Positions 1-64,000 of a stretch of 64,000 bases of DNA are shown here, piece by piece. Made by a program: the position numbers and the translations under genes. The DNA comes from Akkermansia muciniphila (GTDB lineage: Bacteria; Verrucomicrobiota; Verrucomicrobiia; Verrucomicrobiales; Akkermansiaceae). The DNA lies in contig NZ_CP156688.1 in assembly GCF_040616545.1 (NCBI RefSeq), positions 496,001 to 560,000 of the forward strand. The letters are read 5' to 3'. Within the stretch, counting starts at the first letter, position 1, and each line of letters opens with the position of its first letter. The notes below the pieces were generated by a model that was not told where the DNA came from, ran no database searches, and saw only the letters and a program-made list of their open reading frames with translations.

Positions 1-1
1 G

Positions 2-1006
2 ACCGGCTACCAGGAAGTCCTGACGGATCCGTCCTACAGCGGCCAGATCGTCACGATGACCTATCCCCTGATCGGCAATTACGGCGTCAACCCGGAAGAT
101 TACGAGTCCGGCAAGGCGCAGGTCAGCGGTTTTGTGGTGGCGGAGCTGACGAAGGTCCACTCCAACTGGCGAGCCACGGAGGCCCTGGGTCCGTGGCTGG
201 AAAAGCAGGGCGTCATCGGCATTGAGGGGGTGGACACCCGCAAGATCGCCAAGCACCTGCGTTCCGCCGGAGCCATGCGCGCCTGCCTCACCACGGAACT
301 GACGCCGGAGGAAGCCGTGGAAGCGGCCAGAAAGGCCCCCTCCATGGAAGGCTGCAACATCGTGGACAAGATCGGCTCCCATCCCATGACGCCGGAGGAA
401 GTGGACGCCCTGGTGACGGACCGGGAACTGCCCCCCGTGGAGTATGACCTCGTGGCCTTCGACTTCGGCATCAAGTACAACATCCTGCGCCAGCTGCGTG
501 AAAACGGCTTCCGCGTGACCGTAGTTCCGGCCCACGCCACGGCGGAGGAAGTGCTCGCCATGAAACCGGACGGCGTCTTTCTTTCCAACGGGCCCGGGGA
601 CCCCGCCACGCTGACGGACATCCACCGGGAGGTGGGCGCCCTGATCGGAAAGGTCCCCATGTTCGGCATCTGCCTGGGGCATCAGATCATTTCCCACGCT
701 CTGGGGGCGAAGACCTTCAAGCTCAAATTCGGCCACCGCGGGGCCAACCACCCGGTGAAAGACCTCCGCACGGGCAAAATCAGCATCACGTCCCAGAACC
801 ACGGATTCGCCGTGGACCCGGACACCGTGCCGGACGACGTGGAGATCACGCTGGTGAACCTGAATGACAATACCGTGGAAGGCATTGCCCACAAGACGCT
901 TCCCGTTTTCAGCGTGCAGTACCATCCGGAAGCCGCTCCCGGCCCCAGGGATCCCCAGTACCTGTTCCGGGAGTTCAAGCAAATGATTGCATCCCGCAAA
1001 CAATAA
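2..1006 (+). CDS. carA: Carbamoyl-phosphate synthase small (glutaminase) subunit, 5' truncated
   Basis: Small subunit of carbamoyl-phosphate synthase, which hydrolyses glutamine and passes ammonia to CarB for pyrimidine and arginine synthesis. The frame is open from base 2 and the start lies off the left edge; the first visible residues (TGYQEVLTDPSYSG) are a conserved N-terminal CarA segment, so little is missing. The class I amidotransferase domain shows the nucleophile elbow GICLGHQI and the C-terminal QYHPEA His/Glu pair, so the triad is intact. No carB is visible; the next gene is unrelated gmd after a 155 bp gap. Family assignment is secure. Confidence 0.96.
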   Translation, partial: TGYQEVLTDPSYSGQIVTMTYPLIGNYGVNPEDYESGKAQVSGFVVAELTKVHSNWRATEALGPWLEKQGVIGIEGVDTRKIAKHLRSAGAMRACLTTELTPEEAVEAARKAPSMEGCNIVDKIGSHPMTPEEVDALVTDRELPPVEYDLVAFDFGIKYNILRQLRENGFRVTVVPAHATAEEVLAMKPDGVFLSNGPGDPATLTDIHREVGALIGKVPMFGICLGHQIISHALGAKTFKLKFGHRGANHPVKDLRTGKISITSQNHGFAVDPDTVPDDVEITLVNLNDNTVEGIAHKTLPVFSVQYHPEAAPGPRDPQYLFREFKQMIASRKQ

Positions 1007-1161
1007 GCGTCCTGCCGGCGCGCCGCCCTCTTCAAAAGCCGGTGCATTTTCCTCGTCATCATGGGAAGAATGCATTATTTTTGACGGAGGGTATCCATCA
1101 TGCCTCCGGAGGGTTTCACTCCAGGCCTCCTCAACCAGCAAACACCTGAAGTATACATCAC

Positions 1162-2229
1162 ATGAGCAAAATCGCATTGATCTCCGGCATTACGGGGCAG
1201 GACGGCTCTTTTCTCGCCGAGTTCCTGATCGACAAAGGTTATGAAGTCCACGGCATCCTGCGCCGCTCCTCTTCCTTCAACACGGGCCGCATTGAACATC
1301 TTTACCTGGACGAGTGGGTCCGGGACATGAAGAAGAACCGCCTGATCAACCTCCACTACGGAGACATGACGGATTCCAGCTCCCTGATTCGCATTATCCA
1401 GACCGTGCAGCCGGATGAAATTTACAACTTGGCCGCCCAGAGCCATGTGAAGGTCAGCTTTGACGTGCCGGAATACACGGCGGAAACGGACGCCGTGGGC
1501 ACCCTCCGCATGCTGGAAGCCGTCCGCATCCTGGGCATGGAGAAGAAATGCCGCATTTACCAGGCTTCCACCTCCGAACTCTTCGGCCTGGTGCAGGAAG
1601 TCCCCCAGAAGGAAACCACCCCGTTCTACCCTCGCTCCCCCTACGGCGTAGCCAAGCAGTACGGGTTCTGGATTACCAAGAATTACCGGGAATCCTACGG
1701 CATGTTTGCCGTCAACGGCATTCTGTTCAACCATGAGAGCGAACGCCGCGGGGAAAACTTCGTCACCCGCAAGATCACGCTGGCGGCGGCCCGCATTGCC
1801 CAGGGCATGCAGGACAAGCTTTATCTGGGCAATTTGAACGCCCTGCGCGACTGGGGCTATGCCAGGGATTACGTGGAATGCATGTGGCTGATCCTCCAGC
1901 ATGACAAGCCGGAAGACTTCGTCATTGCCACCGGGGAGATGCACACCGTCCGTGAATTCTGCACGCTGGCCTTCCGCGAAGCCGGAATTGAGCTGGAATG
2001 GGAAGGCGAAGGCGTGGAAGAACGCGGCCGCGATAAAAAGACGGGCAATATCCTGGTGGAAGTGGACCCCAAGTATTTCCGCCCTTCCGAAGTGGAACAG
2101 CTGCTGGGAGATCCTACCAAGGCCAGAACCCTTCTGGGCTGGAATCCCACCTCCACGCCGTTTGAGGAGCTCGTGCGCATCATGGTGAAGCATGACATGG
2201 AGTACGTCAAGAATCCCGTCAATGGCTGA
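1162..2229 (+). CDS. gmd: GDP-mannose 4,6-dehydratase
   Basis: Converts GDP-D-mannose to GDP-4-keto-6-deoxy-D-mannose, the first committed step to GDP-L-fucose. It is a 355-residue extended SDR protein: the NADP-binding glycine motif GITGQDG lies at residues 9-15, the catalytic Thr in STSE near 137 and the Tyr-x-x-x-Lys pair at Y161/K165 (YGVAK). [16 protein letters not shown] is typical of Gmd. The stop overlaps the start of the next gene (fcl), so the two are translationally coupled and carry out consecutive reactions. A TATACA hexamer at 1152-1157 lies just before the start, but no -35 box is evident. Confidence 0.97.
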
Positions 2230-3319
2230 GATGGAAAAAAACAGCGCCATCTTTGTGGCCGGGCACCGCGGCCTGGTAGGTTCCGCCATCTGGAAATCCC
2301 TGGAAAAGAAAGGGTATTCCAACCTGATCGGCCGGACGCACCGGGAACTGGACCTGGAAGACCCGGCGGCCGTCCGGGAATTTTTTGACCGTGAAAAGCC
2401 GGAATACGTCTTTCTGGCGGCGGCGTTTGTGGGCGGCATCATCGCCAACTCGCGCTACCGTGCGGATTTCATCTTCCGCAACCTCCAGATTCAACAGAAC
2501 GTCATCGGGGAAAGCTTCCGCCACGGCGTCTCCAAGCTCCTTTTCCTGGGGAGCACGTGCATTTATCCGCGTGAGGCCCCCCAACCCATGAAGGAGGACG
2601 CCCTGCTCACTTCCCCGCTGGAATATACCAACGAGCCCTATGCCATCGCCAAGATCGCAGGGCTGAAGATGTGCGAAAGCTTCAACCTCCAGTACGGCAC
2701 CAACTATATTGCCGTGATGCCTACGAACCTGTACGGCCCCAATGACAATTTCCATCTGGAGAACAGCCACGTGCTGCCCGCCATGGTGCGCAAAATCCAT
2801 CTGGCCAAATGCCTGATGGAGGGGGACTGGAACGCCGTGCGGAAAGACATGGCCGCCCGCCCCGTGGAACAGGTGAACGGAACGGCTCCGGAAGAAGCCA
2901 TCCTGGCTGTGCTGGGCAAGTACGGCATCACCCCCGGTTCCGTGGAACTGTGGGGGACGGGTACGCCCCTGCGCGAATTCCTGTGGAGCGAGGATATGGC
3001 AGACGCCTGCGTCCACGTGATGGAACGGGTGGATTTCAGCCATCTGAAAGGAGAGGGCCGGGAAGTCCGCAACTGCCACATCAACATCGGCACGGGGAAG
3101 GAAATTTCCATCGGCGATCTGGCGCGGCTCATCGCCGCTACGGAAGACTACCGCGGAGAACTGGTGTTCAACGCGGACAAGCCGGACGGCACCATGCGCA
3201 AGCTGACGGACGTTTCCAAGCTGCACTCCCTGGGCTGGACCCACCGGGTGGAACTGGAGGAAGGCGTGGAACGCATCTACCGGTGGTACCTGGACCAGGC
3301 GGAAGCCGCCGGACATTAA
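2222..3319 (+). CDS. fcl: GDP-L-fucose synthase
   Basis: Epimerase/reductase that turns the Gmd product into GDP-L-fucose. The start at 2222 overlaps the gmd stop by 8 bp; an ATG at 2231 is an alternative. The 365-residue SDR has the glycine motif GHRGLVG (14-20), the STCIYP strand (about 111-116) and Y140/K144 (YAIAK). At roughly residues 200-245 there is an insertion (from KCLMEGDW to the GSVELWGTG strand) that makes the protein about 40 residues longer than the E. coli enzyme. I recall similar longer forms in Bacteroidetes. Catalytic residues are intact. Confidence 0.96.
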
Positions 3320-3347
3320 CGCCGCCTCCGGCCCGCCCGCACCGCCC

Positions 3348-4673
3348 ATGAGCCACTTTCCAGACAGTAATGATACGGCTCCTGCCAAACCCAGCCTGTG
3401 GGCGCTGAGCCCCCTGCTGGTTTTCTTCCTGCTTTACCTGGTAATCTCCGTAGCCGTACGGGATTTTTACGCCGTCCCGGTGACGGTGGCCTTTACGGCT
3501 GCGGCTGTCTGGGCCGTGCTCATCACCCGCGGGAAAAGCATGGCGGAGCGGGTGGACCTGTTCTCCTCCGGAGTAGCCAACAGGAACATCCTGATGATGA
3601 TCTGGATATTCGTGCTGGCGGGCGCATTCGCCCAGTCCGCCAGGGACATGGGCGCCATTGACGCCACCGTGCAGCTTACCCTGCGCCTCCTGCCGGACAA
3701 CCTGCTGCTTGCCAGCGTCTTCATTGCCTCCTGCTTCATTTCACTTTCCGTAGGCACCTCCGTAGGCACCATCGTAGCGCTGGCTCCGGTAGCCGTGGGA
3801 CTGGCCGAGGCCACGCAGGCCAGCACGGGGATGATGACGGCCATTGTGGTGGGCGGCGCGTTTTTCGGAGACAACCTTTCCTTTATTTCAGACACTACGA
3901 TTGCCGCCACCCGGACGCAGGGATGCGCCATGAGGGACAAGTTCCGGGCCAACGTGAAGGTGGTTTTTCCCGCCGCTCTGCTGGCCCTGGCCTGCTATGT
4001 GCTGCTGGGCTGGAACGTGCAGTCTCCCCCCATGGGAGACGCCCCCATTGAATGGATGAAGGTTTTCCCCTACCTGCTTGTGCTGGCGACGGCGCTGGCC
4101 GGAGTCCATGTCATGGTTGTCCTGACACTGGGACTGCTCGCCACGGGACTTGTGGGAGTGGGCATGGGGTATTTTTCCTTCATGGCCTGGTTCCGCGCCA
4201 TGGGCGGGGGCATGACCGGCATGGGGGAACTGATCATCGTCACCCTGCTGGCCGGCGGCGTGCTGGCCCTGATACGCTACAATGGGGGCATTGCCTACAT
4301 CATCGGAAAAATCACGTCCCATATCCGGGGGCGGCGCGGGGCGGAATTCAGCATTGCGGCCCTTGTCTCCATGGCCAATCTCTGTACGGCCAACAATACG
4401 ATCGCCATTATCACGGCAGGCCCCATCGCCAAGGAGATCAGCGACAAATTCCACATTCCGCCCAGACGCAGCGCCAGTATTCTGGATACATTCTCCTGCC
4501 TGGTCCAGGGCGTTATCCCCTACGGGGCCCAGATGCTGATGGCGGCGGGCATCGCCCAGGTTTCCCCGCTCATGATCATGGAGTACCTGTACTACCCCCT
4601 GATTCTGGGGGTTTGCTCCATCGCCGCCATCGCCCTGGCTCCCGGAAGGGCAAGACGGCGCAGGAAAAGCTGA
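3348..4673 (+). CDS. NhaC-type Na+/H+ antiporter family membrane protein
   Basis: A 441-residue polytopic inner-membrane protein with about 11-12 hydrophobic segments. The segment GGAFFGDNLSFISDTTIAAT, followed by a charged RDKFRAN, resembles the NhaC signature; SVGTSVGTIVAL is another conserved helix. It probably exchanges Na+ (or another small ion or organic acid) for protons, but the substrate cannot be read from sequence. It starts 28 bp after fcl and may share its transcript, although no functional link to fucose is evident. The C-terminus is a short basic tail (RARRRRKS). Confidence 0.8.
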   Translation: MSHFPDSNDTAPAKPSLWALSPLLVFFLLYLVISVAVRDFYAVPVTVAFTAAAVWAVLITRGKSMAERVDLFSSGVANRNILMMIWIFVLAGAFAQSARDMGAIDATVQLTLRLLPDNLLLASVFIASCFISLSVGTSVGTIVALAPVAVGLAEATQASTGMMTAIVVGGAFFGDNLSFISDTTIAATRTQGCAMRDKFRANVKVVFPAALLALACYVLLGWNVQSPPMGDAPIEWMKVFPYLLVLATALAGVHVMVVLTLGLLATGLVGVGMGYFSFMAWFRAMGGGMTGMGELIIVTLLAGGVLALIRYNGGIAYIIGKITSHIRGRRGAEFSIAALVSMANLCTANNTIAIITAGPIAKEISDKFHIPPRRSASILDTFSCLVQGVIPYGAQMLMAAGIAQVSPLMIMEYLYYPLILGVCSIAAIALAPGRARRRRKS

Positions 4674-4688
4674 CGGACGTCCGGCAAA

Positions 4689-4720
4689 CGGGGCTTAACC
4701 CCGGGGTGCCGCACCTTTTT
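4689..4720 (+). terminator. Possible terminator after the NhaC-type gene
   Basis: Two short GC hairpins follow the antiporter stop: CGGGG-cttaa-CCCCG at 4689-4703 and a GGTG/CACC pair ending in TTTTT at 4716-4720. The stems are short, so this is only a candidate intrinsic terminator. Confidence 0.35.
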
Positions 4721-4784
4721 GTTACCGACATGTTATCCTTGTTATCCTCATGTTACTCAACATATGGAGCTCCTGTGTTATCAT
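4720..4784 (+). promoter_or_regulatory. Five TGTTA direct repeats and a -10-like box before the PA14-like gene
   Basis: TGTTA occurs on the plus strand at 4720, 4731, 4740, 4751 and 4776 (steps of 11, 9, 11 and 25 bp), in an AT-rich patch between GC-rich genes. Three copies continue as TGTTAC or TGTTATC. A TATCAT hexamer at 4779-4784 lies 6 nt before the ATG at 4791, but no -35 box sits at the right distance. The near-helical spacing suggests a regulator-binding array; the regulator is unknown. Confidence 0.35.
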
Positions 4785-4790
4785 ATATGC

Positions 4791-6038
4791 ATGAGCCTTC
4801 ATATCGAACCTACAGAAGAAGCAGTAGACACGCTGCGCAAGGAAAGGCGGAAAAATTACATTGCCGCCCTGGCGACATCCTTTCTCTCCGTCATTCTTGC
4901 CGGAGCCATTCTCTATTCCCTGACCATCATCATCGCTCCCCCGGAAGAGCCCAAGGTCGTCGGCTACATTACGCCTGACGAGGCCCCTCCGGCGGATACG
5001 CCTCCCCCGCCGGAAGTGCAGAGGGAAACCTCCTCTTCCTCCCATGCGGAAACGCCCGTCAAGGTAGTAGTGGCCGCGGCGGCCGCCCCGGTCAGCCTCC
5101 CCAAGATTGACATTGATCCTCCGGATGAACCCGTCATGCTGGAAGAAGGAACCGCGCTGGGCATGGGAGACGGATTCGGCCCCGACCTGGGGGATTCCAC
5201 CTCTGCCTTCGGCACGTCCCAGCCTTCCGGCAGTACGCTGGTAGGCACCTTTTACGATGCCAAGCAGACGCCCGGAGGACGCCCTACCAATATGAACATG
5301 GAGCAGTACCGCGCCTTTCTTTCCCGCTTTGTCAACAAGGGCTGGAATGAATCGGAACTGAACCGCTTTTACAAGGCGCCCCAGCAGCTGTACGCCGCCC
5401 AGTTCTACATCCCCAGAACCCCCGCCAAAGACGCGCCCAAGGCCTACGGATGCGACGACAAGGTCAAACCCAGCCAGTGGCTTGCCATTTACCGCGGTAA
5501 GGTTCGCGCTCCCAAATCCGGAACGTTCCGTTTTGTAGGCCTGGGGGACGACTATCTGGCAGTGCGGTTCAACAACCAGAACGTATTCGACTACGGCTGG
5601 GAATCCGCCTCCCTGGGAAAAATGACGGCGAACAACGCGCAATGGCTGGATGCCATGGAAGGCAAACCCGGCAACGACGCGCAGAAAAAGGAACTCAAGG
5701 ACATCGGCATCAACGTTCCGCCCGTCACGTTCTACAAGTACGGCACCTCCGGACACTGGAACAACACCATGCGCGGCGTAGCCGCCGGCAAGCCGTTCAC
5801 GGTGGAGCAAGGCAAGGTATACCCCATTGAAATCCTGGTCAGCGAAGGTCCCGGCGGGGAATTCGGCATGACTCTTCTTCTGGAGGAAGTGGGGGTGCCC
5901 CCCATGAGCAAGGATCCCAAGACGGGAGCGCCCATCCTCCCGCTGTTCCGGACCAATTACGGCGTACCGAAGCCTGACAAGAGCAAGGAATACGTGCCGT
6001 TTGATGAAATCGGCATCGTCTGGGAATCCATCAAATAA
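4791..6038 (+). CDS. Membrane-anchored protein with Pro-rich linker and PA14-like domain
   Basis: A 415-residue protein of unknown function. The N-terminus is a short basic cytoplasmic segment (RKERRKN) and one transmembrane helix at about residues 23-49, then a Pro/Glu-rich linker (PPADTPPPPE) and an Ala/Val segment, a layout reminiscent of TonB. After a Gly-rich stretch comes a domain starting near GTFYDAKQTPGGRP, with GTFRFVGLGDDYLAVRFNN, that resembles PA14 (carbohydrate-binding beta-sandwich). I chose ATG 4791 because it directly precedes the basic plus helix signal. No TonB or ExbBD genes are nearby. A cell-surface glycan-related role is inference. Confidence 0.6.
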   Translation: MSLHIEPTEEAVDTLRKERRKNYIAALATSFLSVILAGAILYSLTIIIAPPEEPKVVGYITPDEAPPADTPPPPEVQRETSSSSHAETPVKVVVAAAAAPVSLPKIDIDPPDEPVMLEEGTALGMGDGFGPDLGDSTSAFGTSQPSGSTLVGTFYDAKQTPGGRPTNMNMEQYRAFLSRFVNKGWNESELNRFYKAPQQLYAAQFYIPRTPAKDAPKAYGCDDKVKPSQWLAIYRGKVRAPKSGTFRFVGLGDDYLAVRFNNQNVFDYGWESASLGKMTANNAQWLDAMEGKPGNDAQKKELKDIGINVPPVTFYKYGTSGHWNNTMRGVAAGKPFTVEQGKVYPIEILVSEGPGGEFGMTLLLEEVGVPPMSKDPKTGAPILPLFRTNYGVPKPDKSKEYVPFDEIGIVWESIK

Positions 6039-6067
6039 GCCGGAAGCCCTTATTGCACCTCCTTCAT

Positions 6068-6093
6068 GCCCGCAGGCCTCCTGCGGGCATTTT
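6068..6093 (+). terminator. Intrinsic terminator after the PA14-like gene
   Basis: A 9 bp perfect stem, GCCCGCAGG (6068-6076) with CCTGCGGGC (6080-6088), a 3-nt loop and then ATTTT. It lies 30 bp after the stop at 6038 and separates this gene from manA. Confidence 0.75.
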
Positions 6094-6112
6094 GCTTGTC
6101 TGCCCGTAAAAG

Positions 6113-7057
6113 ATGGCCTACGCTCCCTCCACGATCATGCAGCCTTTCCGCTTTCATTCCATCTACCAGCCCCGCATCTGGGGCGGCCAGCACATGAGAA
6201 CGTTGCTGGGCCGGGAATTGCCCGACCGGGAAACGGCCTACGGGGAAGCCTGGGAAATCAGCGACCGTCCGGAAGCCATGAGCGTGGTGCGGGAAGGAGA
6301 ATGGGAGGGGACGCCCCTGCACCGGCTGTGGGAGGAACGGAGGGAGGAAATTTTCGGCCCCGGCTATGAACGTTTTCCGCGCTTTCCCCTGCTCTGCAAA
6401 ATTCTGGATGCCCGTGAAAACCTTTCCGTCCAGGTGCATCCCCCGGAACGCACGGCAGCCGCCCTGAAGGGAGAAGTTAAAAACGAAGTCTGGTACGTGC
6501 TGGACGCGGACCAGGACGCGCTGATTTACGGAGGGATGAAAGAAGACGCCACACCCGGAGACATCCGCCGCGCGGCGGAAACGGGCCGGATGGAAGAACT
6601 GATACGCTCCACCCATTTGAAGGAAGGGGAACATCTTTACATTCCCGCGGGCCTGGTCCACGCCATCGGCGCCGGCCACCTCATTGCGGAAATCCAGCAG
6701 AATAGCGACACTACTTACCGCCTTTACGACTGGAACCGGACGGACGCTTCAGGAAAAGGGAGGGAACTGCACATGGACCAGGCGCTGGATTCCATCGCGG
6801 AATTCCGGGAACTCAGCCGTCACCCCGGTTACCTGACTGAAATGCCGTACTTCACCATGGAGGAATACCGGTTGGACAGGGGAGAGCGTTTCACCCAGCC
6901 GGACGCTTCCCGCTTTGCCATTTTCACGGTTCTCCGCGGCTCCGTAGCATGGGATGGAAAAACGGCCCGGCAAGGGGAATTCATCCTTTCCCCGGCCGGC
7001 GCGGACGCCGTTACCGCCGCAGAGCCGGGGACCGTTTTGCTTTTAACAACGGTTTGA
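6113..7057 (+). CDS. manA: Mannose-6-phosphate isomerase, class I
   Basis: Zinc-dependent cupin enzyme that interconverts fructose-6-P and mannose-6-P, feeding GDP-mannose and so the gmd/fcl pathway just upstream. The 314-residue length matches the shorter Bacillus-like type I enzymes. The metal-ligand motif is QVHPPE, with a later pair in GEHLYIPAGLVHAIGAG, and QQNSDTTYRLYDW is a conserved family segment. The start at 6113 gives an eight-residue leader; ATG 6137 (MQPFRFHS) aligns better with relatives and is a credible alternative. It is separated from the preceding gene by a terminator. Confidence 0.9.
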   Translation: MAYAPSTIMQPFRFHSIYQPRIWGGQHMRTLLGRELPDRETAYGEAWEISDRPEAMSVVREGEWEGTPLHRLWEERREEIFGPGYERFPRFPLLCKILDARENLSVQVHPPERTAAALKGEVKNEVWYVLDADQDALIYGGMKEDATPGDIRRAAETGRMEELIRSTHLKEGEHLYIPAGLVHAIGAGHLIAEIQQNSDTTYRLYDWNRTDASGKGRELHMDQALDSIAEFRELSRHPGYLTEMPYFTMEEYRLDRGERFTQPDASRFAIFTVLRGSVAWDGKTARQGEFILSPAGADAVTAAEPGTVLLLTTV

Positions 7058-7204
7058 ACAGGCCAATATGACAAAAAGCGTGAAGAATTCAGCACAAAGC
7101 TAAAGCTTTCACACTTTTTCGTTGCAAAGAAGGAAAGTGAATCTTAGCTTGAACTAAACTTTCCCCGCACCAGCGCCTCAAATCCCCATCCCCCGGACAG
7201 CCAC

Positions 7205-7936
7205 ATGAGCAATATTTCCACCATCGCCACTTATCTTGGCCGCGTTTCCGGACAACTCCAGCCCATGCTGGAAAAAGTCCGGGGCATTGATCGCCGTACC
7301 TTCCTGATGGAAGCTGCCGCCCTGCTGGCCCTGACCAGCTGTTCGGAACCCTCCGGCAAGGCCGGGATGGCGCCCATGATCTCCTTCAAACCCTCCGGCG
7401 TTCCCCTGGTGAAACGCTCCCCGCGGCAACTGTTGGCGGAATGCAACGTGCACCCGATGTTCATGCCCAGCTCTTCACCGCTGCGCCGGCGCTCCTCCCG
7501 GATGAAGCCGCGCTTCATCACCATGCACAACACGGAAAATCCGTCCGCAGACGCCATGCAGCACGCCCGCGCCCTGAATAACGGCGCCCTGCACTGCAAC
7601 TGGCACTACACGGTAGACCCGTACGTGGCCATGCAGCACATTCCCCTGAACGAAACGGGCCGCCATGCAGACCGCGGCGGCCCCGGGGACCTGTACTCCA
7701 TTGGCATTGAAATGTGTGAAAAACGGGGACAGAGCATCGTGAAAACCTTTGACCGCGCCGCCAAGCTGGCCGCCTATAACATGTATGCCCACGATATTCC
7801 CCTGCGGAACGTCGTTCCTCACTATTACTGGACGGGCAAACGCTGCCCCCACCTGCTGCTGGACAACGGCAAGCCCGGCTTCAAATGGTCCTGGTTCATC
7901 TCCCGCGTGGATTATTACTACCGCTGCATCAGCTGA
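7205..7936 (+). CDS. N-acetylmuramoyl-L-alanine amidase (Amidase_2 fold), probable lipoprotein
   Basis: A 243-residue predicted peptidoglycan amidase that would cleave the MurNAc-L-Ala bond. The zinc-ligand pattern of the amidase_2/PGRP fold is visible: H108 in ITMHNTENPS, HCNWHYTVD, and the C-terminal GKRCPHLL. The N-terminus is unusual: about 29 residues precede an Arg-Arg (DRRTFL), a hydrophobic stretch and a lipobox LALTSC (Cys46), which suggests a Tat-type lipoprotein signal. Whether the long N-region is used or translation starts later is unclear. It stands alone, with no convincing promoter seen. Confidence 0.82.
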   Translation: MSNISTIATYLGRVSGQLQPMLEKVRGIDRRTFLMEAAALLALTSCSEPSGKAGMAPMISFKPSGVPLVKRSPRQLLAECNVHPMFMPSSSPLRRRSSRMKPRFITMHNTENPSADAMQHARALNNGALHCNWHYTVDPYVAMQHIPLNETGRHADRGGPGDLYSIGIEMCEKRGQSIVKTFDRAAKLAAYNMYAHDIPLRNVVPHYYWTGKRCPHLLLDNGKPGFKWSWFISRVDYYYRCIS

Positions 7937-8226
7937 ATACAGTTCCATACCATCCCTCCGCTCCGGGGATGGACACGGGTTGAAGGCTCCCTCCCTCAGG
8001 ATGCCCTGCTTCTTTTCTCCGGCATGTGAACATAGCCCGGTGAAGTATTTCGCGCCACTGGTTCCCTTGCACTACCCCAGCCGGAAAACCGACCTGTTGC
8101 GGAGCTTGCGCAAAATCATCAAATCCGCAGCATGTCCTACCGGAAATCTTTTTACAAGCACGGCGGGTCCTGCCCGGCAGCCTCACTGACGGGGGAATGA
8201 ACCGCATGTCCTGGGCCATGCAAAAA

Positions 8227-8262
8227 AACCGGGTCTGCCTATGAGCAAACCCGGTTCTTTTT
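8227..8262 (+). terminator. Rho-independent terminator, probably bidirectional
   Basis: AACCGGGT (8227-8234) pairs with ACCCGGTT (8249-8256), flanked by an A run on the left and CTTTTTA on the right, so it could stop transcription from both sides. It lies 290 bp after the amidase stop. Confidence 0.75.
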
Positions 8263-8281
8263 ACAAAAAGGTGAAGGGAGC

Positions 8282-8335
8282 AAAAAAGAACTCCGCAGCC
8301 GCCAGGTCCACGCACAAACCTTGGCAACTGCGGAG
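8282..8335 (-). terminator. Terminator of gadB
   Basis: On the minus strand CTCCGCAG/CTGCGGAG arms (plus-strand 8291-8298 and 8328-8335) form an 8 bp stem, followed by a T-rich TTCTTTTTTG tract. The loop is long (29 nt). It sits 53 bp past the gadB stop. Confidence 0.6.
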
Positions 8336-8388
8336 CTGCGCTTACACACACTTATTCATCCAACAAAAATCACTCAGCGGGGCTTCCA

Positions 8389-9789
8389 TCAGGAGTGGTG
8401 GAAAGCCGTGCCTTCTTCCGCCGTCATCGGGGAAGTGACCGGGTGCTTCTCGAAGAAGTCGATCATGCGCTTGAAGTCTTCCAGGAACAGGTCTGCGAGG
8501 TCCTTGGTGAAGCCCTGGCGGACCATGACGCGCATCACCACGGTATCCTGGCAATTTGCCGGGAGGGTGAAGGCGGGCACCTGCCAGCCACGGGTTCTCA
8601 GCTTGTCCGAGAGGTCGAAGAGGGTATAGTTCGTCTTGGCTCCGTCCTTGATGAAGAAGCAGACGGCGGGAATGCCCTTTTCCGGATCGCCCGTGCAAAT
8701 GAATTCGTACGGTCCCAGCTTGGAAACTTCATCTGAAATGTACTTGGCCACTTCATAGGCCTGGGTATGGATGTTGGTATACCCTTCCTTGCCCAAACGG
8801 ATGAAGTCATAGTACTGGCAGATGATCTGCCCGGCCGGCCGTGAGAAGTTAATGGCGAAGTTGGGGATTTCACCACCAAGATAGTTGACGTTGAAGATCA
8901 ACCCTTCAGGCAGGTCGGCGATGTCTCTCCATACCACCCAGCCCACTCCGAGCGGAGCAAGACCGTATTTGTGGCCGGAAGCGCTGATGGATTTGACGCG
9001 GGGAATACGGAAGTCAAAAACAATGTCCGGGGCGCAGAACGGAGCCAGGAAACCGCCGCTGGCGCCGTCCACGTGAATGTCCACGCTGATGCCAGTCCTG
9101 TCTTCGTAATCGTCCAGGGCCTTGGCAATTTCCGCAGGCAGTTCATAAGCGCCCGTGTAGGTCACGCCGAAAGTGGGAACCACCACGATGGTGTTTTCAT
9201 CAACCTGCTGCAGCATGTTTTCCACATCCATTTTCCACTGTCCGGGAGCCATGGGGATTTCACGCATTTCAATGTCCCAGTAACGGCAGAACTTGTGCCA
9301 GCAGATCTGGACGGGGCCGCATACCAGGTTGGGCTTGTCAATGGGTTTGCCGGCGGCCTTCTGGCGGGCTCTCCAGCGCCAAAGGGCAGCCATGCCGCCA
9401 AGCATGCACGCTTCACTGGAACCGATGGTGGAACAACCGATGGGCTTTTCATCCTGGCTGGCGTTCCAAAGATTGGCAATGATCGCAGCGCAGCGCATTT
9501 CAATGGCGGCTGTCTGGGGGTATTCATCCTTGTCGATCATATTTTTATTTATGCTGATATTCATCAGCATCCGGACCTGCTTTTCATCCCATGTCTGGCA
9601 GAAGGTTGCGAGGTTCTGGCGGGCGTTGCCGTCCAGCATTAATTCATCGGACACCAGCTGGAAGGCGTCTTCTGCGCGCATGGCGTAATCCGGGAACTGG
9701 TCCTTGGGCAGGAGGTTGTCTGCTTCCGGAGAGCCGAAAATGGAATTTTCCGCCCGGGCTGTATCGGGTTTTTGATTTGGATCAAACAT
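8389..9789 (-). CDS. gadB: Glutamate decarboxylase
   Basis: PLP enzyme that decarboxylates glutamate to GABA and consumes an intracellular proton, a classic acid-resistance reaction. From the ATG at 9789 the protein is 466 residues, the same length as E. coli GadB, so I prefer this to an upstream ATG at 9843. The PLP lysine is K274 in [13 protein letters not shown], and [12 protein letters not shown] is the conserved cofactor-binding Asp segment. No gadC-type antiporter adjoins it; the preceding gene is an unrelated divergent autotransporter. Genome-wide linkage to GABA export cannot be judged here. Confidence 0.96.
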
Positions 9790-10262
9790 GACGGTATCTA
9801 TTGTTTCATCATTTCCGGGCCAGCCGTGAAAGACCGCCCGCATAAAGGATAGAAGCTTTCACGGACAAAAGTGTTCATATTTCTATTGTCATTCGCCCCG
9901 GCATAACTTTTCTACAAAAATACAGGAACAAGCTTCATTTTATTACCCATGTATTACTCAAAATCATTAAATTACAGAATTTGTTATATTTACTGACCTA
10001 CACTCATAAAAGACTCTATGTATGACACAGGCCATATTTTCACAGATGAGGGAGCCGGACATTTTCAGATTCAACGACCAAGCGAAATTATATGTTAGAA
10101 GAGCCTTCCCATACACCGTGACATTCGTTGAGAAAAAACGTTCTCCGGAGACTCTCATAGTTTCCAGGCAACAGTGCCGGCGCGCGCACAAGCCCCCACC
10201 CGGGCGCCCAGGCAAAAGACGGCTCAGGTCTGGTACCTAACAAAGAACCTTACCGCATATTA
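9790..10262. other. AT-rich divergent intergenic region between gadB and the autotransporter
   Basis: A 473 bp region clearly richer in A/T than its flanks, especially at 9880-10110, and the only divergent gap of this size in the window. It should hold the promoters of both genes, but I found no clean -35/-10 pair with standard spacing. A perfect 10 bp palindrome TCTCCGGAGA lies near 10142-10151. Short open frames on both strands (plus 10022-10240, minus 9967-10215) lack protein-like composition. Confidence 0.5.
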
Positions 10263-13200
10263 ATGAAACCAACATTTGCAGTATCCGCCATCCTTCTCCT
10301 GATGACAGCTTCCCTGGTGCAGACGGGAGCAGCCCAGCAGGCTGAAGACCTCTATCAGGGCACCGTTGACACGCGCCAGGAGACCCAGGACAGCATCACC
10401 TACACCTTGAAGGAGGACCTGAGCTTTTCCGGATTCCGTACGGAAGACACCGTTTACGCAGGGAGCGTCTTCTTCAACCAGCTGGCGGACCACACCCGGC
10501 CCGCCAGCGAGTCCGTCATGACCTTTACCGGCACGGGAATGTCCATGAGCTTTGACGACTGTTCCTCCCTTCACAGCGACCGATGGGTCAATGACAACGA
10601 AGGCGGAGGCGCCATCCGCGGGGAAACGCTCACCTTTACGGACATGGGCGACCTTTCCTTCAACAATTGCAAGTCCATCGTGAATGCAGATACGAACGCG
10701 GGGGGAGCCGTGAACGCAAGGGGAGACATCACTTTCTCCCACATGGGCAACATCTCCTTTACCAACAACATGCTGGGTGACGACAGCCAGCAGGGGCAGG
10801 CCCTGGGGGGAGCCCTGTTTACGTGGGGAAAGATCGACTTTGAAAATACCAAGTCCATCCTGTTCAGCGGGAACTCCACCGGACACTCGCCCACGAGCGC
10901 CCACTCCAACATCGGGGGCGCCATTTACGCTGGCGCGCACGACTCCACCTCTACGGCAAGCAAGGCCTACATCCCCGCCGGGGAATACGCGCTGACGTTC
11001 CAGAACGTCAACGGCAGCATGACCTTTGAAAACAATTCCGCATGGATGGCCGGAGCCATTTACGCCTATGCAGGCGCCGTGGACGGTTATGATAATACCG
11101 GAGGCGGCATGAAGATAAACGGCGTTACCGGAGACGTGGTTTTCAAAAACAACCGGGCTGATGCCGGTGAACTGGCCTCCGAATGGAACGGCAATTTCGG
11201 CGCCGTTTACAGCGGCCAGGACCTGGACATCTCCAACGTCGGAGGGGACCTGCGCTTTGAAGGCAACCATGCCAGCAACAGCGCCGGGGCATTCGGCGTC
11301 AGCGGAAGCTTCAACCTCAATAACGTCGCCTCCATCACCTTCATCAACAACCACGCGGACAATACGTATGCCGTGGGCTGGATCAGCAAGGACTGGAATG
11401 TCACCAATACGGGAGACATCACCATTTCAGGAAACAGCTCCAACAAGCAAATGGGCGGCGTGGCCGTCTTCGGCAATACCACGTTCAGCAATAACGGGAA
11501 CATCACCGTGGAAGGCAACTCCACCAAGGGTTCCAACGGAGCCCTGCGGTTTTACGGGACGTTCAGCGTTACGGATGCCGGGAATATTTCCCTTTCCGGA
11601 AACAGCGCGGACCAGTACAACGGCGCCATTGAGGTGACCGGAGATACCTCGTTCACCCGGACCGGAAACATCTCCATGGACAATAATACGGCGGGCTGGC
11701 ACTACGGCGTGGGACAGTTTCACGGGAACCTGTCCTTTGCCAATACGGGGAACATTTCCATTTCCAACAACAAATCCACGGATTACGGATTTGGGGCCCT
11801 GCTGGTAGATGGCAAAACATCCTTCGTCAATACAGGGAAGGTCACCATTTCCGGCAACTCCGCCAAATGGAACGTTGGCGCCCTTCAGGGAGCCAACGGG
11901 GTGGAATTCATCAATAACCGCGGCGGCGTGCTCATTGAGAACAACTCCGTGGACGGCACTGCCGGAGCCATGCTTCTTTATTACAAGGACGCCGTTTTCT
12001 CCGCGGACCAGGGAGACATCATCGTGAAAGGCAACACGGAAAAACGCGGAGGGGAGAATCCCATCCTGAACTCCCTTGTGTTCGGCACCAACGGAAGCGT
12101 TTCCATGGATAGCGTGGCGCTCCGCGCGCAGGAAGGAAGAACGGTCACTTTCTATGACCCTTTCCGCAACGCGGGCGACGGAGCGGAGCATGACAACATC
12201 GTCTTTGACTTTAACAAGTCCGAGGGCGTGGACACCACCCCGTATAACGGCGCCGCTCCGGAATTCAAGGGCACCATCCGCTTCTCCGGGGCGGAGGCGA
12301 ACAGGCTGATCACCCAGGCAGCAGGAGAATCGGAATCCGACTGGCAGAACCGGCTGGCGGAATCCAAGTACTTCAACGTCAGCGGCAAGACCACCTTGCA
12401 TGACGGCACGCTGATCCTGGAAGACGGAGTTACCTACGGCAACAAGGACCTTGCCAAAAACTCCTCCTTCACCGTGAAGAAGGGCATTCTGGAAATCACG
12501 GGGAACAGCTCCGTAAACAGCAAGGACATCACCATTGAATCCGGAGTGACCTTGAGGACCGGAAGAGGAGCCGCCTTCCGCGGGGATACGATCGACATCA
12601 GCAAGGGCGCTATCTTTGACTTCCGCCCCTTCATGGACGATTACAGCTCCGGCCTCACCATTGAGCAGGCAAACAGCCACACGATGGGAGGAACCATGGG
12701 GGTGGCTGACTCCCTGGAAGACTACGCCCACAAGCGGTGGGCGCAGAAACAGCGCTTCCTGGCCATGTCCATAGAAGATGCAGCCATTCCCGGTACCTCC
12801 GGCGACTTTGACGGCATTTATTCAAGCGCCACCGGCACCGATACCGTCAACTCCCCCTATACCTACGAAGGGTACTGGACGAAGGAATGGGAAGACCAGG
12901 ACAATGACGGGATCAACGACCATCTGTATGCCGTCTGGAACCCCACAGACGACATTGAAGAAATACTTCCGGAACTGGCCGGGTCGGACATCGGCAACTC
13001 CATGTGGAGCTCCGCTTCCAACATGAAGTCCGTTTCCAATGCCGCACTGGGGCAGGTAGGCATCACCCGCTTCCTGATGGGCCCGAAGAACAACTTCTGG
13101 ATCAAGGGCATGGGAGACTTCACCTACCATGCAACCCGGGACGGCATTGACGGCTATGATTACAATGGAGGCGGCTATGCCGTGGGTGCGGACCGCAGGT

Positions 13201-13916
13201 TCACCCCGAACACCATTCTGGGCGCCGCCTTCGGCAACCTGTACGGCACCAACAAGAGCCGGACCTGGGCCAGCGAAGTGGACCAGACCTCCTACGTTGC
13301 CCTGCTGTACGGGGCATGGAGGAAGCAGATGGCGCCCAAGGACATGCTGACCATCAGCGGAACCGCCGGCTTCGGCTGGACGACCAACAAGCTGGACTCC
13401 TATTATGACGGAGGCGCCTCCCACGGCAAATGGCAGAACAGGATGGGCTTCGCCACCCTTCAGGCCACGTGGGACCACAGCCTGAACAAGGGCTGGACGC
13501 TCTCCCCCTTCCTGGGAATCGAGTACACGCAGGTGAACCAGAATTCCTTCACGGAAACGGGATACGACGCCCGGCACTTTGACCGCGGAAACCTGAAGAA
13601 CCTGAGCCTGCCGGTGGGCGTGGGCGTCAGCAAGGCGCTGCAATTCAGCAACGGCGTGCTGTGGGTGAATAGCTTGTCCGTGAGCTACGTTCCGGACGTG
13701 ATGCGAGACAATCCGGAAACCCGGGCCACCCGCCTGCTGAACGATTACAGCTGGACCGCGAGGGGCTCCCGCCCGGACCGGAACGCCGTGCGCCTCAACT
13801 ATAACAGCACCGTGGTCATCAACCCCAAATGGACGGCCTACGCAGGCTATGAATTCGAAGGTAGAAGCCAGTCAACCTACCACCGGGTCAACGCCGGTGT
13901 AAGCTACGCCTTCTAA
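10263..13916 (+). CDS. Autotransporter with Pmp-like repeat passenger and C-terminal beta-barrel
   Basis: A 1217-residue type V secretion protein. It has a Sec signal (MKPTFAVSAILLLMTASLVQTGAAQQ), a long repetitive passenger (about 30-930) and an autotransporter barrel from about 940, ending in the aromatic AGVSYAF. The passenger repeats alternate GG-A-[IVL] or G-A-[IVL] with F-x-x-N or I-x-N strands (GGAIRGE, ISFTNN, GGALFTW, MTFENN, VVFKNN). These are the hallmark repeats of chlamydial polymorphic membrane proteins and fit a beta-helix. The central part is built from near-identical GN-I-[ST]-[IV]-x-[GN]-N units. An adhesin or surface-display role is inference. Confidence 0.85.
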   Translation: MKPTFAVSAILLLMTASLVQTGAAQQAEDLYQGTVDTRQETQDSITYTLKEDLSFSGFRTEDTVYAGSVFFNQLADHTRPASESVMTFTGTGMSMSFDDCSSLHSDRWVNDNEGGGAIRGETLTFTDMGDLSFNNCKSIVNADTNAGGAVNARGDITFSHMGNISFTNNMLGDDSQQGQALGGALFTWGKIDFENTKSILFSGNSTGHSPTSAHSNIGGAIYAGAHDSTSTASKAYIPAGEYALTFQNVNGSMTFENNSAWMAGAIYAYAGAVDGYDNTGGGMKINGVTGDVVFKNNRADAGELASEWNGNFGAVYSGQDLDISNVGGDLRFEGNHASNSAGAFGVSGSFNLNNVASITFINNHADNTYAVGWISKDWNVTNTGDITISGNSSNKQMGGVAVFGNTTFSNNGNITVEGNSTKGSNGALRFYGTFSVTDAGNISLSGNSADQYNGAIEVTGDTSFTRTGNISMDNNTAGWHYGVGQFHGNLSFANTGNISISNNKSTDYGFGALLVDGKTSFVNTGKVTISGNSAKWNVGALQGANGVEFINNRGGVLIENNSVDGTAGAMLLYYKDAVFSADQGDIIVKGNTEKRGGENPILNSLVFGTNGSVSMDSVALRAQEGRTVTFYDPFRNAGDGAEHDNIVFDFNKSEGVDTTPYNGAAPEFKGTIRFSGAEANRLITQAAGESESDWQNRLAESKYFNVSGKTTLHDGTLILEDGVTYGNKDLAKNSSFTVKKGILEITGNSSVNSKDITIESGVTLRTGRGAAFRGDTIDISKGAIFDFRPFMDDYSSGLTIEQANSHTMGGTMGVADSLEDYAHKRWAQKQRFLAMSIEDAAIPGTSGDFDGIYSSATGTDTVNSPYTYEGYWTKEWEDQDNDGINDHLYAVWNPTDDIEEILPELAGSDIGNSMWSSASNMKSVSNAALGQVGITRFLMGPKNNFWIKGMGDFTYHATRDGIDGYDYNGGGYAVGADRRFTPNTILGAAFGNLYGTNKSRTWASEVDQTSYVALLYGAWRKQMAPKDMLTISGTAGFGWTTNKLDSYYDGGASHGKWQNRMGFATLQATWDHSLNKGWTLSPFLGIEYTQVNQNSFTETGYDARHFDRGNLKNLSLPVGVGVSKALQFSNGVLWVNSLSVSYVPDVMRDNPETRATRLLNDYSWTARGSRPDRNAVRLNYNSTVVINPKWTAYAGYEFEGRSQSTYHRVNAGVSYAF

Positions 13917-13975
13917 GTCGCGCCAGGCGGCAGCGGGACGGTTCCGTCCTGCTGCCCCGCGCCCCAAACCCAGTC

Positions 13976-14017
13976 AACGGGCTGCACTCCTCCGGGATTG
14001 CAGCCCGTTCGATTTTT
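13976..14017 (+). terminator. Terminator of the autotransporter gene
   Basis: An 11 bp stem, AACGGGCTGCA (13976-13986) with TGCAGCCCGTT (13999-14009), followed by CGATTTTT. It lies 60 bp after the stop. Confidence 0.85.
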
Positions 14018-14061
14018 CATGAAAGGGTACGCCAGAAAAACATGGAAGCCATACTCCGGAA

Positions 14062-14613
14062 TCATCTGTCCGGCGCTTCACTCATATAAAGCACGTGGGG
14101 ATATAAGATAGAATCCGGCATCACTTCGGGATGATTGAATTCCCCGGCTTTATTCATTCCGGCACGCTTCATCACAGCCTCCGAGGGGAGGTTCACGCAA
14201 GCGGTGAAAGAGTATATACGGTCAAGGCCCAGACGGGTAAAACCGTATTCCAGGCATGCACGAGCCCCTTCCGTGGCGTAGCCATGGCCCCAGGCCTCCG
14301 GGACGAGCCGCCAGCCTATTTCCACACAGGGCGTGAATTCTGCGGCAAAATCCGCCCAGTGGAATCCCATCAATCCGATCAGGCCGCCAGAGGCTTTAAG
14401 CTCCACGGCATACAGCCCGTACCCTTTTTCATCCAGTTCCGCACGCATGCGGTCCCACATGGAGCGGGATTGCTCCTTCGTCATCACGGCCGGGAAGAAG
14501 CGCATCACCTGCGGATTGGCATTCATGGCGGCAAAAAAGGGCCAGTCCCTTTCTTCCCATGCCCTGAATGCCAGGCGCTCCGATTCAGGCAGCAGCATCT
14601 TTCCTTCCGGCAT
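14062..14613 (-). CDS. GNAT-family N-acetyltransferase (RimJ/RimL-like)
   Basis: A 183-residue acetyl-CoA-dependent acetyltransferase of the RimJ/RimL-like type. The early ESERLAFRAWEERDW segment, GLIGLMGF strand, VEIGWRLVPEAWGHGYATEGA (acetyl-CoA pyrophosphate loop, here GHGYATEG) and the late N-x-P-S-x-x-V-M-K-R-A-G-M motif are all present. The substrate is unknown; relatives acetylate ribosomal N-termini, small amines or antibiotics. It starts 4 bp after the dnaE stop, so it is probably the last gene of a pyrD-dnaE-GNAT transcript. Confidence 0.85.
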   Translation of the reverse strand: MPEGKMLLPESERLAFRAWEERDWPFFAAMNANPQVMRFFPAVMTKEQSRSMWDRMRAELDEKGYGLYAVELKASGGLIGLMGFHWADFAAEFTPCVEIGWRLVPEAWGHGYATEGARACLEYGFTRLGLDRIYSFTACVNLPSEAVMKRAGMNKAGEFNHPEVMPDSILYPHVLYMSEAPDR

Positions 14614-14617
14614 GGCG

Positions 14618-17600
14618 TCAGTTGTACATGGAGAGCTCCGTTTCCAGCTCCCGGCAGCGGTTAACGCGGAACTGTTCGTCCAGTTCCAGTATCTGGCTAT
14701 GGCCCAGGCTGTCCTTAATGGTGAGGTTGACCTTGGAGCGGCCCGGGTATCTTCTCAGAATGTCCCGTATCTGTTCCAGATTCTTTCTCGTGTGGCGCAG
14801 AGGGCTGACGGTGATGTTCAGCGGCCCCTGGTCCCCGGCCCTGGATTTGCGCCGTTTACCGCCCAGCGGCTCCACGCCCTGCGCGGCCACGCTCTTGGCG
14901 GAAGTGCGGTCATCCTCCCGGATGTTGGCGCGCACGGCAACAAAGACGCCCGGTTCCAAGCCTCCTTCCATTTCTAGAGCCTTTTCATAAACGTCCGACC
15001 ACAGCAGCACTTCAATGCTGCCGGTGAAGTCTTCCAGCGTCATAACGGCAAATTTTCTTCCGGCCTTGCTGATCTTGGGGATGACGGAACGCACCATCCC
15101 GGCGATCTGGTGCTTCTGCTTGAGTTCATGTGATTCCAGCGTGTCAATAAGGCCTATGCGGGTGTATTTTTCCGCATCAATGACGCCGCGCATGGAGTCA
15201 AGGGGATGGCCGCAGAAGTAGGCGCCCAGCAGATCCTTTTCATCCCCCATGCGCTGGTCCTTGGGCCATTCCGGAACGGCAGGTTCATCCTTCACCCTGG
15301 GGGCTTCAAAAGTCATGTCAAACAGGGCACCCTGCCCCAGAGCCTTATCCTTGTGCACCTGTGAAGCGCCGCTCAGGGCCAGGTCCACGCGTTCAAACAG
15401 GGCGCAGCGCGGTTCCAGAGTCCAGTCCAGAGCTCCGGCACGGATCAGGGATTCCAGTATCTTCTTGTTGACGGATTTGGAATCCAGCCTGTTGCAAATG
15501 TCCTCCATGCTGGAGAATTCCCCGTTCCGCTCCCGCTCTTCCAGAAGAATCTGCATGGCGCCTTCCCCCACGTTCTTGATGGCCGCCAGGCCGTAGCGCA
15601 CGGCCAGCTTGCCGGAAGGCGTTTTTTCAGGCGTGAATTTAAGCATGGACTTGTTCACGTTGGGCGGGAGGATTTCAATGCCCATGCGGTTGGCCTCTTG
15701 AATGAACACGCCGATTTTGTCGTTGTTCGCTTCATTGGACATCAAGCCGCAGAGGAATTCCACGGGGAAGTGGGCCTTGAGGTAGGCCGTCCAGTAGGAG
15801 ATATGGCCGTAACAGGCGGAGTGGGATTTGTTAAAGCCGTAGCCGGCGAATTTCTCAATCTTGTCAAAGATGGCCGTAGCCGTCTTCTCGTCAATCTGGT
15901 TGGTTTTCCAGCACCCTTCCACAAAGTGGGCCTTTTCCTTGGCCATTTTTGCGGGGTCCTTCTTACCCATGGCGCGGCGCAGCAGGTCGGCGCCGCCGAG
16001 CGTATAGCCCGCCAGCAGCTTGGCCGCCGCCTGCACCTGTTCCTGGTAGATCATCACGCCATAGGTCTCTCCGCTGACCTGTTCCAGCAAGGGGTGTTCA
16101 TATACCACCTGGCGCAGCCCCTTCTTGACTTCAATCATTTCATCCATGAACTGCATGGCTCCCGGACGGTACAGGGCCAGCAGGTCAATGATGTCTTCAA
16201 TCTTCTGGATGCCGTAGCGTCGGCAGGTGTCCACCATGCCGCCGGATTCCAGCTGGAACACGCCCATCGTATCCCCCCTGTTCAGCAGGTCCAGCGTTTC
16301 CTTGTCATCCAGGGGAACGGAGTCCAGCTTGAATTCCGGTACGCGCCAGCGGGCGTATTCTTCCGCATCATGCATGACGGTCAGGGTTTTCAGGCCCAGG
16401 AAGTCCATCTTCAAGAGGCCCACTTCATAAATGGCGCTCATGTCGCACTGGGCGACAACGGCGGCATGCGGGTCAGAAAGGTCGTCACGGGTGAGTGCCA
16501 CATGCTCGTCCAGAGGACGGTCACCGATCACGACGCCCGCGGCGTGCACGCCCACGTTGCGGATGAGTCCTTCCAGGCGCGTTGCATAGCCCCAGAGTTC
16601 CGCGTACGTTTCATCAGACGCGATCAGCTCCCGCAGTTCCTCGTTGTTCTTGTAGCTGGACTGGAGGGTTACCTTGGGGCCGGTTTCAATCAGCTTGGAG
16701 ATGCGGTCGCCGTCCGCATAGGACATGTCCATCACGCGAGCCACGTCCCTGAGCACGGATTTGGCGCCCATGGTGCCGTACGTGATGATGTGGGATACGG
16801 CGCGTTCCCCGTATTTCTGCCGCACGTAGTCAATCACTTCCGGACGGCGGGTCTGGCAAAAGTCAATGTCGATATCGGGCGGGCTGACGCGCTCCGGGTT
16901 CAGGAAACGTTCAAAGATCAAGCCGAACCGCAAGGGATCAATGTTCGTGATCTTCATGGAATACGCCACCAGGGAGCCGGCGGCGGAACCGCGGCCGGGC
17001 CCCACAGGAATGTCATGGTCCTTCGCCCAGTTGATGAAGTCCGCCGTAATCAGGAAGTAGGAGGGGAATTTCAACTGGTTGATGATTCCCAGCTCATAAT
17101 CCAGGCGGTCGCGGAGCTCCTTGTCCGTAGCCACGCGTTCCTTGCCGTACCGTTCCTCCAGGCCTTCATAGCACACCTTGCGCAGGTATTCCTCACGCGT
17201 GGAGCCGTCCGGAGTGCCGAATTCCGGATACTTTTCCGTACTGGCGGAGTCCAGCTTGATGGTGACGTTGCACCGTTCCGCGATTTTCAGCGTGTTTTCC
17301 ACGGCATCCGGGTAGTCCCGGAATACTTCCCGCATTTCCTCGGGAGATTTCAGGTAAACTTCCGTGGAGTAGCGCATGCGCTTGGGAGAAGCCAGTTTCT
17401 CGTTGGTCCCCACGCAAATCAGCACATCGTGCATGTCGTGGTCTTCCTTCCGAAGAAAGTGCACGTCATTGGTGGCCACAATGGGAGTATTGGTCTTGCG
17501 GGCGATGCTCACCAGCCCGGGCAGGCATTTTCTTTCTTCCTCCAGCCCATGGTCCTGAAGCTCCACAAAGATGTTGTCCTCCCCGAAGATGTCCTTCAGC

Positions 17601-18142
17601 GCCAGCAGGGCTTCCTCTGCCTTTTCCGGCTGGTCGTTGAGCAGCCATTCATTCAGCGGCCCGGCGATGCACGCCGTGCAGCAGATGAGGCCTTCATGGA
17701 ATTCCCGCAGGGTATCCATGTCCACGCGCGGCTTGTAGTAAAAGCCTTCCAGATGGGAACGGGATACCAGTTTGACAAGGTTCTGCCAGCCGGTTTCATT
17801 TTCCGCCAGAAGAAGCAAGTGCGTGTATTTACGGCGCCCGGGAAGCTGCTTTTTCACGCCGATGGGCGTGGGGGAAAGATAGACCTCACAGCCGAAGATG
17901 GGCTTCACCGGCTGTTTCTGCGGCCCTTCCGGGTGCTCCTTGTTCCAGGCGGCTACGGACTTGTTAAGGTTGTTGGCCTCCATCACGAGCTCAATGGCTC
18001 CGAAGAGGTTGCCGTGGTCAGTGACGGCGACAGCAGGCATGCCCATGCGGGAGCATTCCGCAATGAGGTCCTTGATGTGGACGGCGCCGTCCAGCAGAGA
18101 GTATTCCGTATGGTTGTGAAGGTGTACGAAGGAACCGGCCAT
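14618..18142 (-). CDS. dnaE: DNA polymerase III alpha subunit
   Basis: Replicative DNA polymerase catalytic subunit, 1174 residues, normal for DnaE1. The N-terminal PHP domain starts with FVHLHNHTEYSLLDG. The polymerase palm carries GPGRGSAAGS (381-390) and the catalytic acidic motif PDIDIDF (422-428); an OB-fold follows near the C-terminus (residues around IAGMVRSVIPKISKAGR). It starts 32 bp downstream of pyrD and runs directly into the GNAT gene, suggesting one transcript. There is nothing unusual in the key residues. Confidence 0.98.
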   Translation of the reverse strand: MAGSFVHLHNHTEYSLLDGAVHIKDLIAECSRMGMPAVAVTDHGNLFGAIELVMEANNLNKSVAAWNKEHPEGPQKQPVKPIFGCEVYLSPTPIGVKKQLPGRRKYTHLLLLAENETGWQNLVKLVSRSHLEGFYYKPRVDMDTLREFHEGLICCTACIAGPLNEWLLNDQPEKAEEALLALKDIFGEDNIFVELQDHGLEEERKCLPGLVSIARKTNTPIVATNDVHFLRKEDHDMHDVLICVGTNEKLASPKRMRYSTEVYLKSPEEMREVFRDYPDAVENTLKIAERCNVTIKLDSASTEKYPEFGTPDGSTREEYLRKVCYEGLEERYGKERVATDKELRDRLDYELGIINQLKFPSYFLITADFINWAKDHDIPVGPGRGSAAGSLVAYSMKITNIDPLRFGLIFERFLNPERVSPPDIDIDFCQTRRPEVIDYVRQKYGERAVSHIITYGTMGAKSVLRDVARVMDMSYADGDRISKLIETGPKVTLQSSYKNNEELRELIASDETYAELWGYATRLEGLIRNVGVHAAGVVIGDRPLDEHVALTRDDLSDPHAAVVAQCDMSAIYEVGLLKMDFLGLKTLTVMHDAEEYARWRVPEFKLDSVPLDDKETLDLLNRGDTMGVFQLESGGMVDTCRRYGIQKIEDIIDLLALYRPGAMQFMDEMIEVKKGLRQVVYEHPLLEQVSGETYGVMIYQEQVQAAAKLLAGYTLGGADLLRRAMGKKDPAKMAKEKAHFVEGCWKTNQIDEKTATAIFDKIEKFAGYGFNKSHSACYGHISYWTAYLKAHFPVEFLCGLMSNEANNDKIGVFIQEANRMGIEILPPNVNKSMLKFTPEKTPSGKLAVRYGLAAIKNVGEGAMQILLEERERNGEFSSMEDICNRLDSKSVNKKILESLIRAGALDWTLEPRCALFERVDLALSGASQVHKDKALGQGALFDMTFEAPRVKDEPAVPEWPKDQRMGDEKDLLGAYFCGHPLDSMRGVIDAEKYTRIGLIDTLESHELKQKHQIAGMVRSVIPKISKAGRKFAVMTLEDFTGSIEVLLWSDVYEKALEMEGGLEPGVFVAVRANIREDDRTSAKSVAAQGVEPLGGKRRKSRAGDQGPLNITVSPLRHTRKNLEQIRDILRRYPGRSKVNLTIKDSLGHSQILELDEQFRVNRCRELETELSMYN

Positions 18143-18174
18143 GGAGTGAACCTGTGTGCGTTGAATAAGTCAGA

Positions 18175-19221
18175 TCAGGAGTTAACGGGGCATTCGGCCT
18201 TCATGGCTTCCACACATTCCCGGATGAGATCCGGCCCGCGGTAGATGAACCCCGTGTAAAGCTGGACGAGACTGGCTCCGGCCTTGATCTTGGCGACGGC
18301 GTCCGCACCGCTCATGATGCCGCCCACGCCGATAATCGGAATGTGCCCCTTCAACTCGGAAGCAAAGGCCGCGATGACCTCCGTGGAGCGCTCCGCCAGA
18401 GGCGCGCCGGACAGGCCGCCCGCTTCTTCATGGCGCGGATTGGCTTCCACCCCGGCACGGGAAAGCGTGGTGTTCGTAGCGATTAGGCCATCCAGTCCTT
18501 CATCCAGAAAAACGCGGCTGAGTTCCGCTATGTGTTCATCCGTCACATCCGGGGCCACCTTCATGAAAATGGGCACATTGCGTCCGGTTTCCGCGGCAAG
18601 GTTGGACTGCTCGGCTTTCAGGGAAGCCAGCAGGCGCGCGGCGGGTTCCGCAGCCTGGAGTTCGCGCAGGCCGGGCGTGTTGGGGGAAGAGAAGTTAATG
18701 GCGATGTAATCCGCCACAGGCCATGCCGCACGCAGGCAGGTCAGGTAATCCTGGGCCGCATCTTCATTGGGCGTCACCTTGTTTTTCCCGATGTTGACGC
18801 CAAGGACGCCATGAAAACGGGTGGCGGAGCGGATGTTCTCCACTCCGGCGGCAATGCCGTCATTATTGAAGCCCATCCGGTTGATGATGGCCCGCTGGGG
18901 AATCAGGCGAAACAGGCGGGGCTTGTCATTGCCCGGCTGCGGGCGGGGCGTAAGCGTGCCCACCTCCACAAAGCCGAAGCCAATCTGGCCGAATGCGTTC
19001 ACCGTGTCTGCCTCCTTGTCCATCCCGGCGGCAAGGCCTACCCGGTTGGGGAATTTCATTCCCAGGATTTCCACGGGATCGGAAGGAATATCCCCCGTCA
19101 GGAGAGGCAGTACGCGCATCTTTTCTGCCAGGCGCAGCCCCCACAAAGTCACATTGTGGGCGGTCTCCGGATTCATTTGAAACAATACACTTTTAGCGGC
19201 GGAATATAAGGCGGGTGACAC
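18175..19221 (-). CDS. pyrD: Dihydroorotate dehydrogenase (quinone), class 2
   Basis: FMN enzyme oxidising dihydroorotate to orotate with electrons to the quinone pool, at the inner membrane. The 348-residue class 2 protein shows VGLAAGMDKEAD, the catalytic-serine segment INFSSPNTPGLR and the phosphate-binding GVGGIMSG. The N-terminal FQMNPETAHN helix is the quinone-tunnel segment, which supports the GTG start at 19221 over the internal ATG at 19176. A strong promoter ends only 9 nt before this GTG (see promoter entry), implying a nearly leaderless mRNA. First gene of the pyrD-dnaE-GNAT run. Confidence 0.96.
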   Translation of the reverse strand: MSPALYSAAKSVLFQMNPETAHNVTLWGLRLAEKMRVLPLLTGDIPSDPVEILGMKFPNRVGLAAGMDKEADTVNAFGQIGFGFVEVGTLTPRPQPGNDKPRLFRLIPQRAIINRMGFNNDGIAAGVENIRSATRFHGVLGVNIGKNKVTPNEDAAQDYLTCLRAAWPVADYIAINFSSPNTPGLRELQAAEPAARLLASLKAEQSNLAAETGRNVPIFMKVAPDVTDEHIAELSRVFLDEGLDGLIATNTTLSRAGVEANPRHEEAGGLSGAPLAERSTEVIAAFASELKGHIPIIGVGGIMSGADAVAKIKAGASLVQLYTGFIYRGPDLIRECVEAMKAECPVNS

Positions 19222-19230
19222 GATGCGGGG

Positions 19231-19258
19231 AGTATACTACACCCTCCATTAGGGTCAA
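19231..19258 (-). promoter_or_regulatory. pyrD promoter (sigma70-like)
   Basis: On the minus strand TTGACC (19258-19253), a 16 bp spacer and TATACT (19236-19231), both near consensus. The -10 ends 9 nt before the GTG of pyrD, so transcription should start within 2-4 nt of the start codon. Confidence 0.7.
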
Positions 19259-19272
19259 GAATGGGAAGCGTC

Positions 19273-19300
19273 TTGCCGGGATGATTTTATCCGGTACAAT
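19273..19300 (+). promoter_or_regulatory. thiE promoter (sigma70-like)
   Basis: TTGCCG (19273-19278), 16 bp spacer, TACAAT (19295-19300). The thiE ATG is at 19309, only 8 nt past the -10, so no room is left for a Shine-Dalgarno leader or for a thiamine riboswitch. Confidence 0.7.
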
Positions 19301-19308
19301 TCCCTTCC

Positions 19309-19953
19309 ATGAACAGGAAGGAACGCCTCTCGTCATGCCGTCTGTATGGCATTGTGGATACGGGCTATACTACTGAAAACCAACTGCTATCCGTTACGGA
19401 AAAATTGCTGGCGGCCGACTTGGGAATTCTCCAGCTCCGGGCGAAAAACTGTGCTCCGGAACGTATTGAGGAGCTGGGCAGCCAGCTTGCCCCCCTGTGC
19501 CGCAAACATGGCTGTCTTTTCATCATCAACGACTATCCTGAAATAGCCCTGAGTACCGGGGCGGACGGCGTTCATCTGGGGCAGGACGACGGCGCCCTGG
19601 CGCCTGTGCGGGCCATGCTGGGGCCGGACGCCATCATCGGGCGTTCCACGCACAGCCCGGAACAGGCCCTGGCAGCGTTCCAAGAGCAGGCGGACTACAT
19701 CGGATTCGGCCCCCTGTTTCCCACGGGCACCAAACCGGGAAGGCCCGCCATAGGCCTGGAAGATATTGCAGGCGTGCGGCAGCGGCTTCCGGAAGAATTC
19801 CCGGTCTTCTGCATCGGCGGCATCAATGGGGACACGCTTCCCTCCGTCCTGAAGGCAGGAGCGGACAGGGTTGTCATCGTCTCCTGGCTGCTTACGCACC
19901 CGGACATCACGGAAACGGCAATGGCGCTTAGAAGAACGCTGGGAGAAATATAG
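19309..19953 (+). CDS. thiE: Thiamine-phosphate synthase
   Basis: Joins HMP pyrophosphate and thiazole phosphate to give thiamine phosphate. The 214-residue TIM-barrel protein shows LGILQLRAKN (LQLR strand), IINDYPEIALSTGADGVHLGQDD, IGRSTHSPEQA, DYIGFGPLFPTGTKPGR and the phosphate-binding CIGGIN. It is a lone gene, divergent from pyrD. The THI element that controls many bacterial thi genes is absent because the promoter directly abuts the start codon. Confidence 0.95.
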   Translation: MNRKERLSSCRLYGIVDTGYTTENQLLSVTEKLLAADLGILQLRAKNCAPERIEELGSQLAPLCRKHGCLFIINDYPEIALSTGADGVHLGQDDGALAPVRAMLGPDAIIGRSTHSPEQALAAFQEQADYIGFGPLFPTGTKPGRPAIGLEDIAGVRQRLPEEFPVFCIGGINGDTLPSVLKAGADRVVIVSWLLTHPDITETAMALRRTLGEI

Positions 19954-19992
19954 GAGGAAACGCCGTGCCTTTACGGACGTACCGTTCCACCT

Positions 19993-20667
19993 TCACCGCT
20001 TCCCCTGTTCTTCCTCCGGAGAAAGAGCGGGACGGGAAATCAGGAGAACCGCCGTATTCACGATCATTTGCAGAACGCGGTCCTGATCCTTCATCCACGG
20101 CTCCTTGTCATGAAGTTCCAGCCGGGTGACGTACTTCCCCAGCGTGGCATGGAAAATGGAACTCATGATATGGACGTGCCAGGAGATGGAGAGTTCGTCG
20201 TCCCACGGACAGAACTGGCGTACCCTCTGGGTCATTTCCCGGATGAGCGGAGCATAGAATTCATCGTAAATCTTTCTCCCCAGATATTCCGGTTCCTGAG
20301 GCAGCCGCCACAGCAGCCGGGCGTGATCCGGGCCGCCCAGGCTTTTATCCAGAAGCAGCCGGAAAGCGGGTTCAATGAACGCCCTGGCGTACGCACGCAG
20401 GGACGGATGAAGGTCCGCTTCCTTCAGCATTTTCATGCGCGCCTCCATCAGGGGTTCCGCATACTGCCGGAATACGGCAAGGTACAGCCCTTCCTTATTT
20501 TCAAAGTAATAAACAATGGAGGCCAGGTTCACTCCCGCTTCAGAAGCAATGGCCCTCATGGTCACTCCGTCAAATCCTCTGAGAGCAAAAAGTTTCTGCG
20601 CCGCGCGAAGAATCTTGCCGCTGGTTTCAGCAGAACGGTCGGACTGGGATTTGCGGGTGGAGGACAT
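19993..20667 (-). CDS. TetR/AcrR-family transcriptional regulator
   Basis: A 224-residue one-component repressor. The N-terminal helix-turn-helix is typical: ILRAAQKLFALRGFDGVTMRAIASEAGVNLASIVYYFENKEGLYLAV. The C-terminal ligand domain, with a PLMEARMKMLKEADLHPSLRAY-type stretch, resembles the CecR/CerR subgroup, but this is tentative. It lies between convergent thiE and the thioredoxin-fold gene (gap 28 bp), whose transcript may run into it. No palindromic operator is evident. The target is unknown. Confidence 0.85.
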   Translation of the reverse strand: MSSTRKSQSDRSAETSGKILRAAQKLFALRGFDGVTMRAIASEAGVNLASIVYYFENKEGLYLAVFRQYAEPLMEARMKMLKEADLHPSLRAYARAFIEPAFRLLLDKSLGGPDHARLLWRLPQEPEYLGRKIYDEFYAPLIREMTQRVRQFCPWDDELSISWHVHIMSSIFHATLGKYVTRLELHDKEPWMKDQDRVLQMIVNTAVLLISRPALSPEEEQGKR

Positions 20668-20695
20668 CGTTGCAGAACATCAAAGGTATTTCAGC

Positions 20696-21430
20696 CTAGC
20701 GGGAGGAGCGGCTTGAGCCGATAGCCTTTACCAGTTGTTCCATGTCCTGGGAAGACTGGATGGCCTTTCCGTCCTTGTCCACCAGAATCATTGTGGGAAT
20801 GCCGCGGGGAGCCACTTTTCTGGCCAGCTCCGTCAAATCCTTCTTCAGCAGGACAGGCCACGGCATATTGTTGGCGGCGGCCCATTTCTGGGCGGCTTCC
20901 AGGTTCTGGTCCAAATTGCACATGATTACCTCCACATCCGGATTATCCTTCACCGCCTTGTTGTAAGCCTCCACGCTGTGGGGGGCATTCCGGCAGCAGG
21001 GGCCGCACCAGCTCGCGCTGAAATACAGGATAAAATGCCGGGGATTCAATTTCCCGTCCTTCTTCTTGAGCTTGCCGTTGTCCAGCATGTAGGTTTTCCC
21101 CTTCATTTCCTCAGCCACGGGACCAGACGGCACGGAGGACCATTCCGAGAGGGGCTTTCCGATCACCTCCTTGTGTTCCTCCAGCCATGCCCGGTCTTCC
21201 TCTGAAAGCTTTTCCAACGGCATCGTGATGGGCTTTTTGGCCGTAGTCACCAGCTTGACCGTCTTCATATTGAGGGCGATAGGACGGGCCTCCACCGTGG
21301 TTCCCGTGCTTTTATTCGTCCAGGTACGGAGGGAAGGATCCTCCGCCGCATCAGGAGAACCGGCAAAACAGAAGGGGGTTCCCAGCAAGAACGCAGACGC
21401 CAGCAGAATATGCAAAGGGGAAAATTTCAT
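20696..21430 (-). CDS. Secreted thioredoxin-fold (TlpA-like) protein with SHD1-like N-domain
   Basis: A 244-residue exported protein. After a signal peptide (MKFSPLHILLASAFLLGTPFCFAG) comes a roughly 55-residue domain, RTWTNKSTGTTVEARPIAL to LSEEDRAWLEEH, resembling SHD1-like domains frequent in Planctomycetes and Verrucomicrobia. Then a thioredoxin fold with the redox motif FSASWCGPCC and cis-Pro segment PRGIPTMILVD. The start at 21430 is 25 bp after the cytochrome stop, so it is probably co-transcribed. It could reduce heme-binding cysteines during cytochrome c maturation; that role is inference from the neighbour. Confidence 0.78.
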   Translation of the reverse strand: MKFSPLHILLASAFLLGTPFCFAGSPDAAEDPSLRTWTNKSTGTTVEARPIALNMKTVKLVTTAKKPITMPLEKLSEEDRAWLEEHKEVIGKPLSEWSSVPSGPVAEEMKGKTYMLDNGKLKKKDGKLNPRHFILYFSASWCGPCCRNAPHSVEAYNKAVKDNPDVEVIMCNLDQNLEAAQKWAAANNMPWPVLLKKDLTELARKVAPRGIPTMILVDKDGKAIQSSQDMEQLVKAIGSSRSSR

Positions 21431-21455
21431 GTACACAACGCTAATATACTCTTTC

Positions 21456-23735
21456 CTATCTTCCATGTCGAGAAGCCGATTCCAGAATTTGCCGGGCCTG
21501 GGCATGCCCCGGATCACGGCGCAGGGCTTCTGCTGCCGCTGCCGCCGCGTCACGGTAACGGCCGTTGCGGTAAAGCATCACGGCCAGCGTGAACGGAATA
21601 TCCGCATTTTCCTTGTCCAGGGAGGAACAATTCTCCAAGTCCTGGAGCGCTTGCTCCAGCCGTCCCACCTTTTCATTAAGCAGGGCGCGGTTGAACAGGG
21701 CACGGATGAAAGAGGGCTCTATTTTCAGGGCCGCATTAAAGGATTCCAGAGCTCCCGGCTCATCATTGTTCTCAATCTGTCCCAGCCCCAGCAGATACCA
21801 CAGGTTAGCATCCTTCGGAGCCAGGCGGACGGCCTCCTTCATCTGCTCCACCGCTTCCCCGCTGCGCCCCTGGGAGGCCAGGAAAACGGCATAATCCCGG
21901 TGTACCACGGAAGATGTGGCATCCCATTTCAGAGCCTTGGCAAACCATTGTTCCGCGGCCTTCGCATCCTTGCGGCTGATAGCTATCTGGGCCAGCTTCA
22001 TTGCCCCGGAGGGCTGGTCTGCCTGATGAAGCGCGGCGGCGGTCAGCTCCTTCATGGCCGGGCTGTCCGGCGGCAGGGAATCCCGGAGGGCCCATTCCGC
22101 CTGCAGGCGGACAACCTTGAATGGGTCATTGAGCAATTTGCCCGCGGCGGGATTGCCCGCGCGGCCCATTACCTTGGCGGTGGCGGCGCGCGTCAGGGCA
22201 TCCGGGTCCTTGACCGCCGCAGCGGCCAGTTCCTGAACAGCCGGTTCATGCGCCCAGGTATCCATCAAATCCAGCAGCGTGGCACGCCAGGCGCCCACTT
22301 CCTCCCTCTTGAAGCATTCCATCAGCAGCGGCAGCACATCCTCCCGTCCTTCATAAGCACGCTGCACGGCTCTGGTGCGGTCCCGGTACTGCGCCATCTT
22401 GGGATTGGGCCCGTAATATTTTTCCACTGCTTCCGCGGCCCATTCATTGCTCTTTTCCCGGTGGCACATGGTGCAGGCATTGGGAATGCCCAGCTCTACG
22501 CTCAGGAGGGGGTCAGGAGAATTGAAGGAGTGGTCCCGGCGGGGGTCGCGGGCCATGTACAGGCTTTCCGGCATATGGCATTCCACACAGCGGGCGCCCA
22601 TGCTGGACTGGGGGCACGGCGTATGTTTGGATATGTCAATAACAGGGGCTTTCACCCCGTTCACAGCCTCCCCGGTGCCATGGCACCGCAGGCAGAGCGT
22701 GTTGTCCTCCTGCGGAAGCTTCAGCGTTCCCGTATGCGGATCATGGCAGTCCAGGCAGGTGACGCCCGCCTTTCCCATGCGGCTCAGGCGCAGGCCGGTT
22801 TCACAATAATCCTCATCCCTCTGCATGCCGTTGGGCCAGAAGACACCGGGCTGCACGGGAAGCACGAGCTGGAAATGATTGTCAAAACGGTCTCCTATGG
22901 CAAAATCGTGATCGAATTCATCCCGCCGGGCATGGCAGGAAGCGCAGTTGTCGTGAATTTGCTCCGGCGTCAGCTTGTTTTTGGTGGAAATCATGCACCC
23001 CGTTCCTGCCTCGGGCTTATCCAGCAGTGGACCGTGGCACTGGATGCAGGTCACGCCGGGTTCCGTCCACGTGGAAGCGTAACGGTCCTTGACCGGATCA
23101 TAGTTCTTATGGAACAGGGACATGTGGCACCATGCGCACTGCGTGTTCCAGTTCATGCCGCGTCCCGTCCAGTGCCCCCAGTCTCCGGGCTGGCGGGCAT
23201 CCTTGCCGAAAATGTCAAACCACTCCTTGCGGTTTACATCCCACGCGGCGCTCAGGGTGTGGTAGCCCCCGTCCTTTGCGGGAACCAGGTACTGCACCAG
23301 TGGAATCCTCCCCGTAGCCCATTCCGCGCGCCAGGCTGTGTTGGACTGCCCGTCATGCACCATGCGGCCCTGGGCATCCGTGGAAAATTGAAGAATGCTT
23401 CCGTGGGCGTCCAGCTTCATGTTATGAAATGCCTCGGACTCCCACTGGTCCCCCAGCTTGCGGAACGCCCAGGCGTGGTCTGAGCCGGCCCACTGCCGGA
23501 ATTCCTTTTCATGGCAGGCGCCGCACTGCATGGAGATGGGCACTTCATTCTGGTCCCAGTGCTCACTGCCGCCGGAGAAAACGGCCGGCTGGGCTTCCGC
23601 GCCGGAACGCCGGTCCATCCATGCCTTCATCATCGTCCCCAGCCCAATCAGCGCCCCGAGAACAATAAGGAGAACCACCCATTTTTTCATGGAGGATTTG
23701 TTCACGGAAGCATCAGTGGACTCGGGCTGGGACAT
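21456..23735 (-). CDS. Membrane-anchored octaheme c-type cytochrome with HEAT/TPR C-terminal half
   Basis: A 759-residue protein with an N-terminal transmembrane helix (about 18-36) and eight CxxCH heme-binding motifs (CGACH at 71-75, then CAWCH, CIQCH, CASCH, CLDCH, CLRCH, CVECH, CTMCH) up to about residue 410. The first half resembles cytochrome c-552/4 and NrfA-like multiheme proteins. The second half has helical repeats: HEAT-like residues about 430-570, then TPR units (RDYAVFLASQGRSGEAVEQM, LWYLLGLGQIENNDEPGALE). It should face the periplasm. The substrate is unknown; nitrite or other small-oxyanion reduction is possible, but no catalytic CxxCK motif is visible. Confidence 0.85.
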   Translation of the reverse strand: MSQPESTDASVNKSSMKKWVVLLIVLGALIGLGTMMKAWMDRRSGAEAQPAVFSGGSEHWDQNEVPISMQCGACHEKEFRQWAGSDHAWAFRKLGDQWESEAFHNMKLDAHGSILQFSTDAQGRMVHDGQSNTAWRAEWATGRIPLVQYLVPAKDGGYHTLSAAWDVNRKEWFDIFGKDARQPGDWGHWTGRGMNWNTQCAWCHMSLFHKNYDPVKDRYASTWTEPGVTCIQCHGPLLDKPEAGTGCMISTKNKLTPEQIHDNCASCHARRDEFDHDFAIGDRFDNHFQLVLPVQPGVFWPNGMQRDEDYCETGLRLSRMGKAGVTCLDCHDPHTGTLKLPQEDNTLCLRCHGTGEAVNGVKAPVIDISKHTPCPQSSMGARCVECHMPESLYMARDPRRDHSFNSPDPLLSVELGIPNACTMCHREKSNEWAAEAVEKYYGPNPKMAQYRDRTRAVQRAYEGREDVLPLLMECFKREEVGAWRATLLDLMDTWAHEPAVQELAAAAVKDPDALTRAATAKVMGRAGNPAAGKLLNDPFKVVRLQAEWALRDSLPPDSPAMKELTAAALHQADQPSGAMKLAQIAISRKDAKAAEQWFAKALKWDATSSVVHRDYAVFLASQGRSGEAVEQMKEAVRLAPKDANLWYLLGLGQIENNDEPGALESFNAALKIEPSFIRALFNRALLNEKVGRLEQALQDLENCSSLDKENADIPFTLAVMLYRNGRYRDAAAAAAEALRRDPGHAQARQILESASRHGR

Positions 23736-23827
23736 GGCGGAAATATTCTGCCATATCCTACGCGCTCCACCAAGGAACTTTTACACAAGCGGACCCGTTC
23801 CGGAGGTTTTCCCCGGACTCCCGGAGC

Positions 23828-25153
23828 TTAATCCTCCTCTTCCAGGGCTTCCTCCCGCATCAGCGGAGTAATCCGGGTCACGGTGCAGCGCTCCACGCCG
23901 CCGTTCTCCGTACGGGTCACCCTGAATTCCAGGCCCAGGTAACCCACGGCGTCACCTTCCTCCGCCGGGGCTTCCAGCAAATTGAGAATCAGACCGCCCA
24001 CGGTGTCAATCTCCTCATTCTGCAAGTCCATGTCCATGGCTTCCCCCAACTCCTCAATTCGGGCCAGACCGGAAACATCACACGAGAAGCCCACGGCGTC
24101 CCGGGGCAGCTCCGTCAATACTCTGATGCGGCCGCGGTCCCAGCCCATCACCTCAGAAAACACGTCCGTCAGGGTCAGCAGGCCGGAAGTCCCGCCGTGC
24201 TCGTCCAAAATGATGGCAAGGCGCACGTTGTCCTTCCTCATGATCTCCACCACATTGTCAAACTTGACCGTCTTGGGCACCTTGGGAATGGCGTGGATGT
24301 ATTCAGGCTTCAAGGCCTTCCCGCGGAACATGATGCGGAACAGGTCGCGGGCATGCACCATGCCGACCACGTGGTCCAGATCACCGCGGTAAACGGGGTA
24401 GCGGGTGCGGCGGGTGCGGCGGACAATCTCCCGTATTTTCTCATGCCCCGCTCCTTCCGGAATGGCGTCTATCCGGACGCGCGGAGTCATGACCTGGTGA
24501 ACGTACAGGTCCTCCAGGTCAAACAGGCCATCCATGATGCGCCCGGATTCCTGCGGCAGGGCGCCGTTTTCATGACTCTCCTCAATGATGTACTGGAGTT
24601 CTTCCGCAGAATGGTAGTGGGACTTGGATTCATTCCTGTCCACGCCCAGCAGCCCCAGGAAAAAGTTGCCCAGGGTGTTCATGCCCACCACCAGCGGATA
24701 CAGGCAGAGCTGGACCACGTACATGGGCATTGTGATGATGAGGCAAAGCTTCGTGGCATACTGGAGGGAAAGCGCCTTGGGCACCATTTCCCCGAGGACG
24801 ATGTGCAGGTACGTCAGCACCGCCACGGACAGGACGCTGGCCGCGCCGTGCGCCACAAGCCAGGAGGCCCACCCATACTGGGCGAGCCATTCGTGAAGCC
24901 ATCCGGCCACGGCATGCTCCCCGTACATGCCCAGCCCCAGGCTGGCGAATGTAATGCCGAGCTGGGCCGTGGCAATGTAACGGTCCTGCAACCGCGGCGT
25001 TTTCAAGATATGGGAGACGCGGCGCGCCACCATATTGCCGGACGCCCCCATTTGCTCCAGCGCCGCGCGGGGCGCGCCAAGCAATGCAAATTCCGCGGCC
25101 ACGAACAGGCCGTTCAGCACAATCAGCAGCAGAATAATAAAAACCGTCATCAT
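23828..25153 (-). CDS. CNNM/CorC-HlyC family membrane protein, second of tandem pair
   Basis: A 441-residue protein with a DUF21/CNNM transmembrane domain (about 1-190), a CBS pair starting near VMTPRVRIDAIPE (about 200-320) and a C-terminal CorC_HlyC domain (GGLILNLLEAPAEEGDAVGY). Family members are linked to Mg2+/Co2+ efflux or resistance; hemolysin activity is an old annotation. The start overlaps the upstream paralogue stop by 4 bp (ATGA), indicating translational coupling. Confidence 0.88.
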   Translation of the reverse strand: MMTVFIILLLIVLNGLFVAAEFALLGAPRAALEQMGASGNMVARRVSHILKTPRLQDRYIATAQLGITFASLGLGMYGEHAVAGWLHEWLAQYGWASWLVAHGAASVLSVAVLTYLHIVLGEMVPKALSLQYATKLCLIITMPMYVVQLCLYPLVVGMNTLGNFFLGLLGVDRNESKSHYHSAEELQYIIEESHENGALPQESGRIMDGLFDLEDLYVHQVMTPRVRIDAIPEGAGHEKIREIVRRTRRTRYPVYRGDLDHVVGMVHARDLFRIMFRGKALKPEYIHAIPKVPKTVKFDNVVEIMRKDNVRLAIILDEHGGTSGLLTLTDVFSEVMGWDRGRIRVLTELPRDAVGFSCDVSGLARIEELGEAMDMDLQNEEIDTVGGLILNLLEAPAEEGDAVGYLGLEFRVTRTENGGVERCTVTRITPLMREEALEEED

Positions 25154-26484
25154 GAGTCCACCCCGCTTTCCATGGCAGGTTCATTCTCCTTTTTCTCCGG
25201 AGGCAACAGCAGAATGGAGGAGACGCGGTTGTGGTCCATCTTCTCCACCACCAGCACGCGCCCGGCAATAATCAGGCGGTCCCCCTCCTTGGGAATGCAG
25301 GACATGTGCTTGATCACGGAGCCCCCTACTGTAGCGGCGCCGTTCATCAGGAAAGGCACCAAGCACTCCGCCTTATGGGCGCGCATCATGCCGGGAATGC
25401 GCACGGTACCGTCCGGCAGGGTTTCCACTTTTTCCCCGGAGCGGATGAATTCCTCATCTATGTCCCCCACCATTTCACCCAGCAGGCGTTCCAGCGTCAC
25501 CAGCCCCACAAACTTGCCGTATTCATCCAGCACAAAAGCTTCCTTGGCCTTGTCCTCCCGGAGCCGGGACACCAGCATCTCCACTGTCTGCATCTCCATC
25601 ACGCACGGCACCTCCCGCAGCATGGAGCGCAGGGGAGGCAGAACGCCCTTTTCCGCATATGCGGCCACCATGTCCTTGATATGCAGCATGCCGATCACGG
25701 ACTCACGGTTTCCTTCATACACCGGAATATGAGTATGGGGCCTGTCCGCAATCATATTCAGAATATCCTCCTCCGTAGCGTCCACATCCAGGCAAACCAG
25801 CCGGAAGCGGGGAATCATGATCTGCTCCACCGTGCGTTCCGCAAAGGAAAGCGCGCTGTGCAGCCGCTCATGCTCATCCTCCTCCAGCAGGCCCCCCTGA
25901 TGGCTTTCATCCAGCAGCATGTTGATCTCCTGCTGGGTGTGGATGTGCTGGTGGCCTCCCGGCGGCAGGCGGAACAGTTTGAGCAGCAGCAGGCCGCTTC
26001 CGTTCAGGAAGTCAATGAACCACGCGAAGAAGGTCAGCGTCCAGCGCATGGGGTAATACGTGTACAAAGCCGCCTGCCGGGGGAATTGCAGCGCCAGGGA
26101 CTTGGGCATCAATTCCCCCAGAATCACCTGCAGCACCGTCAGCCCTACCAACACCACAATGGCGGCTACGGAATTGGCCATCACGGAATCCATGCCGCCA
26201 AACCGTTCAAACAGAGGAAGCAGATAAGCGGACAGTTCCACCTGCCCGTAGGCGCCCAGAATCAGGCTGGAGATGGTAATGCCGAACTGGCAGGCCGCAA
26301 TGTAGCGGTCCAGCTCCCTGGTATTCTCCAGAATTTTGAGCAAATGCGCCGCCACCTTGCTGCCGCCCTCCGCCATTTCACGAATCATGTTGCGGCGCAC
26401 GCTCACGGCGGCAAATTCTGCGGCAACGTAAAAGGCGTTGATCAGAATCAGAAAAAGAATAACGAAAATGATAAAAAGAATCAT
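25150..26484 (-). CDS. CNNM/CorC-HlyC family membrane protein, first of tandem pair
   Basis: A 444-residue paralogue of the downstream gene, with the same order: DUF21 membrane domain (about 1-195), CBS pair beginning IMIPRFRLVCLDVDATEEDI, and the C-terminal CorC domain (GTVRIPGMMRAHKAECLVPF). The two differ clearly in sequence, so the duplication is not recent. They may form a heteromer, as several bacteria encode CNNM proteins in pairs. Ion specificity is not visible. Confidence 0.88.
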   Translation of the reverse strand: MILFIIFVILFLILINAFYVAAEFAAVSVRRNMIREMAEGGSKVAAHLLKILENTRELDRYIAACQFGITISSLILGAYGQVELSAYLLPLFERFGGMDSVMANSVAAIVVLVGLTVLQVILGELMPKSLALQFPRQAALYTYYPMRWTLTFFAWFIDFLNGSGLLLLKLFRLPPGGHQHIHTQQEINMLLDESHQGGLLEEDEHERLHSALSFAERTVEQIMIPRFRLVCLDVDATEEDILNMIADRPHTHIPVYEGNRESVIGMLHIKDMVAAYAEKGVLPPLRSMLREVPCVMEMQTVEMLVSRLREDKAKEAFVLDEYGKFVGLVTLERLLGEMVGDIDEEFIRSGEKVETLPDGTVRIPGMMRAHKAECLVPFLMNGAATVGGSVIKHMSCIPKEGDRLIIAGRVLVVEKMDHNRVSSILLLPPEKKENEPAMESGVDS

Positions 26485-26614
26485 GTATGGAGGGGGTGTC
26501 CGTAGAACGCAACGGGCATCCGCATCATAGGAACCAAGAAAATCCTGTCAAGAACGGGAAACAAAAAATCCTGCCATCCGGAAAATCACATTTTCCCATG
26601 CGTCCCTTCCACCA

Positions 26615-26644
26615 TTGCTTCCTCTTCCCCACCCGTGCTATGGT
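26615..26644 (+). promoter_or_regulatory. Promoter of the M42-like peptidase gene
   Basis: TTGCTT (26615-26620), 18 bp spacer, TATGGT (26639-26644). The ATG at 26651 begins 6 nt after the -10, the distance expected for transcription starting at the A of ATG. Confidence 0.5.
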
Positions 26645-26650
26645 GAGGCC

Positions 26651-27862
26651 ATGCCCGCTATCCGCATCCTGCTGTTCCCCCTGCTTTTTCTGAACTTTTG
26701 CATGGCCTCCGTGCCGGAAGACGCGCCGCCTTTCAGCGGCCAGTCCATGGAACGTCTGACAACCCTGCTGAGCATTCCGTCCTCCTCCGGAGCGGAAACC
26801 CCTTTCCAGCAATGCTGGCTGAAACACGTGGCGCCCCTGGCGGACAGCTCCGGCACGGACCTGCATCAAAATGCCTGGGCAACATTCCGCAGCCCGGACC
26901 CGGACGCTCCGGAATTGTTGATAGACGCCCATGCGGATGAAGTGGGCGTGGTCATTGCAGGCATCACGCCCAACGGGTTCCTGAAGGTGAAGCCTGTCGG
27001 GTTCCCGGATTTCCAGTCCATGCTTTCCTGCCCCTACCGCTTTGACGGGGCCCATGGTCCCGTCACCGCCTTTGCGGGCGCAGTGCCCGGCTGGTGGTTG
27101 AACCGCTCCCCGCTCCCGGCAGGAAAGGAATACGTCCTGTTTGACGCGGGAGCGTCCAGCGCGGAGGAGGCCCGGAACATGGGCCTGAGCACAGGCCAGC
27201 GCGGCGTTCCCGCCACCAGGCCGGAATTGCTGCACGGTTCCCGCCTGATGGCCCACGGCCTGGACTGCCGCCTGAATTCCTTCATGCTGATGGAACTGGC
27301 TTCTTTCCTGTCCCAACATCAAAAAGACCTGAAATACCACGTAACGCTGCTTTCTTCCTCCCAGGAGGAGATAGGCCTCATCGGAGCCACGGCGTATTGT
27401 GAGAAGAACCGACCCCAGCTGGCTATCGTCATTGACTGCACGCTGGATACCGTCCAGCTCGACGACCTTCCATCCCGTGAAGAAAACGGAAGGCTGACCC
27501 GCCAGGCCATGGGAAAAGGCCCCGTCATTTTCACCCATGACAAGATCTTTTACCAGCCCATCACTGAGCAGCTTCTCCAGCTGGCGGAAGAACAAGGTAT
27601 TCCCCTGCAAAAGGACGCCACCTTTCCTCCCGGCATGGCCAATTTTGTCCCCGTCAAGCTTTACGGCGGCCAGGCCGCCTTCCTGGGACCGCCCATCCGC
27701 TACATGCACTCCCCACGGGAACTGGCGGACCTGAAGGATGTAAAGGCCACGCTGGACCTGCTGGGCCGTTTCCTGTGCACCCCTCCCTCCCCGGAAGTGA
27801 AAGCCGCATCCGCGCAGGAAAAGAAACAACCGCCACAACCGGAACCCGTGACCGCAAGGTAA
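26651..27862 (+). CDS. M42-family metallopeptidase (aminopeptidase-like), exported
   Basis: A 403-residue binuclear metal peptidase. The ATG at 26651 gives a clean signal peptide (MPAIRILLFPLLFLNFCMAS), unusual because M42 enzymes are mostly cytoplasmic. Ligand and catalytic segments are visible: IDAHADEVG, GLDCRLNS (Asp in the H-G-L-D-x-R motif), SSSQEEIGLIGA (general-base Glu pair) and the C-terminal PIRYMHSP histidine. The C-terminus ends in a low-complexity Lys/Gln/Pro tail. It stands alone between the CorC pair and convergent pnp. The substrate is unknown; secreted peptide trimming is inference. Confidence 0.85.
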   Translation: MPAIRILLFPLLFLNFCMASVPEDAPPFSGQSMERLTTLLSIPSSSGAETPFQQCWLKHVAPLADSSGTDLHQNAWATFRSPDPDAPELLIDAHADEVGVVIAGITPNGFLKVKPVGFPDFQSMLSCPYRFDGAHGPVTAFAGAVPGWWLNRSPLPAGKEYVLFDAGASSAEEARNMGLSTGQRGVPATRPELLHGSRLMAHGLDCRLNSFMLMELASFLSQHQKDLKYHVTLLSSSQEEIGLIGATAYCEKNRPQLAIVIDCTLDTVQLDDLPSREENGRLTRQAMGKGPVIFTHDKIFYQPITEQLLQLAEEQGIPLQKDATFPPGMANFVPVKLYGGQAAFLGPPIRYMHSPRELADLKDVKATLDLLGRFLCTPPSPEVKAASAQEKKQPPQPEPVTAR

Positions 27863-27883
27863 AAGCTCCCGTCCAAATTCAAA

Positions 27884-27918
27884 CAGCCCCGTTCCCGGAA
27901 CAACCGGGAACGGGGCTG
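27884..27918. terminator. Bidirectional terminator between convergent M42-like gene and pnp
   Basis: A perfect 15 bp stem, CAGCCCCGTTCCCGG (27884-27898) with CCGGGAACGGGGCTG (27904-27918), and a 5-nt loop. T tracts on both sides are short, but the stem is the strongest in the window and sits between two gene ends. Confidence 0.8.
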
Positions 27919-27945
27919 GAAGTTTAAGGGTTCAACGGGCAACCG

Positions 27946-30090
27946 TTATTCCGTAATGCCGGCGGCTTCCGCTTCAGCAGCCTTGGCGTCGCGCAGAGCG
28001 GCGCGGACAGACATCTTCACACGGCCCTTGTCGTCAATGCCGATGCACTTGGCAGTCACCACGTCTCCCACGCTCACGACGTCTTCCGTCTTGGCGGTGC
28101 GGCCTTCGGCCAGCTCGGAGATGTGAATCAGACCATCCTTGCCGGGAAGCACTTCCATGAACGCGCCGAAGGTGGTCGTGGAAACGATCTTGCCGGTGTA
28201 CAGTTCACCGATTTCAATGGTCTTGAACATGCGGGTGACGAGATCCAGCGCGCGGTCCAGGCCTTCCTGCTTGGCGGCGTAGATGTGCACGGTACCGTCT
28301 TCCTCAATGTTGATGTCGGCGCCGGATTCAGCCTGGATGGCCTTGATGTTCTTGCCGCCGGGGCCAATCAGCTCGCCGATGCGGTCGGCGGGAATCTTGG
28401 TGGTCTCAATGCGGGGAGCGTTCGGGCTCATCTGGGCCGGAGCGGCAATGGCGTCATTCATGACCTTCAGCACGTCCGTGCGGCCGGTCTTGGCCACATG
28501 GATGGCTTCTTCCAGAATGGAGAGGGGGATGCCGGGGAGCTTGAGGTCCAGCTGGTAGCCCGTCACGCCTTCAGACGTGCCGCAAAGCTTGAAGTCCATG
28601 TCACCGTAGAAGTCTTCGGAACCGATGATGTCCAGAAGGGTCTTGTAAGTAGTGATTTCATGCTGGTCATTCTGTTCCGTCACCAGGCCCACGGAAATGC
28701 CCGCCACGGGGCGCTTGAGGGGCACGCCGGCCGCCAGCAGGGACATTGTGCCCGCACAGACGGAGGCCATGGAGGTGGAACCGTTGGATTCCATGATTTC
28801 AGAAGAAATGCGGATGGCGTACGGGAATTCCTGTTCGTCCGGCACTACGGGAGCGATGGAACGTTCCGCCAGAGCGCCATGACCGATTTCACGACGGTTC
28901 TGCCCGCCGAAACGGCCGGTGTCACCTACGGAGAAGGGAGGGAAGTTATAGTGCAGGATGAAGCGCTTTTCATTCACGCTGCCCGTGTAGTTGTCCATGT
29001 ACTGGCGTTCTTCCATCGGAGCGAGCGTCGCCAGGCAGAGGGACATCGTTTCACCGCGGGCAAATATCGCGGAGCCGTGCACCACGGAAGGCAACACGTT
29101 GATTTCCGCGGTCAGGGGGCGCAGTTCCTTGAGGGCGCGGCCGTCGGCACGCTTGTCCTTGTCCATGATGGAGATGCGGAAGGCCTTCTTCTGAATGTAT
29201 TCAAAGACCTGCTCCACGTCAAAATCGGTGGCTTCCGGATGGCGTTCCTTAATGGCGGCTTCCACTTCGTCGCGCAGGGCGCCCACCTTCTTCTGGCGTT
29301 CAACCTTGGAGGCGGCATAGATGGCGTCTTCAATGCGGTCACCGGCGATTTCATAGCCGATTTCCAGCAGTTCCGGCTTGGCAAGACAGAGCTCGTAGGA
29401 ACGCTTTTCCTTGCCGCAGACGGCACGGAGTTCTTCCTGCTTTTCGCAAAGAACCTTCACGTTTTCCTGAGCCAGGCGCAGTGCGGCGATGAAGTCTTCT
29501 TCCGGCAGTTCATTGGCAGAACCTTCAATCATGATTACCTGGTTCTTCGTCCCGGCAAACACCAGGTCAAGCTGGCTGTTTTCACGCTGGGAGTTGGTCG
29601 GGTTAATGATGAACTGGCCGTCAACACGGCCCACGCGGACGGCGCCCACGGGTTCGGCAAAGGGGAGGTCGGAAACGACGCAGGCGGCGGAAGCGCCGTT
29701 GATGCTCAGAATATCCGGTTCATTTTCACCATCGGCGGAGAGCAGAAGGGTTACTACCTGCGTGTCATAGAAGTAACCCTTGGGGAACATCGGGCGCAGG
29801 GGGCGGTCCGTCATGCGGCACGTCAGGATTTCCTTTTCCGTGGGGCGGCCTTCACGCTTGAAGTAGCCGCCGGGGAACATGCCCGCGGCAGCGGCCTTTT
29901 CCTTGTATTCCACAGACAGGGGGAAGAAGGTCTGGCCTTCCTTTACTTTGGTGGCGCTCACCACGGTCACGAGAACCACGGTGTCGCCGCTGCGGACGAC
30001 AACCGCGCCGTCTGCAAGACGGGCCATTTTTCCGGTTTCAATCGTGATGGGATTCGTACCAACGTTGCATTCAACTGAATGTATGCTCAT
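27946..30090 (-). CDS. pnp: Polyribonucleotide nucleotidyltransferase (PNPase)
   Basis: Phosphorolytic 3'-5' exoribonuclease of mRNA decay, 714 residues. Two RNase PH-like domains are followed by a KH domain with RIGELIGPGGKNIKAIQ and an S1 domain (GKIVSTTTFGAFMEVLPGKDGLIH). Active-site segments DRPLRPMFP and MASVCAGTMSL are present. In most bacteria pnp follows rpsO directly; here an efflux operon lies between them on the same strand. Confidence 0.98.
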   Translation of the reverse strand: MSIHSVECNVGTNPITIETGKMARLADGAVVVRSGDTVVLVTVVSATKVKEGQTFFPLSVEYKEKAAAAGMFPGGYFKREGRPTEKEILTCRMTDRPLRPMFPKGYFYDTQVVTLLLSADGENEPDILSINGASAACVVSDLPFAEPVGAVRVGRVDGQFIINPTNSQRENSQLDLVFAGTKNQVIMIEGSANELPEEDFIAALRLAQENVKVLCEKQEELRAVCGKEKRSYELCLAKPELLEIGYEIAGDRIEDAIYAASKVERQKKVGALRDEVEAAIKERHPEATDFDVEQVFEYIQKKAFRISIMDKDKRADGRALKELRPLTAEINVLPSVVHGSAIFARGETMSLCLATLAPMEERQYMDNYTGSVNEKRFILHYNFPPFSVGDTGRFGGQNRREIGHGALAERSIAPVVPDEQEFPYAIRISSEIMESNGSTSMASVCAGTMSLLAAGVPLKRPVAGISVGLVTEQNDQHEITTYKTLLDIIGSEDFYGDMDFKLCGTSEGVTGYQLDLKLPGIPLSILEEAIHVAKTGRTDVLKVMNDAIAAPAQMSPNAPRIETTKIPADRIGELIGPGGKNIKAIQAESGADINIEEDGTVHIYAAKQEGLDRALDLVTRMFKTIEIGELYTGKIVSTTTFGAFMEVLPGKDGLIHISELAEGRTAKTEDVVSVGDVVTAKCIGIDDKGRVKMSVRAALRDAKAAEAEAAGITE

Positions 30091-30544
30091 TATATTTCTT
30101 GTCTTTCAGTCACCCGCAGCCTCATCAGCCCATTCAGGCCGGCTCCGGGCGGGAAGCCTGAATGGCGTCAGGTACGGGCAGTGCCTCAGGAAGAGTGTTA
30201 TCCGCAGCAGCTTTTTCCCAAAAATGAAGGGGAACACTGTCTGCGCGGCAGGGCGCACATCCCAGATGGATCAAACGCTCCGGCCCAGTCTTACCGGCTT
30301 GACAGCCTGTGAAAATCCGAAAATTTCTCAAGGCATGCCCGACAGAAACGCACCGGGAAACGAATCCCCGAACGTCGGATTCCAGCATAATCCCCGTCAA
30401 GGAGAATGCAAGCAAATAGTTTGATAGACGAGTGGTTCCGGAATTTTTAAAACCGTTCACAAAAAAATAAAGCCCCTCCCTTTCCCGCACGGAAGGTTTT
30501 GCCGGACAGAAGCGCATTTCCCCTTCCGTAAGGTCCGCACACCC
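30091..30544. other. Intergenic region upstream of pnp
   Basis: 454 bp between the pnp start and the outer-membrane channel stop, both on the minus strand. It should contain the pnp promoter and leader. An inverted repeat ACGGAAGG (30489-30496)/CCTTCCGT (30522-30529) followed on the minus strand by a T run (about 30475-30460) may terminate the efflux operon, though the loop and gap are long. No tRNA or protein gene was recognised. Confidence 0.45.
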
Positions 30545-31945
30545 TCATGCGGAACCGGGGCGGCCCTGCCATCCACCGCCCAATGCCTTGCAGAATTTAA
30601 CGACGGCATTCAGCCGCATCTGCGCGGCATCCGCCATTTCCAGCTCCCCGCTCAAGAGGTGCCTGTGCGTGTCCAGGGCATCCATCAACCCCAGATACCC
30701 GGCCTCATACTGTTTGGACGCAATATCCCAGCTCCGGCGCAGGCACTTCACCTCGTCAAGGGCGGCTTCATAAACCTCCGTACTTTTACGGCGTTCCACC
30801 AGGGCGTCCCGGATTTCCCGGAAGGCATTCAGAACCGCCTGTTCATATGCAGCCTGCACGGCGGCGCATTCGGCAGACGCCGCGCGGACGGCGGCGCGCT
30901 TCCTCCCTCCGTCAAACAAAGTCTGGATCATCCCGCCTCCCAGATCATAGCTTCTGGACAGCTGGTTCAGCAGTTCGTTCAGCTGGGTGCTGACCTGCCC
31001 CAGCTGCCCGGTCAGCACCAGTGAGGGGAACCTGTCCTTCCGCGCCGCCTCCTTTCCATAAAAAGCGGCTTTCAGGCGGGATTCCAGTTCCCATATATCC
31101 GGACGGCGTTCAATCATGTCACCGGGAATCCGTGCCGGAATGGATGGAGGAGAAGCCAGCAGGGCCGGATTGCCTCCGGCGGGCCGGACGCCTTTCATCA
31201 CCTGCCGGGGGCTGTCCCCCACGAGCACGGACAAGACGCTTTCTGCCCGGGACAATTCGTTTTCCGCCAGTTTCAACTGGGCCAGCGTTCTGGAACGCTC
31301 CGCCTGGACACGGCGCAGGGCAAGCTCCGGATACTGCCCCTGCACAAACCTTTTTTCATACATGGCGCAGGTCTGCTCATAGGAGGCGTGAACGCGCCGG
31401 ATGATGAGGCATTTTTCTTCCCACGTGCGCACATTGATGTACGCGGAGGCCACCTCCGCCGTCAGGCGCAGGTAAACCGCATCCCGCGCGGCAGAAGAAG
31501 CCAGCAGTTCGGAACGGGCGGCTTCCGTGCGTGCCCGCAACTTCCCCCACAAGTCCACTTCATAGGAGAGAATGCCGGACATGGACCACAAGTCCCTGGA
31601 ACGGTCCGGCAGGTTGTTCATATAGCGTTCGCCCTCAGAAAGCTCCTGGCTACTGGCTCCGGCCCTCAGTTCAGCCCGGGGCAGCAGGGCTGCTCCCGCC
31701 TGTGCCGCCAGGGCGGAGGCCTGGTCCACCAGGGCACTGGCGCGGAGAAGATCGCGGTTACGCTCCACGGCCTTTTCTTCCAGACGGTTCAGAGCGCGAT
31801 CATGAAAAATGCGCCACCAGCCGTGCCCCACGGGGGAAGTCCGGGCCGTTCCCTCCGGCATATCCATGACAGGCCGTTCAAATACGGCCGTACTGCCGCA
31901 GGACGCCAGCAGGGCGCCCATGAGAAGAAGCATGAGGTGTTTCAT
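30545..31945 (-). CDS. NodT-family outer-membrane efflux lipoprotein
   Basis: Outer-membrane factor (TolC/OprM type) of a tripartite pump, 466 residues from the ATG at 31945. I chose this start for its lipoprotein signal (MKHLMLLLMGALLASC) and because it overlaps the MFS gene by 4 bp; the open frame upstream of it is composition only. The coiled OMF repeats show GHGWWRIFHDRALNRLEEKAVERN, LSYEVDLWGKLRA and the C-terminal LFDGGRKRAAV copy. It is last in the TetR-adaptor-MFS-channel operon. Confidence 0.92.
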   Translation of the reverse strand: MKHLMLLLMGALLASCGSTAVFERPVMDMPEGTARTSPVGHGWWRIFHDRALNRLEEKAVERNRDLLRASALVDQASALAAQAGAALLPRAELRAGASSQELSEGERYMNNLPDRSRDLWSMSGILSYEVDLWGKLRARTEAARSELLASSAARDAVYLRLTAEVASAYINVRTWEEKCLIIRRVHASYEQTCAMYEKRFVQGQYPELALRRVQAERSRTLAQLKLAENELSRAESVLSVLVGDSPRQVMKGVRPAGGNPALLASPPSIPARIPGDMIERRPDIWELESRLKAAFYGKEAARKDRFPSLVLTGQLGQVSTQLNELLNQLSRSYDLGGGMIQTLFDGGRKRAAVRAASAECAAVQAAYEQAVLNAFREIRDALVERRKSTEVYEAALDEVKCLRRSWDIASKQYEAGYLGLMDALDTHRHLLSGELEMADAAQMRLNAVVKFCKALGGGWQGRPGSA

Positions 31946-33501
31946 GAAGCGGACTTCCTTTCCGGGCTGGATTTCAGGCAGAACAGGGCAAACAGAACTC
32001 CCGCCGCCCCCACGATTACAGTGCAGAGATAAAAAGTATCCACGGAAAAAATCTGGCTTTGCAGCGCCACGGACTTCCGGAGCACCGCTTCCACGGACGC
32101 GTGAATTTCCCGTGCCGTGCCTCCGGTTTCCGTAAAATGCCGCTGCCACAGGTCCAGCGTATGCACCGTTCCCGGTGCATCCTCCCTCACCTGCTCCGCC
32201 ATGCTGAAGCGGAACCCTGTTTTCATATGGGCCAGTACGGTGCTCACACTGCTGACATACAAGGAAATGAAGATGTAGCGCACGGTGTTCAGCGTCCGGG
32301 AGGAAGCGGCGGCGGCATGGTTCTCCACCCCTCTCAGGGCAAGCGGCGTGGCCGTGTTCAAACAGAACGCATACCCGATCCCGAACAATCCCAGGGGCCA
32401 TGCCACATCCAGCCAGGAGCAGCCCGCATCCAGCCGGGAAAGGAGGAAAGCGGAGAAACCCAGCGCCAGCAGCCCGGCCATCATGCCCACCCTGAGGGCC
32501 AGTTTACCCTTCTGCATCAAGGGCAGTACAAGGACTGCACCGCCGCAGAACCCCGCCACCAGAACCATAAACACATAGGCAATTCCCACCGGCTCGTAAT
32601 TCATTACATTACGCATGAACTGCACCGTCCCCACGCGCACCCAGCAAATGCAGAAGATGTTGCACAGGGAAGCCAGCAGGCCGCACAGGAACCGCCAGTT
32701 GCCCAGCACGCGGACGTTCAGCAGCGGGGAACGGTGAGTCATGCAGGAAATGAAGGCCAGGGCAAAGGAACAAAATCCCCCGTACATCCACCCCAGCACT
32801 CCGGGTGCCGTCCAGCCGTCTGTCTCCCCGTAAATGAGGACCATCAGCAGGCACACGCATCCCATCCCCACCGCCAGAAAGGAAAACCAGTCAAACTTTC
32901 CGCTCCTGGGTATTTTCTGGTTGGGAACGTACAGCGTCGTCAGAACAGCCAGGATAAGCGCCGCCGCGCCCACAATGACGAACAGCCCCCGCCAGTGCCA
33001 GTATTGCACCAGCAGGCACCCCACTACCGGGCTGGCGCAGGAAGCCAGGCCAATGGAGCAAAGCTTCACGCCCATTGTCACGCCGCGGCGCTCCGGCGGC
33101 AGGGCGGCATTCACCAGGCCCGTGCCGTATACGAGGGCCAGCCCTCCTCCGGCCCCCTGGAGGAAACGGGCCAGAATCATCATGAAAAAATGATCGGCCG
33201 CCAGCCCAAGGAGCGTCCCGAGCAGCAGCATCAGCAATGCCATGCGCAGGGACCTTCTTAACCCGATGCGTGCCCACAGATACGCCGCCACAGTAAAGGA
33301 CAGGGCAGTCCCCAGCGGGCATGCGCCACCTGACCAGGAAACGTCCAGCGTGCCCACCACAAACGTGCCTGACAAATCCGGCGTGGCCGCCGTGATGCAG
33401 CCCATATTCAGGAACGTCAGCATCGTGCAGGCGCAGGCCATCCCTACCAGCAGGCGGCGGCGCCACGCCGGAACCGTTGTTTGCTGAACAGAACCACTCA
33501 T
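31942..33501 (-). CDS. MFS efflux transporter, DHA2 (EmrB/QacA-like) family
   Basis: A 519-residue, 14-helix drug:H+ antiporter. The N-terminal helix carries LNMGCITAATPDLSGTF, and the motif-C-like region near GLASCASPVVGCLLV is typical of antiporters. Together with the adaptor just upstream (9 bp gap) and the channel downstream (4 bp overlap) it should form an EmrAB-TolC-like tripartite pump. Substrates cannot be predicted; bile salts or lipophilic acids would fit a gut bacterium, but that is inference. Confidence 0.9.
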   Translation of the reverse strand: MSGSVQQTTVPAWRRRLLVGMACACTMLTFLNMGCITAATPDLSGTFVVGTLDVSWSGGACPLGTALSFTVAAYLWARIGLRRSLRMALLMLLLGTLLGLAADHFFMMILARFLQGAGGGLALVYGTGLVNAALPPERRGVTMGVKLCSIGLASCASPVVGCLLVQYWHWRGLFVIVGAAALILAVLTTLYVPNQKIPRSGKFDWFSFLAVGMGCVCLLMVLIYGETDGWTAPGVLGWMYGGFCSFALAFISCMTHRSPLLNVRVLGNWRFLCGLLASLCNIFCICWVRVGTVQFMRNVMNYEPVGIAYVFMVLVAGFCGGAVLVLPLMQKGKLALRVGMMAGLLALGFSAFLLSRLDAGCSWLDVAWPLGLFGIGYAFCLNTATPLALRGVENHAAAASSRTLNTVRYIFISLYVSSVSTVLAHMKTGFRFSMAEQVREDAPGTVHTLDLWQRHFTETGGTAREIHASVEAVLRKSVALQSQIFSVDTFYLCTVIVGAAGVLFALFCLKSSPERKSAS

Positions 33502-33510
33502 GCCCTTCCC

Positions 33511-34521
33511 TTAAAAATCAATGGAAACCTTTCCCTGCATCCCCGGACGGAATACGATGCCTTCCTCCGCCTCCGGCAGGCTCACCTTGACGGGGAACCG
33601 CTGCATGACCTTGGTAAAATAACCGCTGACGTTCTCCGTGGATATCAGGGAAAAGGTGGCGTAAGTGGCCGCCCCTATCTCATAAACCATGCCGTGGAAC
33701 ACCCTGCCGTGATAACCGTCCAGGGTAAACCTCACGTCCTGCCCCTGGCGGATACGGCCTATTTTGGTTTCCTCCACGCGGACGTTGAGCCAGATGTCAT
33801 TGCTGTCCACAATGGAAAAAAGCTTCTGTCCGGAACTGACCATCTCCCCTTCATTCACCAGCTTGCGGGCAATCACCCCGTCCACGGGAGACTTGACCAC
33901 ACATTCCCCGCACAGTACTTCCAGCTCTTCCAGTTCCGCACGAGCTGCTTCCAGCTGGGCCTGTGCGGACCTTTTTTCCTCCTCGCGGTAACCCTCCAGC
34001 CTGAGGGCCAGGGTTTCCTGTTCCGCCTTTTCCACCGCCTGCGCCGCCAGGTAGGTGGCCCGTACGGCGTCCCGGTCCGCGGAGCTGATGCCCGCCTGCT
34101 CCCTCACCAGCTTTTCAATGCGCTCATAATCCCGCCGGGCATGTTCCAGGCTGGCGGACGCCTGGGCCGTCCTGGCCCTCTGGGATTCTATTTCCTGCGG
34201 GCGGAAACCGGCCTGCATTTCATCATTCCTGGCCTGCATCAGCTTGACACGGGAACGGGCGGCCAGCAGGCGCGCCTGCATGGTGCGCCCGTCCAGGTGG
34301 GCCAGCGTCTGTCCACGGCTCACGGCGTCCCCTTCCTCCACCTCCACGCTGATGATGCGCTCCGCCAGCTTTGACCCCACGGAAACGATGCTCGCCTCCA
34401 CCCGGCAGTCATCCGTGTTCATGGAATGGTTCTCCCGGAAATGCCAGACGCCCCAGCCGATGGCTCCCACGGCTGCCAGGGCCATGCTGCCCAGTGAAAT
34501 GGCTTTCAAATGTTTGCTCAT
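33511..34521 (-). CDS. HlyD/EmrA-family periplasmic adaptor
   Basis: Membrane-fusion protein that links the MFS pump to the outer-membrane channel. From the ATG at 34521 (336 residues) the start overlaps the TetR stop in an ATGA arrangement, which supports this start over one further upstream. There is one N-terminal transmembrane helix (about 8-24), a lipoyl half-motif (LAERIISVEVEEGDAVSRGQ), a long coiled-coil hairpin and the matching lipoyl half (VVKSPVDGVIARKLVNEGEMV). Confidence 0.92.
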   Translation of the reverse strand: MSKHLKAISLGSMALAAVGAIGWGVWHFRENHSMNTDDCRVEASIVSVGSKLAERIISVEVEEGDAVSRGQTLAHLDGRTMQARLLAARSRVKLMQARNDEMQAGFRPQEIESQRARTAQASASLEHARRDYERIEKLVREQAGISSADRDAVRATYLAAQAVEKAEQETLALRLEGYREEEKRSAQAQLEAARAELEELEVLCGECVVKSPVDGVIARKLVNEGEMVSSGQKLFSIVDSNDIWLNVRVEETKIGRIRQGQDVRFTLDGYHGRVFHGMVYEIGAATYATFSLISTENVSGYFTKVMQRFPVKVSLPEAEEGIVFRPGMQGKVSIDF

Positions 34522-35135
34522 GCTCCGCAGGATGTGCATTGCCGGGAAAATCCCTGAATGAACAGGCCAATGGTCAGCTTCATGGAGGCTACCTTGTCCT
34601 GCCACGTCCTGCTGTCATCATTCAGGCAGTACATCAGCATGTAGCCGTGCAGGGTATTGATGAAAGCGCGCACCATGAGCTGCACGTCCCCTTCCCTGAC
34701 TTTTCCTTTTTCCTGCATGGCGGTCATGTACTCACACAGGAAGGAGTGAAGCTCCCGCGGATCGCGCAAAAAATCATCCCCGTTCGTGTCCACGGAGTCC
34801 AACGCGCTCAAGTAGGCACGGAAGGCGTTTCTCTTGGCCTTCGTCTCCTGGAAGTACAGGCGCGCGGCCAGTTTCAGGTCATGCGCCAAGTCCCACGTTT
34901 TCCTGTTCTCGAATTCCCTTTTCAGTTCACTGGCATATTCCCGGTACCTGATGATTTCATCCAGCAGGGACTTCTTGGTGGCAAAATAGCGGAAGACGGT
35001 TTTTTCACAAATACCGGCCTTTGCCCCCACCTCCTGAACGCTGACGCGGTGGAACCCCCTTTCGCTCATCAGCTCAATGGCCGCCTCTACAATCTTTCTC
35101 AGCGTGTTCTGCTGGACCCGTGTCATTTGCTCCAT
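34518..35135 (-). CDS. TetR-family regulator of the efflux operon
   Basis: A 205-residue repressor with a clear N-terminal HTH (IVEAAIELMSERGFHRVSVQEVGAKAGICEKTVFRYFATKKSL). It is first in the operon with the adaptor, MFS and channel genes. A perfect inverted repeat lies at its own promoter (next entry), so autoregulation and control of the whole pump operon is likely. The first ATG at 35135 lies just inside the operator region; a second in-frame ATG at 35126 follows GGAG and could be used instead. Confidence 0.9.
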   Translation of the reverse strand: MEQMTRVQQNTLRKIVEAAIELMSERGFHRVSVQEVGAKAGICEKTVFRYFATKKSLLDEIIRYREYASELKREFENRKTWDLAHDLKLAARLYFQETKAKRNAFRAYLSALDSVDTNGDDFLRDPRELHSFLCEYMTAMQEKGKVREGDVQLMVRAFINTLHGYMLMYCLNDDSRTWQDKVASMKLTIGLFIQGFSRQCTSCGA

Positions 35136-35137
35136 AG

Positions 35138-35160
35138 ATGTCTGTCAGGCTAACAGACAT
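35138..35160. promoter_or_regulatory. Candidate TetR operator
   Basis: Perfect palindrome ATGTCTGT (35138-35145), 7 bp spacer, ACAGACAT (35153-35160). It ends 3 bp before the TetR start codon, and the -10 box of the operon promoter falls inside its spacer, so bound repressor would block RNA polymerase. Confidence 0.75.
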
Positions 35161-35174
35161 TTTTTAAAGATCAA
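35147..35174 (-). promoter_or_regulatory. Efflux operon promoter
   Basis: On the minus strand TTGATC (35174-35169), 16 bp spacer, TAGCCT (35152-35147); the start codon lies 11 nt further on. The -35 is good; the -10 is a 4/6 match. It is overlapped by the palindrome. Confidence 0.55.
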
Positions 35175-35221
35175 GCCCCTATTTCCGAACATGAAGGAGG
35201 AAGAGCCACTCTCCCGCAGGA

Positions 35222-35257
35222 ATAAAAAACGACCGCTGCGGAAAACCGCAACGGCCG
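35222..35257 (-). terminator. Terminator of rpsO
   Basis: On the minus strand GGCCGTTGCGG, TTTT loop, CCGCAGCGGTC, then a GTTTTTTATT tract (plus-strand arms 35231-35241 and 35246-35256). It separates rpsO from the efflux operon. Confidence 0.85.
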
Positions 35258-35283
35258 TATCAAACGGGAACGTGCTCCGCCGT

Positions 35284-35538
35284 TTAGCGGCGAAGGCCAA
35301 GACGCTGAATCAGGCTCTGATACTGGGCCAGATCTTCACGCTTGACGTAATCAAGAAGCTTGCGGCGCAGAGCCACCATTTTCAACAACCCGCGGCGGGA
35401 AGAAACATCATGCTTGTTCGTGCTCAGGTGGTCGGTCAGGTGGGCGATGCGCTGGGTCAGGTGGGCGATCTGGTAGCTGGAGCTACCGGAATCCTTTTCG
35501 TGCATCTTGAATTCCTGCAAATTGATTTCGTTACTCAT
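35284..35538 (-). CDS. rpsO: 30S ribosomal protein S15
   Basis: An 84-residue S15, close to the usual 88-89, binding 16S rRNA in the platform. Conserved features include [33 protein letters not shown] and [16 protein letters not shown]. It has its own terminator and is separated from pnp by the four-gene efflux operon. Confidence 0.97.
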
Positions 35539-35639
35539 AAGTGTTTTCTTTGAATGTATTTAGCTCGTGGCAGCGGCTAATCGACACTGTGAGGGCGCCA
35601 ACTATGCACCATCCGTTCCCAAAAGCAATTCAAATTTCA

Positions 35640-36281
35640 TCATGCGGGAGAATTTGACTCCGTTCCTGAGGATGCAGCCTCATCATCTTTTCCCGCCGTG
35701 CCCCATATCTCGCGGTCCTTTTCCGTCACGGGCCTCATCACGCGGCAGGGGTTTCCTACGGCCACCACGTTGGCGGGAATGTTCTTCGTCACCACGCTTC
35801 CCGCGCCTATCACGGAATTCCGTCCGATACGCACGCCCGGTCCAATGGCCGTATGGCCGCCTATCCATACGCCGTCCTCAATGGTGACGGGCAGCGCAAA
35901 TTCCAGCCCGTCCCGCCTCAGCCCCGGGTCCACGGGATGCGTAGCGGTGTAAATTCCCACATTGGGGCCTATCAGCACATCATTGCCGATCGTGACGGCG
36001 GCGCAGTCCAGCACCACCAGGTTGAAGTTGGCATATACGCGGTCCCCCAGCCGGATATTCGTTCCATAGTCGCACCGCAGGGGAGGCTCCAGATAGCAAT
36101 TGTCCCCCATGCGGCCGAAGAGCTCCCGCGCCACTTCCCGTCGCAGACTTTCCTCCTCCGGAGCGGACTGGTTGTAACGGAAGAGAAGCTTGCGCGCCCT
36201 CAGGCGCCCGGCAGTCAATTCGGAATCCTGGGCATTGTACAAACGCCCGGCCAGCATGTTATTCCAGTCCTTCGAGGCCAT
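35640..36281 (-). CDS. Maa/NodL/LacA-type sugar O-acetyltransferase
   Basis: A 213-residue left-handed beta-helix acetyltransferase. The N-terminal cap NNMLAGRLYNAQDSEL is the maltose-acetyltransferase motif, and hexapeptide turns (IGPNVGIYTATHPVD with the catalytic His, IGGHTAIGPGVRIGRNSVIGAGSVV) follow. The acceptor is unknown. Its start overlaps the L,D-transpeptidase end by 23 bp, so the two genes are co-translated; a cell-envelope sugar acceptor is possible but unproven. Confidence 0.9.
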   Translation of the reverse strand: MASKDWNNMLAGRLYNAQDSELTAGRLRARKLLFRYNQSAPEEESLRREVARELFGRMGDNCYLEPPLRCDYGTNIRLGDRVYANFNLVVLDCAAVTIGNDVLIGPNVGIYTATHPVDPGLRRDGLEFALPVTIEDGVWIGGHTAIGPGVRIGRNSVIGAGSVVTKNIPANVVAVGNPCRVMRPVTEKDREIWGTAGKDDEAASSGTESNSPA

Positions 36282-37122
36282 TGGTTGAAGAGGGGTTCAC
36301 GGCATCCGCGCCGGAAGAAGGCAGCGGCATGATCTCCCGTTCTTCAACAGACGGCACGGTCGCGGCATCCTTCCCCACGGATGCCTCCGACTCTACAAGC
36401 TCCTTCTTCCCGGAGGAAGAGGAATTTGCGCCAGCCCGGGCAGGGGACGGCCTGTGCACCGTCCTGAAAATGCCGGACGGCTTTTTCTGAAGTTCATGAA
36501 TGCTCCAGCTCCCGTCCCGGACAATCACGCGGGTTCCCACGGGAGCCACTTCAAACAGATTCCTTGCAATCAGGTGGGGGATGCGGATGCAGCCATGGGA
36601 GGACGGGCGCCCGGGCAGGTAACCTTCATGAATGCCCACAGCCCCGTTCACCCTCATGAAATAGGGCATCTTGGCCGCTTCAAACCGTTCTCCGGGACGC
36701 GCGGCGTCCTTCCGTATATCCCCGTCCCGCTGCTCTCCGGCGGCATTGATGAAAGCGCCGTAATAGGAATGGTGGTCCGCGTCCTTGGAGGAAATCCGGA
36801 AGTAGCCCGCAGGCGTCATGCCCGGGCTCCTGCCGGAACTGATGGGGCCGTACCCAATGCGGTGCGTTCCACGGTACACGTACATCATCTGCTTTTTCTT
36901 ATCCACCACAACCAGCAGCTTTCCGGGCAGTGAAGGGTCATCCTCCCACTTGAGCAGATGCCCCGGAATGGTTCCCGTTTCCTCAAAATACCCGGTCAGT
37001 TCCTCCACCGGAACGCTGGACGAGGAGGACAGGGAGGCATCCCCGCCCGTCGTGCCGCAGGAAGAAAACAGAACGGGCACGCACAGGCAGGGAACCAGCA
37101 AATGGAAAAGGGATAACTTCAT
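36259..37122 (-). CDS. L,D-transpeptidase (YkuD domain) lipoprotein
   Basis: A 287-residue periplasmic enzyme expected to make 3-3 peptidoglycan cross-links or anchor proteins to the wall. The ATG at 37122 gives a lipoprotein signal ending LFSSC. The catalytic motif HEGYLPGRPSSHGCIRI carries the conserved His, Ser-His-Gly and nucleophile Cys; VVDKKKQMMYVYRG starts the fold. The C-terminal 80 residues are low-complexity Ser/Glu/Ala, perhaps a linker. It overlaps the downstream acetyltransferase gene. Confidence 0.9.
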   Translation of the reverse strand: MKLSLFHLLVPCLCVPVLFSSCGTTGGDASLSSSSSVPVEELTGYFEETGTIPGHLLKWEDDPSLPGKLLVVVDKKKQMMYVYRGTHRIGYGPISSGRSPGMTPAGYFRISSKDADHHSYYGAFINAAGEQRDGDIRKDAARPGERFEAAKMPYFMRVNGAVGIHEGYLPGRPSSHGCIRIPHLIARNLFEVAPVGTRVIVRDGSWSIHELQKKPSGIFRTVHRPSPARAGANSSSSGKKELVESEASVGKDAATVPSVEEREIMPLPSSGADAVNPSSTNGLEGLE

Positions 37123-37179
37123 TTCGGGGAGTCGCATCACTGCGTTAGACAACGGAGGGCCGGAAAAAAGAACCGCTTT

Positions 37180-37195
37180 TTGACAAAACTGTCAA
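37180..37195. repeat. Inverted repeat between the L,D-transpeptidase and the terminase-like gene
   Basis: TTGACA (37180-37185), AAAC, TGTCAA (37190-37195). It lies 38 bp past the terminase-like stop and 58 bp before the L,D-transpeptidase start, both on the minus strand, so it could be a weak terminator, a -35/operator element or chance. Confidence 0.35.
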
Positions 37196-37233
37196 CCATC
37201 AATCAAAAAAATTCCTTTTTCCGCTCCGCGTCC

Positions 37234-38865
37234 CTACCACATCCGGGCTCGTCTGCCGCGCCCGCCGCCATTCCCGGGGCCGTGGAGCAGGCCGTGGGAC
37301 CACGCTTCCGCAAAGGTGCGCGCGGCATCCGCCGTATGGGAATGTCCGTCATGCACGGGGCTTTCCGCCACGGCGCCTCCCGCGCCGGGCGGCCTGGACC
37401 GGTACAGCTCCAGATGCTCCACCCCGCCCGGTTCCTCTTCCCCGCGCCCGTTGCGCATCCTTTCCTGGGTGCGGGCATGGAAGAAACTGCGCTCCAGCAG
37501 TTCCCGCAGCGTATTGATGCCGCGCCAGACGTCCGTTGTCCTGGGAACGACGCGCACATTAGCCAATCCAAGCCGCGCCATGCTCTCCACGTAGGAAACG
37601 CCGTGGGCATCCCTCCGCGCGGCATCATGCGGCAGCAGGTGGGCCGTCACCGTCACGCCGTGCCGCTTCTCCCATTCCCTCATTTTTTCCACGTAATGGG
37701 CCAGGGGCTCCTGGCTGGCGGCATAATGGTCCAGCCAGTGGAAACTGTCCCCCAGCACCTGCACCAGCCAAATGGCCGTATGGTCGCTCAGGCCCAGGTC
37801 CCACGCCGTGAAGGAGGGGGCCTCCGGGTCCGCCTGAAACTCCATCCCCACGCGCCCCTGTTCCCGGAGGGCCATGATGCGGCTGCCGTAAATGCTGCCT
37901 TCCTCCCCGGTAGCAAACGCCTCCTGCGGCGTTCCGGGGTACTCCTGCTTCATGGCGGCTCCCATCACGCGGGCCATCCGGGCGTACCATCTTTTCTGCC
38001 CCGCGTCCAGCACCACCCCGGTGTCCCGCTCCAGGGAAAGAAAATACTCGTCCAGCTCCCGGCTCCACCTGCCGCGCCCGGGCAAGGTGTATTCCTCCTG
38101 GTCAAACCAGCTGAAAAAGAAAAACCGGAAGTCCAGCGGAGACAATTCGCCCTTGCCCATGTTCTCCATGGCCTGGCGCGTCAGCTCGTAATTCACGCCG
38201 TACCGCCCCCCTTCATGGGTGCTCTCCTTCAGGATAAAACCGCCGGGGGGCACCGTATTGATCGCCCCCGTACGTATTTCCCTGGCACGCCACGGGGCAT
38301 GCACGGAAACGTGCGCCAGCTCGGAGACGTGCAGGAACTGCATGGTGCCCCCGCGCAGGTTCGTTCCCACGCGCACATCGCTTCCGTTGGCAAAAGCCAG
38401 ACGGGTGCGCGCAGACGTACAGGGACGCCATACCCCCTTTTTCTCCACGCCGGAGAGGCTTTTGATTCTCTCTCCCAGCCGGGCCAGGGCCACATCCATC
38501 GCGGAAGGATTGGGCGGAATGTAATCCAGATGGTCCCAGGCGAAGTGCAGCTTGGCAAGCTTCTGCTGGGCGTCCGGCAGGCTTTTGTCAATGATGCCGC
38601 AGTGGAAATTGGACCGGAACAGGCTCATATCCAGCATCAGCATGGCCACATACGTGGAAATGCCAAGCTGGCGGGCCTTCAGGATGTCGTTCCTGTACCA
38701 CAGCCGCTCATGAAGCCGCCGCTGCGCCCTGTTCAGGGAAAAACGCTGGAGCTGCCCCGCCTTGTTCTCAATCCAGTACAGGTGTTCCAGCCGCCAGAGC
38801 TGGCTGGACAACACGGACCGCCACGGCAGGCTCCAGGACTCCGTCAGATGATCAGAAGTTTCCAT
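37234..38865 (-). CDS. Phage terminase large subunit-like protein (ATPase plus nuclease)
   Basis: A 543-residue TerL-type protein, normally the motor that packages viral DNA. The ATPase shows a Walker-A-like ILKARQLGIST (61-71), as in many phage terminases, and MQFLHVSELAHV with a candidate catalytic E182. The linker has the TerL hallmark QEYPGTPQEAF (307-317). The RNase H-like nuclease keeps candidate metal ligands D356 (AWDLGLSDHT), D414 (LPHDAARR) and D513 (HTADAAR), so both activities look intact. It overlaps the end of the 1728-residue gene by 14 bp. No small terminase, portal or capsid gene is adjacent. Confidence 0.8.
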   Translation of the reverse strand: METSDHLTESWSLPWRSVLSSQLWRLEHLYWIENKAGQLQRFSLNRAQRRLHERLWYRNDILKARQLGISTYVAMLMLDMSLFRSNFHCGIIDKSLPDAQQKLAKLHFAWDHLDYIPPNPSAMDVALARLGERIKSLSGVEKKGVWRPCTSARTRLAFANGSDVRVGTNLRGGTMQFLHVSELAHVSVHAPWRAREIRTGAINTVPPGGFILKESTHEGGRYGVNYELTRQAMENMGKGELSPLDFRFFFFSWFDQEEYTLPGRGRWSRELDEYFLSLERDTGVVLDAGQKRWYARMARVMGAAMKQEYPGTPQEAFATGEEGSIYGSRIMALREQGRVGMEFQADPEAPSFTAWDLGLSDHTAIWLVQVLGDSFHWLDHYAASQEPLAHYVEKMREWEKRHGVTVTAHLLPHDAARRDAHGVSYVESMARLGLANVRVVPRTTDVWRGINTLRELLERSFFHARTQERMRNGRGEEEPGGVEHLELYRSRPPGAGGAVAESPVHDGHSHTADAARTFAEAWSHGLLHGPGNGGGRGRRARMW

Positions 38866-41800
38866 GTTCGTCCACCAGTTCCTTCAGCAGGGCGCCCTCG
38901 CCCGTCATTCCCCTCAGGGCCTCCGTCCCCTTGTCCAGGGGCAGGCGGTACGCCAGAGGATCGTTCAGCACGTGGGAGACAAAGCGCAGGGCCTGCACCA
39001 TGACGGGGTCAAGCAGGTCCAGCCTGCCGCGCAAATAACTTTCCCGCACGCCCAGCTCCTCATACAGCCGGATGACGTCCTCCATAAAGCATCCCACGGC
39101 CTCTTCCCTGTTCCACCAGAAGCGTTCCTGCGCATCCGCATCCCCCAGCGTTTCCAGAATACGGCCCAGGGACCGCGCCCGGCTCTCCCTCGCGGTCTCC
39201 GGAGTGGGCTCCTCTCCGGCCCCCGTAAAGCACTCCAGCGGAATATAGGAATCCCGTCCGGCACCCGCGGGCAGACCGTGCCTGTCCAGATAGGCGCCGT
39301 TCCACGCATGCACCACGTACGGAGCGCGCGCCTGCCGCACGGGGCTCTCCGGAATGCCCGGCATCAGGCGCACGGTATGCCCCGGATCGTCCGGGTCACG
39401 GTAAATCACACAATTGGCATACATCGCGCGCGCCTCCTCCGGATCAGGCAGGAAGGGGAGCATGCCGCCCCTCACTTCATCCTGCCGATGGTCCAGGACA
39501 TCAATCAGGGTGGCGGCTTCATCCAGGGGGACCTCCCGGCTCCACCACGCGGGCACCCCCTCGGGAACCGCGGCGGAATCAATGCGGTAAGTTTTGCCCC
39601 GCCAGACGATGCCGGACTCCGCTGCTTCCGGGCGGTCCGCAAAGTTCCGCCTCACCTCGTCCAGCGTCTCCACCGCACGAGCCACGTCCGGACGGCTGCT
39701 CCACGCGGCAGGGGCAGCCACGCCGCGCCTGACGGAAAACTCCTCCTCCACATAGGCGGGAGCATCCAGAACAGGCTCCGGGAGGGAGTCGCCCATGGCG
39801 GACAGGGAAACGCCTTTCGCCCGCAGAGTTCCGTGCCCGGCCCGGAGCGGGCGCTTCACCAAATGGAGGTACAGGCCGGGATGCTCCGAATCCGCACGCC
39901 ATGAATTCAACTGGGGAAACTCCCGGAGCGCCCGGGCCAGTTCCGCCATGCGGTGTTCCGCCAGCCGCTCCATCCGGCGCGTTGAGCCGCCGCCGTATCC
40001 ATCCAGCGCAGCCAGGGCGCGCACCAGGTCCTCCTTCACGTGGTCCGGGGCCGTAGATAAAAGCCTCCCGGTCATCAGGCTGTGGGCATACCTCTCCATC
40101 ATGGGGAGGCGCACCTCCGCGCCGCCGGCATTCCAGGCGCGTTCCGCCCGTATCCGGTCGTTCATCCCCACCGTTTCATGAAGCATGCCCATGAACTCGG
40201 CAGTCTCCGGCCCCTCCTTCAGCGTTTCCTTCAATTCCGCGGCACGGAGCACCAGCCCCTCAAGGGGTTCAGGAGCCCTGTCCGGACTCGCGGCCCCGTA
40301 ACGCGCCCATGAAGCTACCGTTTCCGGAACGGCGTCATGATCCAGATGCGCAAAGAAATACTCCTTGGAAAGCTGGGACAGTTCTTCAATCAGTTCCGTC
40401 TCTCCCGGCAGCTTCCGGCGCCGCGGCACGCGGCCCAGGCGCTTCAGCATCTCCCACGCGCCCTCCGGAGAGAGCTGGTCCGTGCGCATCAGCCGATCCC
40501 AGACAACCTCCGCCTTGTCCTCAATCAGGGCCAGGGGGTTGTCCGTGTTATGGAGGCGCAGGCGGTGCATCACCAGCCCCTTGGCCGTGGGAACGGGCAT
40601 ATTGTCCGCATCCACCCCCAGCCGCTGCGCCTCGCCCACATACTTGCCGTGAATGTCCATGCGCTCCTTCAGGGCATCCGGGCTCATCAGCGTTTCAGCG
40701 GCTACGCGTCCCCTGCCCGTCACCTCCAGACGGTCACCGGAGCCCACGGCCCCGCGCACGCCGTAACCGGCTTTCAGCATATCCGCCACCGCCATGGACG
40801 ACAGGCTGTCGTACAGGCAGGAGAGGCGTTCCCCATGCGCGTTTTCCAGCCCTGAAGTCAGCCGCAGGTAGTTGGTATCCCATTCCGGATGCCCGCTGCG
40901 GGCATGCCACTCCCAGCTCCGGATCAAATCCCTCTTGGCCATGCAGGCCGGGGAAAACATCATGGAGACATGGGCCATCAGGTCCGCCCCGGCGGCCTCC
41001 CGCGAAGGGTGCCAGTCCGACCACCTGCCGTTGGGGTATTTCACCCTCCACAGCCTTTCTCCTTCCCTGTTTCCGCGCGATGATTGGAACAGGCGCGGCG
41101 TCAGGCGCGACAGGTTCTCCACCGCCTTCTCCGTACCCGGATAGACGCGCGGCGCGGCCTGCGCCGGCCCGGCATCCAGACGTGAAGCATCCAGAACGGA
41201 GGCATACCGGGCCACATGCTCCGGCTCCACTTCCAGAAAGCGGGACAGCAGCCGGCCATAGCTCTCCACCGGCGTATAGCCGCGCCCCACATGAACATCA
41301 AACTCCTTCATGTTGGGAAGCACCTGGAACAAACTGTTCACGTCCGCCTGGGTTCCCCACACAAAACGGTTCATTTCCCGCAGTTCCGGACTCACCCCGT
41401 GGCGCTCCCGGTCCCCCAGGGAAGCCATCATGGAACTCATCCGGGACAGGGCGGACGGAAGCCCGTCCGGTCCGGAAGCCTGTTCCAGCAGCTCCGGAGC
41501 GCGCAGCAGGGCGCTGCCTTCCTCCAGCCAGCGGCGCGCCCTGGAGCAAGCCTCCCCGTTACGGCAGAACGACTCCCACAAGCGAAGGGCCACATGGGCG
41601 GACACCTCCTCATGGGAAGCGCCGTGCACCCGCTCCATCACCCCCTCATAAACATTCGCGCGCGTCCGGCGGTCCATCTCCACCGTAAGAGCATCCCAAT
41701 CCGTGCCGGAAAAGCCCACGCCGCGGCCGGCTTCCTCCGGATAAGCCAGCAGTAGCATCCTGTACGGACGGTAGGCGCGCCTCTTGAGCCTGTCTTCCAC

Positions 41801-44038
41801 AAACGCCCGGCGCAAGCCGTCCGCATGCACGTCATAATCCGCCGCATTCCTCAAACGCCACGGAATTTCCCGGCCATTCCTGTTCCGGGCCAGCCCCAGG
41901 TCTTCCTCCTCCATACGGCACAGGGCCTCATACCAGGAGGAAAGGGCCTCCTCCACGGAATGGCGGCCCTGCGTCCTCTTCATTTCCACGCCGGGCGCGG
42001 GTTCCGCCTCATAAACGCGCCGTCCGTCCGCCACGGCGGACTCTCCCACGCGCGGCAATCCGGCCCGCAGCAGCCATTTGGTCCTGGCCTCCGCATGTTC
42101 CGGGTGCGGAAAGAGTTTTTTCAACACCGCTTCCGACTCCGGAAAATCCCTCATCTTCCAGGGCTTCGTCCGGACGGGGGAAGGCATTTCCAGAAAATCC
42201 CGCACGTCCTGCTCCGTCCTTAAAAAGGGTTCTCCGGCCTCATCCAGCACACGGGACCATTCCATGGCCTTCCGGGAAATGTACAGGGACCCCCACAGGG
42301 GGGAATCACGCAGGGACTTTTGGAGCAGTTCCCCGGCGCGGCGTACGTCCTTCTCCCGCAGGATGCGGGCCGCCGCTTCATCCGGAATGCCGAACGCCTT
42401 CAGCGGCGCGCCATCACCCAGCAGCGTTCCGGCATGGCGGAAATGATGCAGGGAAGTCTTCCCGGCTCCGATCAGCAGGAAAGGCATCATCATGGCGGCC
42501 TCCCTCAACTGGTCGTCCAAGGATACCTGCCTTTCCTTCCAGCCTTCCCAATCCACGCCGGACTCCTTGCCTGTAGCCGCGCCCACGCCTTCCTGAACCA
42601 TCATGGGCGTCAGCTCCATCAGCTTGTTCTCCGCCGCCATCTTCACGGCATCAGCCGCCATGGCGCCCGTTCCGGAAAGAACCGCCCCCATGCTGCCGGA
42701 GGCGGATCTCACGGCCCGGAAGGCGCGCATTCCCTGCCCCACCATACGCTGGCCCAGCTTCGTCATCCCGAAGGAAAGCAGGGTATTTATCCCCCCGGAC
42801 GCCACGGCCCCGCCCATCTGCGCGTCAAACACGCCTTCCGGATTCATGCGGCGCGCATCCGCCATATGGCGCCCCGTTTCCCCGGCCATCAGAACGCCCA
42901 GCCCCGCCGGGCCGCCAAACGCCAGCGCCGTGGACGCGCCCTGCTGGGCCATGTCCACCAGCAGTTCCCGGAACCAGGGGGCATCCTTTCCTCCGCGCAG
43001 GGGGGCGAACTCCATCCTGGCAAAATTCCGCAGCTCCTCAAAGCTTCTGGAATACCTGTCCAGCGTCTCCTTTTCACTTCCTTCCGGGAGGGTCCAGGCC
43101 GCACCGTTCACGGCCAGCTGGACCACATTCTCCGCCATCTCCGCCGCGCCGCGCTTCAGCGCCCTTCCCAGGGCATCCCGGAAATCGGGGCGGGAGCGCA
43201 GGCTGGGAGCCATCATGCGGTATACCTTCTGCCGGTCCCCCTCCTCCAGCGACGCCAGGCAATCCACGGCACGCACCACATCCGGAACGCCGGCGGCTAC
43301 CTTCCGGTTCACTTGCACGGCGGGGAAATCTCCCGGGGCGGGAGCTTCATTGGCTACCAGCCCCTCCAGCCCCTTCCGGATCATTCCGGCGGCATCTTCC
43401 AGACGGTTCCTGTCATCCAGGGCATCGGACACGGCCCGGTTCTTCAATTGTTCCGCTACGGCCTGCAAATCCTCCGGCCAGGCGGAAACGGCCTCCCGGA
43501 GCCGTTCATCCGGAGCCTCCCTGTTTCCGGCCAGCGTCCGGTCATACTCCTCCTGATACAGTTCAAACAACGTTTCCCGCTGGGAAAGGCGCACCTGGTT
43601 GTGCATGGAGACGGCCACAAACAACTCGTCATCAGACTTGCCGGACGCGCCGTACTGCCGCGCCACCTGCTCCCGGATCCCCTTCCAGTCCCGCCGGATG
43701 CGTTCACGGGGAATCTCCCCTGAATCCGCCACCCAGGACTGCATCACGCACGCGGCCACCCGCTCCCGGTCAGCCGTTCCCGCCGGATACACGGCTTCCG
43801 CCTTGCGCCTCACTTCCAGGGGAATCGTCATCACGTCCCCCGTCAGCACGCTGTTCCAGTATTCTTCACGCGCCGCCGCCTCACGCTCCGGGCTCTCCCG
43901 CGTGCCGTAAGCTTCTCCGGAGGGCCCGGTCACTGCCGGAGCGGAACTTTCCTCCCTGTGCACGGGAGACCTTTCCGGCGCTCCATCTTCCAGCGGCAGG
44001 GTTCCTGCCTTTTCCCGATTCATCTCATTTTCCATCAT
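38852..44038 (-). CDS. Giant 1728-residue phage-like protein, possible ejection protein
   Basis: No family recognised with confidence. It is a soluble-looking, charged and helical protein with small-residue-rich hydrophobic segments around residues 370-540 (STALAFGGPAGLGVLMAGE, MMMPFLLIGAG). That pattern, the size and the place between a coiled-coil protein and a terminase resemble phage internal virion (gp16-like) or large polyvalent proteins. The start is TAATG-overlapped with the upstream gene and the end overlaps the terminase-like gene, so all three are co-translated. Codon use and GC match the host, which argues against very recent arrival. Confidence 0.6.
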   Translation of the reverse strand: MMENEMNREKAGTLPLEDGAPERSPVHREESSAPAVTGPSGEAYGTRESPEREAAAREEYWNSVLTGDVMTIPLEVRRKAEAVYPAGTADRERVAACVMQSWVADSGEIPRERIRRDWKGIREQVARQYGASGKSDDELFVAVSMHNQVRLSQRETLFELYQEEYDRTLAGNREAPDERLREAVSAWPEDLQAVAEQLKNRAVSDALDDRNRLEDAAGMIRKGLEGLVANEAPAPGDFPAVQVNRKVAAGVPDVVRAVDCLASLEEGDRQKVYRMMAPSLRSRPDFRDALGRALKRGAAEMAENVVQLAVNGAAWTLPEGSEKETLDRYSRSFEELRNFARMEFAPLRGGKDAPWFRELLVDMAQQGASTALAFGGPAGLGVLMAGETGRHMADARRMNPEGVFDAQMGGAVASGGINTLLSFGMTKLGQRMVGQGMRAFRAVRSASGSMGAVLSGTGAMAADAVKMAAENKLMELTPMMVQEGVGAATGKESGVDWEGWKERQVSLDDQLREAAMMMPFLLIGAGKTSLHHFRHAGTLLGDGAPLKAFGIPDEAAARILREKDVRRAGELLQKSLRDSPLWGSLYISRKAMEWSRVLDEAGEPFLRTEQDVRDFLEMPSPVRTKPWKMRDFPESEAVLKKLFPHPEHAEARTKWLLRAGLPRVGESAVADGRRVYEAEPAPGVEMKRTQGRHSVEEALSSWYEALCRMEEEDLGLARNRNGREIPWRLRNAADYDVHADGLRRAFVEDRLKRRAYRPYRMLLLAYPEEAGRGVGFSGTDWDALTVEMDRRTRANVYEGVMERVHGASHEEVSAHVALRLWESFCRNGEACSRARRWLEEGSALLRAPELLEQASGPDGLPSALSRMSSMMASLGDRERHGVSPELREMNRFVWGTQADVNSLFQVLPNMKEFDVHVGRGYTPVESYGRLLSRFLEVEPEHVARYASVLDASRLDAGPAQAAPRVYPGTEKAVENLSRLTPRLFQSSRGNREGERLWRVKYPNGRWSDWHPSREAAGADLMAHVSMMFSPACMAKRDLIRSWEWHARSGHPEWDTNYLRLTSGLENAHGERLSCLYDSLSSMAVADMLKAGYGVRGAVGSGDRLEVTGRGRVAAETLMSPDALKERMDIHGKYVGEAQRLGVDADNMPVPTAKGLVMHRLRLHNTDNPLALIEDKAEVVWDRLMRTDQLSPEGAWEMLKRLGRVPRRRKLPGETELIEELSQLSKEYFFAHLDHDAVPETVASWARYGAASPDRAPEPLEGLVLRAAELKETLKEGPETAEFMGMLHETVGMNDRIRAERAWNAGGAEVRLPMMERYAHSLMTGRLLSTAPDHVKEDLVRALAALDGYGGGSTRRMERLAEHRMAELARALREFPQLNSWRADSEHPGLYLHLVKRPLRAGHGTLRAKGVSLSAMGDSLPEPVLDAPAYVEEEFSVRRGVAAPAAWSSRPDVARAVETLDEVRRNFADRPEAAESGIVWRGKTYRIDSAAVPEGVPAWWSREVPLDEAATLIDVLDHRQDEVRGGMLPFLPDPEEARAMYANCVIYRDPDDPGHTVRLMPGIPESPVRQARAPYVVHAWNGAYLDRHGLPAGAGRDSYIPLECFTGAGEEPTPETARESRARSLGRILETLGDADAQERFWWNREEAVGCFMEDVIRLYEELGVRESYLRGRLDLLDPVMVQALRFVSHVLNDPLAYRLPLDKGTEALRGMTGEGALLKELVDEHGNF

Positions 44039-45336
44039 TACTTGCCTTCCTTTCCCTTGTTCATATCCCTGAATCCCACCCAGCCCTCATCCTGAAGCCG
44101 GTTTTCCTTTTCAAAAACTTTCTCAAGCTCCGCCTCAGGCTGCTGCGGGGCTCTTCTGACCGCCTCCATCAATTCCATCTGGACGCGCTTCCATTCCTCC
44201 ACGGCGCGCGCGTCCTCCGATGGCCCCCAGGCTCCGCTGCGGAACAGGGAGGACAAGCGGCGGGAAGCCGCGCGGCGCGTCTCCTGCGGAACCTGCATCA
44301 TCACCTCCCGCCTCCGGAGGAGCCTTTCCACCTGCGGAGCAGGCAGCCCGGAAGTAGCCACTTCAATCATGGCGTCCGCATCCCCCTCCCCACCGCAATC
44401 CTCATCAACCAGGCAGGTCATGCGGCACAACAGCAAATCGTCCTCCGGTACGCTGACGCCGGAAAACTCCGCCTCCCGCCTCCGGTCCCGGGACTCCGTA
44501 TAACGCCTCAATTGCCCGGAACTGATCAAGCCGTACTTTTCCGCATTCGCCAGCCCTTCATCCCGGAGCAGGCCTCCCCCGGACACCGTGCGCGCCACGG
44601 ATTCCGCATAACGCCGCTTCAGCTCTCCATACGCCGTAACGGCCTCCTGCGCCACTTTCCTTTCCTCCGGGGTCTGCGGCGGTTCCCCGCCACCGGAAAC
44701 AAGACGAACCGCCCGGACCGGATCGCGCCGCACCTCCTGCACCGCCTGGTTCAGGGCCACGCGGCTGCGGGCATCCTCCACCATGCGGGCGGCCTCCTCC
44801 CCGGTCACAAAAACGCCGCGGCCTTCCTCAATCCTGCGTTCAGCCAGTCCGGCCTCTCCCTGCTCCACGGCGTATTCCACCCCTCCGGTCCAGGCCCGCC
44901 GCGCTTCCTCCAACTGCCCCAGGCGGGACATCTTCTGCAAATAAATGCTTCCGGCAGACTCCAGATTCTCCCTCGCCAGCTCCACCCTCTCCCGTACCGG
45001 AGCGGACATCCTGCCGGGCAGATAGGAGGGAAGCCGCTCCGCGAGCGCCTTTTTCCATCTTTCCTGAACGTGCTCCGGCTCCCCGCCGGCCTCCAATTCC
45101 CTCATCACGTCCTGTTCAAAACGGTACAGGCCGTCGCGGGCCTCCGCCCACTGTCCGGCGTCCCTCACCTCCTGCATCTCCTTCACGGCGGTTCCCGCCG
45201 TTCCGGCCAGTTCCATCACGCCCGCAGCCAGGTTCCGCACTCCGGCGGCCTGCGCTTCAAACGCGTTCAACGGAACCACGCCGGACAAATCCGGCGCCAC
45301 ATGCAGCATCCCAAAATCCTGTATTCGTATAGCCAT
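44038..45336 (-). CDS. Phage-like coiled-coil protein, possible internal virion protein
   Basis: A 432-residue protein, first gene of the phage-like cassette. I prefer ATG 45336 (MAIRIQDFGMLHVAPDLSG) to one 48 bp upstream. The short basic N-terminus, a helical region with repeated Ala/Gly (AAGVRNLAAGVMELAGTAGTA) and long Glu/Arg-rich coiled coil are the layout I know from phage internal virion and DNA-transfer proteins. There is no signal peptide or transmembrane helix. Function is inferred from neighbours only. Confidence 0.5.
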   Translation of the reverse strand: MAIRIQDFGMLHVAPDLSGVVPLNAFEAQAAGVRNLAAGVMELAGTAGTAVKEMQEVRDAGQWAEARDGLYRFEQDVMRELEAGGEPEHVQERWKKALAERLPSYLPGRMSAPVRERVELARENLESAGSIYLQKMSRLGQLEEARRAWTGGVEYAVEQGEAGLAERRIEEGRGVFVTGEEAARMVEDARSRVALNQAVQEVRRDPVRAVRLVSGGGEPPQTPEERKVAQEAVTAYGELKRRYAESVARTVSGGGLLRDEGLANAEKYGLISSGQLRRYTESRDRRREAEFSGVSVPEDDLLLCRMTCLVDEDCGGEGDADAMIEVATSGLPAPQVERLLRRREVMMQVPQETRRAASRRLSSLFRSGAWGPSEDARAVEEWKRVQMELMEAVRRAPQQPEAELEKVFEKENRLQDEGWVGFRDMNKGKEGK

Positions 45337-45450
45337 CTTTAATGGCCTCCAAGCTAGGAAGGGGACGGAAGGCCCGGCATCCATTCCAAACCGTTACCGT
45401 CCGGCACTTGCCTCTTGCCAAAACCGGACCGTTCCAACACAATCAGCCCC

Positions 45451-46242
45451 ATGCCCCGCATCCGTTTCACCGCCGCGTACGATGGACGCCCGTACCTGGG
45501 CTGGCAGAGCCAGCCGGGGGGCCGTACCGTACAGGATGTCCTGGAACGCGCCTTTTCCGCCCTCTTCGGCTCTCCAGTCCGCATCCACGGTTCCGGCAGG
45601 ACGGATGCCGGCGTGCATGCCCTGGGCCAGGTTTTTCATGTGGACGCGCCGGATACCCACCGCATTCCGGCGGACAAATGGCCCACCGCCCTCAACACCC
45701 GCCTTCCCCATACCATCCGGGTCATGCACGCGGAATACGCAGCCCCCGGCTTCCATGCCAGGTTCAGCGCCGCCGGAAAAACCTACCGCTACTGCATCTC
45801 CCGCGCGCGCATCCTCAGCCCGTTTGACGCGGGGCTGGCCTGGCACCGTCCGCTGGCCTGGAGCGTGGAAACCCTGGAACAAGCCGTGCTCCTTTTTACG
45901 GGAACGCATGACTTCAGGGCCTTCGCGGCCCTTCGCGGCAATGAACCGCGCCCCATCCCGGAAGACCACTTCCGCCGCACGATCACGCAGGCGCAAGTGG
46001 AGCAAAAAGGAGACCACGTCTTCATCACCTTCACCGGAACGGGCTTCCTCTACAAGATGGTGCGCCTCATGGCAGGCGCCGCCCATGAAGCGGCCAGGGG
46101 GAAAATCACGCTGGACGAGCTGGCGCGCCTCATCAACTCTCCGCGCCCGCAGGATAAAAGCCCGTTCTGCGCTCCGCCGGACGGCCTCACGCTGATGCGG
46201 GTCCACTACCCGGCGGAACCCCAGGAAAACCGGCCTGAATAA
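45451..46242 (+). CDS. truA: tRNA pseudouridine(38-40) synthase
   Basis: Modifies U38-40 in the anticodon stem of tRNAs. The ATG at 45451 gives a 263-residue protein starting MPRIRFTAAYDGRPYLGWQ; TTG 45415 would add 12 atypical residues. The catalytic Asp52 lies in GSGRTDAGVHA, and FLYKMVRLMAG is conserved near the C-terminus. It is divergent from the phage-like cassette and convergent with nadD. Confidence 0.96.
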   Translation: MPRIRFTAAYDGRPYLGWQSQPGGRTVQDVLERAFSALFGSPVRIHGSGRTDAGVHALGQVFHVDAPDTHRIPADKWPTALNTRLPHTIRVMHAEYAAPGFHARFSAAGKTYRYCISRARILSPFDAGLAWHRPLAWSVETLEQAVLLFTGTHDFRAFAALRGNEPRPIPEDHFRRTITQAQVEQKGDHVFITFTGTGFLYKMVRLMAGAAHEAARGKITLDELARLINSPRPQDKSPFCAPPDGLTLMRVHYPAEPQENRPE

Positions 46243-46262
46243 GCCAAAGACGGCCCGCAGCC

Positions 46263-46838
46263 CTATCTCCGTTTCACGCCGTACAGGCCCTCCCGCCGGA
46301 TCAGCGCCTCCACCTCCGGATTCAAATGAGGCACCGGACATACGCCCGCGCGCAGGTCATGCCGCACGCGGGTGGAGGAGGAGGGTTCATCCCCCTCAAT
46401 AAAAACGGCGCGCACCCCCTCCCTGGGGAGAGGCCCGCCGCCGCGGTGGTACACAATAAACGTTACCAGTCCGGCCAGATGCTCCCAGCGGCCCCACTGT
46501 TCCAGGGAATCCCACTGGTCCTTTCCCATAAGCCAGAAAAGCTCCGCTCCGGGATAACGCTCCGCGGCGCACTCAGCCACCCTCCACGACCATGAGGGAG
46601 GGGGAAGAGTCAAATCCGTACGGTCCAGCACAGCCCAGTCCAGCCCCCGGAGCGCCAGCTCAATCATCCGGCAGCGCTGGTCATCCGTTACGGCGGGAGC
46701 CTGCTCCTTCAACGGAGACAGGGAACACGGCATGAACAGAACGCGGTCCAGCCCGCAATAGTCACGGGCATGGGCGGCCACGCGAACATGCCCCTCATGC
46801 ACGGGATCAAACGAACCGCCGAAAATGCACAATTTCAC
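46263..46838 (-). CDS. nadD: Nicotinate-nucleotide adenylyltransferase
   Basis: Adenylates nicotinate mononucleotide in NAD synthesis. The 191-residue nucleotidyltransferase has the HIGH-type motif GGSFDPVHEGH (8-18) and the C-terminal SSSTRVR ISTxxR-like motif. It runs minus, 22 bp downstream of the M23 peptidase gene, perhaps in the same transcript. Confidence 0.95.
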   Translation of the reverse strand: MKLCIFGGSFDPVHEGHVRVAAHARDYCGLDRVLFMPCSLSPLKEQAPAVTDDQRCRMIELALRGLDWAVLDRTDLTLPPPSWSWRVAECAAERYPGAELFWLMGKDQWDSLEQWGRWEHLAGLVTFIVYHRGGGPLPREGVRAVFIEGDEPSSSTRVRHDLRAGVCPVPHLNPEVEALIRREGLYGVKRR

Positions 46839-46860
46839 CGTCCGTCATTCATCAAAAACA

Positions 46861-47538
46861 TCAAAGACCTTCCGTGCCCTTGTAAGGCAGGAACCCGCCG
46901 ATAGGCACGCGCACCATCCTCTTTTCCAGAGGCAGGCGGCGGAAACGGGTGATAAAATCCGTCAGCCGCCCGTAATTGCGCTCCGTCTTGGGAATCCCCT
47001 GCTGGCCGCAGTTCACGTCCGGATTGTAATGCAATTCAATGTGAAGGTGGGCCGGATACATCCCGCGGTTCGTGCCGATGGTGCCCACCTGCGTGCCGCG
47101 CAGCACCAGCTGGCCCAGCACTACGTTAATATCGTTCAAATGGGCGTAAAGCGTCTGGCAGCAGAGCACCTTTCCGGACTTGGGCTCCCGGAAGGCATGG
47201 CGGACGATCACCACCTTCCCCCATGCGCCGCGGGCGTCCGCCGCGTAAGTCACCACACCGTGGCCAACGGAATAAACGGGATCGCCCAGATCGGAATTGC
47301 CCCCGCTGTTGCCGTTCCAGTCCTCGCCCATGTGGCGGGGGCTTTTCACGCGCAGGCCGCGGGACCGGTAATAGCCGTTGCCGTCAGGCTTGCCTACCGG
47401 AAAATCAAAACCGTCGCAAAGGGGGACGAGCGCGAACTTGCTGTCCCGCCGGGCCATGTAGACGGGAGCGCTCTCGCTGATAAATGCGGACCCGGTCAGA
47501 AGAACCAGCGCCAGCAGTAAAAAACGGAAATAGGACAT
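46861..47538 (-). CDS. M23 (LytM/peptidase) family protein, exported
   Basis: A 225-residue predicted zinc endopeptidase acting on peptidoglycan peptides. The start at 47538 gives a signal peptide (MSYFRFLLLALVLLTGSAFISES), and a promoter lies just upstream, excluding longer starts. Zinc ligands appear as HMGEDWNG (H-x3-D) and AHLHIELH. The insert NGNSGGNSDLGDPVYSVGHGVV is typical of the fold. No LysM or SH3 domain is seen, so substrate targeting is unclear. Confidence 0.88.
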   Translation of the reverse strand: MSYFRFLLLALVLLTGSAFISESAPVYMARRDSKFALVPLCDGFDFPVGKPDGNGYYRSRGLRVKSPRHMGEDWNGNSGGNSDLGDPVYSVGHGVVTYAADARGAWGKVVIVRHAFREPKSGKVLCCQTLYAHLNDINVVLGQLVLRGTQVGTIGTNRGMYPAHLHIELHYNPDVNCGQQGIPKTERNYGRLTDFITRFRRLPLEKRMVRVPIGGFLPYKGTEGL

Positions 47539-47557
47539 AGGAGCAAAAGTCCTCCGT

Positions 47558-47586
47558 ATGCTAAACGGGCGCCAGTCCCGGATCAA
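47558..47586 (-). promoter_or_regulatory. Promoter of the M23 peptidase gene
   Basis: On the minus strand TTGATC (47586-47581), 17 bp spacer, TAGCAT (47563-47558). The start codon is 19 nt past the -10, so unlike several genes here a short leader of about 12 nt is expected. Confidence 0.55.
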
Positions 47587-47730
47587 GCCGAATTCCCCGT
47601 ATGTCGAAGTTAGAAGTTACTAACCCCTTCCGCCCCCTTTGCGCGAAACCCTTTCAACTTGACAGCCAGCCCCCCGTATGAAAGAAAGAATGAGTTTTCC
47701 CCGTATTTGGCAACACACGTTTTTTTCTGC

Positions 47731-49809
47731 ATGAACAAGCTTACCTCCCTCTTCCTTGGAACAATTCTCTCCTCTTCCATGCTGCCCGGATGGGCCGCGG
47801 ACCCTCCCAAGCCCTACGGAGCGGTGCCCACTCCCGCACAGGTCAACTGGCAGCGCATGGAATTCTACGGCTTCATCCACTTTGGCCTGAACACCTTCAC
47901 GGGCAGGGAATGGGGATATGGGGACGAAAATCCGAAAATCTTCAACCCGACGGACTTCAATGCCTCCGACATCGTCTCCACCTTCAAGAAAGGCGGCATG
48001 AAGGGGATGATTTATACGGCCAAGCACCATGACGGCTTCTGCGCATGGCCCACCAAGTCCACGGACCACAACATCACCAAGAGCCCGTGGAAAAACGGCA
48101 AGGGGGACGTGGTCAAGGAATTCGCCCAGGCCTGCAAGAAGAACGGCATCAAATTCGGCACTTACCTCAGCCCGTGGGACCGCAACAATGCGGACTACGG
48201 CAAGGAAGGCTACCTGGACGTTTACTACAAGCAGATCCGCGAACTGCTGACCAATTACGGCCCCGTCTTTGAAATCTGGTTTGACGGAGCCAACGGGGGG
48301 GACGGCTACTATGGCGGAGCCAGGGAAAAGCGCAACATCGGCGATGCGGAAAAGTACTACAACTTTGAAAAAATCGTGGAAATGATCCGCAAAATCCAGC
48401 CCAATTGCATCATCTGGGGCGCGGGCCACTACGGCGACGCCCGCTGGGGGGGATCTGAAAAAGGCCACGTCAACTATCCCCACTGGAGCACGGTGGGACT
48501 GAACGGCGGAGGCGGAGGCACCGGCAGGCGCGGCGGAGAACGCTGGGTGCCGGCGGAAGGGGATACCACCATCAACCATTCCGGCTGGTTCTGGCACCAG
48601 GGACAGGCGTCCCGCGTCAAATCCCCGGAAGAGCTCATGCAGGTGTGGTTTGACTCCGTAGGCCGCGGAGCCAACCTCATCCTGAACGTGGCGGCGGACA
48701 AGACCGGCAAGCTGGACCCCGCGGACGTCAAATCCCTGATGGAATTCAAGGAACTGCGCGACAAGCTGTATGCCAGGGACTACGCCCTGGGCGCCACTGT
48801 CACGGCCAGCCAGACGCGCGGCAATGACAAGAAATTCGCCCCCTCCAACATGACGGACGGCAACATGGAGACCTACTGGGCCGTGGAGGACGACAACCTG
48901 ACGCCCACCGCCTTCATTACCCTGCCCAAGCCCGCCACCTTTGACGTTATCCGCCTCCGCGAACAAATCCGCCTGGGCCAGCGTGTAGACTCCTTCAACA
49001 TTGACGCCTTCATCAACGGCAAATGGGTCTGCATCGACAATGAAGGGAAAACCATCGGCAACCAGGTCATGCGCCGCTTGAACCGCCCCATCACCACCCA
49101 GAAGCTGCGCCTGCGCATCACGGGAAGCCAGGCGACGCCCTGCATCTCTGAATTCTCCCTCTTCCGCCAGCCGGCAGGCGCGGTGCGGCCCTCCATCTTC
49201 CGCCGCGGAGACAACCTCATCATCCTGGCGGACGGCAAGAACAAGATCCTGTACACGACGGACGGCAGCGAACCCAAGGCAGGTTCCCCCGTCTACAGCC
49301 AGGGCGCCAAATTCGAGGAAAGCGGCACCGTCAAGGCACGCTGCCAATTCTCCAACGGCAAGCTGGGTCCCGTCAGCCAGGCCAAGTTCGGCATCAGCAA
49401 AACCGGTTGGAAGGTGAAAAACGCCACCTCCGGCAACGCCGCGGCGGCCATTGACGACAACCCGGAAACCTCCTGGTTCGCCAAAGCGGAAACGCCTCAA
49501 TCCTTTGTTGTGGACATGGGCAGGCCCTACCAGGTCTCCAGCTTCTCCTACCTGCCCAGGCAGGACGGAAAAACGTCCGGAATGACGGACAAGTACCAGT
49601 TTGAAGTGAGCCCGGACGGAAAAACCTGGACAAAGGCGGCGGAAGGGGAATTCTCCAACCTCCGCGCCAATCCCATTGAACAATCCGTCAACCTCAAGAA
49701 CGTCAACGAACCCGTGCGCTATTTCCGCTTCACCGGCACCAATTCTCTGGACGGCAACAGCGCTTCCGCCGCGGAAATCAACGTCTTCGGCGCTCCGGCA
49801 GGCAAATAA
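47731..49809 (+). CDS. Secreted GH29 alpha-L-fucosidase with discoidin-like domains
   Basis: A 692-residue exo-glycosidase expected to remove alpha-fucose from host glycans such as mucin. It has a signal peptide (MNKLTSLFLGTILSSSMLPGWAA), then a GH29 barrel to about residue 370 with KHHDGFCAWPT near 99 and the nucleophile D185 in FEIWFDGANGG. Next come a discoidin-like (F5/8C, CBM32-like) domain (FAPSNMTDGNMETYWA), a chitobiase-like beta module (ILYTTDGSEPKAGS) and a second discoidin-like domain (AAAIDDNPETSWFA). The 692 residues match multidomain mucinolytic enzymes. The acid/base residue cannot be assigned by eye. Confidence 0.92.
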   Translation: MNKLTSLFLGTILSSSMLPGWAADPPKPYGAVPTPAQVNWQRMEFYGFIHFGLNTFTGREWGYGDENPKIFNPTDFNASDIVSTFKKGGMKGMIYTAKHHDGFCAWPTKSTDHNITKSPWKNGKGDVVKEFAQACKKNGIKFGTYLSPWDRNNADYGKEGYLDVYYKQIRELLTNYGPVFEIWFDGANGGDGYYGGAREKRNIGDAEKYYNFEKIVEMIRKIQPNCIIWGAGHYGDARWGGSEKGHVNYPHWSTVGLNGGGGGTGRRGGERWVPAEGDTTINHSGWFWHQGQASRVKSPEELMQVWFDSVGRGANLILNVAADKTGKLDPADVKSLMEFKELRDKLYARDYALGATVTASQTRGNDKKFAPSNMTDGNMETYWAVEDDNLTPTAFITLPKPATFDVIRLREQIRLGQRVDSFNIDAFINGKWVCIDNEGKTIGNQVMRRLNRPITTQKLRLRITGSQATPCISEFSLFRQPAGAVRPSIFRRGDNLIILADGKNKILYTTDGSEPKAGSPVYSQGAKFEESGTVKARCQFSNGKLGPVSQAKFGISKTGWKVKNATSGNAAAAIDDNPETSWFAKAETPQSFVVDMGRPYQVSSFSYLPRQDGKTSGMTDKYQFEVSPDGKTWTKAAEGEFSNLRANPIEQSVNLKNVNEPVRYFRFTGTNSLDGNSASAAEINVFGAPAGK

Positions 49810-49832
49810 AATCCAGCCTCTTTTCCGCATCA

Positions 49833-49868
49833 AGGCGTTCCGGTTTTTCAAGGCCGGAACGCCTTTTT
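49833..49868 (+). terminator. Terminator of the fucosidase gene
   Basis: An 11 bp stem, AGGCGTTCCGG (49833-49843) with CCGGAACGCCT (49854-49864), running into TTTT. It lies 23 bp after the stop. Confidence 0.9.
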
Positions 49869-49995
49869 CATGATCCTGCCTGTTACGGGCCGTAACCCTG
49901 CATTGCCCATGCATGGGAGAAGGGAGAAACCATGCCGCCCTTACCGTCCGGATAAAGGGCATGGGAAAATGAACCGGACAACCGGAACGGAACAG

Positions 49996-50850
49996 TTAAT
50001 TCCTCCTGCGCCGCATCAGCAGGCAGGCAATGCCAAACGCCCCCAGCATGGCCGAAGAAGGTTCCGGTACGGGTTCCGCCTTCAAGTTGTTGGCCAGACG
50101 AAGTTTTTTGGGTTCAAGGAATGGAGCCTCAAGGGCATCTCCCGTGATCAGGGATTCCAGGGAAAGTTCCTTCTCCCCGGAATCAACGATGGCGTCATTC
50201 TCATCCTGTTCCGGATCAGCGGAAGGACCGGCCCCCGGATTTTTATCCGGAACAGAGGGCTTGCCCTTGTCATCTGACGGTTTGGAACTGACTCCCGGCA
50301 CCTCAGGCTTGACATGGTCTGCGGCAAATCCACCCGCTATTCTGGGAGGGCCGCCGTAAAAACCGCCACCGCCGCCACGGGATACCAGTGATCCGGACAG
50401 GGGGCCGTACACGGCCTCACGGACCATGACCTCCTCGCTATGGGGCATATAGGACTTGCCGTAGGAAAACATGGCCGCTATTTCCCGTTCCAGCTTCCAG
50501 GAAACATCCTCATTCAGAATCCCCCTGGCCTTCACCTGCACGGGCAAAGCCATTCCCACCCCCTGAAGCGGTTTTCCGTCTACCACGGAGAAGGCTTGCA
50601 CCACATCCCCGCGGGAAGAAACAAAACGGTAAAGGATGTAATAACCGGAGGGAAAGGCGGGGGAAGAAACGGTCAGGGCTCCGCCGTCATTAACCGCCTT
50701 CACCATCTCGCGGGAAAGGGGGAGCACGGCATCCATTTTAATAACCGCCTCATCACCCGGAACCGGGGTTCCGGGACTTGAACCGGGAGGCACGGCGGCG
50801 TACACCAGCGGCGCGGTCAATGATAACAGGGCAATGGCAATCTTGGTCAT
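49996..50850 (-). CDS. PEP-CTERM-sorted protein of unknown function
   Basis: A 284-residue exported protein: Sec signal (MTKIAIALLSLTAPLVYAA), an N-terminal domain of about 140 residues without a recognised family, a Gly/Pro/Ser-rich spacer (GGGGGFYGGPP) with Asp/Glu-rich part, and a classical C-terminal PEP-CTERM tripartite signal (VPEPSS, a hydrophobic helix, then RRRRN). PEP-CTERM proteins are cleaved and sorted by exosortase, usually with exopolysaccharide production; no exosortase lies in the window. There are no neighbouring genes on its strand within 350 bp upstream. Confidence 0.85.
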   Translation of the reverse strand: MTKIAIALLSLTAPLVYAAVPPGSSPGTPVPGDEAVIKMDAVLPLSREMVKAVNDGGALTVSSPAFPSGYYILYRFVSSRGDVVQAFSVVDGKPLQGVGMALPVQVKARGILNEDVSWKLEREIAAMFSYGKSYMPHSEEVMVREAVYGPLSGSLVSRGGGGGFYGGPPRIAGGFAADHVKPEVPGVSSKPSDDKGKPSVPDKNPGAGPSADPEQDENDAIVDSGEKELSLESLITGDALEAPFLEPKKLRLANNLKAEPVPEPSSAMLGAFGIACLLMRRRRN

Positions 50851-51200
50851 GATAAGTGTATTGAAACCGCCGCGGTTCCGTATTGCACAACAGATGACCC
50901 ATAAATGACACTGGCCCCGGAAGGAAGACCCGGCCCCCAGCTCCGCCGGGAAAGCGCGTCCGGAAAAACAAAAAACGCGCCAATCAGCCTCCCGTTAAAT
51001 CACAAGGTAGAACTCCAACAATATTTTCCCTCCGGGAAACCGCTGCGTATACACTTTTTTTCTCCTTTTTCCCCTCCCGGCCCTCTCTGTCATACCGCGA
51101 TTTCCGGCCGTGGGAAGCGGGCCAGTTTCCAAATAAAATTCCATTAAAAAGGGCGCACCCCGGAGGATGCGCCCTGTGCAAATCATGCTGGTGGAAAAAC
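50851..51200. other. Intergenic region between the PEP-CTERM and pseudopilin genes
   Basis: 350 bp that should carry the PEP-CTERM promoter; a TTGTGC box exists on the minus strand but no -10 is at the right distance. It has an inverted repeat GCGCGT/ACGCGC (50954-50980, 15-nt spacer) of unknown role and the pseudopilin terminator near its right end. Confidence 0.45.
51145..51174 (-). terminator. Terminator of the pseudopilin gene
   Basis: On the minus strand GGGCGCATCC, short loop, GGGGTGCGCCC and TTTTTAA (plus arms around 51151-51158 and 51165-51173). It lies directly after the gene end. Confidence 0.85.
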
Positions 51201-51959
51201 TTATTCCTGGCCGCTGAAATCAGGCGTAAGAATCAGGAACTGGTCGCTGACGTCCTTGCCCCTTCTCTTGGGGATGAAGGTGTCCTGGAGGTTGTCGTTG
51301 TCGTCCAGTTCCAGGGTCTTGGCGCTCTGGGCGGTCGTGAAGATCAGAACCTTGCCGCGGAAGCTTTCCGGGTCAAAGCGAACGGCGTTGCCGGCCACGA
51401 CAGTGCCGCCGTCTTCACCGGGAAGCACGGAAGTAACCATTAGGGGGTATTCACCCACGGAGCTGCCGATGCCCACCTTCTTGTTGTTGTCACCCTTGCG
51501 CATGACGTAGGAAATGCCCACTTCACCGGGGGTCAGGGCCTTGCCGTCATAGATTTCACCGTCGGGGGTGACGGTGGAACCGCCGGAAGGAGTCTGCACC
51601 TTGGCGTAGAAGTTGCTTTCGGAAACGGATTCGTTGCCCAGAAGCTGGCGGAAGTAGTCATTGGAGGTGTCTCCCTGGAGAGCGCCCAGGCCTGTCATGT
51701 AGTTGTGCTGCGCCACCACGCGGTCTGCGGTGATGTCATCCGGGAAGTTGCCCAGCTTGCTGTTGGACTTGAACTCGTTCATCGCCACGCCCACGTTCTT
51801 CATGTTGGTCAGGGCCTGCATCTGGTCGCCCTTGTTGATCTGGTTCAGAATCGGACCATACGCCACGGAAGCCAGCAGGGCGATAATGGCGATAACAACC
51901 AAAAGTTCGATCAGGGTGAACCCCCTGCGTAACTGGCGTGTTGCAAAAGATACTTTCAT
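51201..51959 (-). CDS. Type II secretion-like pseudopilin (prepilin N-terminal cleavage motif)
   Basis: A 252-residue protein with a type IV prepilin signal RRGFTLIELLVVIAIIALLA: cleavage before F, conserved Glu at +5 and a long hydrophobic helix. The rest is polar, with no cysteines seen, and resembles the GspG/H-like pseudopilins abundant in PVC bacteria. It has its own terminator and no secretion-system genes around it, so it is an orphan pilin. Its pilin or secretion partner must be elsewhere in the genome. Confidence 0.85.
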   Translation of the reverse strand: MKVSFATRQLRRGFTLIELLVVIAIIALLASVAYGPILNQINKGDQMQALTNMKNVGVAMNEFKSNSKLGNFPDDITADRVVAQHNYMTGLGALQGDTSNDYFRQLLGNESVSESNFYAKVQTPSGGSTVTPDGEIYDGKALTPGEVGISYVMRKGDNNKKVGIGSSVGEYPLMVTSVLPGEDGGTVVAGNAVRFDPESFRGKVLIFTTAQSAKTLELDDNDNLQDTFIPKRRGKDVSDQFLILTPDFSGQE

Positions 51960-52156
51960 TGTTGGATATGATGGAATGTTTACAGTTTAAGAAAACCGTA
52001 CGTGGTTATCTATGTTCGTCTCTACTATTAACGTGATTTCCCAGTCAGGACAAGCATATTCTCATAAAAATGTTGGGCCTGGAAAGGCGCCGGACTTCCT
52101 CCGCGCGCCCCGTTTTCCGGGGGGCGGAAAAATCCCGCGCCATGGGAAATCCATGC

Positions 52157-52954
52157 CTACCTGCCGCTGCCGAAAAAGGCGCTCAGGTCCTCCAGCGCTC
52201 CGGCTTCCGGCTTGTCCGCCTCGGCAATGACCTGGCGCTGAAGCTCCGCAATCTCGTCCAGGCCCTTGCGGCCCAGTTCCAGCATCCGGTTCATCTGGTC
52301 CGCCGTAAACACGGCCTCCTCCCCGGAACCCTGCACTTCCACAAACTCTCCGTGATCCGTCATCACCAGGTTCATGTCCACCTCCGCGTCCTTGTCCTCC
52401 ACATAGCAGAGGTCCAGCAGGGCCTCCCCGTCCAGCATGCCCACGGAAACGGCGGAAACCAGCCTCTTCAGGGGGGATTCCGCCAGCTTCCCGGCGGCCA
52501 TCAGCTTGTTCACGGCAATGGCCAGGGCCACGGAAGCCCCGGTGATGGAAGCGGTTCGGGTGCCGCCGTCAGCCTGCAGCACATCGCAGTCCACCCAGAT
52601 CGTGCGCTGGCCGATCTTGCCCAGATCCACGGCGGCCCTCAGGGAGCGGCCGATCAGGCGCTGAATCTCGCTGGAACGCCCGTCCAGCTTCCCTGCCGTA
52701 ATATCACGGCGCTTGCGGTCAAGCGTGGAATAGGGAAGCATGGAATACTCCGCCGTCAACCACCCGCCCTCCACGCGCTGAACCTTCATCCAGCGGGGCA
52801 CATCCTCCTCAATCGTAACGGCGCAAATCACCTTGGTGCGGCCGAAGGTCACCAGCACGGAGGCCGTGGCGTTCGGGGCAATGCCCGTTTCAAAGCTGAT
52901 CGGGCGCAACTGGTCCACAAGTCGTTTATCCTGACGTTCCATGCGCGGAATCAT
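52157..52954 (-). CDS. rph: Ribonuclease PH
   Basis: Phosphorolytic 3' trimming of tRNA precursors. From ATG 52954 it is 265 residues; ATG 52942 (MERQDKRLVDQLRPISFETG) is equally possible and closer to the usual 240-ish start. The RNase PH signature EYSMLPYSTLDRKRRDITAGKLDGRSSEIQRLIGRSLRAAVDL is complete, and DADGGTRTASITGA-like VLQADGGTRTAS is in the active site. It is divergent from the AP-superfamily gene, and the two start regions overlap closely. Confidence 0.94.
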   Translation of the reverse strand: MIPRMERQDKRLVDQLRPISFETGIAPNATASVLVTFGRTKVICAVTIEEDVPRWMKVQRVEGGWLTAEYSMLPYSTLDRKRRDITAGKLDGRSSEIQRLIGRSLRAAVDLGKIGQRTIWVDCDVLQADGGTRTASITGASVALAIAVNKLMAAGKLAESPLKRLVSAVSVGMLDGEALLDLCYVEDKDAEVDMNLVMTDHGEFVEVQGSGEEAVFTADQMNRMLELGRKGLDEIAELQRQVIAEADKPEAGALEDLSAFFGSGR

Positions 52955-53008
52955 GACGGATGCGGGCGGTTTTTTCAAATGGAAAGTGGAATTCCCGCGC
53001 CAAACCGC

Positions 53009-53014
53009 TAATAT
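53009..53014 (+). promoter_or_regulatory. -10 box of the AP-superfamily gene
   Basis: TAATAT at 53009-53014 lies 7 nt before the ATG at 53022. The -35 (GTGGAA, about 17 bp upstream) is poor, so confidence is low; the distance suggests a leaderless start. Confidence 0.35.
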
Positions 53015-53021
53015 CCCCTCC

Positions 53022-54401
53022 ATGAAACTCCCCAGCACCCGCGTGGCCGTCATTGACGTGGTGGCCCTTTCCCGCCAGATGATGGAACACATGCCCAGGC
53101 TCACTGCGTGGGCGGAGGGGCGGCGCGTTTCCTCCTTCCCCCCCGCCTTCCCGGCCCTTACCTGCACGGCGCAGAGCACCTACGTAACGGGGCTTTCCCC
53201 GCGGGAGCACGCCATTCCCGCCAACGGATGGTACAACCGGAACATGAGTGAAATCCAGTTCTGGAAGCAGTCCAACAAGCTGGTGCAGGGACCGCGCCTC
53301 TGGGAAAAACTACGGGAACGGTACGGCCCCGGCTTCACCTGCGCCAAGCTCTTCTGGTGGTACAACATGTACTCCACGGCAGACTGGACCATCACGCCGC
53401 GTCCCATGTACCCGGCGGACGGCCGCAAGGTCTTCGATATCTACACCCAGCCCATGGAACTCCGGGAAACCATTAAAAAGGACCTGGGGGAATTCCCCTT
53501 CCCCACCTTCTGGGGGCCGATGGCGGGCATCCAGTCCTCCCGCTGGATAGCGGACTCCGCCCGGTGGGTGGAACGGAAGCACCGCCCCCACCTCAGCCTC
53601 ATCTACCTGCCCTATTTGGACTATGACCTTCAGAAATTCGGTCCCTCCTCCATGCAGGCGGCACGGGCGGCGGAGGCCATGGACGGCCTCCTGTGCGACC
53701 TGATCGGCTTTCTGGAACAGGAGGGCGTCACCCCCGTTATCCTCAGTGAATACGGGATTTCCGACGTCTCCCGCAGCATTGCCCTCAACCGCCTCTTCCG
53801 GGAACGGGGCTGGATCACCGTGAAACCGGAAATGGGTACGGAAATGCTGGACTGCGGCGCCTCCCGCGCCTTTGCCGTGGCGGACCACCAGACGGCCCTG
53901 GTTTACATCAACGATCCCTCCGTGAAGGAGGAGGCAAGGGCCCTGCTCTCCGCCGTCCCGGGCGTGGAGGAAATCCGGGAAACGGACTTCTCCGGGCTGA
54001 ATCCCGCGGCGCAGGAACGCCTGCCGGACTTCACCGCCATCGCGGCGCCGGACGCATGGTTCACCTACTACTACTGGCAGGATGACGCCAAGGCGCCGGA
54101 CTTCGCCCGCTGCGTGGACATCCACCGCAAACCGGGCTATGACCCCGCGGAAATGTTTTTTGACCCCGCCCTCTCCTTCCCCATGCTTCATGCCGCCGCC
54201 TTCCTGCTGAAAAAAAAGCTGGGCTTCCGCGCCCTGATGAAAGTCATTCCGCTCAACGGAGACCTGGTAAAAGGCTCCCACGGACGGGACAAGGTGCCCG
54301 CACACCAGCAACCCGTATTCATCGGCCCTGCTTCCCTGCCGGAAATCCGTTCCGCGCAGGATGTGCATGAGGCCATTCTCTCCGCCTTCGCGGAGGATTG
54401 A
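53022..54401 (+). CDS. Alkaline-phosphatase-superfamily (nucleotide pyrophosphatase/phosphodiesterase-like) protein
   Basis: A 459-residue AP-superfamily hydrolase. The ATG at 53022 gives MKLPSTRVAVIDVVALSRQM, with the catalytic Thr expected in FPALTCTAQSTYVTG, LPYLDYDLQKFG as an Asp metal segment and VILSEYGISDVSR where the SDHG motif is usually found. HRKPGYDP and KGSHGRD are late conserved segments. No signal peptide or membrane helix is seen. Substrate unknown; phosphodiester or pyrophosphate hydrolysis is inferred from the fold. Confidence 0.78.
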   Translation: MKLPSTRVAVIDVVALSRQMMEHMPRLTAWAEGRRVSSFPPAFPALTCTAQSTYVTGLSPREHAIPANGWYNRNMSEIQFWKQSNKLVQGPRLWEKLRERYGPGFTCAKLFWWYNMYSTADWTITPRPMYPADGRKVFDIYTQPMELRETIKKDLGEFPFPTFWGPMAGIQSSRWIADSARWVERKHRPHLSLIYLPYLDYDLQKFGPSSMQAARAAEAMDGLLCDLIGFLEQEGVTPVILSEYGISDVSRSIALNRLFRERGWITVKPEMGTEMLDCGASRAFAVADHQTALVYINDPSVKEEARALLSAVPGVEEIRETDFSGLNPAAQERLPDFTAIAAPDAWFTYYYWQDDAKAPDFARCVDIHRKPGYDPAEMFFDPALSFPMLHAAAFLLKKKLGFRALMKVIPLNGDLVKGSHGRDKVPAHQQPVFIGPASLPEIRSAQDVHEAILSAFAED

Positions 54402-54528
54402 CGGCAAAAGAGCAGCCGGTCAGCGGGAGGCCCGTCCCTGGCCATCTTCCAGTTCCGGGAAAATCTCTCCCCGCGGCAGGCAGGCCCGCAGTCAAGCCTC
54501 CGGAACTCCGTCCATCCGTAAAACAGCC

Positions 54529-55170
54529 TCAGCGCAGGCGTTCCAGAAGGGCGTCAATATCCATGAAATCCTGCCCATGGATCAGCTCTCCGAGAATGGG
54601 CGCATCGGAAAACTCCTCCACCATGCTCCTGTTCGTCACGCAGGCGGTATCCCACTCATCCTTCACGTTATTGAACACAATGCCCAGGCATTCCAGGCCG
54701 CGCGCCTTGATCGCATTCAGCGTCAGCAGGGCATGGTTGATGGCCCCCAGCTTGTTGCCGATCACCAGCAGGACGGGCAGCTTGTAATCCGCCGCCAGGT
54801 CGCTGAAATTACGTCCGGGGCCGATGGGGACTTCCCAGCCGCCTACCCCTTCCACCAGCACGCACTCATGAGCCGTGGCCAGGGCCTCATAGCCGCGGCG
54901 GATGGCGTCCTCATCCACCGCCGTATTCTCCAGCCGTGCGGCCACATAAGGGCACGTGGCGTTCTTCAGGAAAACGGGATTCAGCTGGTCCAGCGTCAGG
55001 CCTTCCGGTCCGGCTTCACGCAAAAGGCGCGCATCCTGCCTGTCTCCGCAGGCCACAGGCTTGAACCCTGCGGCATTAATTCCCGCTTCTCTCAGGGCCT
55101 TGACAATCAGGCAGCTCACGTAAGTCTTGCCTACTTCCGTATCCGTTCCGGTAACAATGAAATTCCTCAT
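54529..55170 (-). CDS. bioD: Dethiobiotin synthetase
   Basis: ATP-dependent ring closure of diaminopelargonate to dethiobiotin in biotin synthesis. The ATG at 55170 gives MRNFIVTGTDTEVGKTYVSC with the P-loop GTDTEVGKT; ATG 55182 adds four residues. FKPVACG, VEGVGGWEVPI and NNVKDEW are conserved positions. No other bio gene is in the window. It follows the cdaA-microprotein pair by 15 bp, so co-transcription is possible. Confidence 0.93.
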   Translation of the reverse strand: MRNFIVTGTDTEVGKTYVSCLIVKALREAGINAAGFKPVACGDRQDARLLREAGPEGLTLDQLNPVFLKNATCPYVAARLENTAVDEDAIRRGYEALATAHECVLVEGVGGWEVPIGPGRNFSDLAADYKLPVLLVIGNKLGAINHALLTLNAIKARGLECLGIVFNNVKDEWDTACVTNRSMVEEFSDAPILGELIHGQDFMDIDALLERLR

Positions 55171-55184
55171 ATCAATATTCAATT

Positions 55185-55337
55185 TCAGGGATGGGACCTT
55201 CTGATCTCCTCAAGCTGCCCCCGTGTGGACACGCCGTCGGGAGTGGTCACCCAGTGATTGATAAAAGACCAGATGATCACGGCCAGCACCAGGCAGAACA
55301 GCTTGGCCGGCCAGTTAAGCAATAGCAGTTTTTTCAT
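55185..55337 (-). CDS. CdaR/YbbR-like membrane microprotein, 50 residues
   Basis: A short gene overlapping the cdaA end by 23 bp and stopping 15 bp before bioD. It has 50 residues: a basic-then-hydrophobic start (MKKLLLLNWPAKLF), one transmembrane helix (about 11-29) and a 20-residue polar tail (VTTPDGVSTRGQLEEIRRSHP). The N-terminus matches the pattern N-W-x-x-K-L-x-x-L-x-L-A-x-x-x-W seen at the start of YbbR/CdaR proteins, the membrane partner of CdaA, but all YbbR domains are missing. It could anchor or regulate CdaA; coding is supported by the overlap and the family-like start. Confidence 0.65.
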   Translation of the reverse strand: MKKLLLLNWPAKLFCLVLAVIIWSFINHWVTTPDGVSTRGQLEEIRRSHP

Positions 55338-56106
55338 TGGAAGAAGAAATATTCAGCAGTTCTTCAAGGCGTCCCTTCAACTGTTCCGGCGTCAGGTTGC
55401 GTTCCAGCTTGCCGCCCACGGCCAGGGCGATGGCTCCCGTTTCCTCGGACACCACCACCACCACGCAGTCGCTCTCCTCGGACATGCCTACGCCCGCCCG
55501 GTGGCGCAGCCCCAGGGTGCGGTCGCTCATCTCCTTCTGGGAGACCGGGAACACGCAGGCGGCGGCGGAAATGCGGTCGCCGGAAATCACCACGCCCCCG
55601 TCGTGCAGGGCCGTCTTGGTATGGAAAATCGTCAGGGCCAGTTCAGGAGAAAAAATGGCGTCCAGCTTCACGCCGGAATCTTCAATGGGCTTCATGCTGA
55701 TGCTCCGCTCAAAGGCGAACAGGGCGCCGAACCGCTGGTTGGAAAGCTTGCTCACCGCCTTGCAGAAATTGTCCAGGAAATCCACCCGCTGGAGCTTGGC
55801 GAAGGAGGAGAAAAACGGATGGCTGCCCAGCTTCGCCAGCCCCACGCGCAGCTCCGGCTGGAAAATCACCACCAGCGCCAGCGCCAGGCCAGGGGCGAAA
55901 ATGCGCGTCAGTATCCATGAAATCACGTTCAACTGGAAGAAAAAGGCCAGCACCACCAGGGCCAGGAAGCAGGCGAACAGCCCCACCATGATGCGCGCGC
56001 CGCGCGTCGCGTGGAAAGCGCGGTAAATCTGGTACAGGAATACCCACAGGATGAAAATTTCAACGATCGCCCGGAGCGCATCCTTGATCATAATCCAGTC
56101 CCACAT
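55315..56106 (-). CDS. cdaA: Diadenylate cyclase (c-di-AMP synthase), CdaA type
   Basis: Makes cyclic di-AMP from two ATP. The ATG at 56106 gives a 263-residue protein with three N-terminal membrane helices (about 10-85) and the cytoplasmic DAC domain. The RHR motif is intact (LGLRHRAGVGMSEES) but the usual D-G-A motif reads D-G-G (LHDGGVVISGDR). A promoter with -10 TAGCTT 7 nt before this ATG supports the start. It is followed by an overlapping CdaR-like microprotein, then bioD. Confidence 0.92.
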   Translation of the reverse strand: MWDWIMIKDALRAIVEIFILWVFLYQIYRAFHATRGARIMVGLFACFLALVVLAFFFQLNVISWILTRIFAPGLALALVVIFQPELRVGLAKLGSHPFFSSFAKLQRVDFLDNFCKAVSKLSNQRFGALFAFERSISMKPIEDSGVKLDAIFSPELALTIFHTKTALHDGGVVISGDRISAAACVFPVSQKEMSDRTLGLRHRAGVGMSEESDCVVVVVSEETGAIALAVGGKLERNLTPEQLKGRLEELLNISSSNEKTAIA

Positions 56107-56113
56107 GCGCAAC

Positions 56114-56142
56114 AAGCTACACAACAACCCGCATGATTGCAA
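56114..56142 (-). promoter_or_regulatory. cdaA promoter
   Basis: On the minus strand TTGCAA (56142-56137), 17 bp spacer, TAGCTT (56119-56114), 7 nt before the cdaA ATG at 56106, predicting a leaderless mRNA. Confidence 0.45.
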
Positions 56143-56362
56143 TACCGATCCTCTCCCGCAAACAATCACGGGGGATGCGGCGCAGGACGTTTGGGAAAAA
56201 ATACCGGCGTTTGGGAAAGCAAAGACGGAAAGGGCCGCACGGCGCAGGTACCTTCAGGTTGCAAGCCCTACGGAAGCAAAAACTGGAGCATTCCTGGGCT
56301 TAACACGGAGGACCCGAAAATCCGCAAGATAAACAGAGTAGGAAAAACAAAAAAACATATTC

Positions 56363-57346
56363 ATGAGCAATATTTTGACAACAGCTAAAATAGGATTTGA
56401 ATTCACCTTTGAATGTGATCCTCGGAATCCCCAGCTCTGGAGCTATGGCAATTGGACCCAGTCCATTAAGAACGAAGAAGCTATCACACACGAGCTGAAG
56501 GGCAGATACATGACCTTCGTAGACGGACTCGTGGGACGTCTAGGCTTACAGAATGAAGGAACTGAAAAAAACGGCAAATTCGGCGAACCCATTTATCAGT
56601 TGAACTTTATGGATGAATCCGCTCCCTTCTGGATAACCACCAGCCTTGACCCCGGAGTCATTGAAATACAGACGCAGCCTGTAACCTTTCCGGAAATTAC
56701 CGGTCCTCTGAGTAATAATTTTGACTCCTTATTCACTGCATTGACGGATCTCGGTTTCCGGGCCGGTGACGGAGGCGGCCATATCAATGTGGATTACGAA
56801 ACGGGATTTAACAACAACTTTCCGCTGGCCGTCAATACATTGATCGCAACTGAAGAAAGGTACCGCGAGCTGCACGACGGCAACAGCCGGTATGCTCCTT
56901 TAATAGATTCCGGGAATGACAAAAAGGATCCATTTCTTTCAAGTAACAGGATACAAGCCACAGCGACGCCCAATAAACCATGGGAGGCAACGGCAAAGAA
57001 AGACAACATGGAAGACCGTTTCCCCTCCTGGTTTTCACATGTCGGCAGCAGCGTTAGGACTCCCCAGCAATTCAGGGAGAAACACGCTGCATGGTTATTT
57101 CAACATCCTACCTGGACACAGTTCCAGCATGACGTCAGCAAACAATTCGGCCCTTACTTGGACAGTATTGACTGCGCCCTGCATTATCAGGCAATCAACA
57201 TCGAACATCTATTCGAAGCGGATGAAAACGTCCGGAGGATGGAATTCAGGTTCTTTAAGTCCCAAAAAGACATGCATGACATTGAGGAGGGAATTCGTTT
57301 GATTGATGAACTGGTGGCCGCGGCTGAGCGAAAACTCCGGTCATAA
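56363..57346 (+). CDS. Amidoligase-like protein (glutamine synthetase/GCS fold), AT-rich
   Basis: A 327-residue protein whose pattern fits the GS-like amidoligase fold: an N-terminal E-x-x-x-E strand (GFEFTFE), VIEIQTQP, GGGHINVDY and the late arginine strand VRRMEFRFF, the positions that bind metal and ATP in that superfamily. These enzymes make amide (often isopeptide) bonds; the substrates here are unknown. The gene is visibly richer in A/T than neighbours, lacks any obvious partner gene (such as a glutamine amidotransferase or ATP-grasp) and stands alone between cdaA and the M28 gene. Horizontal origin is likely. The family call is by motif only. Confidence 0.5.
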   Translation: MSNILTTAKIGFEFTFECDPRNPQLWSYGNWTQSIKNEEAITHELKGRYMTFVDGLVGRLGLQNEGTEKNGKFGEPIYQLNFMDESAPFWITTSLDPGVIEIQTQPVTFPEITGPLSNNFDSLFTALTDLGFRAGDGGGHINVDYETGFNNNFPLAVNTLIATEERYRELHDGNSRYAPLIDSGNDKKDPFLSSNRIQATATPNKPWEATAKKDNMEDRFPSWFSHVGSSVRTPQQFREKHAAWLFQHPTWTQFQHDVSKQFGPYLDSIDCALHYQAINIEHLFEADENVRRMEFRFFKSQKDMHDIEEGIRLIDELVAAAERKLRS

Positions 57347-57439
57347 GCTGGCCCATCGTTCCAGGCCCGTTGAAGAAGCGTCCTTTCCTGTTCATGGACA
57401 GACGCAAAACCAAATAGAACCCGGCCGGGCGCATTGAAG

Positions 57440-57467
57440 TTGTCACCACAGGGGAGAATGCTATAAA
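57440..57467 (+). promoter_or_regulatory. Promoter of the M28 peptidase gene
   Basis: TTGTCA (57440-57445), 16 bp spacer, TATAAA (57462-57467). The ATG at 57474 is 6 nt past the -10. GGGAGC fills that gap but is too close to act as a normal ribosome-binding site. Confidence 0.6.
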
Positions 57468-57473
57468 GGGAGC

Positions 57474-58460
57474 ATGAAGCTCCGGGTTTATCTCTCTCTA
57501 TTTTCCGCCCTGGCCATTCTCACCATCTCCACGGGTTGCATCATTTCCCACTGCACCACCCCCGCGGACGGCGGCGCTCCCGCCGCTGCCGTCCGCCCGG
57601 GGCTGGAGCAGGAGCTGAAAAAGGACGTCCGCTACCTGTCCAAAGACTGCCACCCGCGCCCGGCGGGGTATGAAAAGAACCAGGCCAGGGCGGTCCAATA
57701 CATCGCCCGGTCCCTGGCGGGCTCGGGAGCCACGGTCACGTACCAGCCTTTCACGGCGGACAAACGCACCTTCGTCAACGTCAGCGCCGTTTTCCCCGGT
57801 AAATCCGCCAAAAGAATCATCGTAGGCGCGCATTACGACACCTGCGGAGACACGCCCGGAGCGGATGACAACGCCAGCGGCGTGGCCGGCCTGCTGGCCC
57901 TGGGGCGCATGCTCAAGGGCGTCTCCCCCCACTGCACCATTGAGCTTATCGCGTATGCCAATGAGGAACCACCCTACTTCGGCACGGAACAGATGGGCAG
58001 CGCACAGCACGCCCGGAAACTCTATACGGAGCAGATAGGGGTGAAAGCCATGATCTGCCTGGAAATGATCGGCTACTTCTCGGACAAGGAAAACAGCCAG
58101 TCCTACCCCGCCGCGGGCATGGGCGCCCTGTATCCGGACAAGGGGGACTTCATCGCCATCGTCGGCAACTGGGACAGCGTCAGGCTGGCGCGTACCATCC
58201 AGAAAAACATGCAGGCCTTCCTTCCCACCGTCCGCCTGAACCTGCCGGAAATCAAGGGCATGTGCATGGACTTCTCCGACCACCGCAACTTCTGGGCCAA
58301 AGACCTGCCCGCCGTCATGATTACGGACACCTCCTTCTTCCGGAACCCGAACTACCACCAGCCCGGAGACCTGCCGGAAACGCTGGACTACGCCTGCATG
58401 GCGCAGGTGGTCCGGGGCGTGCACCAAGCCGTGCTGCATCTGGCGCAAGACGGCAAATAA
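57474..58460 (+). CDS. M28-family metallopeptidase lipoprotein
   Basis: A 328-residue binuclear zinc aminopeptidase-type enzyme. A lipoprotein signal ends ISTGC. Zinc ligands follow the M28 order: H and D in VGAHYDTCGDTPGADDNASG, general base and ligand in ANEEPP, a later Asp (CMDFSDHRNF) and the C-terminal His of NYHQPGDL. It is preceded by the promoter at 57440 and runs into the convergent LolD-like gene (36 bp gap). Substrate unknown. Confidence 0.92.
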   Translation: MKLRVYLSLFSALAILTISTGCIISHCTTPADGGAPAAAVRPGLEQELKKDVRYLSKDCHPRPAGYEKNQARAVQYIARSLAGSGATVTYQPFTADKRTFVNVSAVFPGKSAKRIIVGAHYDTCGDTPGADDNASGVAGLLALGRMLKGVSPHCTIELIAYANEEPPYFGTEQMGSAQHARKLYTEQIGVKAMICLEMIGYFSDKENSQSYPAAGMGALYPDKGDFIAIVGNWDSVRLARTIQKNMQAFLPTVRLNLPEIKGMCMDFSDHRNFWAKDLPAVMITDTSFFRNPNYHQPGDLPETLDYACMAQVVRGVHQAVLHLAQDGK

Positions 58461-58496
58461 AACGGAGAGATAAAAAACTCCCCGGAACGGACAGCC

Positions 58497-59150
58497 TCAA
58501 ACGGCGTTTCCGTCCATGATCGTGATGATGCGGTCTCCCCGGCGGGCCAGGTGCTCGTCATGCGTCACGATCACCAGCGTCTTGCGGGACTCGTCCGCCA
58601 GGCCGAACAACAGGTCCAGCACCTCCGCGCCGTTCTTCCGGTCCAGATTGCCGGTAGGTTCATCCGCAAAAATAATCGGGGCGTCATTCGCCAGCGCGCG
58701 GGCGATTGCCACGCGCTGCTGCTCCCCGCCGCTCAGCTCGCTGGGCAGATGGTTCAGGCGGTGGGAGAGGCCCACGCGCTCCATCAGCTCCGTCACGTAT
58801 TCCACGCGCGGCCTCCTGCCAATGGAGGAGGCCAGGCAAGCGTTTTCCAGCGCCGTCAGCTCCGGCATCAGCAGGTAATTCTGGAAAATGAACCCCATGT
58901 TCCGGTTCCGGAACACGGACCGCGCCGTGGCGGACAAGGCGTAAATATCCGTGCCGTCAATCGTCACGGTCCCCTGCTGGGGCGTTTCCAGCCCGGCCAG
59001 CGTGTACATCAGCGTGGTCTTTCCGGCTCCGCTGGGGCCGCACAGGAACACCTTTTCCCCGGCGGCGATGTGCAGGTCCACCCCGTGCAGAATTTCAATG
59101 GACTTCTTGCCGATGGAATAGCTGCGGTGGAGGTTGGCGGCGGTAATCAC
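58497..59150 (-). CDS. LolD/MacB-type ABC transporter ATPase, no adjacent permease
   Basis: A 217-residue ATPase with Walker A GPSGAGKTT, Q-loop FIFQNYLL, signature LSGGEQQR, Walker B IIFADEPTG and switch His in VTHDEH. The type energises LolCDE lipoprotein export or MacB/FtsX-like extrusion. No FtsX-like permease lies next to it: panC is upstream on the same strand and M28 is convergent. Its membrane partner must be elsewhere. Confidence 0.9.
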   Translation of the reverse strand: MITAANLHRSYSIGKKSIEILHGVDLHIAAGEKVFLCGPSGAGKTTLMYTLAGLETPQQGTVTIDGTDIYALSATARSVFRNRNMGFIFQNYLLMPELTALENACLASSIGRRPRVEYVTELMERVGLSHRLNHLPSELSGGEQQRVAIARALANDAPIIFADEPTGNLDRKNGAEVLDLLFGLADESRKTLVIVTHDEHLARRGDRIITIMDGNAV

Positions 59151-59179
59151 GGGCGCAGTATAAGGGAATCCGTACGGGA

Positions 59180-60025
59180 TTAAAGTTCTATGTTGTCAAT
59201 AAGACGCACGTCGCCGAAATAGACGGCTGCGGCCATCAGGGCCGGATTCCGGTTCTCCGCCAGCGGCTGCATGGTCTCCGCATCCACAATCTCCAGATAA
59301 TCGATGCGCGTGCCGGGCACCGCCTCAATCATGGCGGCGGCATGCTCCTTCACCGCTTGCACATCCGTTCCGGCGCGGAACTCCTCCCGGGCCTGAAGCA
59401 TGGCCTTCCGTATCACCACGGCCTGTTCCTTCTGCTCCGGCGTCAGCCGGGCGTTCCGGGAGGAATAGGCCAGGCCGTTCCCGTGCCTCACGATCTCCGC
59501 CCCGTGGATGTGCACCGGAAAATCCAGGTCACGCACCATGCGGCGGATAATCGCCAGCTGCTGGTAATCCTTTTTGCCGAAAATGGCATCCGTAGGCTGC
59601 ACCAGGTTGAACAGCTTGGCAAGCACCGTACAGACGCCGGAAAAATGCCCGGGACGGGAGGCTCCGCACAGGGTGGCGGATAAACAGCCCTCCTCCACGG
59701 TGATGCTGCGCTCCCCGGCATACATCTCCTCGGGAGCGGGGGAAAACACGTAATCCACGCCCGCGCCCTCGCACACTTCCAAATCCTTTTCAGGGGTGCG
59801 GGGATAGGTCTGGAGGTCGGAGGAATTATTGAACTGGATGGGGTTGACGAAAATGCTGGCCACCACCACGCCGTCTTCTCCCGCCAGCTTGCGGGCCTGT
59901 TCCAGCAGGGCGCGGTGCCCGTCGTGGAGGGCTCCCATCGTGGGAACCAGAACCACATGGTCATGCTTGCGGTGGTGCTTCAGCAGGGCGCCCTTTAACT
60001 GGGCCTTGGTGGAAAATGTTTGCAT
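59180..60025 (-). CDS. panC: Pantothenate synthetase
   Basis: Joins pantoate and beta-alanine with ATP. From ATG 60025 it is 281 residues (MQTFSTKAQLKGA). It has the HIGH-like motif PTMGALHDGH, FVNPIQFNNSSDLQTYPRT, FGKKDYQQL and the KMSKS-like SSRNARLTPE. It lies upstream of the LolD-like ATPase by 29 bp and divergent from ompH. A TTGAAC box exists upstream but its -10 is weak. Confidence 0.95.
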   Translation of the reverse strand: MQTFSTKAQLKGALLKHHRKHDHVVLVPTMGALHDGHRALLEQARKLAGEDGVVVASIFVNPIQFNNSSDLQTYPRTPEKDLEVCEGAGVDYVFSPAPEEMYAGERSITVEEGCLSATLCGASRPGHFSGVCTVLAKLFNLVQPTDAIFGKKDYQQLAIIRRMVRDLDFPVHIHGAEIVRHGNGLAYSSRNARLTPEQKEQAVVIRKAMLQAREEFRAGTDVQAVKEHAAAMIEAVPGTRIDYLEIVDAETMQPLAENRNPALMAAAVYFGDVRLIDNIEL

Positions 60026-60081
60026 GCGCTTAAAGTGGCCCCATGATGACAAAAGTTCAATCCTGAAATATACCTAGAAGA

Positions 60082-60109
60082 TTGACGCATGTTTTTCCGC
60101 ATGTAAACT
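60082..60109 (+). promoter_or_regulatory. Promoter of ompH-lpxD
   Basis: TTGACG (60082-60087), 16 bp spacer, TAAACT (60104-60109). Transcription would start near 60116, giving about 20 nt of leader to the ATG at 60136. Confidence 0.6.
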
Positions 60110-60135
60110 GGCAAAGTCAGAAGACGCTAAAAATT

Positions 60136-60771
60136 ATGAGATTCTTCAAAACAGCATTATGTGTATCCGCTGCAATGGCATTGAGCGCCACTGCCAACGC
60201 CGAGCTGAAAGTAGCAACGGTGGACGTGCAGAAACTCTTTGCCGATTACTATAAAACCCATGAAGCCCAAGCTGAAGTGGACAAGGCCGCCCAGACCGTG
60301 CAGGAAACCAACAACACCCGCGCGGAAACCATCAAGAAGATGGAAGCGGACTTCAATGACATGGTCAAGAAGCTTCAGGACCCCATGCTGAATGAAAAGG
60401 ACAAAAAGGAACTGGAACAGAAAGCCCAGATCAAGCGTCAGGAAGTCATTGCGCTGGAACAGGAACGCCGCGGCTTCGTGGAACGCCAGCTCAAATCCCT
60501 CCAGGAACAGATGAAGGTGCGCTCCACCAAGATCATGGGTGAAATCACCAAGATCACGGAAGGCATCGCCACCAAGGGAAATTATGACCTTGTTCTGGAC
60601 AAGAGCGCCCAGGCCCTCCGTTCCAACCAGGTCTTCGTCTACACGAAGCCCAGCATGGACATCACCCCCACCGTGATGAAGGAACTCAACAAGGACGCCC
60701 CCAAGGGCTTTGACCCCACCAAGAAAAAGACCCCGGCCGTTCCTGCCGCTCCCGCGGCCCCGGCCAACTAA
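60136..60771 (+). CDS. OmpH/Skp-family periplasmic chaperone
   Basis: A 211-residue secreted protein with signal MRFFKTALCVSAAMALSATANA and a long coiled-coil tentacle region (about 40-150) typical of Skp, which holds unfolded outer-membrane proteins. The C-terminus has an Ala/Pro-rich tail. It is followed by lpxD after 39 bp, the conserved OmpH-LpxD neighbourhood of diderm bacteria. BamA would normally be upstream but is absent; the neighbour here is panC. Confidence 0.85.
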   Translation: MRFFKTALCVSAAMALSATANAELKVATVDVQKLFADYYKTHEAQAEVDKAAQTVQETNNTRAETIKKMEADFNDMVKKLQDPMLNEKDKKELEQKAQIKRQEVIALEQERRGFVERQLKSLQEQMKVRSTKIMGEITKITEGIATKGNYDLVLDKSAQALRSNQVFVYTKPSMDITPTVMKELNKDAPKGFDPTKKKTPAVPAAPAAPAN

Positions 60772-60810
60772 CCCTTGACATTACCCCCGGGAAGGCGGAA
60801 TCATACTCCC

Positions 60811-61848
60811 ATGAAGCTTACACTTGAAGCCGTGGCCGCCCTTACCGGGGGAAAAATCCTTTCAGGCGACCCCGAACTGGCTGTGTTCGGGGTCGCTTCC
60901 CTTCTCGACGCCACCCGTGAGGAAGCCTCCTTCCTCGGCAATGAGAAATACTTCCAGGACTTTCTGCACACCTCCGCAGGAATCGTCCTGGTGCCGCCGG
61001 GTCTGCCCGCCTACCCGGAAAACACCGCCTTTGTGGAAGTGGACAACCCTTCCATGGCGTTCAACGCCCTGGTGAAATACTTCATGGCCTCCGCCTACCG
61101 GTTCGCCCCCGGCATTCATCCCACGGCCATCATTGACCCCTCCGCCAGCTTCAACCCGGATAAAATCCATGTGGGGGCTTATACCTGCATCGGCGCGCAC
61201 TGCGTGATCGGGGACGGTACGGACATCGGCAACGGCTGCGACATCGGGGACGGCGTCACGATGGGGGAAAACTGCCGCCTGTACGCCCGTGTCACCGTCC
61301 GTGAACGCTGCAAGCTCGGCAGCCGTGTGACCATCCAGCCCGGAGCCGTCATCGGGTCCGACGGATTCGGCTTCCTGATGGGGGACAATGGCCGCTACGT
61401 GGGCATTGACCAGGTGGGCATCGTGGAACTGGGGGATGACGTGGACGTAGGCGCCAACACCACCATTGACCGCGCCAGGTTTGGCCGCACCATCGTGGGG
61501 GAAGGCACCAAGATTGACAACCTGATCCAGCTCGGCCACAACGTCGTCGTCGGTAAACACTGCGTCATTGCCGCCCAAACAGGCATCGCGGGCAGCACCA
61601 AGGTTGGCGACTATGCCACCATCGCCGCACAGGTCGGCATCTCCGGCCACCTTAAAATCGGTTCAAAATCCATCATGGGCGCAAAAACGGGAGTCATCGC
61701 GGACATTCCGGAAAACGTCACCTACTGGGGCTTCCCGGCATCCCCGTTCAGGGACGCCAGCCGGCAATACGCCTGCCTCAGAAAGCTTCCGGCACTGATC
61801 AAGGAATTCAATGCCCTCAAGAAGGGCCTGGAAAACCCGGGCAAGTAA
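60811..61848 (+). CDS. lpxD: UDP-3-O-acylglucosamine N-acyltransferase
   Basis: Third acylation step of lipid A synthesis. From ATG 60811 it is 345 residues: an N-terminal uridine-binding domain, a left-handed beta-helix of hexapeptide repeats (GAYTCIGAHCVIGDGTDIG) and the catalytic His in IQLGHNVVVG. YWGFPASPFR is conserved near the C-terminal helix. It indicates that the organism makes lipopolysaccharide-like lipid A. Confidence 0.96.
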   Translation: MKLTLEAVAALTGGKILSGDPELAVFGVASLLDATREEASFLGNEKYFQDFLHTSAGIVLVPPGLPAYPENTAFVEVDNPSMAFNALVKYFMASAYRFAPGIHPTAIIDPSASFNPDKIHVGAYTCIGAHCVIGDGTDIGNGCDIGDGVTMGENCRLYARVTVRERCKLGSRVTIQPGAVIGSDGFGFLMGDNGRYVGIDQVGIVELGDDVDVGANTTIDRARFGRTIVGEGTKIDNLIQLGHNVVVGKHCVIAAQTGIAGSTKVGDYATIAAQVGISGHLKIGSKSIMGAKTGVIADIPENVTYWGFPASPFRDASRQYACLRKLPALIKEFNALKKGLENPGK

Positions 61849-61873
61849 CGGACCTGCCGGCGCCGGAAAACCT

Positions 61874-61907
61874 GCGTGCCTCCCGTCTCTGGAAGGCGCG
61901 CCTTTTT
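61874..61907 (+). terminator. Terminator of lpxD
   Basis: GCGTGCCT (61874-61881) pairs with AGGCGCGC (61894-61901), one G-U, followed by CTTTTT. It just touches the end of the convergent permease gene. Confidence 0.75.
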
Positions 61908-62697
61908 ACGCCTGCCCCGTCCCCCAGCGGCGGTGCAGGAACCGTTCCAGCGGGGAAAACAGAATCTTGTCAGATAAAAGGCCGATCACTACGATCACGA
62001 ACATGATGCCCACCACCTGGTTCATCGCGTTCAGCTCACGCCCATAATGCAGGAGCTGCCCCAGGCCGAACCCGGTCAGAATGGGCACGAAGATTTCCGC
62101 CGCCATCAGGGAGCGCCACGCAAAGGCCCAGCCCTGCTTCATGCCGCTCACCACAAACGGGGCGGAAGCGGGCAGAGTCACGTGAATCAGGCAGTAAAAG
62201 GGCCCCGCGCCCATCGTGCGCGCCGCCCGGGCGTAAATGGGCGGCACATTCCGCATGCCGTTGGCCGTCGCCAGAATCACGGACCACAGCGTCCCCATGA
62301 TCACCACGAACAGCATGGCCCCCTCCGTCTGGCCGAACCACAGGGTAGCCAGCGGAACCCAGCACACGCTGGGAAGGGCCTGAAACCCCAGAGAAACCAG
62401 CCCCAGGGTATTTTGAATCAACTGGAAGCGGGAGCACAGCATGCCCAGCGGAATACCCATGACAAGCCCTATTCCGTACCCCATGACCAGCCTCTTCACG
62501 GTAATCCAGGAAGACTCTTCCAGAGACCCGTCCATGAAGGAAGAGCGCAAATACTCCCACACCTCAAGCGGAGAGGGAAACAAATAGGGCTTCCACACCT
62601 TCTGGTCGCTCAAATACTGCCATACCCAGATCACGAGGATGAAGAATACGAGCGAACATCCATGGGCCGCCCACTTGGACCATTTGTGCCTGTTCAT
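61906..62697 (-). CDS. SsuC/TauC-type ABC transporter permease
   Basis: A 263-residue permease with about six transmembrane helices and an EAA loop (RAARTMGAGPFYCLIHVTLPA). It belongs to the nitrate/sulfonate/taurine importer family. It overlaps the ATPase gene by 4 bp (ATGA), and the ATPase in turn overlaps the binding protein, a classic ssuA-B-C type unit. Confidence 0.88.
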   Translation of the reverse strand: MNRHKWSKWAAHGCSLVFFILVIWVWQYLSDQKVWKPYLFPSPLEVWEYLRSSFMDGSLEESSWITVKRLVMGYGIGLVMGIPLGMLCSRFQLIQNTLGLVSLGFQALPSVCWVPLATLWFGQTEGAMLFVVIMGTLWSVILATANGMRNVPPIYARAARTMGAGPFYCLIHVTLPASAPFVVSGMKQGWAFAWRSLMAAEIFVPILTGFGLGQLLHYGRELNAMNQVVGIMFVIVVIGLLSDKILFSPLERFLHRRWGTGQA

Positions 62698-63482
62698 GCC
62701 ATCGCTCCTTTCAAATCCTGGGTGATGCGGGCGGACAACTGCGCCAGGTCCCGGTTATTAATGTCCCTGGGATGGGGGAGGCTCACAAAATACTCTTCCC
62801 GGATGCGGCCGGGATGCGGAGTAAACAGCACCACGCGGTCCCCCAGGCAAACGGCCTCGCGCATATTGTGCGTGACGAAGATGATCGTCATGCCGCAGCG
62901 GAAATGAATATCCTGAAGATCCTGGTAAAGCTGTTCGCGGGTCATGGCGTCCAGAGCGGCAAACGGCTCGTCCATCAGCAGGATGCGCGGGCTGGTAGCC
63001 AGGGCGCGGGCAAGCGCTACGCGCTGCTTCATTCCTCCGGAAAGCTCATGAATATGGGAGTGCGAACAATCCTTCAGCCCCACCAGCTCCAGATTCTTTT
63101 CCGCAATGGCGAGGCGGTCCCCCCGCGTCAGGCCGGGAGTCAGCTTCAGGCCGAACATCACATTCCCCATCACGTCCAGCCACGGAAACAGAGCGGACTC
63201 CTGGAACATCACGGTGCGGTCCCTGCCCGGCCCCGTCACGGGTTCCCCGTCCAGCTCCACCACCCCGGAAGAGGGGAATTCCAGCCCGGCGATGATATTC
63301 AGCAGGGAAGTCTTTCCACACCCGCTGGCTCCCACCAGGCAAACGAACTCGCCGCCCCTGATATTCAGATTGATCCCCTCCAGGGCCACCACCTTTCCGC
63401 GCCGCCCTTCAAACACCTTGCTCACATCCACAATGCGCAGCTTGCACCCTCCGGGACCGCAATGTTCTTCACCCATCATCAT
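62694..63482 (-). CDS. SsuB/TauB-type ABC transporter ATPase
   Basis: A 262-residue ATPase with Walker A GASGCGKTS, Q-loop MFQESALFPWLDVMGNV, signature LSGGMKQR, Walker B LLMDEPFAALD and switch His in VTHNMREA. The substrate specificity of the transporter (sulfonates, taurine or another oxyanion or thiamine precursor) is not visible from the ATPase. Confidence 0.9.
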   Translation of the reverse strand: MMMGEEHCGPGGCKLRIVDVSKVFEGRRGKVVALEGINLNIRGGEFVCLVGASGCGKTSLLNIIAGLEFPSSGVVELDGEPVTGPGRDRTVMFQESALFPWLDVMGNVMFGLKLTPGLTRGDRLAIAEKNLELVGLKDCSHSHIHELSGGMKQRVALARALATSPRILLMDEPFAALDAMTREQLYQDLQDIHFRCGMTIIFVTHNMREAVCLGDRVVLFTPHPGRIREEYFVSLPHPRDINNRDLAQLSARITQDLKGAMA

Positions 63483-64000
63483 TTTCCGGCTGCCTCCTTC
63501 ATCATGGTTAGCCGTTCCTCTTCAGCCAGCGGTTCCTCCACCGCTTCCGGAACCACCAGTCCGGCCACGTCCGGCACTTCCTTCATGAACCCCGCGTGAT
63601 GGGCGTCCTGCACAAACTGCTGGAGTTTGGGAAGGGAAACCCTGTCCTTCATGACGATGCTCTTCCAGGCCTGCGCAATCAGCGCAGGATCTATTTTGGA
63701 ATGGGTAAGCTCTTCCAGCTCCCTGACCACGATCGCCTGGGCCTCCTCCGGATTCCGGCGTATCCATTCGTTCAGCTCCTGATGCGCCTGCACCAGGGCC
63801 TTCACCACCTCCGGCTTGTCCTGAAGAAACTCCGCCCCGCACACCAGCACGGTGGCGATGGACTCCCTTTCATCCACCAGCACCTTCCCCCCCGCCGTCA
63901 TCACCAGGCGGCTCACCCACGGCTCCACCGTCCATACGCCGTCCAGTTTGCCCTGCCGGAACAGGCTCAACTGTTCCGGATTGGGAGTAGGCAGAATGGT
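63479..64000 (-). CDS. ABC substrate-binding protein (SsuA/NMT1-like), truncated at window edge
   Basis: The frame is open to the right edge, so the N-terminus (signal peptide and first lobe) is missing. The visible 173 residues are the C-terminal part of a NMT1/SsuA-like periplasmic binding protein: KLDGVWTVEPWVSRLV, VLVCGAEFLQDKPEVVKALVQAH and WKSIVMKDRVSL resemble the family. It ends 4 bp into the ATPase gene. The ligand is unknown because the binding pocket is mostly off-window. Confidence 0.85.
   Translation of the reverse strand, partial: TILPTPNPEQLSLFRQGKLDGVWTVEPWVSRLVMTAGGKVLVDERESIATVLVCGAEFLQDKPEVVKALVQAHQELNEWIRRNPEEAQAIVVRELEELTHSKIDPALIAQAWKSIVMKDRVSLPKLQQFVQDAHHAGFMKEVPDVAGLVVPEAVEEPLAEEERLTMMKEAAGK

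Follow-up and report, generated by a model that had tools for sequence, protein, structure and literature searches.

A putative gene transfer agent with T7-like particle genes at five loci of the Akkermansia muciniphila chromosome

The gene transfer agent (GTA) of Rhodobacter, RcGTA, is siphovirus-like and has most of its structural genes in one main cluster. The Akkermansia genes described here resemble those of RcGTA and the other recognised GTAs in encoding tailed-phage-derived proteins, in their fixation at multiple chromosomal loci and in their vertical inheritance (PMC9662315), but differ from RcGTA in that they are T7-like and the structural genes themselves are scattered. In the part of that source drawn on here, a GTA is a particle of caudoviricete-derived proteins that encapsidates mostly random host DNA and delivers it to other cells; its genome is fully fixed in the chromosome, often at multiple loci, is inherited vertically and co-diversifies with the host, and its head is too small for all of the GTA genes (PMC9662315).

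According to PMC12946183, few GTA-like elements are known outside the Alphaproteobacteria; it calls FpGTA of Faecalibacterium prausnitzii the first of the human gut microbiome as well as the first of podovirus-like morphology. FpGTA resembles the Akkermansia set in belonging to a gut bacterium, in its podovirus-like proteins encoded at more than one locus, and in comprising TerL, portal, scaffold and capsid. It differs in occupying two operons ∼125 kb apart in one complete genome, against five loci in Akkermansia, three of which are single-gene. FpGTA also has possible terminase small subunit, tail fibre and lysis genes, none of which was seen at the five loci, and its DNA-bearing particles have been observed, whereas the Akkermansia set is known from genes alone; the latter, in turn, includes gp14/15/16-like proteins and belongs to another phylum (PMC12946183).

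T7-type podoviruses have the same parts, namely a portal, scaffold, capsid, tail-tube proteins A and B, three internal core or ejection-type proteins and TerL. In T7 itself the counterparts are gp8, gp9, gp10, gp11, gp12, gp14, gp15, gp16 and gp19. These phages carry them in a single genome, however, and no RNA polymerase, replication, lysis or fibre genes were seen at the five Akkermansia loci. The podovirus-type prophages of the genus (G006, G007; window genome, 2.79 Mb) have the same protein families, and those of G006 and G007 hold a CC–giant gene pair as in the cassette described below, but their genes are clustered and their TerL is separate from the cassette clade; one of them (G007:C39) has a terminase small subunit.

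The terminase cassette

The window, a stretch of 64,000 nucleotides of the A. muciniphila chromosome, holds an operon of three overlapping minus-strand reading frames, all intact, as the earlier note had described. These encode the large terminase TerL (packaging ATPase and nuclease; 37234..38865, 543 aa, with a PHROG match), a giant gp16-like ejection-type protein (38852..44038, 1728 aa, with profile A2 matches) and CC, a gp15-like ejection (internal core) protein (44038..45336, 432 aa, with profile A3 matches). The CC frame is open to 45384, giving 448 aa, and relatives use the start at 45336, giving 432 aa. A family scan of eight neighbouring proteins identified TetR, rpsO, an acetyltransferase and an L,D-transpeptidase on one side and truA, a nadD-like gene, M23 and a fucosidase on the other, all host-type, bearing out the view that both flanks are ordinary. 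A sigma-70 promoter scan of the cassette performed no better than on shuffles.

TerL matched phrog_2 (E 1.2e-16), with a sub-threshold Pfam match, and was matched by 423 phage records, the best at ∼36% identity. When IMG/VR viral contigs were queried with TerL, two stretches matched a pattern and neither was a relative. The presumably catalytic motifs, KARQLGxST (Walker-A-like), H-x-S-E and EST, together with D356, D361, D414 and D513, are invariant in an alignment of 31 sequences (29 of the cassette class and two prophage TerLs). The identification of a TerL-type terminase with intact motifs stands. Cassette TerLs form a clade separate from prophage and phage TerLs, with support of 100/99 in a tree of 33 rows.

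The giant protein found no PHROG or Pfam match, and none among the phage records searched with it; a search of viral contigs with profile A2 likewise gave nothing, no stretch being sufficiently conserved. PDB sequence searches with A4, A2 (giant) and A3 (CC) returned no credible match, and fold comparison of 622 residues near the giant N-terminus gave nothing specific, with transporter-like, helical rows. In four prophage-like elements (G006, G007:C116, G371 and G291), profile A2 found giants of 2323–3422 aa, each immediately adjacent to a CC homologue, its match to the giant of the G007:C39 prophage not being significant, and profile A3 matched CC homologues in prophage-like elements at E 1.3e-5 to 3e-12.

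The AlphaFold model of CC has a pLDDT of 81. Phage core or ejection proteins make up six of its 13 best structure matches, with Z scores within the range of helical look-alikes: T7 core 9jyy_G (Z 8.0, rmsd 13.4 over 213), A4 pre-ejectosome 9k2v_A (Z 7.6, 7.1 over 139), 7eyb_A (Z 7.4, 13.7 over 222), DEV gp72 9bgo_A (Z 6.7, 4.8 over 116), PhiM1 8vb2_E (Z 6.4, 7.9 over 232) and 7k5c_A (Z 5.9, 38.9 over 229). Foldseek gave no E under 0.001 for this model. The proposed likeness to the gp15–gp16–gp19 order of T7-like phages holds, in that CC and the giant have homologues encoded next to each other in prophage-like elements of other genomes, and the CC model may be ejectosome-like. As CC and the giant are only 22–37% identical to those of distant species, their function could have drifted.

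Particle genes elsewhere in the genome

The cassette had been labelled an orphan with no portal or capsid gene. This is true of its neighbourhood but not of the genome, in which both are found elsewhere: the particle genes are dispersed over five loci, of which the cassette (locus I, at 0.53 Mb in the window genome, G000) is one. Locus II (2.404–2.408 Mb) encodes tail-tube A (phrog_394, E 3e-42), a 71-aa protein (p71), the portal (phrog_332, E 6e-87), a 93-aa protein and the scaffold (phrog_3742, E 2e-27). Locus III (1.950 Mb) encodes the major capsid protein (phrog_3437, E 6e-57), locus IV (2.754 Mb) tail-tube B (phrog_376, E 3e-132) and locus V (2.071 Mb) a gp14-like internal protein (phrog_418, E 2e-5 in this genome). 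A lone terminase cassette is ruled out by the portal and capsid. Dispersed portal, capsid, scaffold and tail genes also occur in genomes, such as G005, G001 and G010, in which the searched families gave no clustered copy.

The smallest stretch of chromosome covering the five loci is ∼1.6 Mb, and since at least this much is needed, they are presumably not packageable as one genome. This bears on the suggestion that the genes are a phage satellite, or a split prophage, spreading via a resident helper phage. Related prophages in which these gene families recur are indeed found in many genomes, and the flanks of the cassette vary from one distant species group to another. Loci I, III and IV, on the other hand, keep host neighbours common to G000, G005 and the distant G011, and neither a family scan at locus I nor prophage-protein comparison and reading by eye at the others turned up an integrase or replication gene. 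The flanking genes that were scanned or read, a subset of the flanking ORFs, look host-type. Matches of prophage proteins in the stretches fetched for loci I–IV fell on the particle genes and on a few other, single genes; at locus V nothing matched at E 1e-4, a comparison that is insensitive because the gp14-like gene itself was missed. In a self-sufficient prophage, the structural genes would cluster with those for integration and replication, and here the structural genes alone are spread over five loci. Co-divergence with host genes (below) also argues against a satellite, and the helper that the earlier note had invoked is not needed, because conserved portal, capsid, scaffold and tail genes are present in the genome itself. 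We consider this explanation very improbable.

A candidate regulatory element lies on the minus strand at 45378..45395, 42–59 bases upstream of the CC start; within the window it is matched once when up to two mismatches are allowed, and similar stretches are found upstream of other particle genes. Upstream regions were compared between loci within genomes, using the genome-assignable, non-prophage copies from 52 CC and 25 gp14-like sequences, with the G000 CC upstream region taken from G009 (same species). Fourteen of 15 pairs were tested, TtpA and p71 sharing one intergenic region, and significance is per pair over 14 tests. Sharing was elevated in four pairs (1, 6, 7 and 8 of 2000 permutations as high), with no clear effect in the other ten (capsid/p71, 56 of 2000). 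In a motif search at equal effort without p71, the combined score of G000, G057 and G011, a set that includes orthologues alike by descent, beat 19 of 19 shuffles at both widths (14 and 18). Single-genome runs at widths 14 and 18 were reached by two and one of 19 shuffles, respectively, for G000, by 17 and none for G057 and by 13 and eight for G011, so that the motif beat all 19 in one of six runs. Taken together, this mixed evidence is suggestive of an upstream element common to the loci.

Retention, selection and co-divergence in the genus

The cassette (CC and giant) is present in 59 of 76 species-level Akkermansia genomes and cassette-class TerL in 58, the window genome included in both counts; in G005 the cassette lies at 462979–471123. 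In this tally the giant and tail-tube B were taken as one piece per reading frame, the CC match of the G007:C39 prophage was left out, and the G042 TerL (83 residues, 71% identical) was assigned to the cassette class and the G045 fragment (45%) to the prophage type. Among the 59 cassette genomes, a solo portal was found in 56, a solo capsid in 55, a solo tail-tube B in 57 and all three in 51, where solo means that none of the other searched types (prophage-class TerL, portal, capsid, tail-tube B) lies within 25 kb on the contig, and a contig end in a broken assembly can make a gene look solo. The test covered these three genes, with gp14-like hits outside it. Fourteen of the 17 genomes without the cassette have none of the three as a solo gene. 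In single species, different loci are still joined: tail-tube B directly follows TerL in G038, the gp14-like gene is 1.4 kb from TerL in G057, the capsid is ∼7 kb from TerL in G026, and the tail-tube A/portal cluster and capsid are ∼12 kb apart in G033, which fails the solo test for portal and capsid because the two are linked to each other.

Could these genes be the decaying debris of an ancient, broken-up prophage? They are scattered, and in eight of the 59 cassette genomes the search missed one or more of the three solo parts, in G033 through the linkage noted above, other genomes being partly incomplete assemblies. Decay is disfavoured by retention in 59 of 76 genomes, by stop-free frames of cassette TerL and the giant in every matched genome, and by dN/dS well below 1 at all loci (0.025–0.21 for 11 genes, with four to five comparisons each). 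Stop codons did occur in seven rows of the CC search, which begin at query residues 4–14; from the start used by relatives, the frames are open. The earlier note had named an adjacent full prophage in another assembly, or frameshifts with patchy presence, as observations that would count against it; no full prophage lay beside the cassette in 18 fetched stretches of 17–20 kb, and presence is not that of patchy decay. The debris explanation is scarcely credible.

Selection is purifying throughout, a check that had been proposed, with the strongest constraint on capsid and portal (dN/dS 0.025–0.066), ∼0.07 for TerL and 0.14–0.21 for the giant. These values also bear on whether a dispersed, host-retained particle has another job, such as protein delivery or killing, or interference in which TerL, portal and capsid poison podoviruses related to the genus prophages. 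Interference is plausible because the parts of the particle are similar to those of prophages in the genus, the capsid being up to 71% identical to that of the G006 prophage, and CC and the giant diverge fast while capsid and portal diverge slowly, as for parts that meet other molecules. The kept catalytic positions and low dN/dS of TerL and the constraint on capsid and portal speak against such a job, and a killing or decoy role does not call for an active packaging motor in combination with a head, a connector and an ejectosome; we regard such a job as unlikely.

Nine of the 11 genes (the 71-aa and 93-aa proteins left out) co-diverge across the five loci in 8–12 genomes, with Spearman coefficients of 0.71–0.96 and at most two of 999 permutations as high for all 36 pairs, six of which lie within one locus. 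Five of the nine also co-diverge with six host genes (Spearman 0.82–0.97, at most 12 of 499 permutations as high) in 6–11 genomes of the A. muciniphila group and G011 only. Trees drew on genomes with fetched loci (TerL 33 rows, portal 22, capsid 22); support in the capsid tree was modest (93/95), and domesticated copies were not resolved as one clade in the portal tree (two changes; 6% of bootstrap trees).

Interpretation as a putative gene transfer agent

We propose, with a probability of about three in four, that the five loci encode a host-adopted, short-tailed (T7-like) podovirus particle that is a putative GTA. By similarity, the genome has the main components of a T7-like head, connector and ejectosome; particle formation, random packaging and delivery we infer. 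The bacterium probably uses the particle for packaging its own DNA and transferring it to other cells, a role drawn from a near-complete particle whose parts lie at distant places and are kept across most of the genus. Set beside the definition of a GTA, head, connector, tail and terminase families resembling tailed-phage proteins occur at the loci, the particle genes are fixed in the chromosome at multiple sites (five in G000), and vertical inheritance with co-diversification is seen against the six host genes in 6–11 genomes and in the neighbours of loci I, III and IV, kept as far as G011. Intact genes, purifying selection, genus-wide retention and host co-divergence strengthen the earlier reading of a domesticated device, shorn of its satellite alternative and of the word orphan.

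In a fraction of the population, a regulator would switch on the five loci under some condition. A head built from scaffold, portal and capsid would be filled with pieces of the host chromosome by TerL, next to which no terminase small subunit was seen. The cells would then lyse, and the gp14/15/16-like proteins would form an envelope channel and inject the DNA into another cell. A bolder version could equally prove right or wrong: that most Akkermansia species have a working T7-like GTA, the first in Verrucomicrobiota, whose five loci form one regulon through a common, species-specific upstream element co-evolving with its regulator, and whose ejectosome injects chromosomal DNA into neighbours in the gut mucus layer.

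In the literature searched, we found no report of a GTA in Akkermansia or its phylum. In mouse gut, Verrucomicrobia contigs were 3.5 times over-represented among contigs with packaged-DNA patterns, a phylum-level figure that, in the part of the source used here, names no genus and mixes packaging types (PMC7667829). The main text of a 2026 human-gut packaged-DNA study mentions neither Akkermansia nor Verrucomicrobi (PMC12946183).

Prophage finders would miss a dispersed GTA because no locus looks like a prophage, and scattered solo portals and capsids are worth seeking in other genera. Such a GTA would also make it possible to test how a multi-protein particle keeps working once its genes lie apart. 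Akkermansia is a mucus specialist and a proposed live biotherapeutic, and a dispersed GTA across most of the genus, if true, would be a built-in route of gene exchange.

The cassette and its distribution in the genus

The earlier note had placed three minus-strand genes at 37234-45336 of the window between ordinary flanks, and both the genes and their setting are present as described. The genes encode a coiled-coil ejection-type protein (CC), a giant protein of 1728 residues and a large terminase (TerL), and all eight scanned neighbours are ordinary genes. The contig is complete at 3,055,113 bases, of which the window covers bases 496001-560000. A second genus genome, G009, scored as the same species; according to PMC10886448, the Akkermansia phylogroup AmIII carries no formal name.

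The cassette TerL matches PHROG terminase families (its Pfam match falls below the cut-off), and its ATPase and nuclease positions show no variation in a 31-sequence alignment. Neither PHROG nor Pfam gave a match for the giant protein, or one of weight for CC. Counting the window genome itself, TerL of the cassette class (at least 59% identity, plus one fragment) occurs in 58 of the 76 genus genomes, and the giant protein and CC in 59 each. By coordinates, the three genes adjoin in one order across these genomes wherever the contig allows. A second, prophage-borne TerL class is 39–51% identical to that of the cassette, with one copy in the window genome at 2.79 Mb. The prophage with this copy is of podovirus type, at 2785000-2804999 of the same contig; it clusters portal, capsid, tail-tube B and amidase-like genes with a TerL that shares about 50% identity with that of the cassette, and the 20 kb read hold no giant protein.

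Particle genes at distant loci

A portal and a capsid had been described as lacking, which holds for the neighbourhood of the cassette but not for the genome, where both families are present at distant loci. The T7-type portal family phrog_332 is found in 63/76 genus genomes, and the window genome has one prophage copy and one separate copy at 2405218-2406852, the latter clustered with genes for tail-tube A, a 71-residue protein, a 93-residue protein and a scaffold-type protein. About 1 kb from this cluster (2400577-2403270) we noticed, by eye, an apparent CRISPR array with Cas4-, Cas1- and Cas2-like genes. Separate genes encode a capsid (phrog_3437, about 1.950 Mb), tail-tube B (phrog_376, 2753532-2755997) and a gp14-like internal protein (phrog_418, about 2.071 Mb), and the neighbours of these three loci look, by eye, like host genes. 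Among the matches listed, the best phage records are annotated capsid proteins 33–38% identical to the capsid and connectors 26–28% identical to the portal.

Prophages of genomes G006 and G007 carry in one run, with extra genes interspersed, TerL, a 71-residue-like protein (judged by eye), portal, a 93-residue-like protein, scaffold, capsid, tail tubes, CC and giant. Because the same parts are contiguous there, the five loci look like fragments of a single prophage-type module. One G007 prophage (C39) has the order TerS, TerL, portal, scaffold-type protein, internal virion protein, CC homologue, a 2928-residue protein and capsid, with small genes interspersed. Two small proteins, one of 71 residues ending in TLG and one of 93 with the stretch PLDAMRRDA, are common to the prophages and the dispersed loci and seem to be conserved components of the head or connector in these phages; a 97-residue prophage version had no PHROG match. 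In a further genome, G057, the stretch C1 13000-30000 holds a second tail-tube B, a gp14-like gene and a frame resembling the 2928-residue protein (G007:C39), and is probably another prophage or remnant.

Profiles made from the cassette proteins only detected adjacent CC–giant pairs in another four elements, one each in G006, G007 and two genomes of other genera in the family (G371 and G291), with E-values of 1.9e-30 to 3.8e-35 for the giant protein and 1.3e-5 to 3e-12 for CC. The AlphaFold model of CC (pLDDT 81) is nearly all helix, and phage core or ejection proteins make up six of the first 13 rows of its structure comparison, the T7 alignments spanning almost the whole model. Since Z is at most 8.0, the model supports, without proving, a gp15-like fold; judged by position and homology, CC is the predicted gp15-like and the giant protein the predicted gp16-like component. 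In the other genera, the pairs (G291:C12 and G371:C9) lie beside genes reading like replication or excision genes and, in G291, beside a terminase small subunit. The stretches read gave no TerL match, and inspection by eye showed neither portal nor capsid; these elements are possibly satellites or another split element.

Selection, descent and co-occurrence

The proposed check for purifying selection came out positive, with dN/dS between the window genome and eight other species of 0.06–0.08 for TerL, 0.14–0.21 for the giant protein and 0.13–0.21 for CC. Host neighbours in the same comparison range from 0 (M23, rpsO) up to 0.25 (acetyltransferase), with truA at 0.13–0.19 and the L,D-transpeptidase at 0.12–0.20; a single higher figure, 0.39 for HlyD, stems from a partial alignment. 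Compared with four or five species, the 11 genes at the five loci have dN/dS of 0.025–0.21, lowest for capsid (0.025–0.037) and portal (0.031–0.066). Divergences of nine particle genes correlate in 36/36 pairs (Spearman 0.71–0.96, at most 2/999 permutations as high, 8–12 genomes), and those of five particle genes correlate with six host genes (0.82–0.97, at most 12/499 as high, 6–11 genomes). The cassette, capsid and tail-tube B loci have neighbours that the distant G011 shares with the A. muciniphila group. In trees, the cassette TerLs group as a single clade (support 100/99), as do the capsids with modest support (93/95); in the portal tree the domesticated copies have no resolved grouping. 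GC does not discriminate, because the ranges for particle (57–65%), host (54–65%) and prophage genes (57–63%) are alike.

Counting as solo a gene with no other searched phage type within 25 kb, the 59 genomes with CC and giant include 56 with a solo portal, 55 with a solo capsid, 57 with a solo tail-tube B and 51 with all three. None of the three is solo in 14 of the 17 genomes without CC and giant, and three of those 14 (G064, G066 and G070) have clustered copies; the exceptions are G024 (79% complete; all three solo) and G002 and G074 (portal only). The gp14-like family, counted at E up to 0.01 with prophage copies included, has at least one match in 52/59 CC and giant genomes and none in G062–G075. 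Closer linkage is seen in G038 (tail-tube B directly after TerL), G057 (gp14-like gene 1.4 kb from TerL), G026 (capsid about 7 kb from TerL) and G033 (about 12 kb between portal cluster and capsid).

Upstream sequences and the gene transfer agent reading

For five genes from three distant genomes, a motif search of the upstream regions, with equal search effort for real data and shuffles, beat 19/19 shuffles at both widths, a result inflated because orthologues are alike by descent; single-genome runs mostly failed to beat shuffles. Plausible sites begin 50–59 bases upstream of CC and the gp14-like gene; for tail-tube B they begin near 50–62 bases upstream, in two genomes out of three. A second test, free of the descent problem, compared the likeness of different loci within and between genomes (14 pairs, uncorrected). 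Upstream regions were more alike within genomes for CC/gp14-like (1/2000 permutations as high, n=18), gp14-like/tail-tube B (6/2000, n=11), CC/tail-tube A (7/2000, n=14) and gp14-like/tail-tube A (8/2000, n=11); nine of the ten other pairs were without effect, and capsid/71-residue protein was weak (56/2000). In an extreme case, an identical 17-base stretch lies upstream of both CC and the gp14-like gene in G022, and likewise in G016. In 167 kb of the window genome, the 13 bases upstream of tail-tube B have no other exact occurrence; allowing one mismatch adds only the upstream region of the gp14-like gene. A putative common regulator of the particle loci is plausible from these sequences.

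The dispersed loci are best explained as a putative gene transfer agent (GTA), because they retain proteins of the head, the connector, the packaging motor and the ejection type, and no gene for replication or integration was recognised at them. Three of the six features in a published GTA definition (PMC9662315) are found in the Akkermansia loci. An independent hint comes from PMC7667829, where Verrucomicrobia contigs are 3.5 times over-represented among contigs with a packaged-DNA pattern in one mouse, neither genus nor mechanism being named for them. Among the papers listed in literature searches that cover few subscription journals and no preprints, no title or abstract describes an element of this kind in Akkermansia or elsewhere in Verrucomicrobiota; the closest known system is FpGTA of Faecalibacterium.
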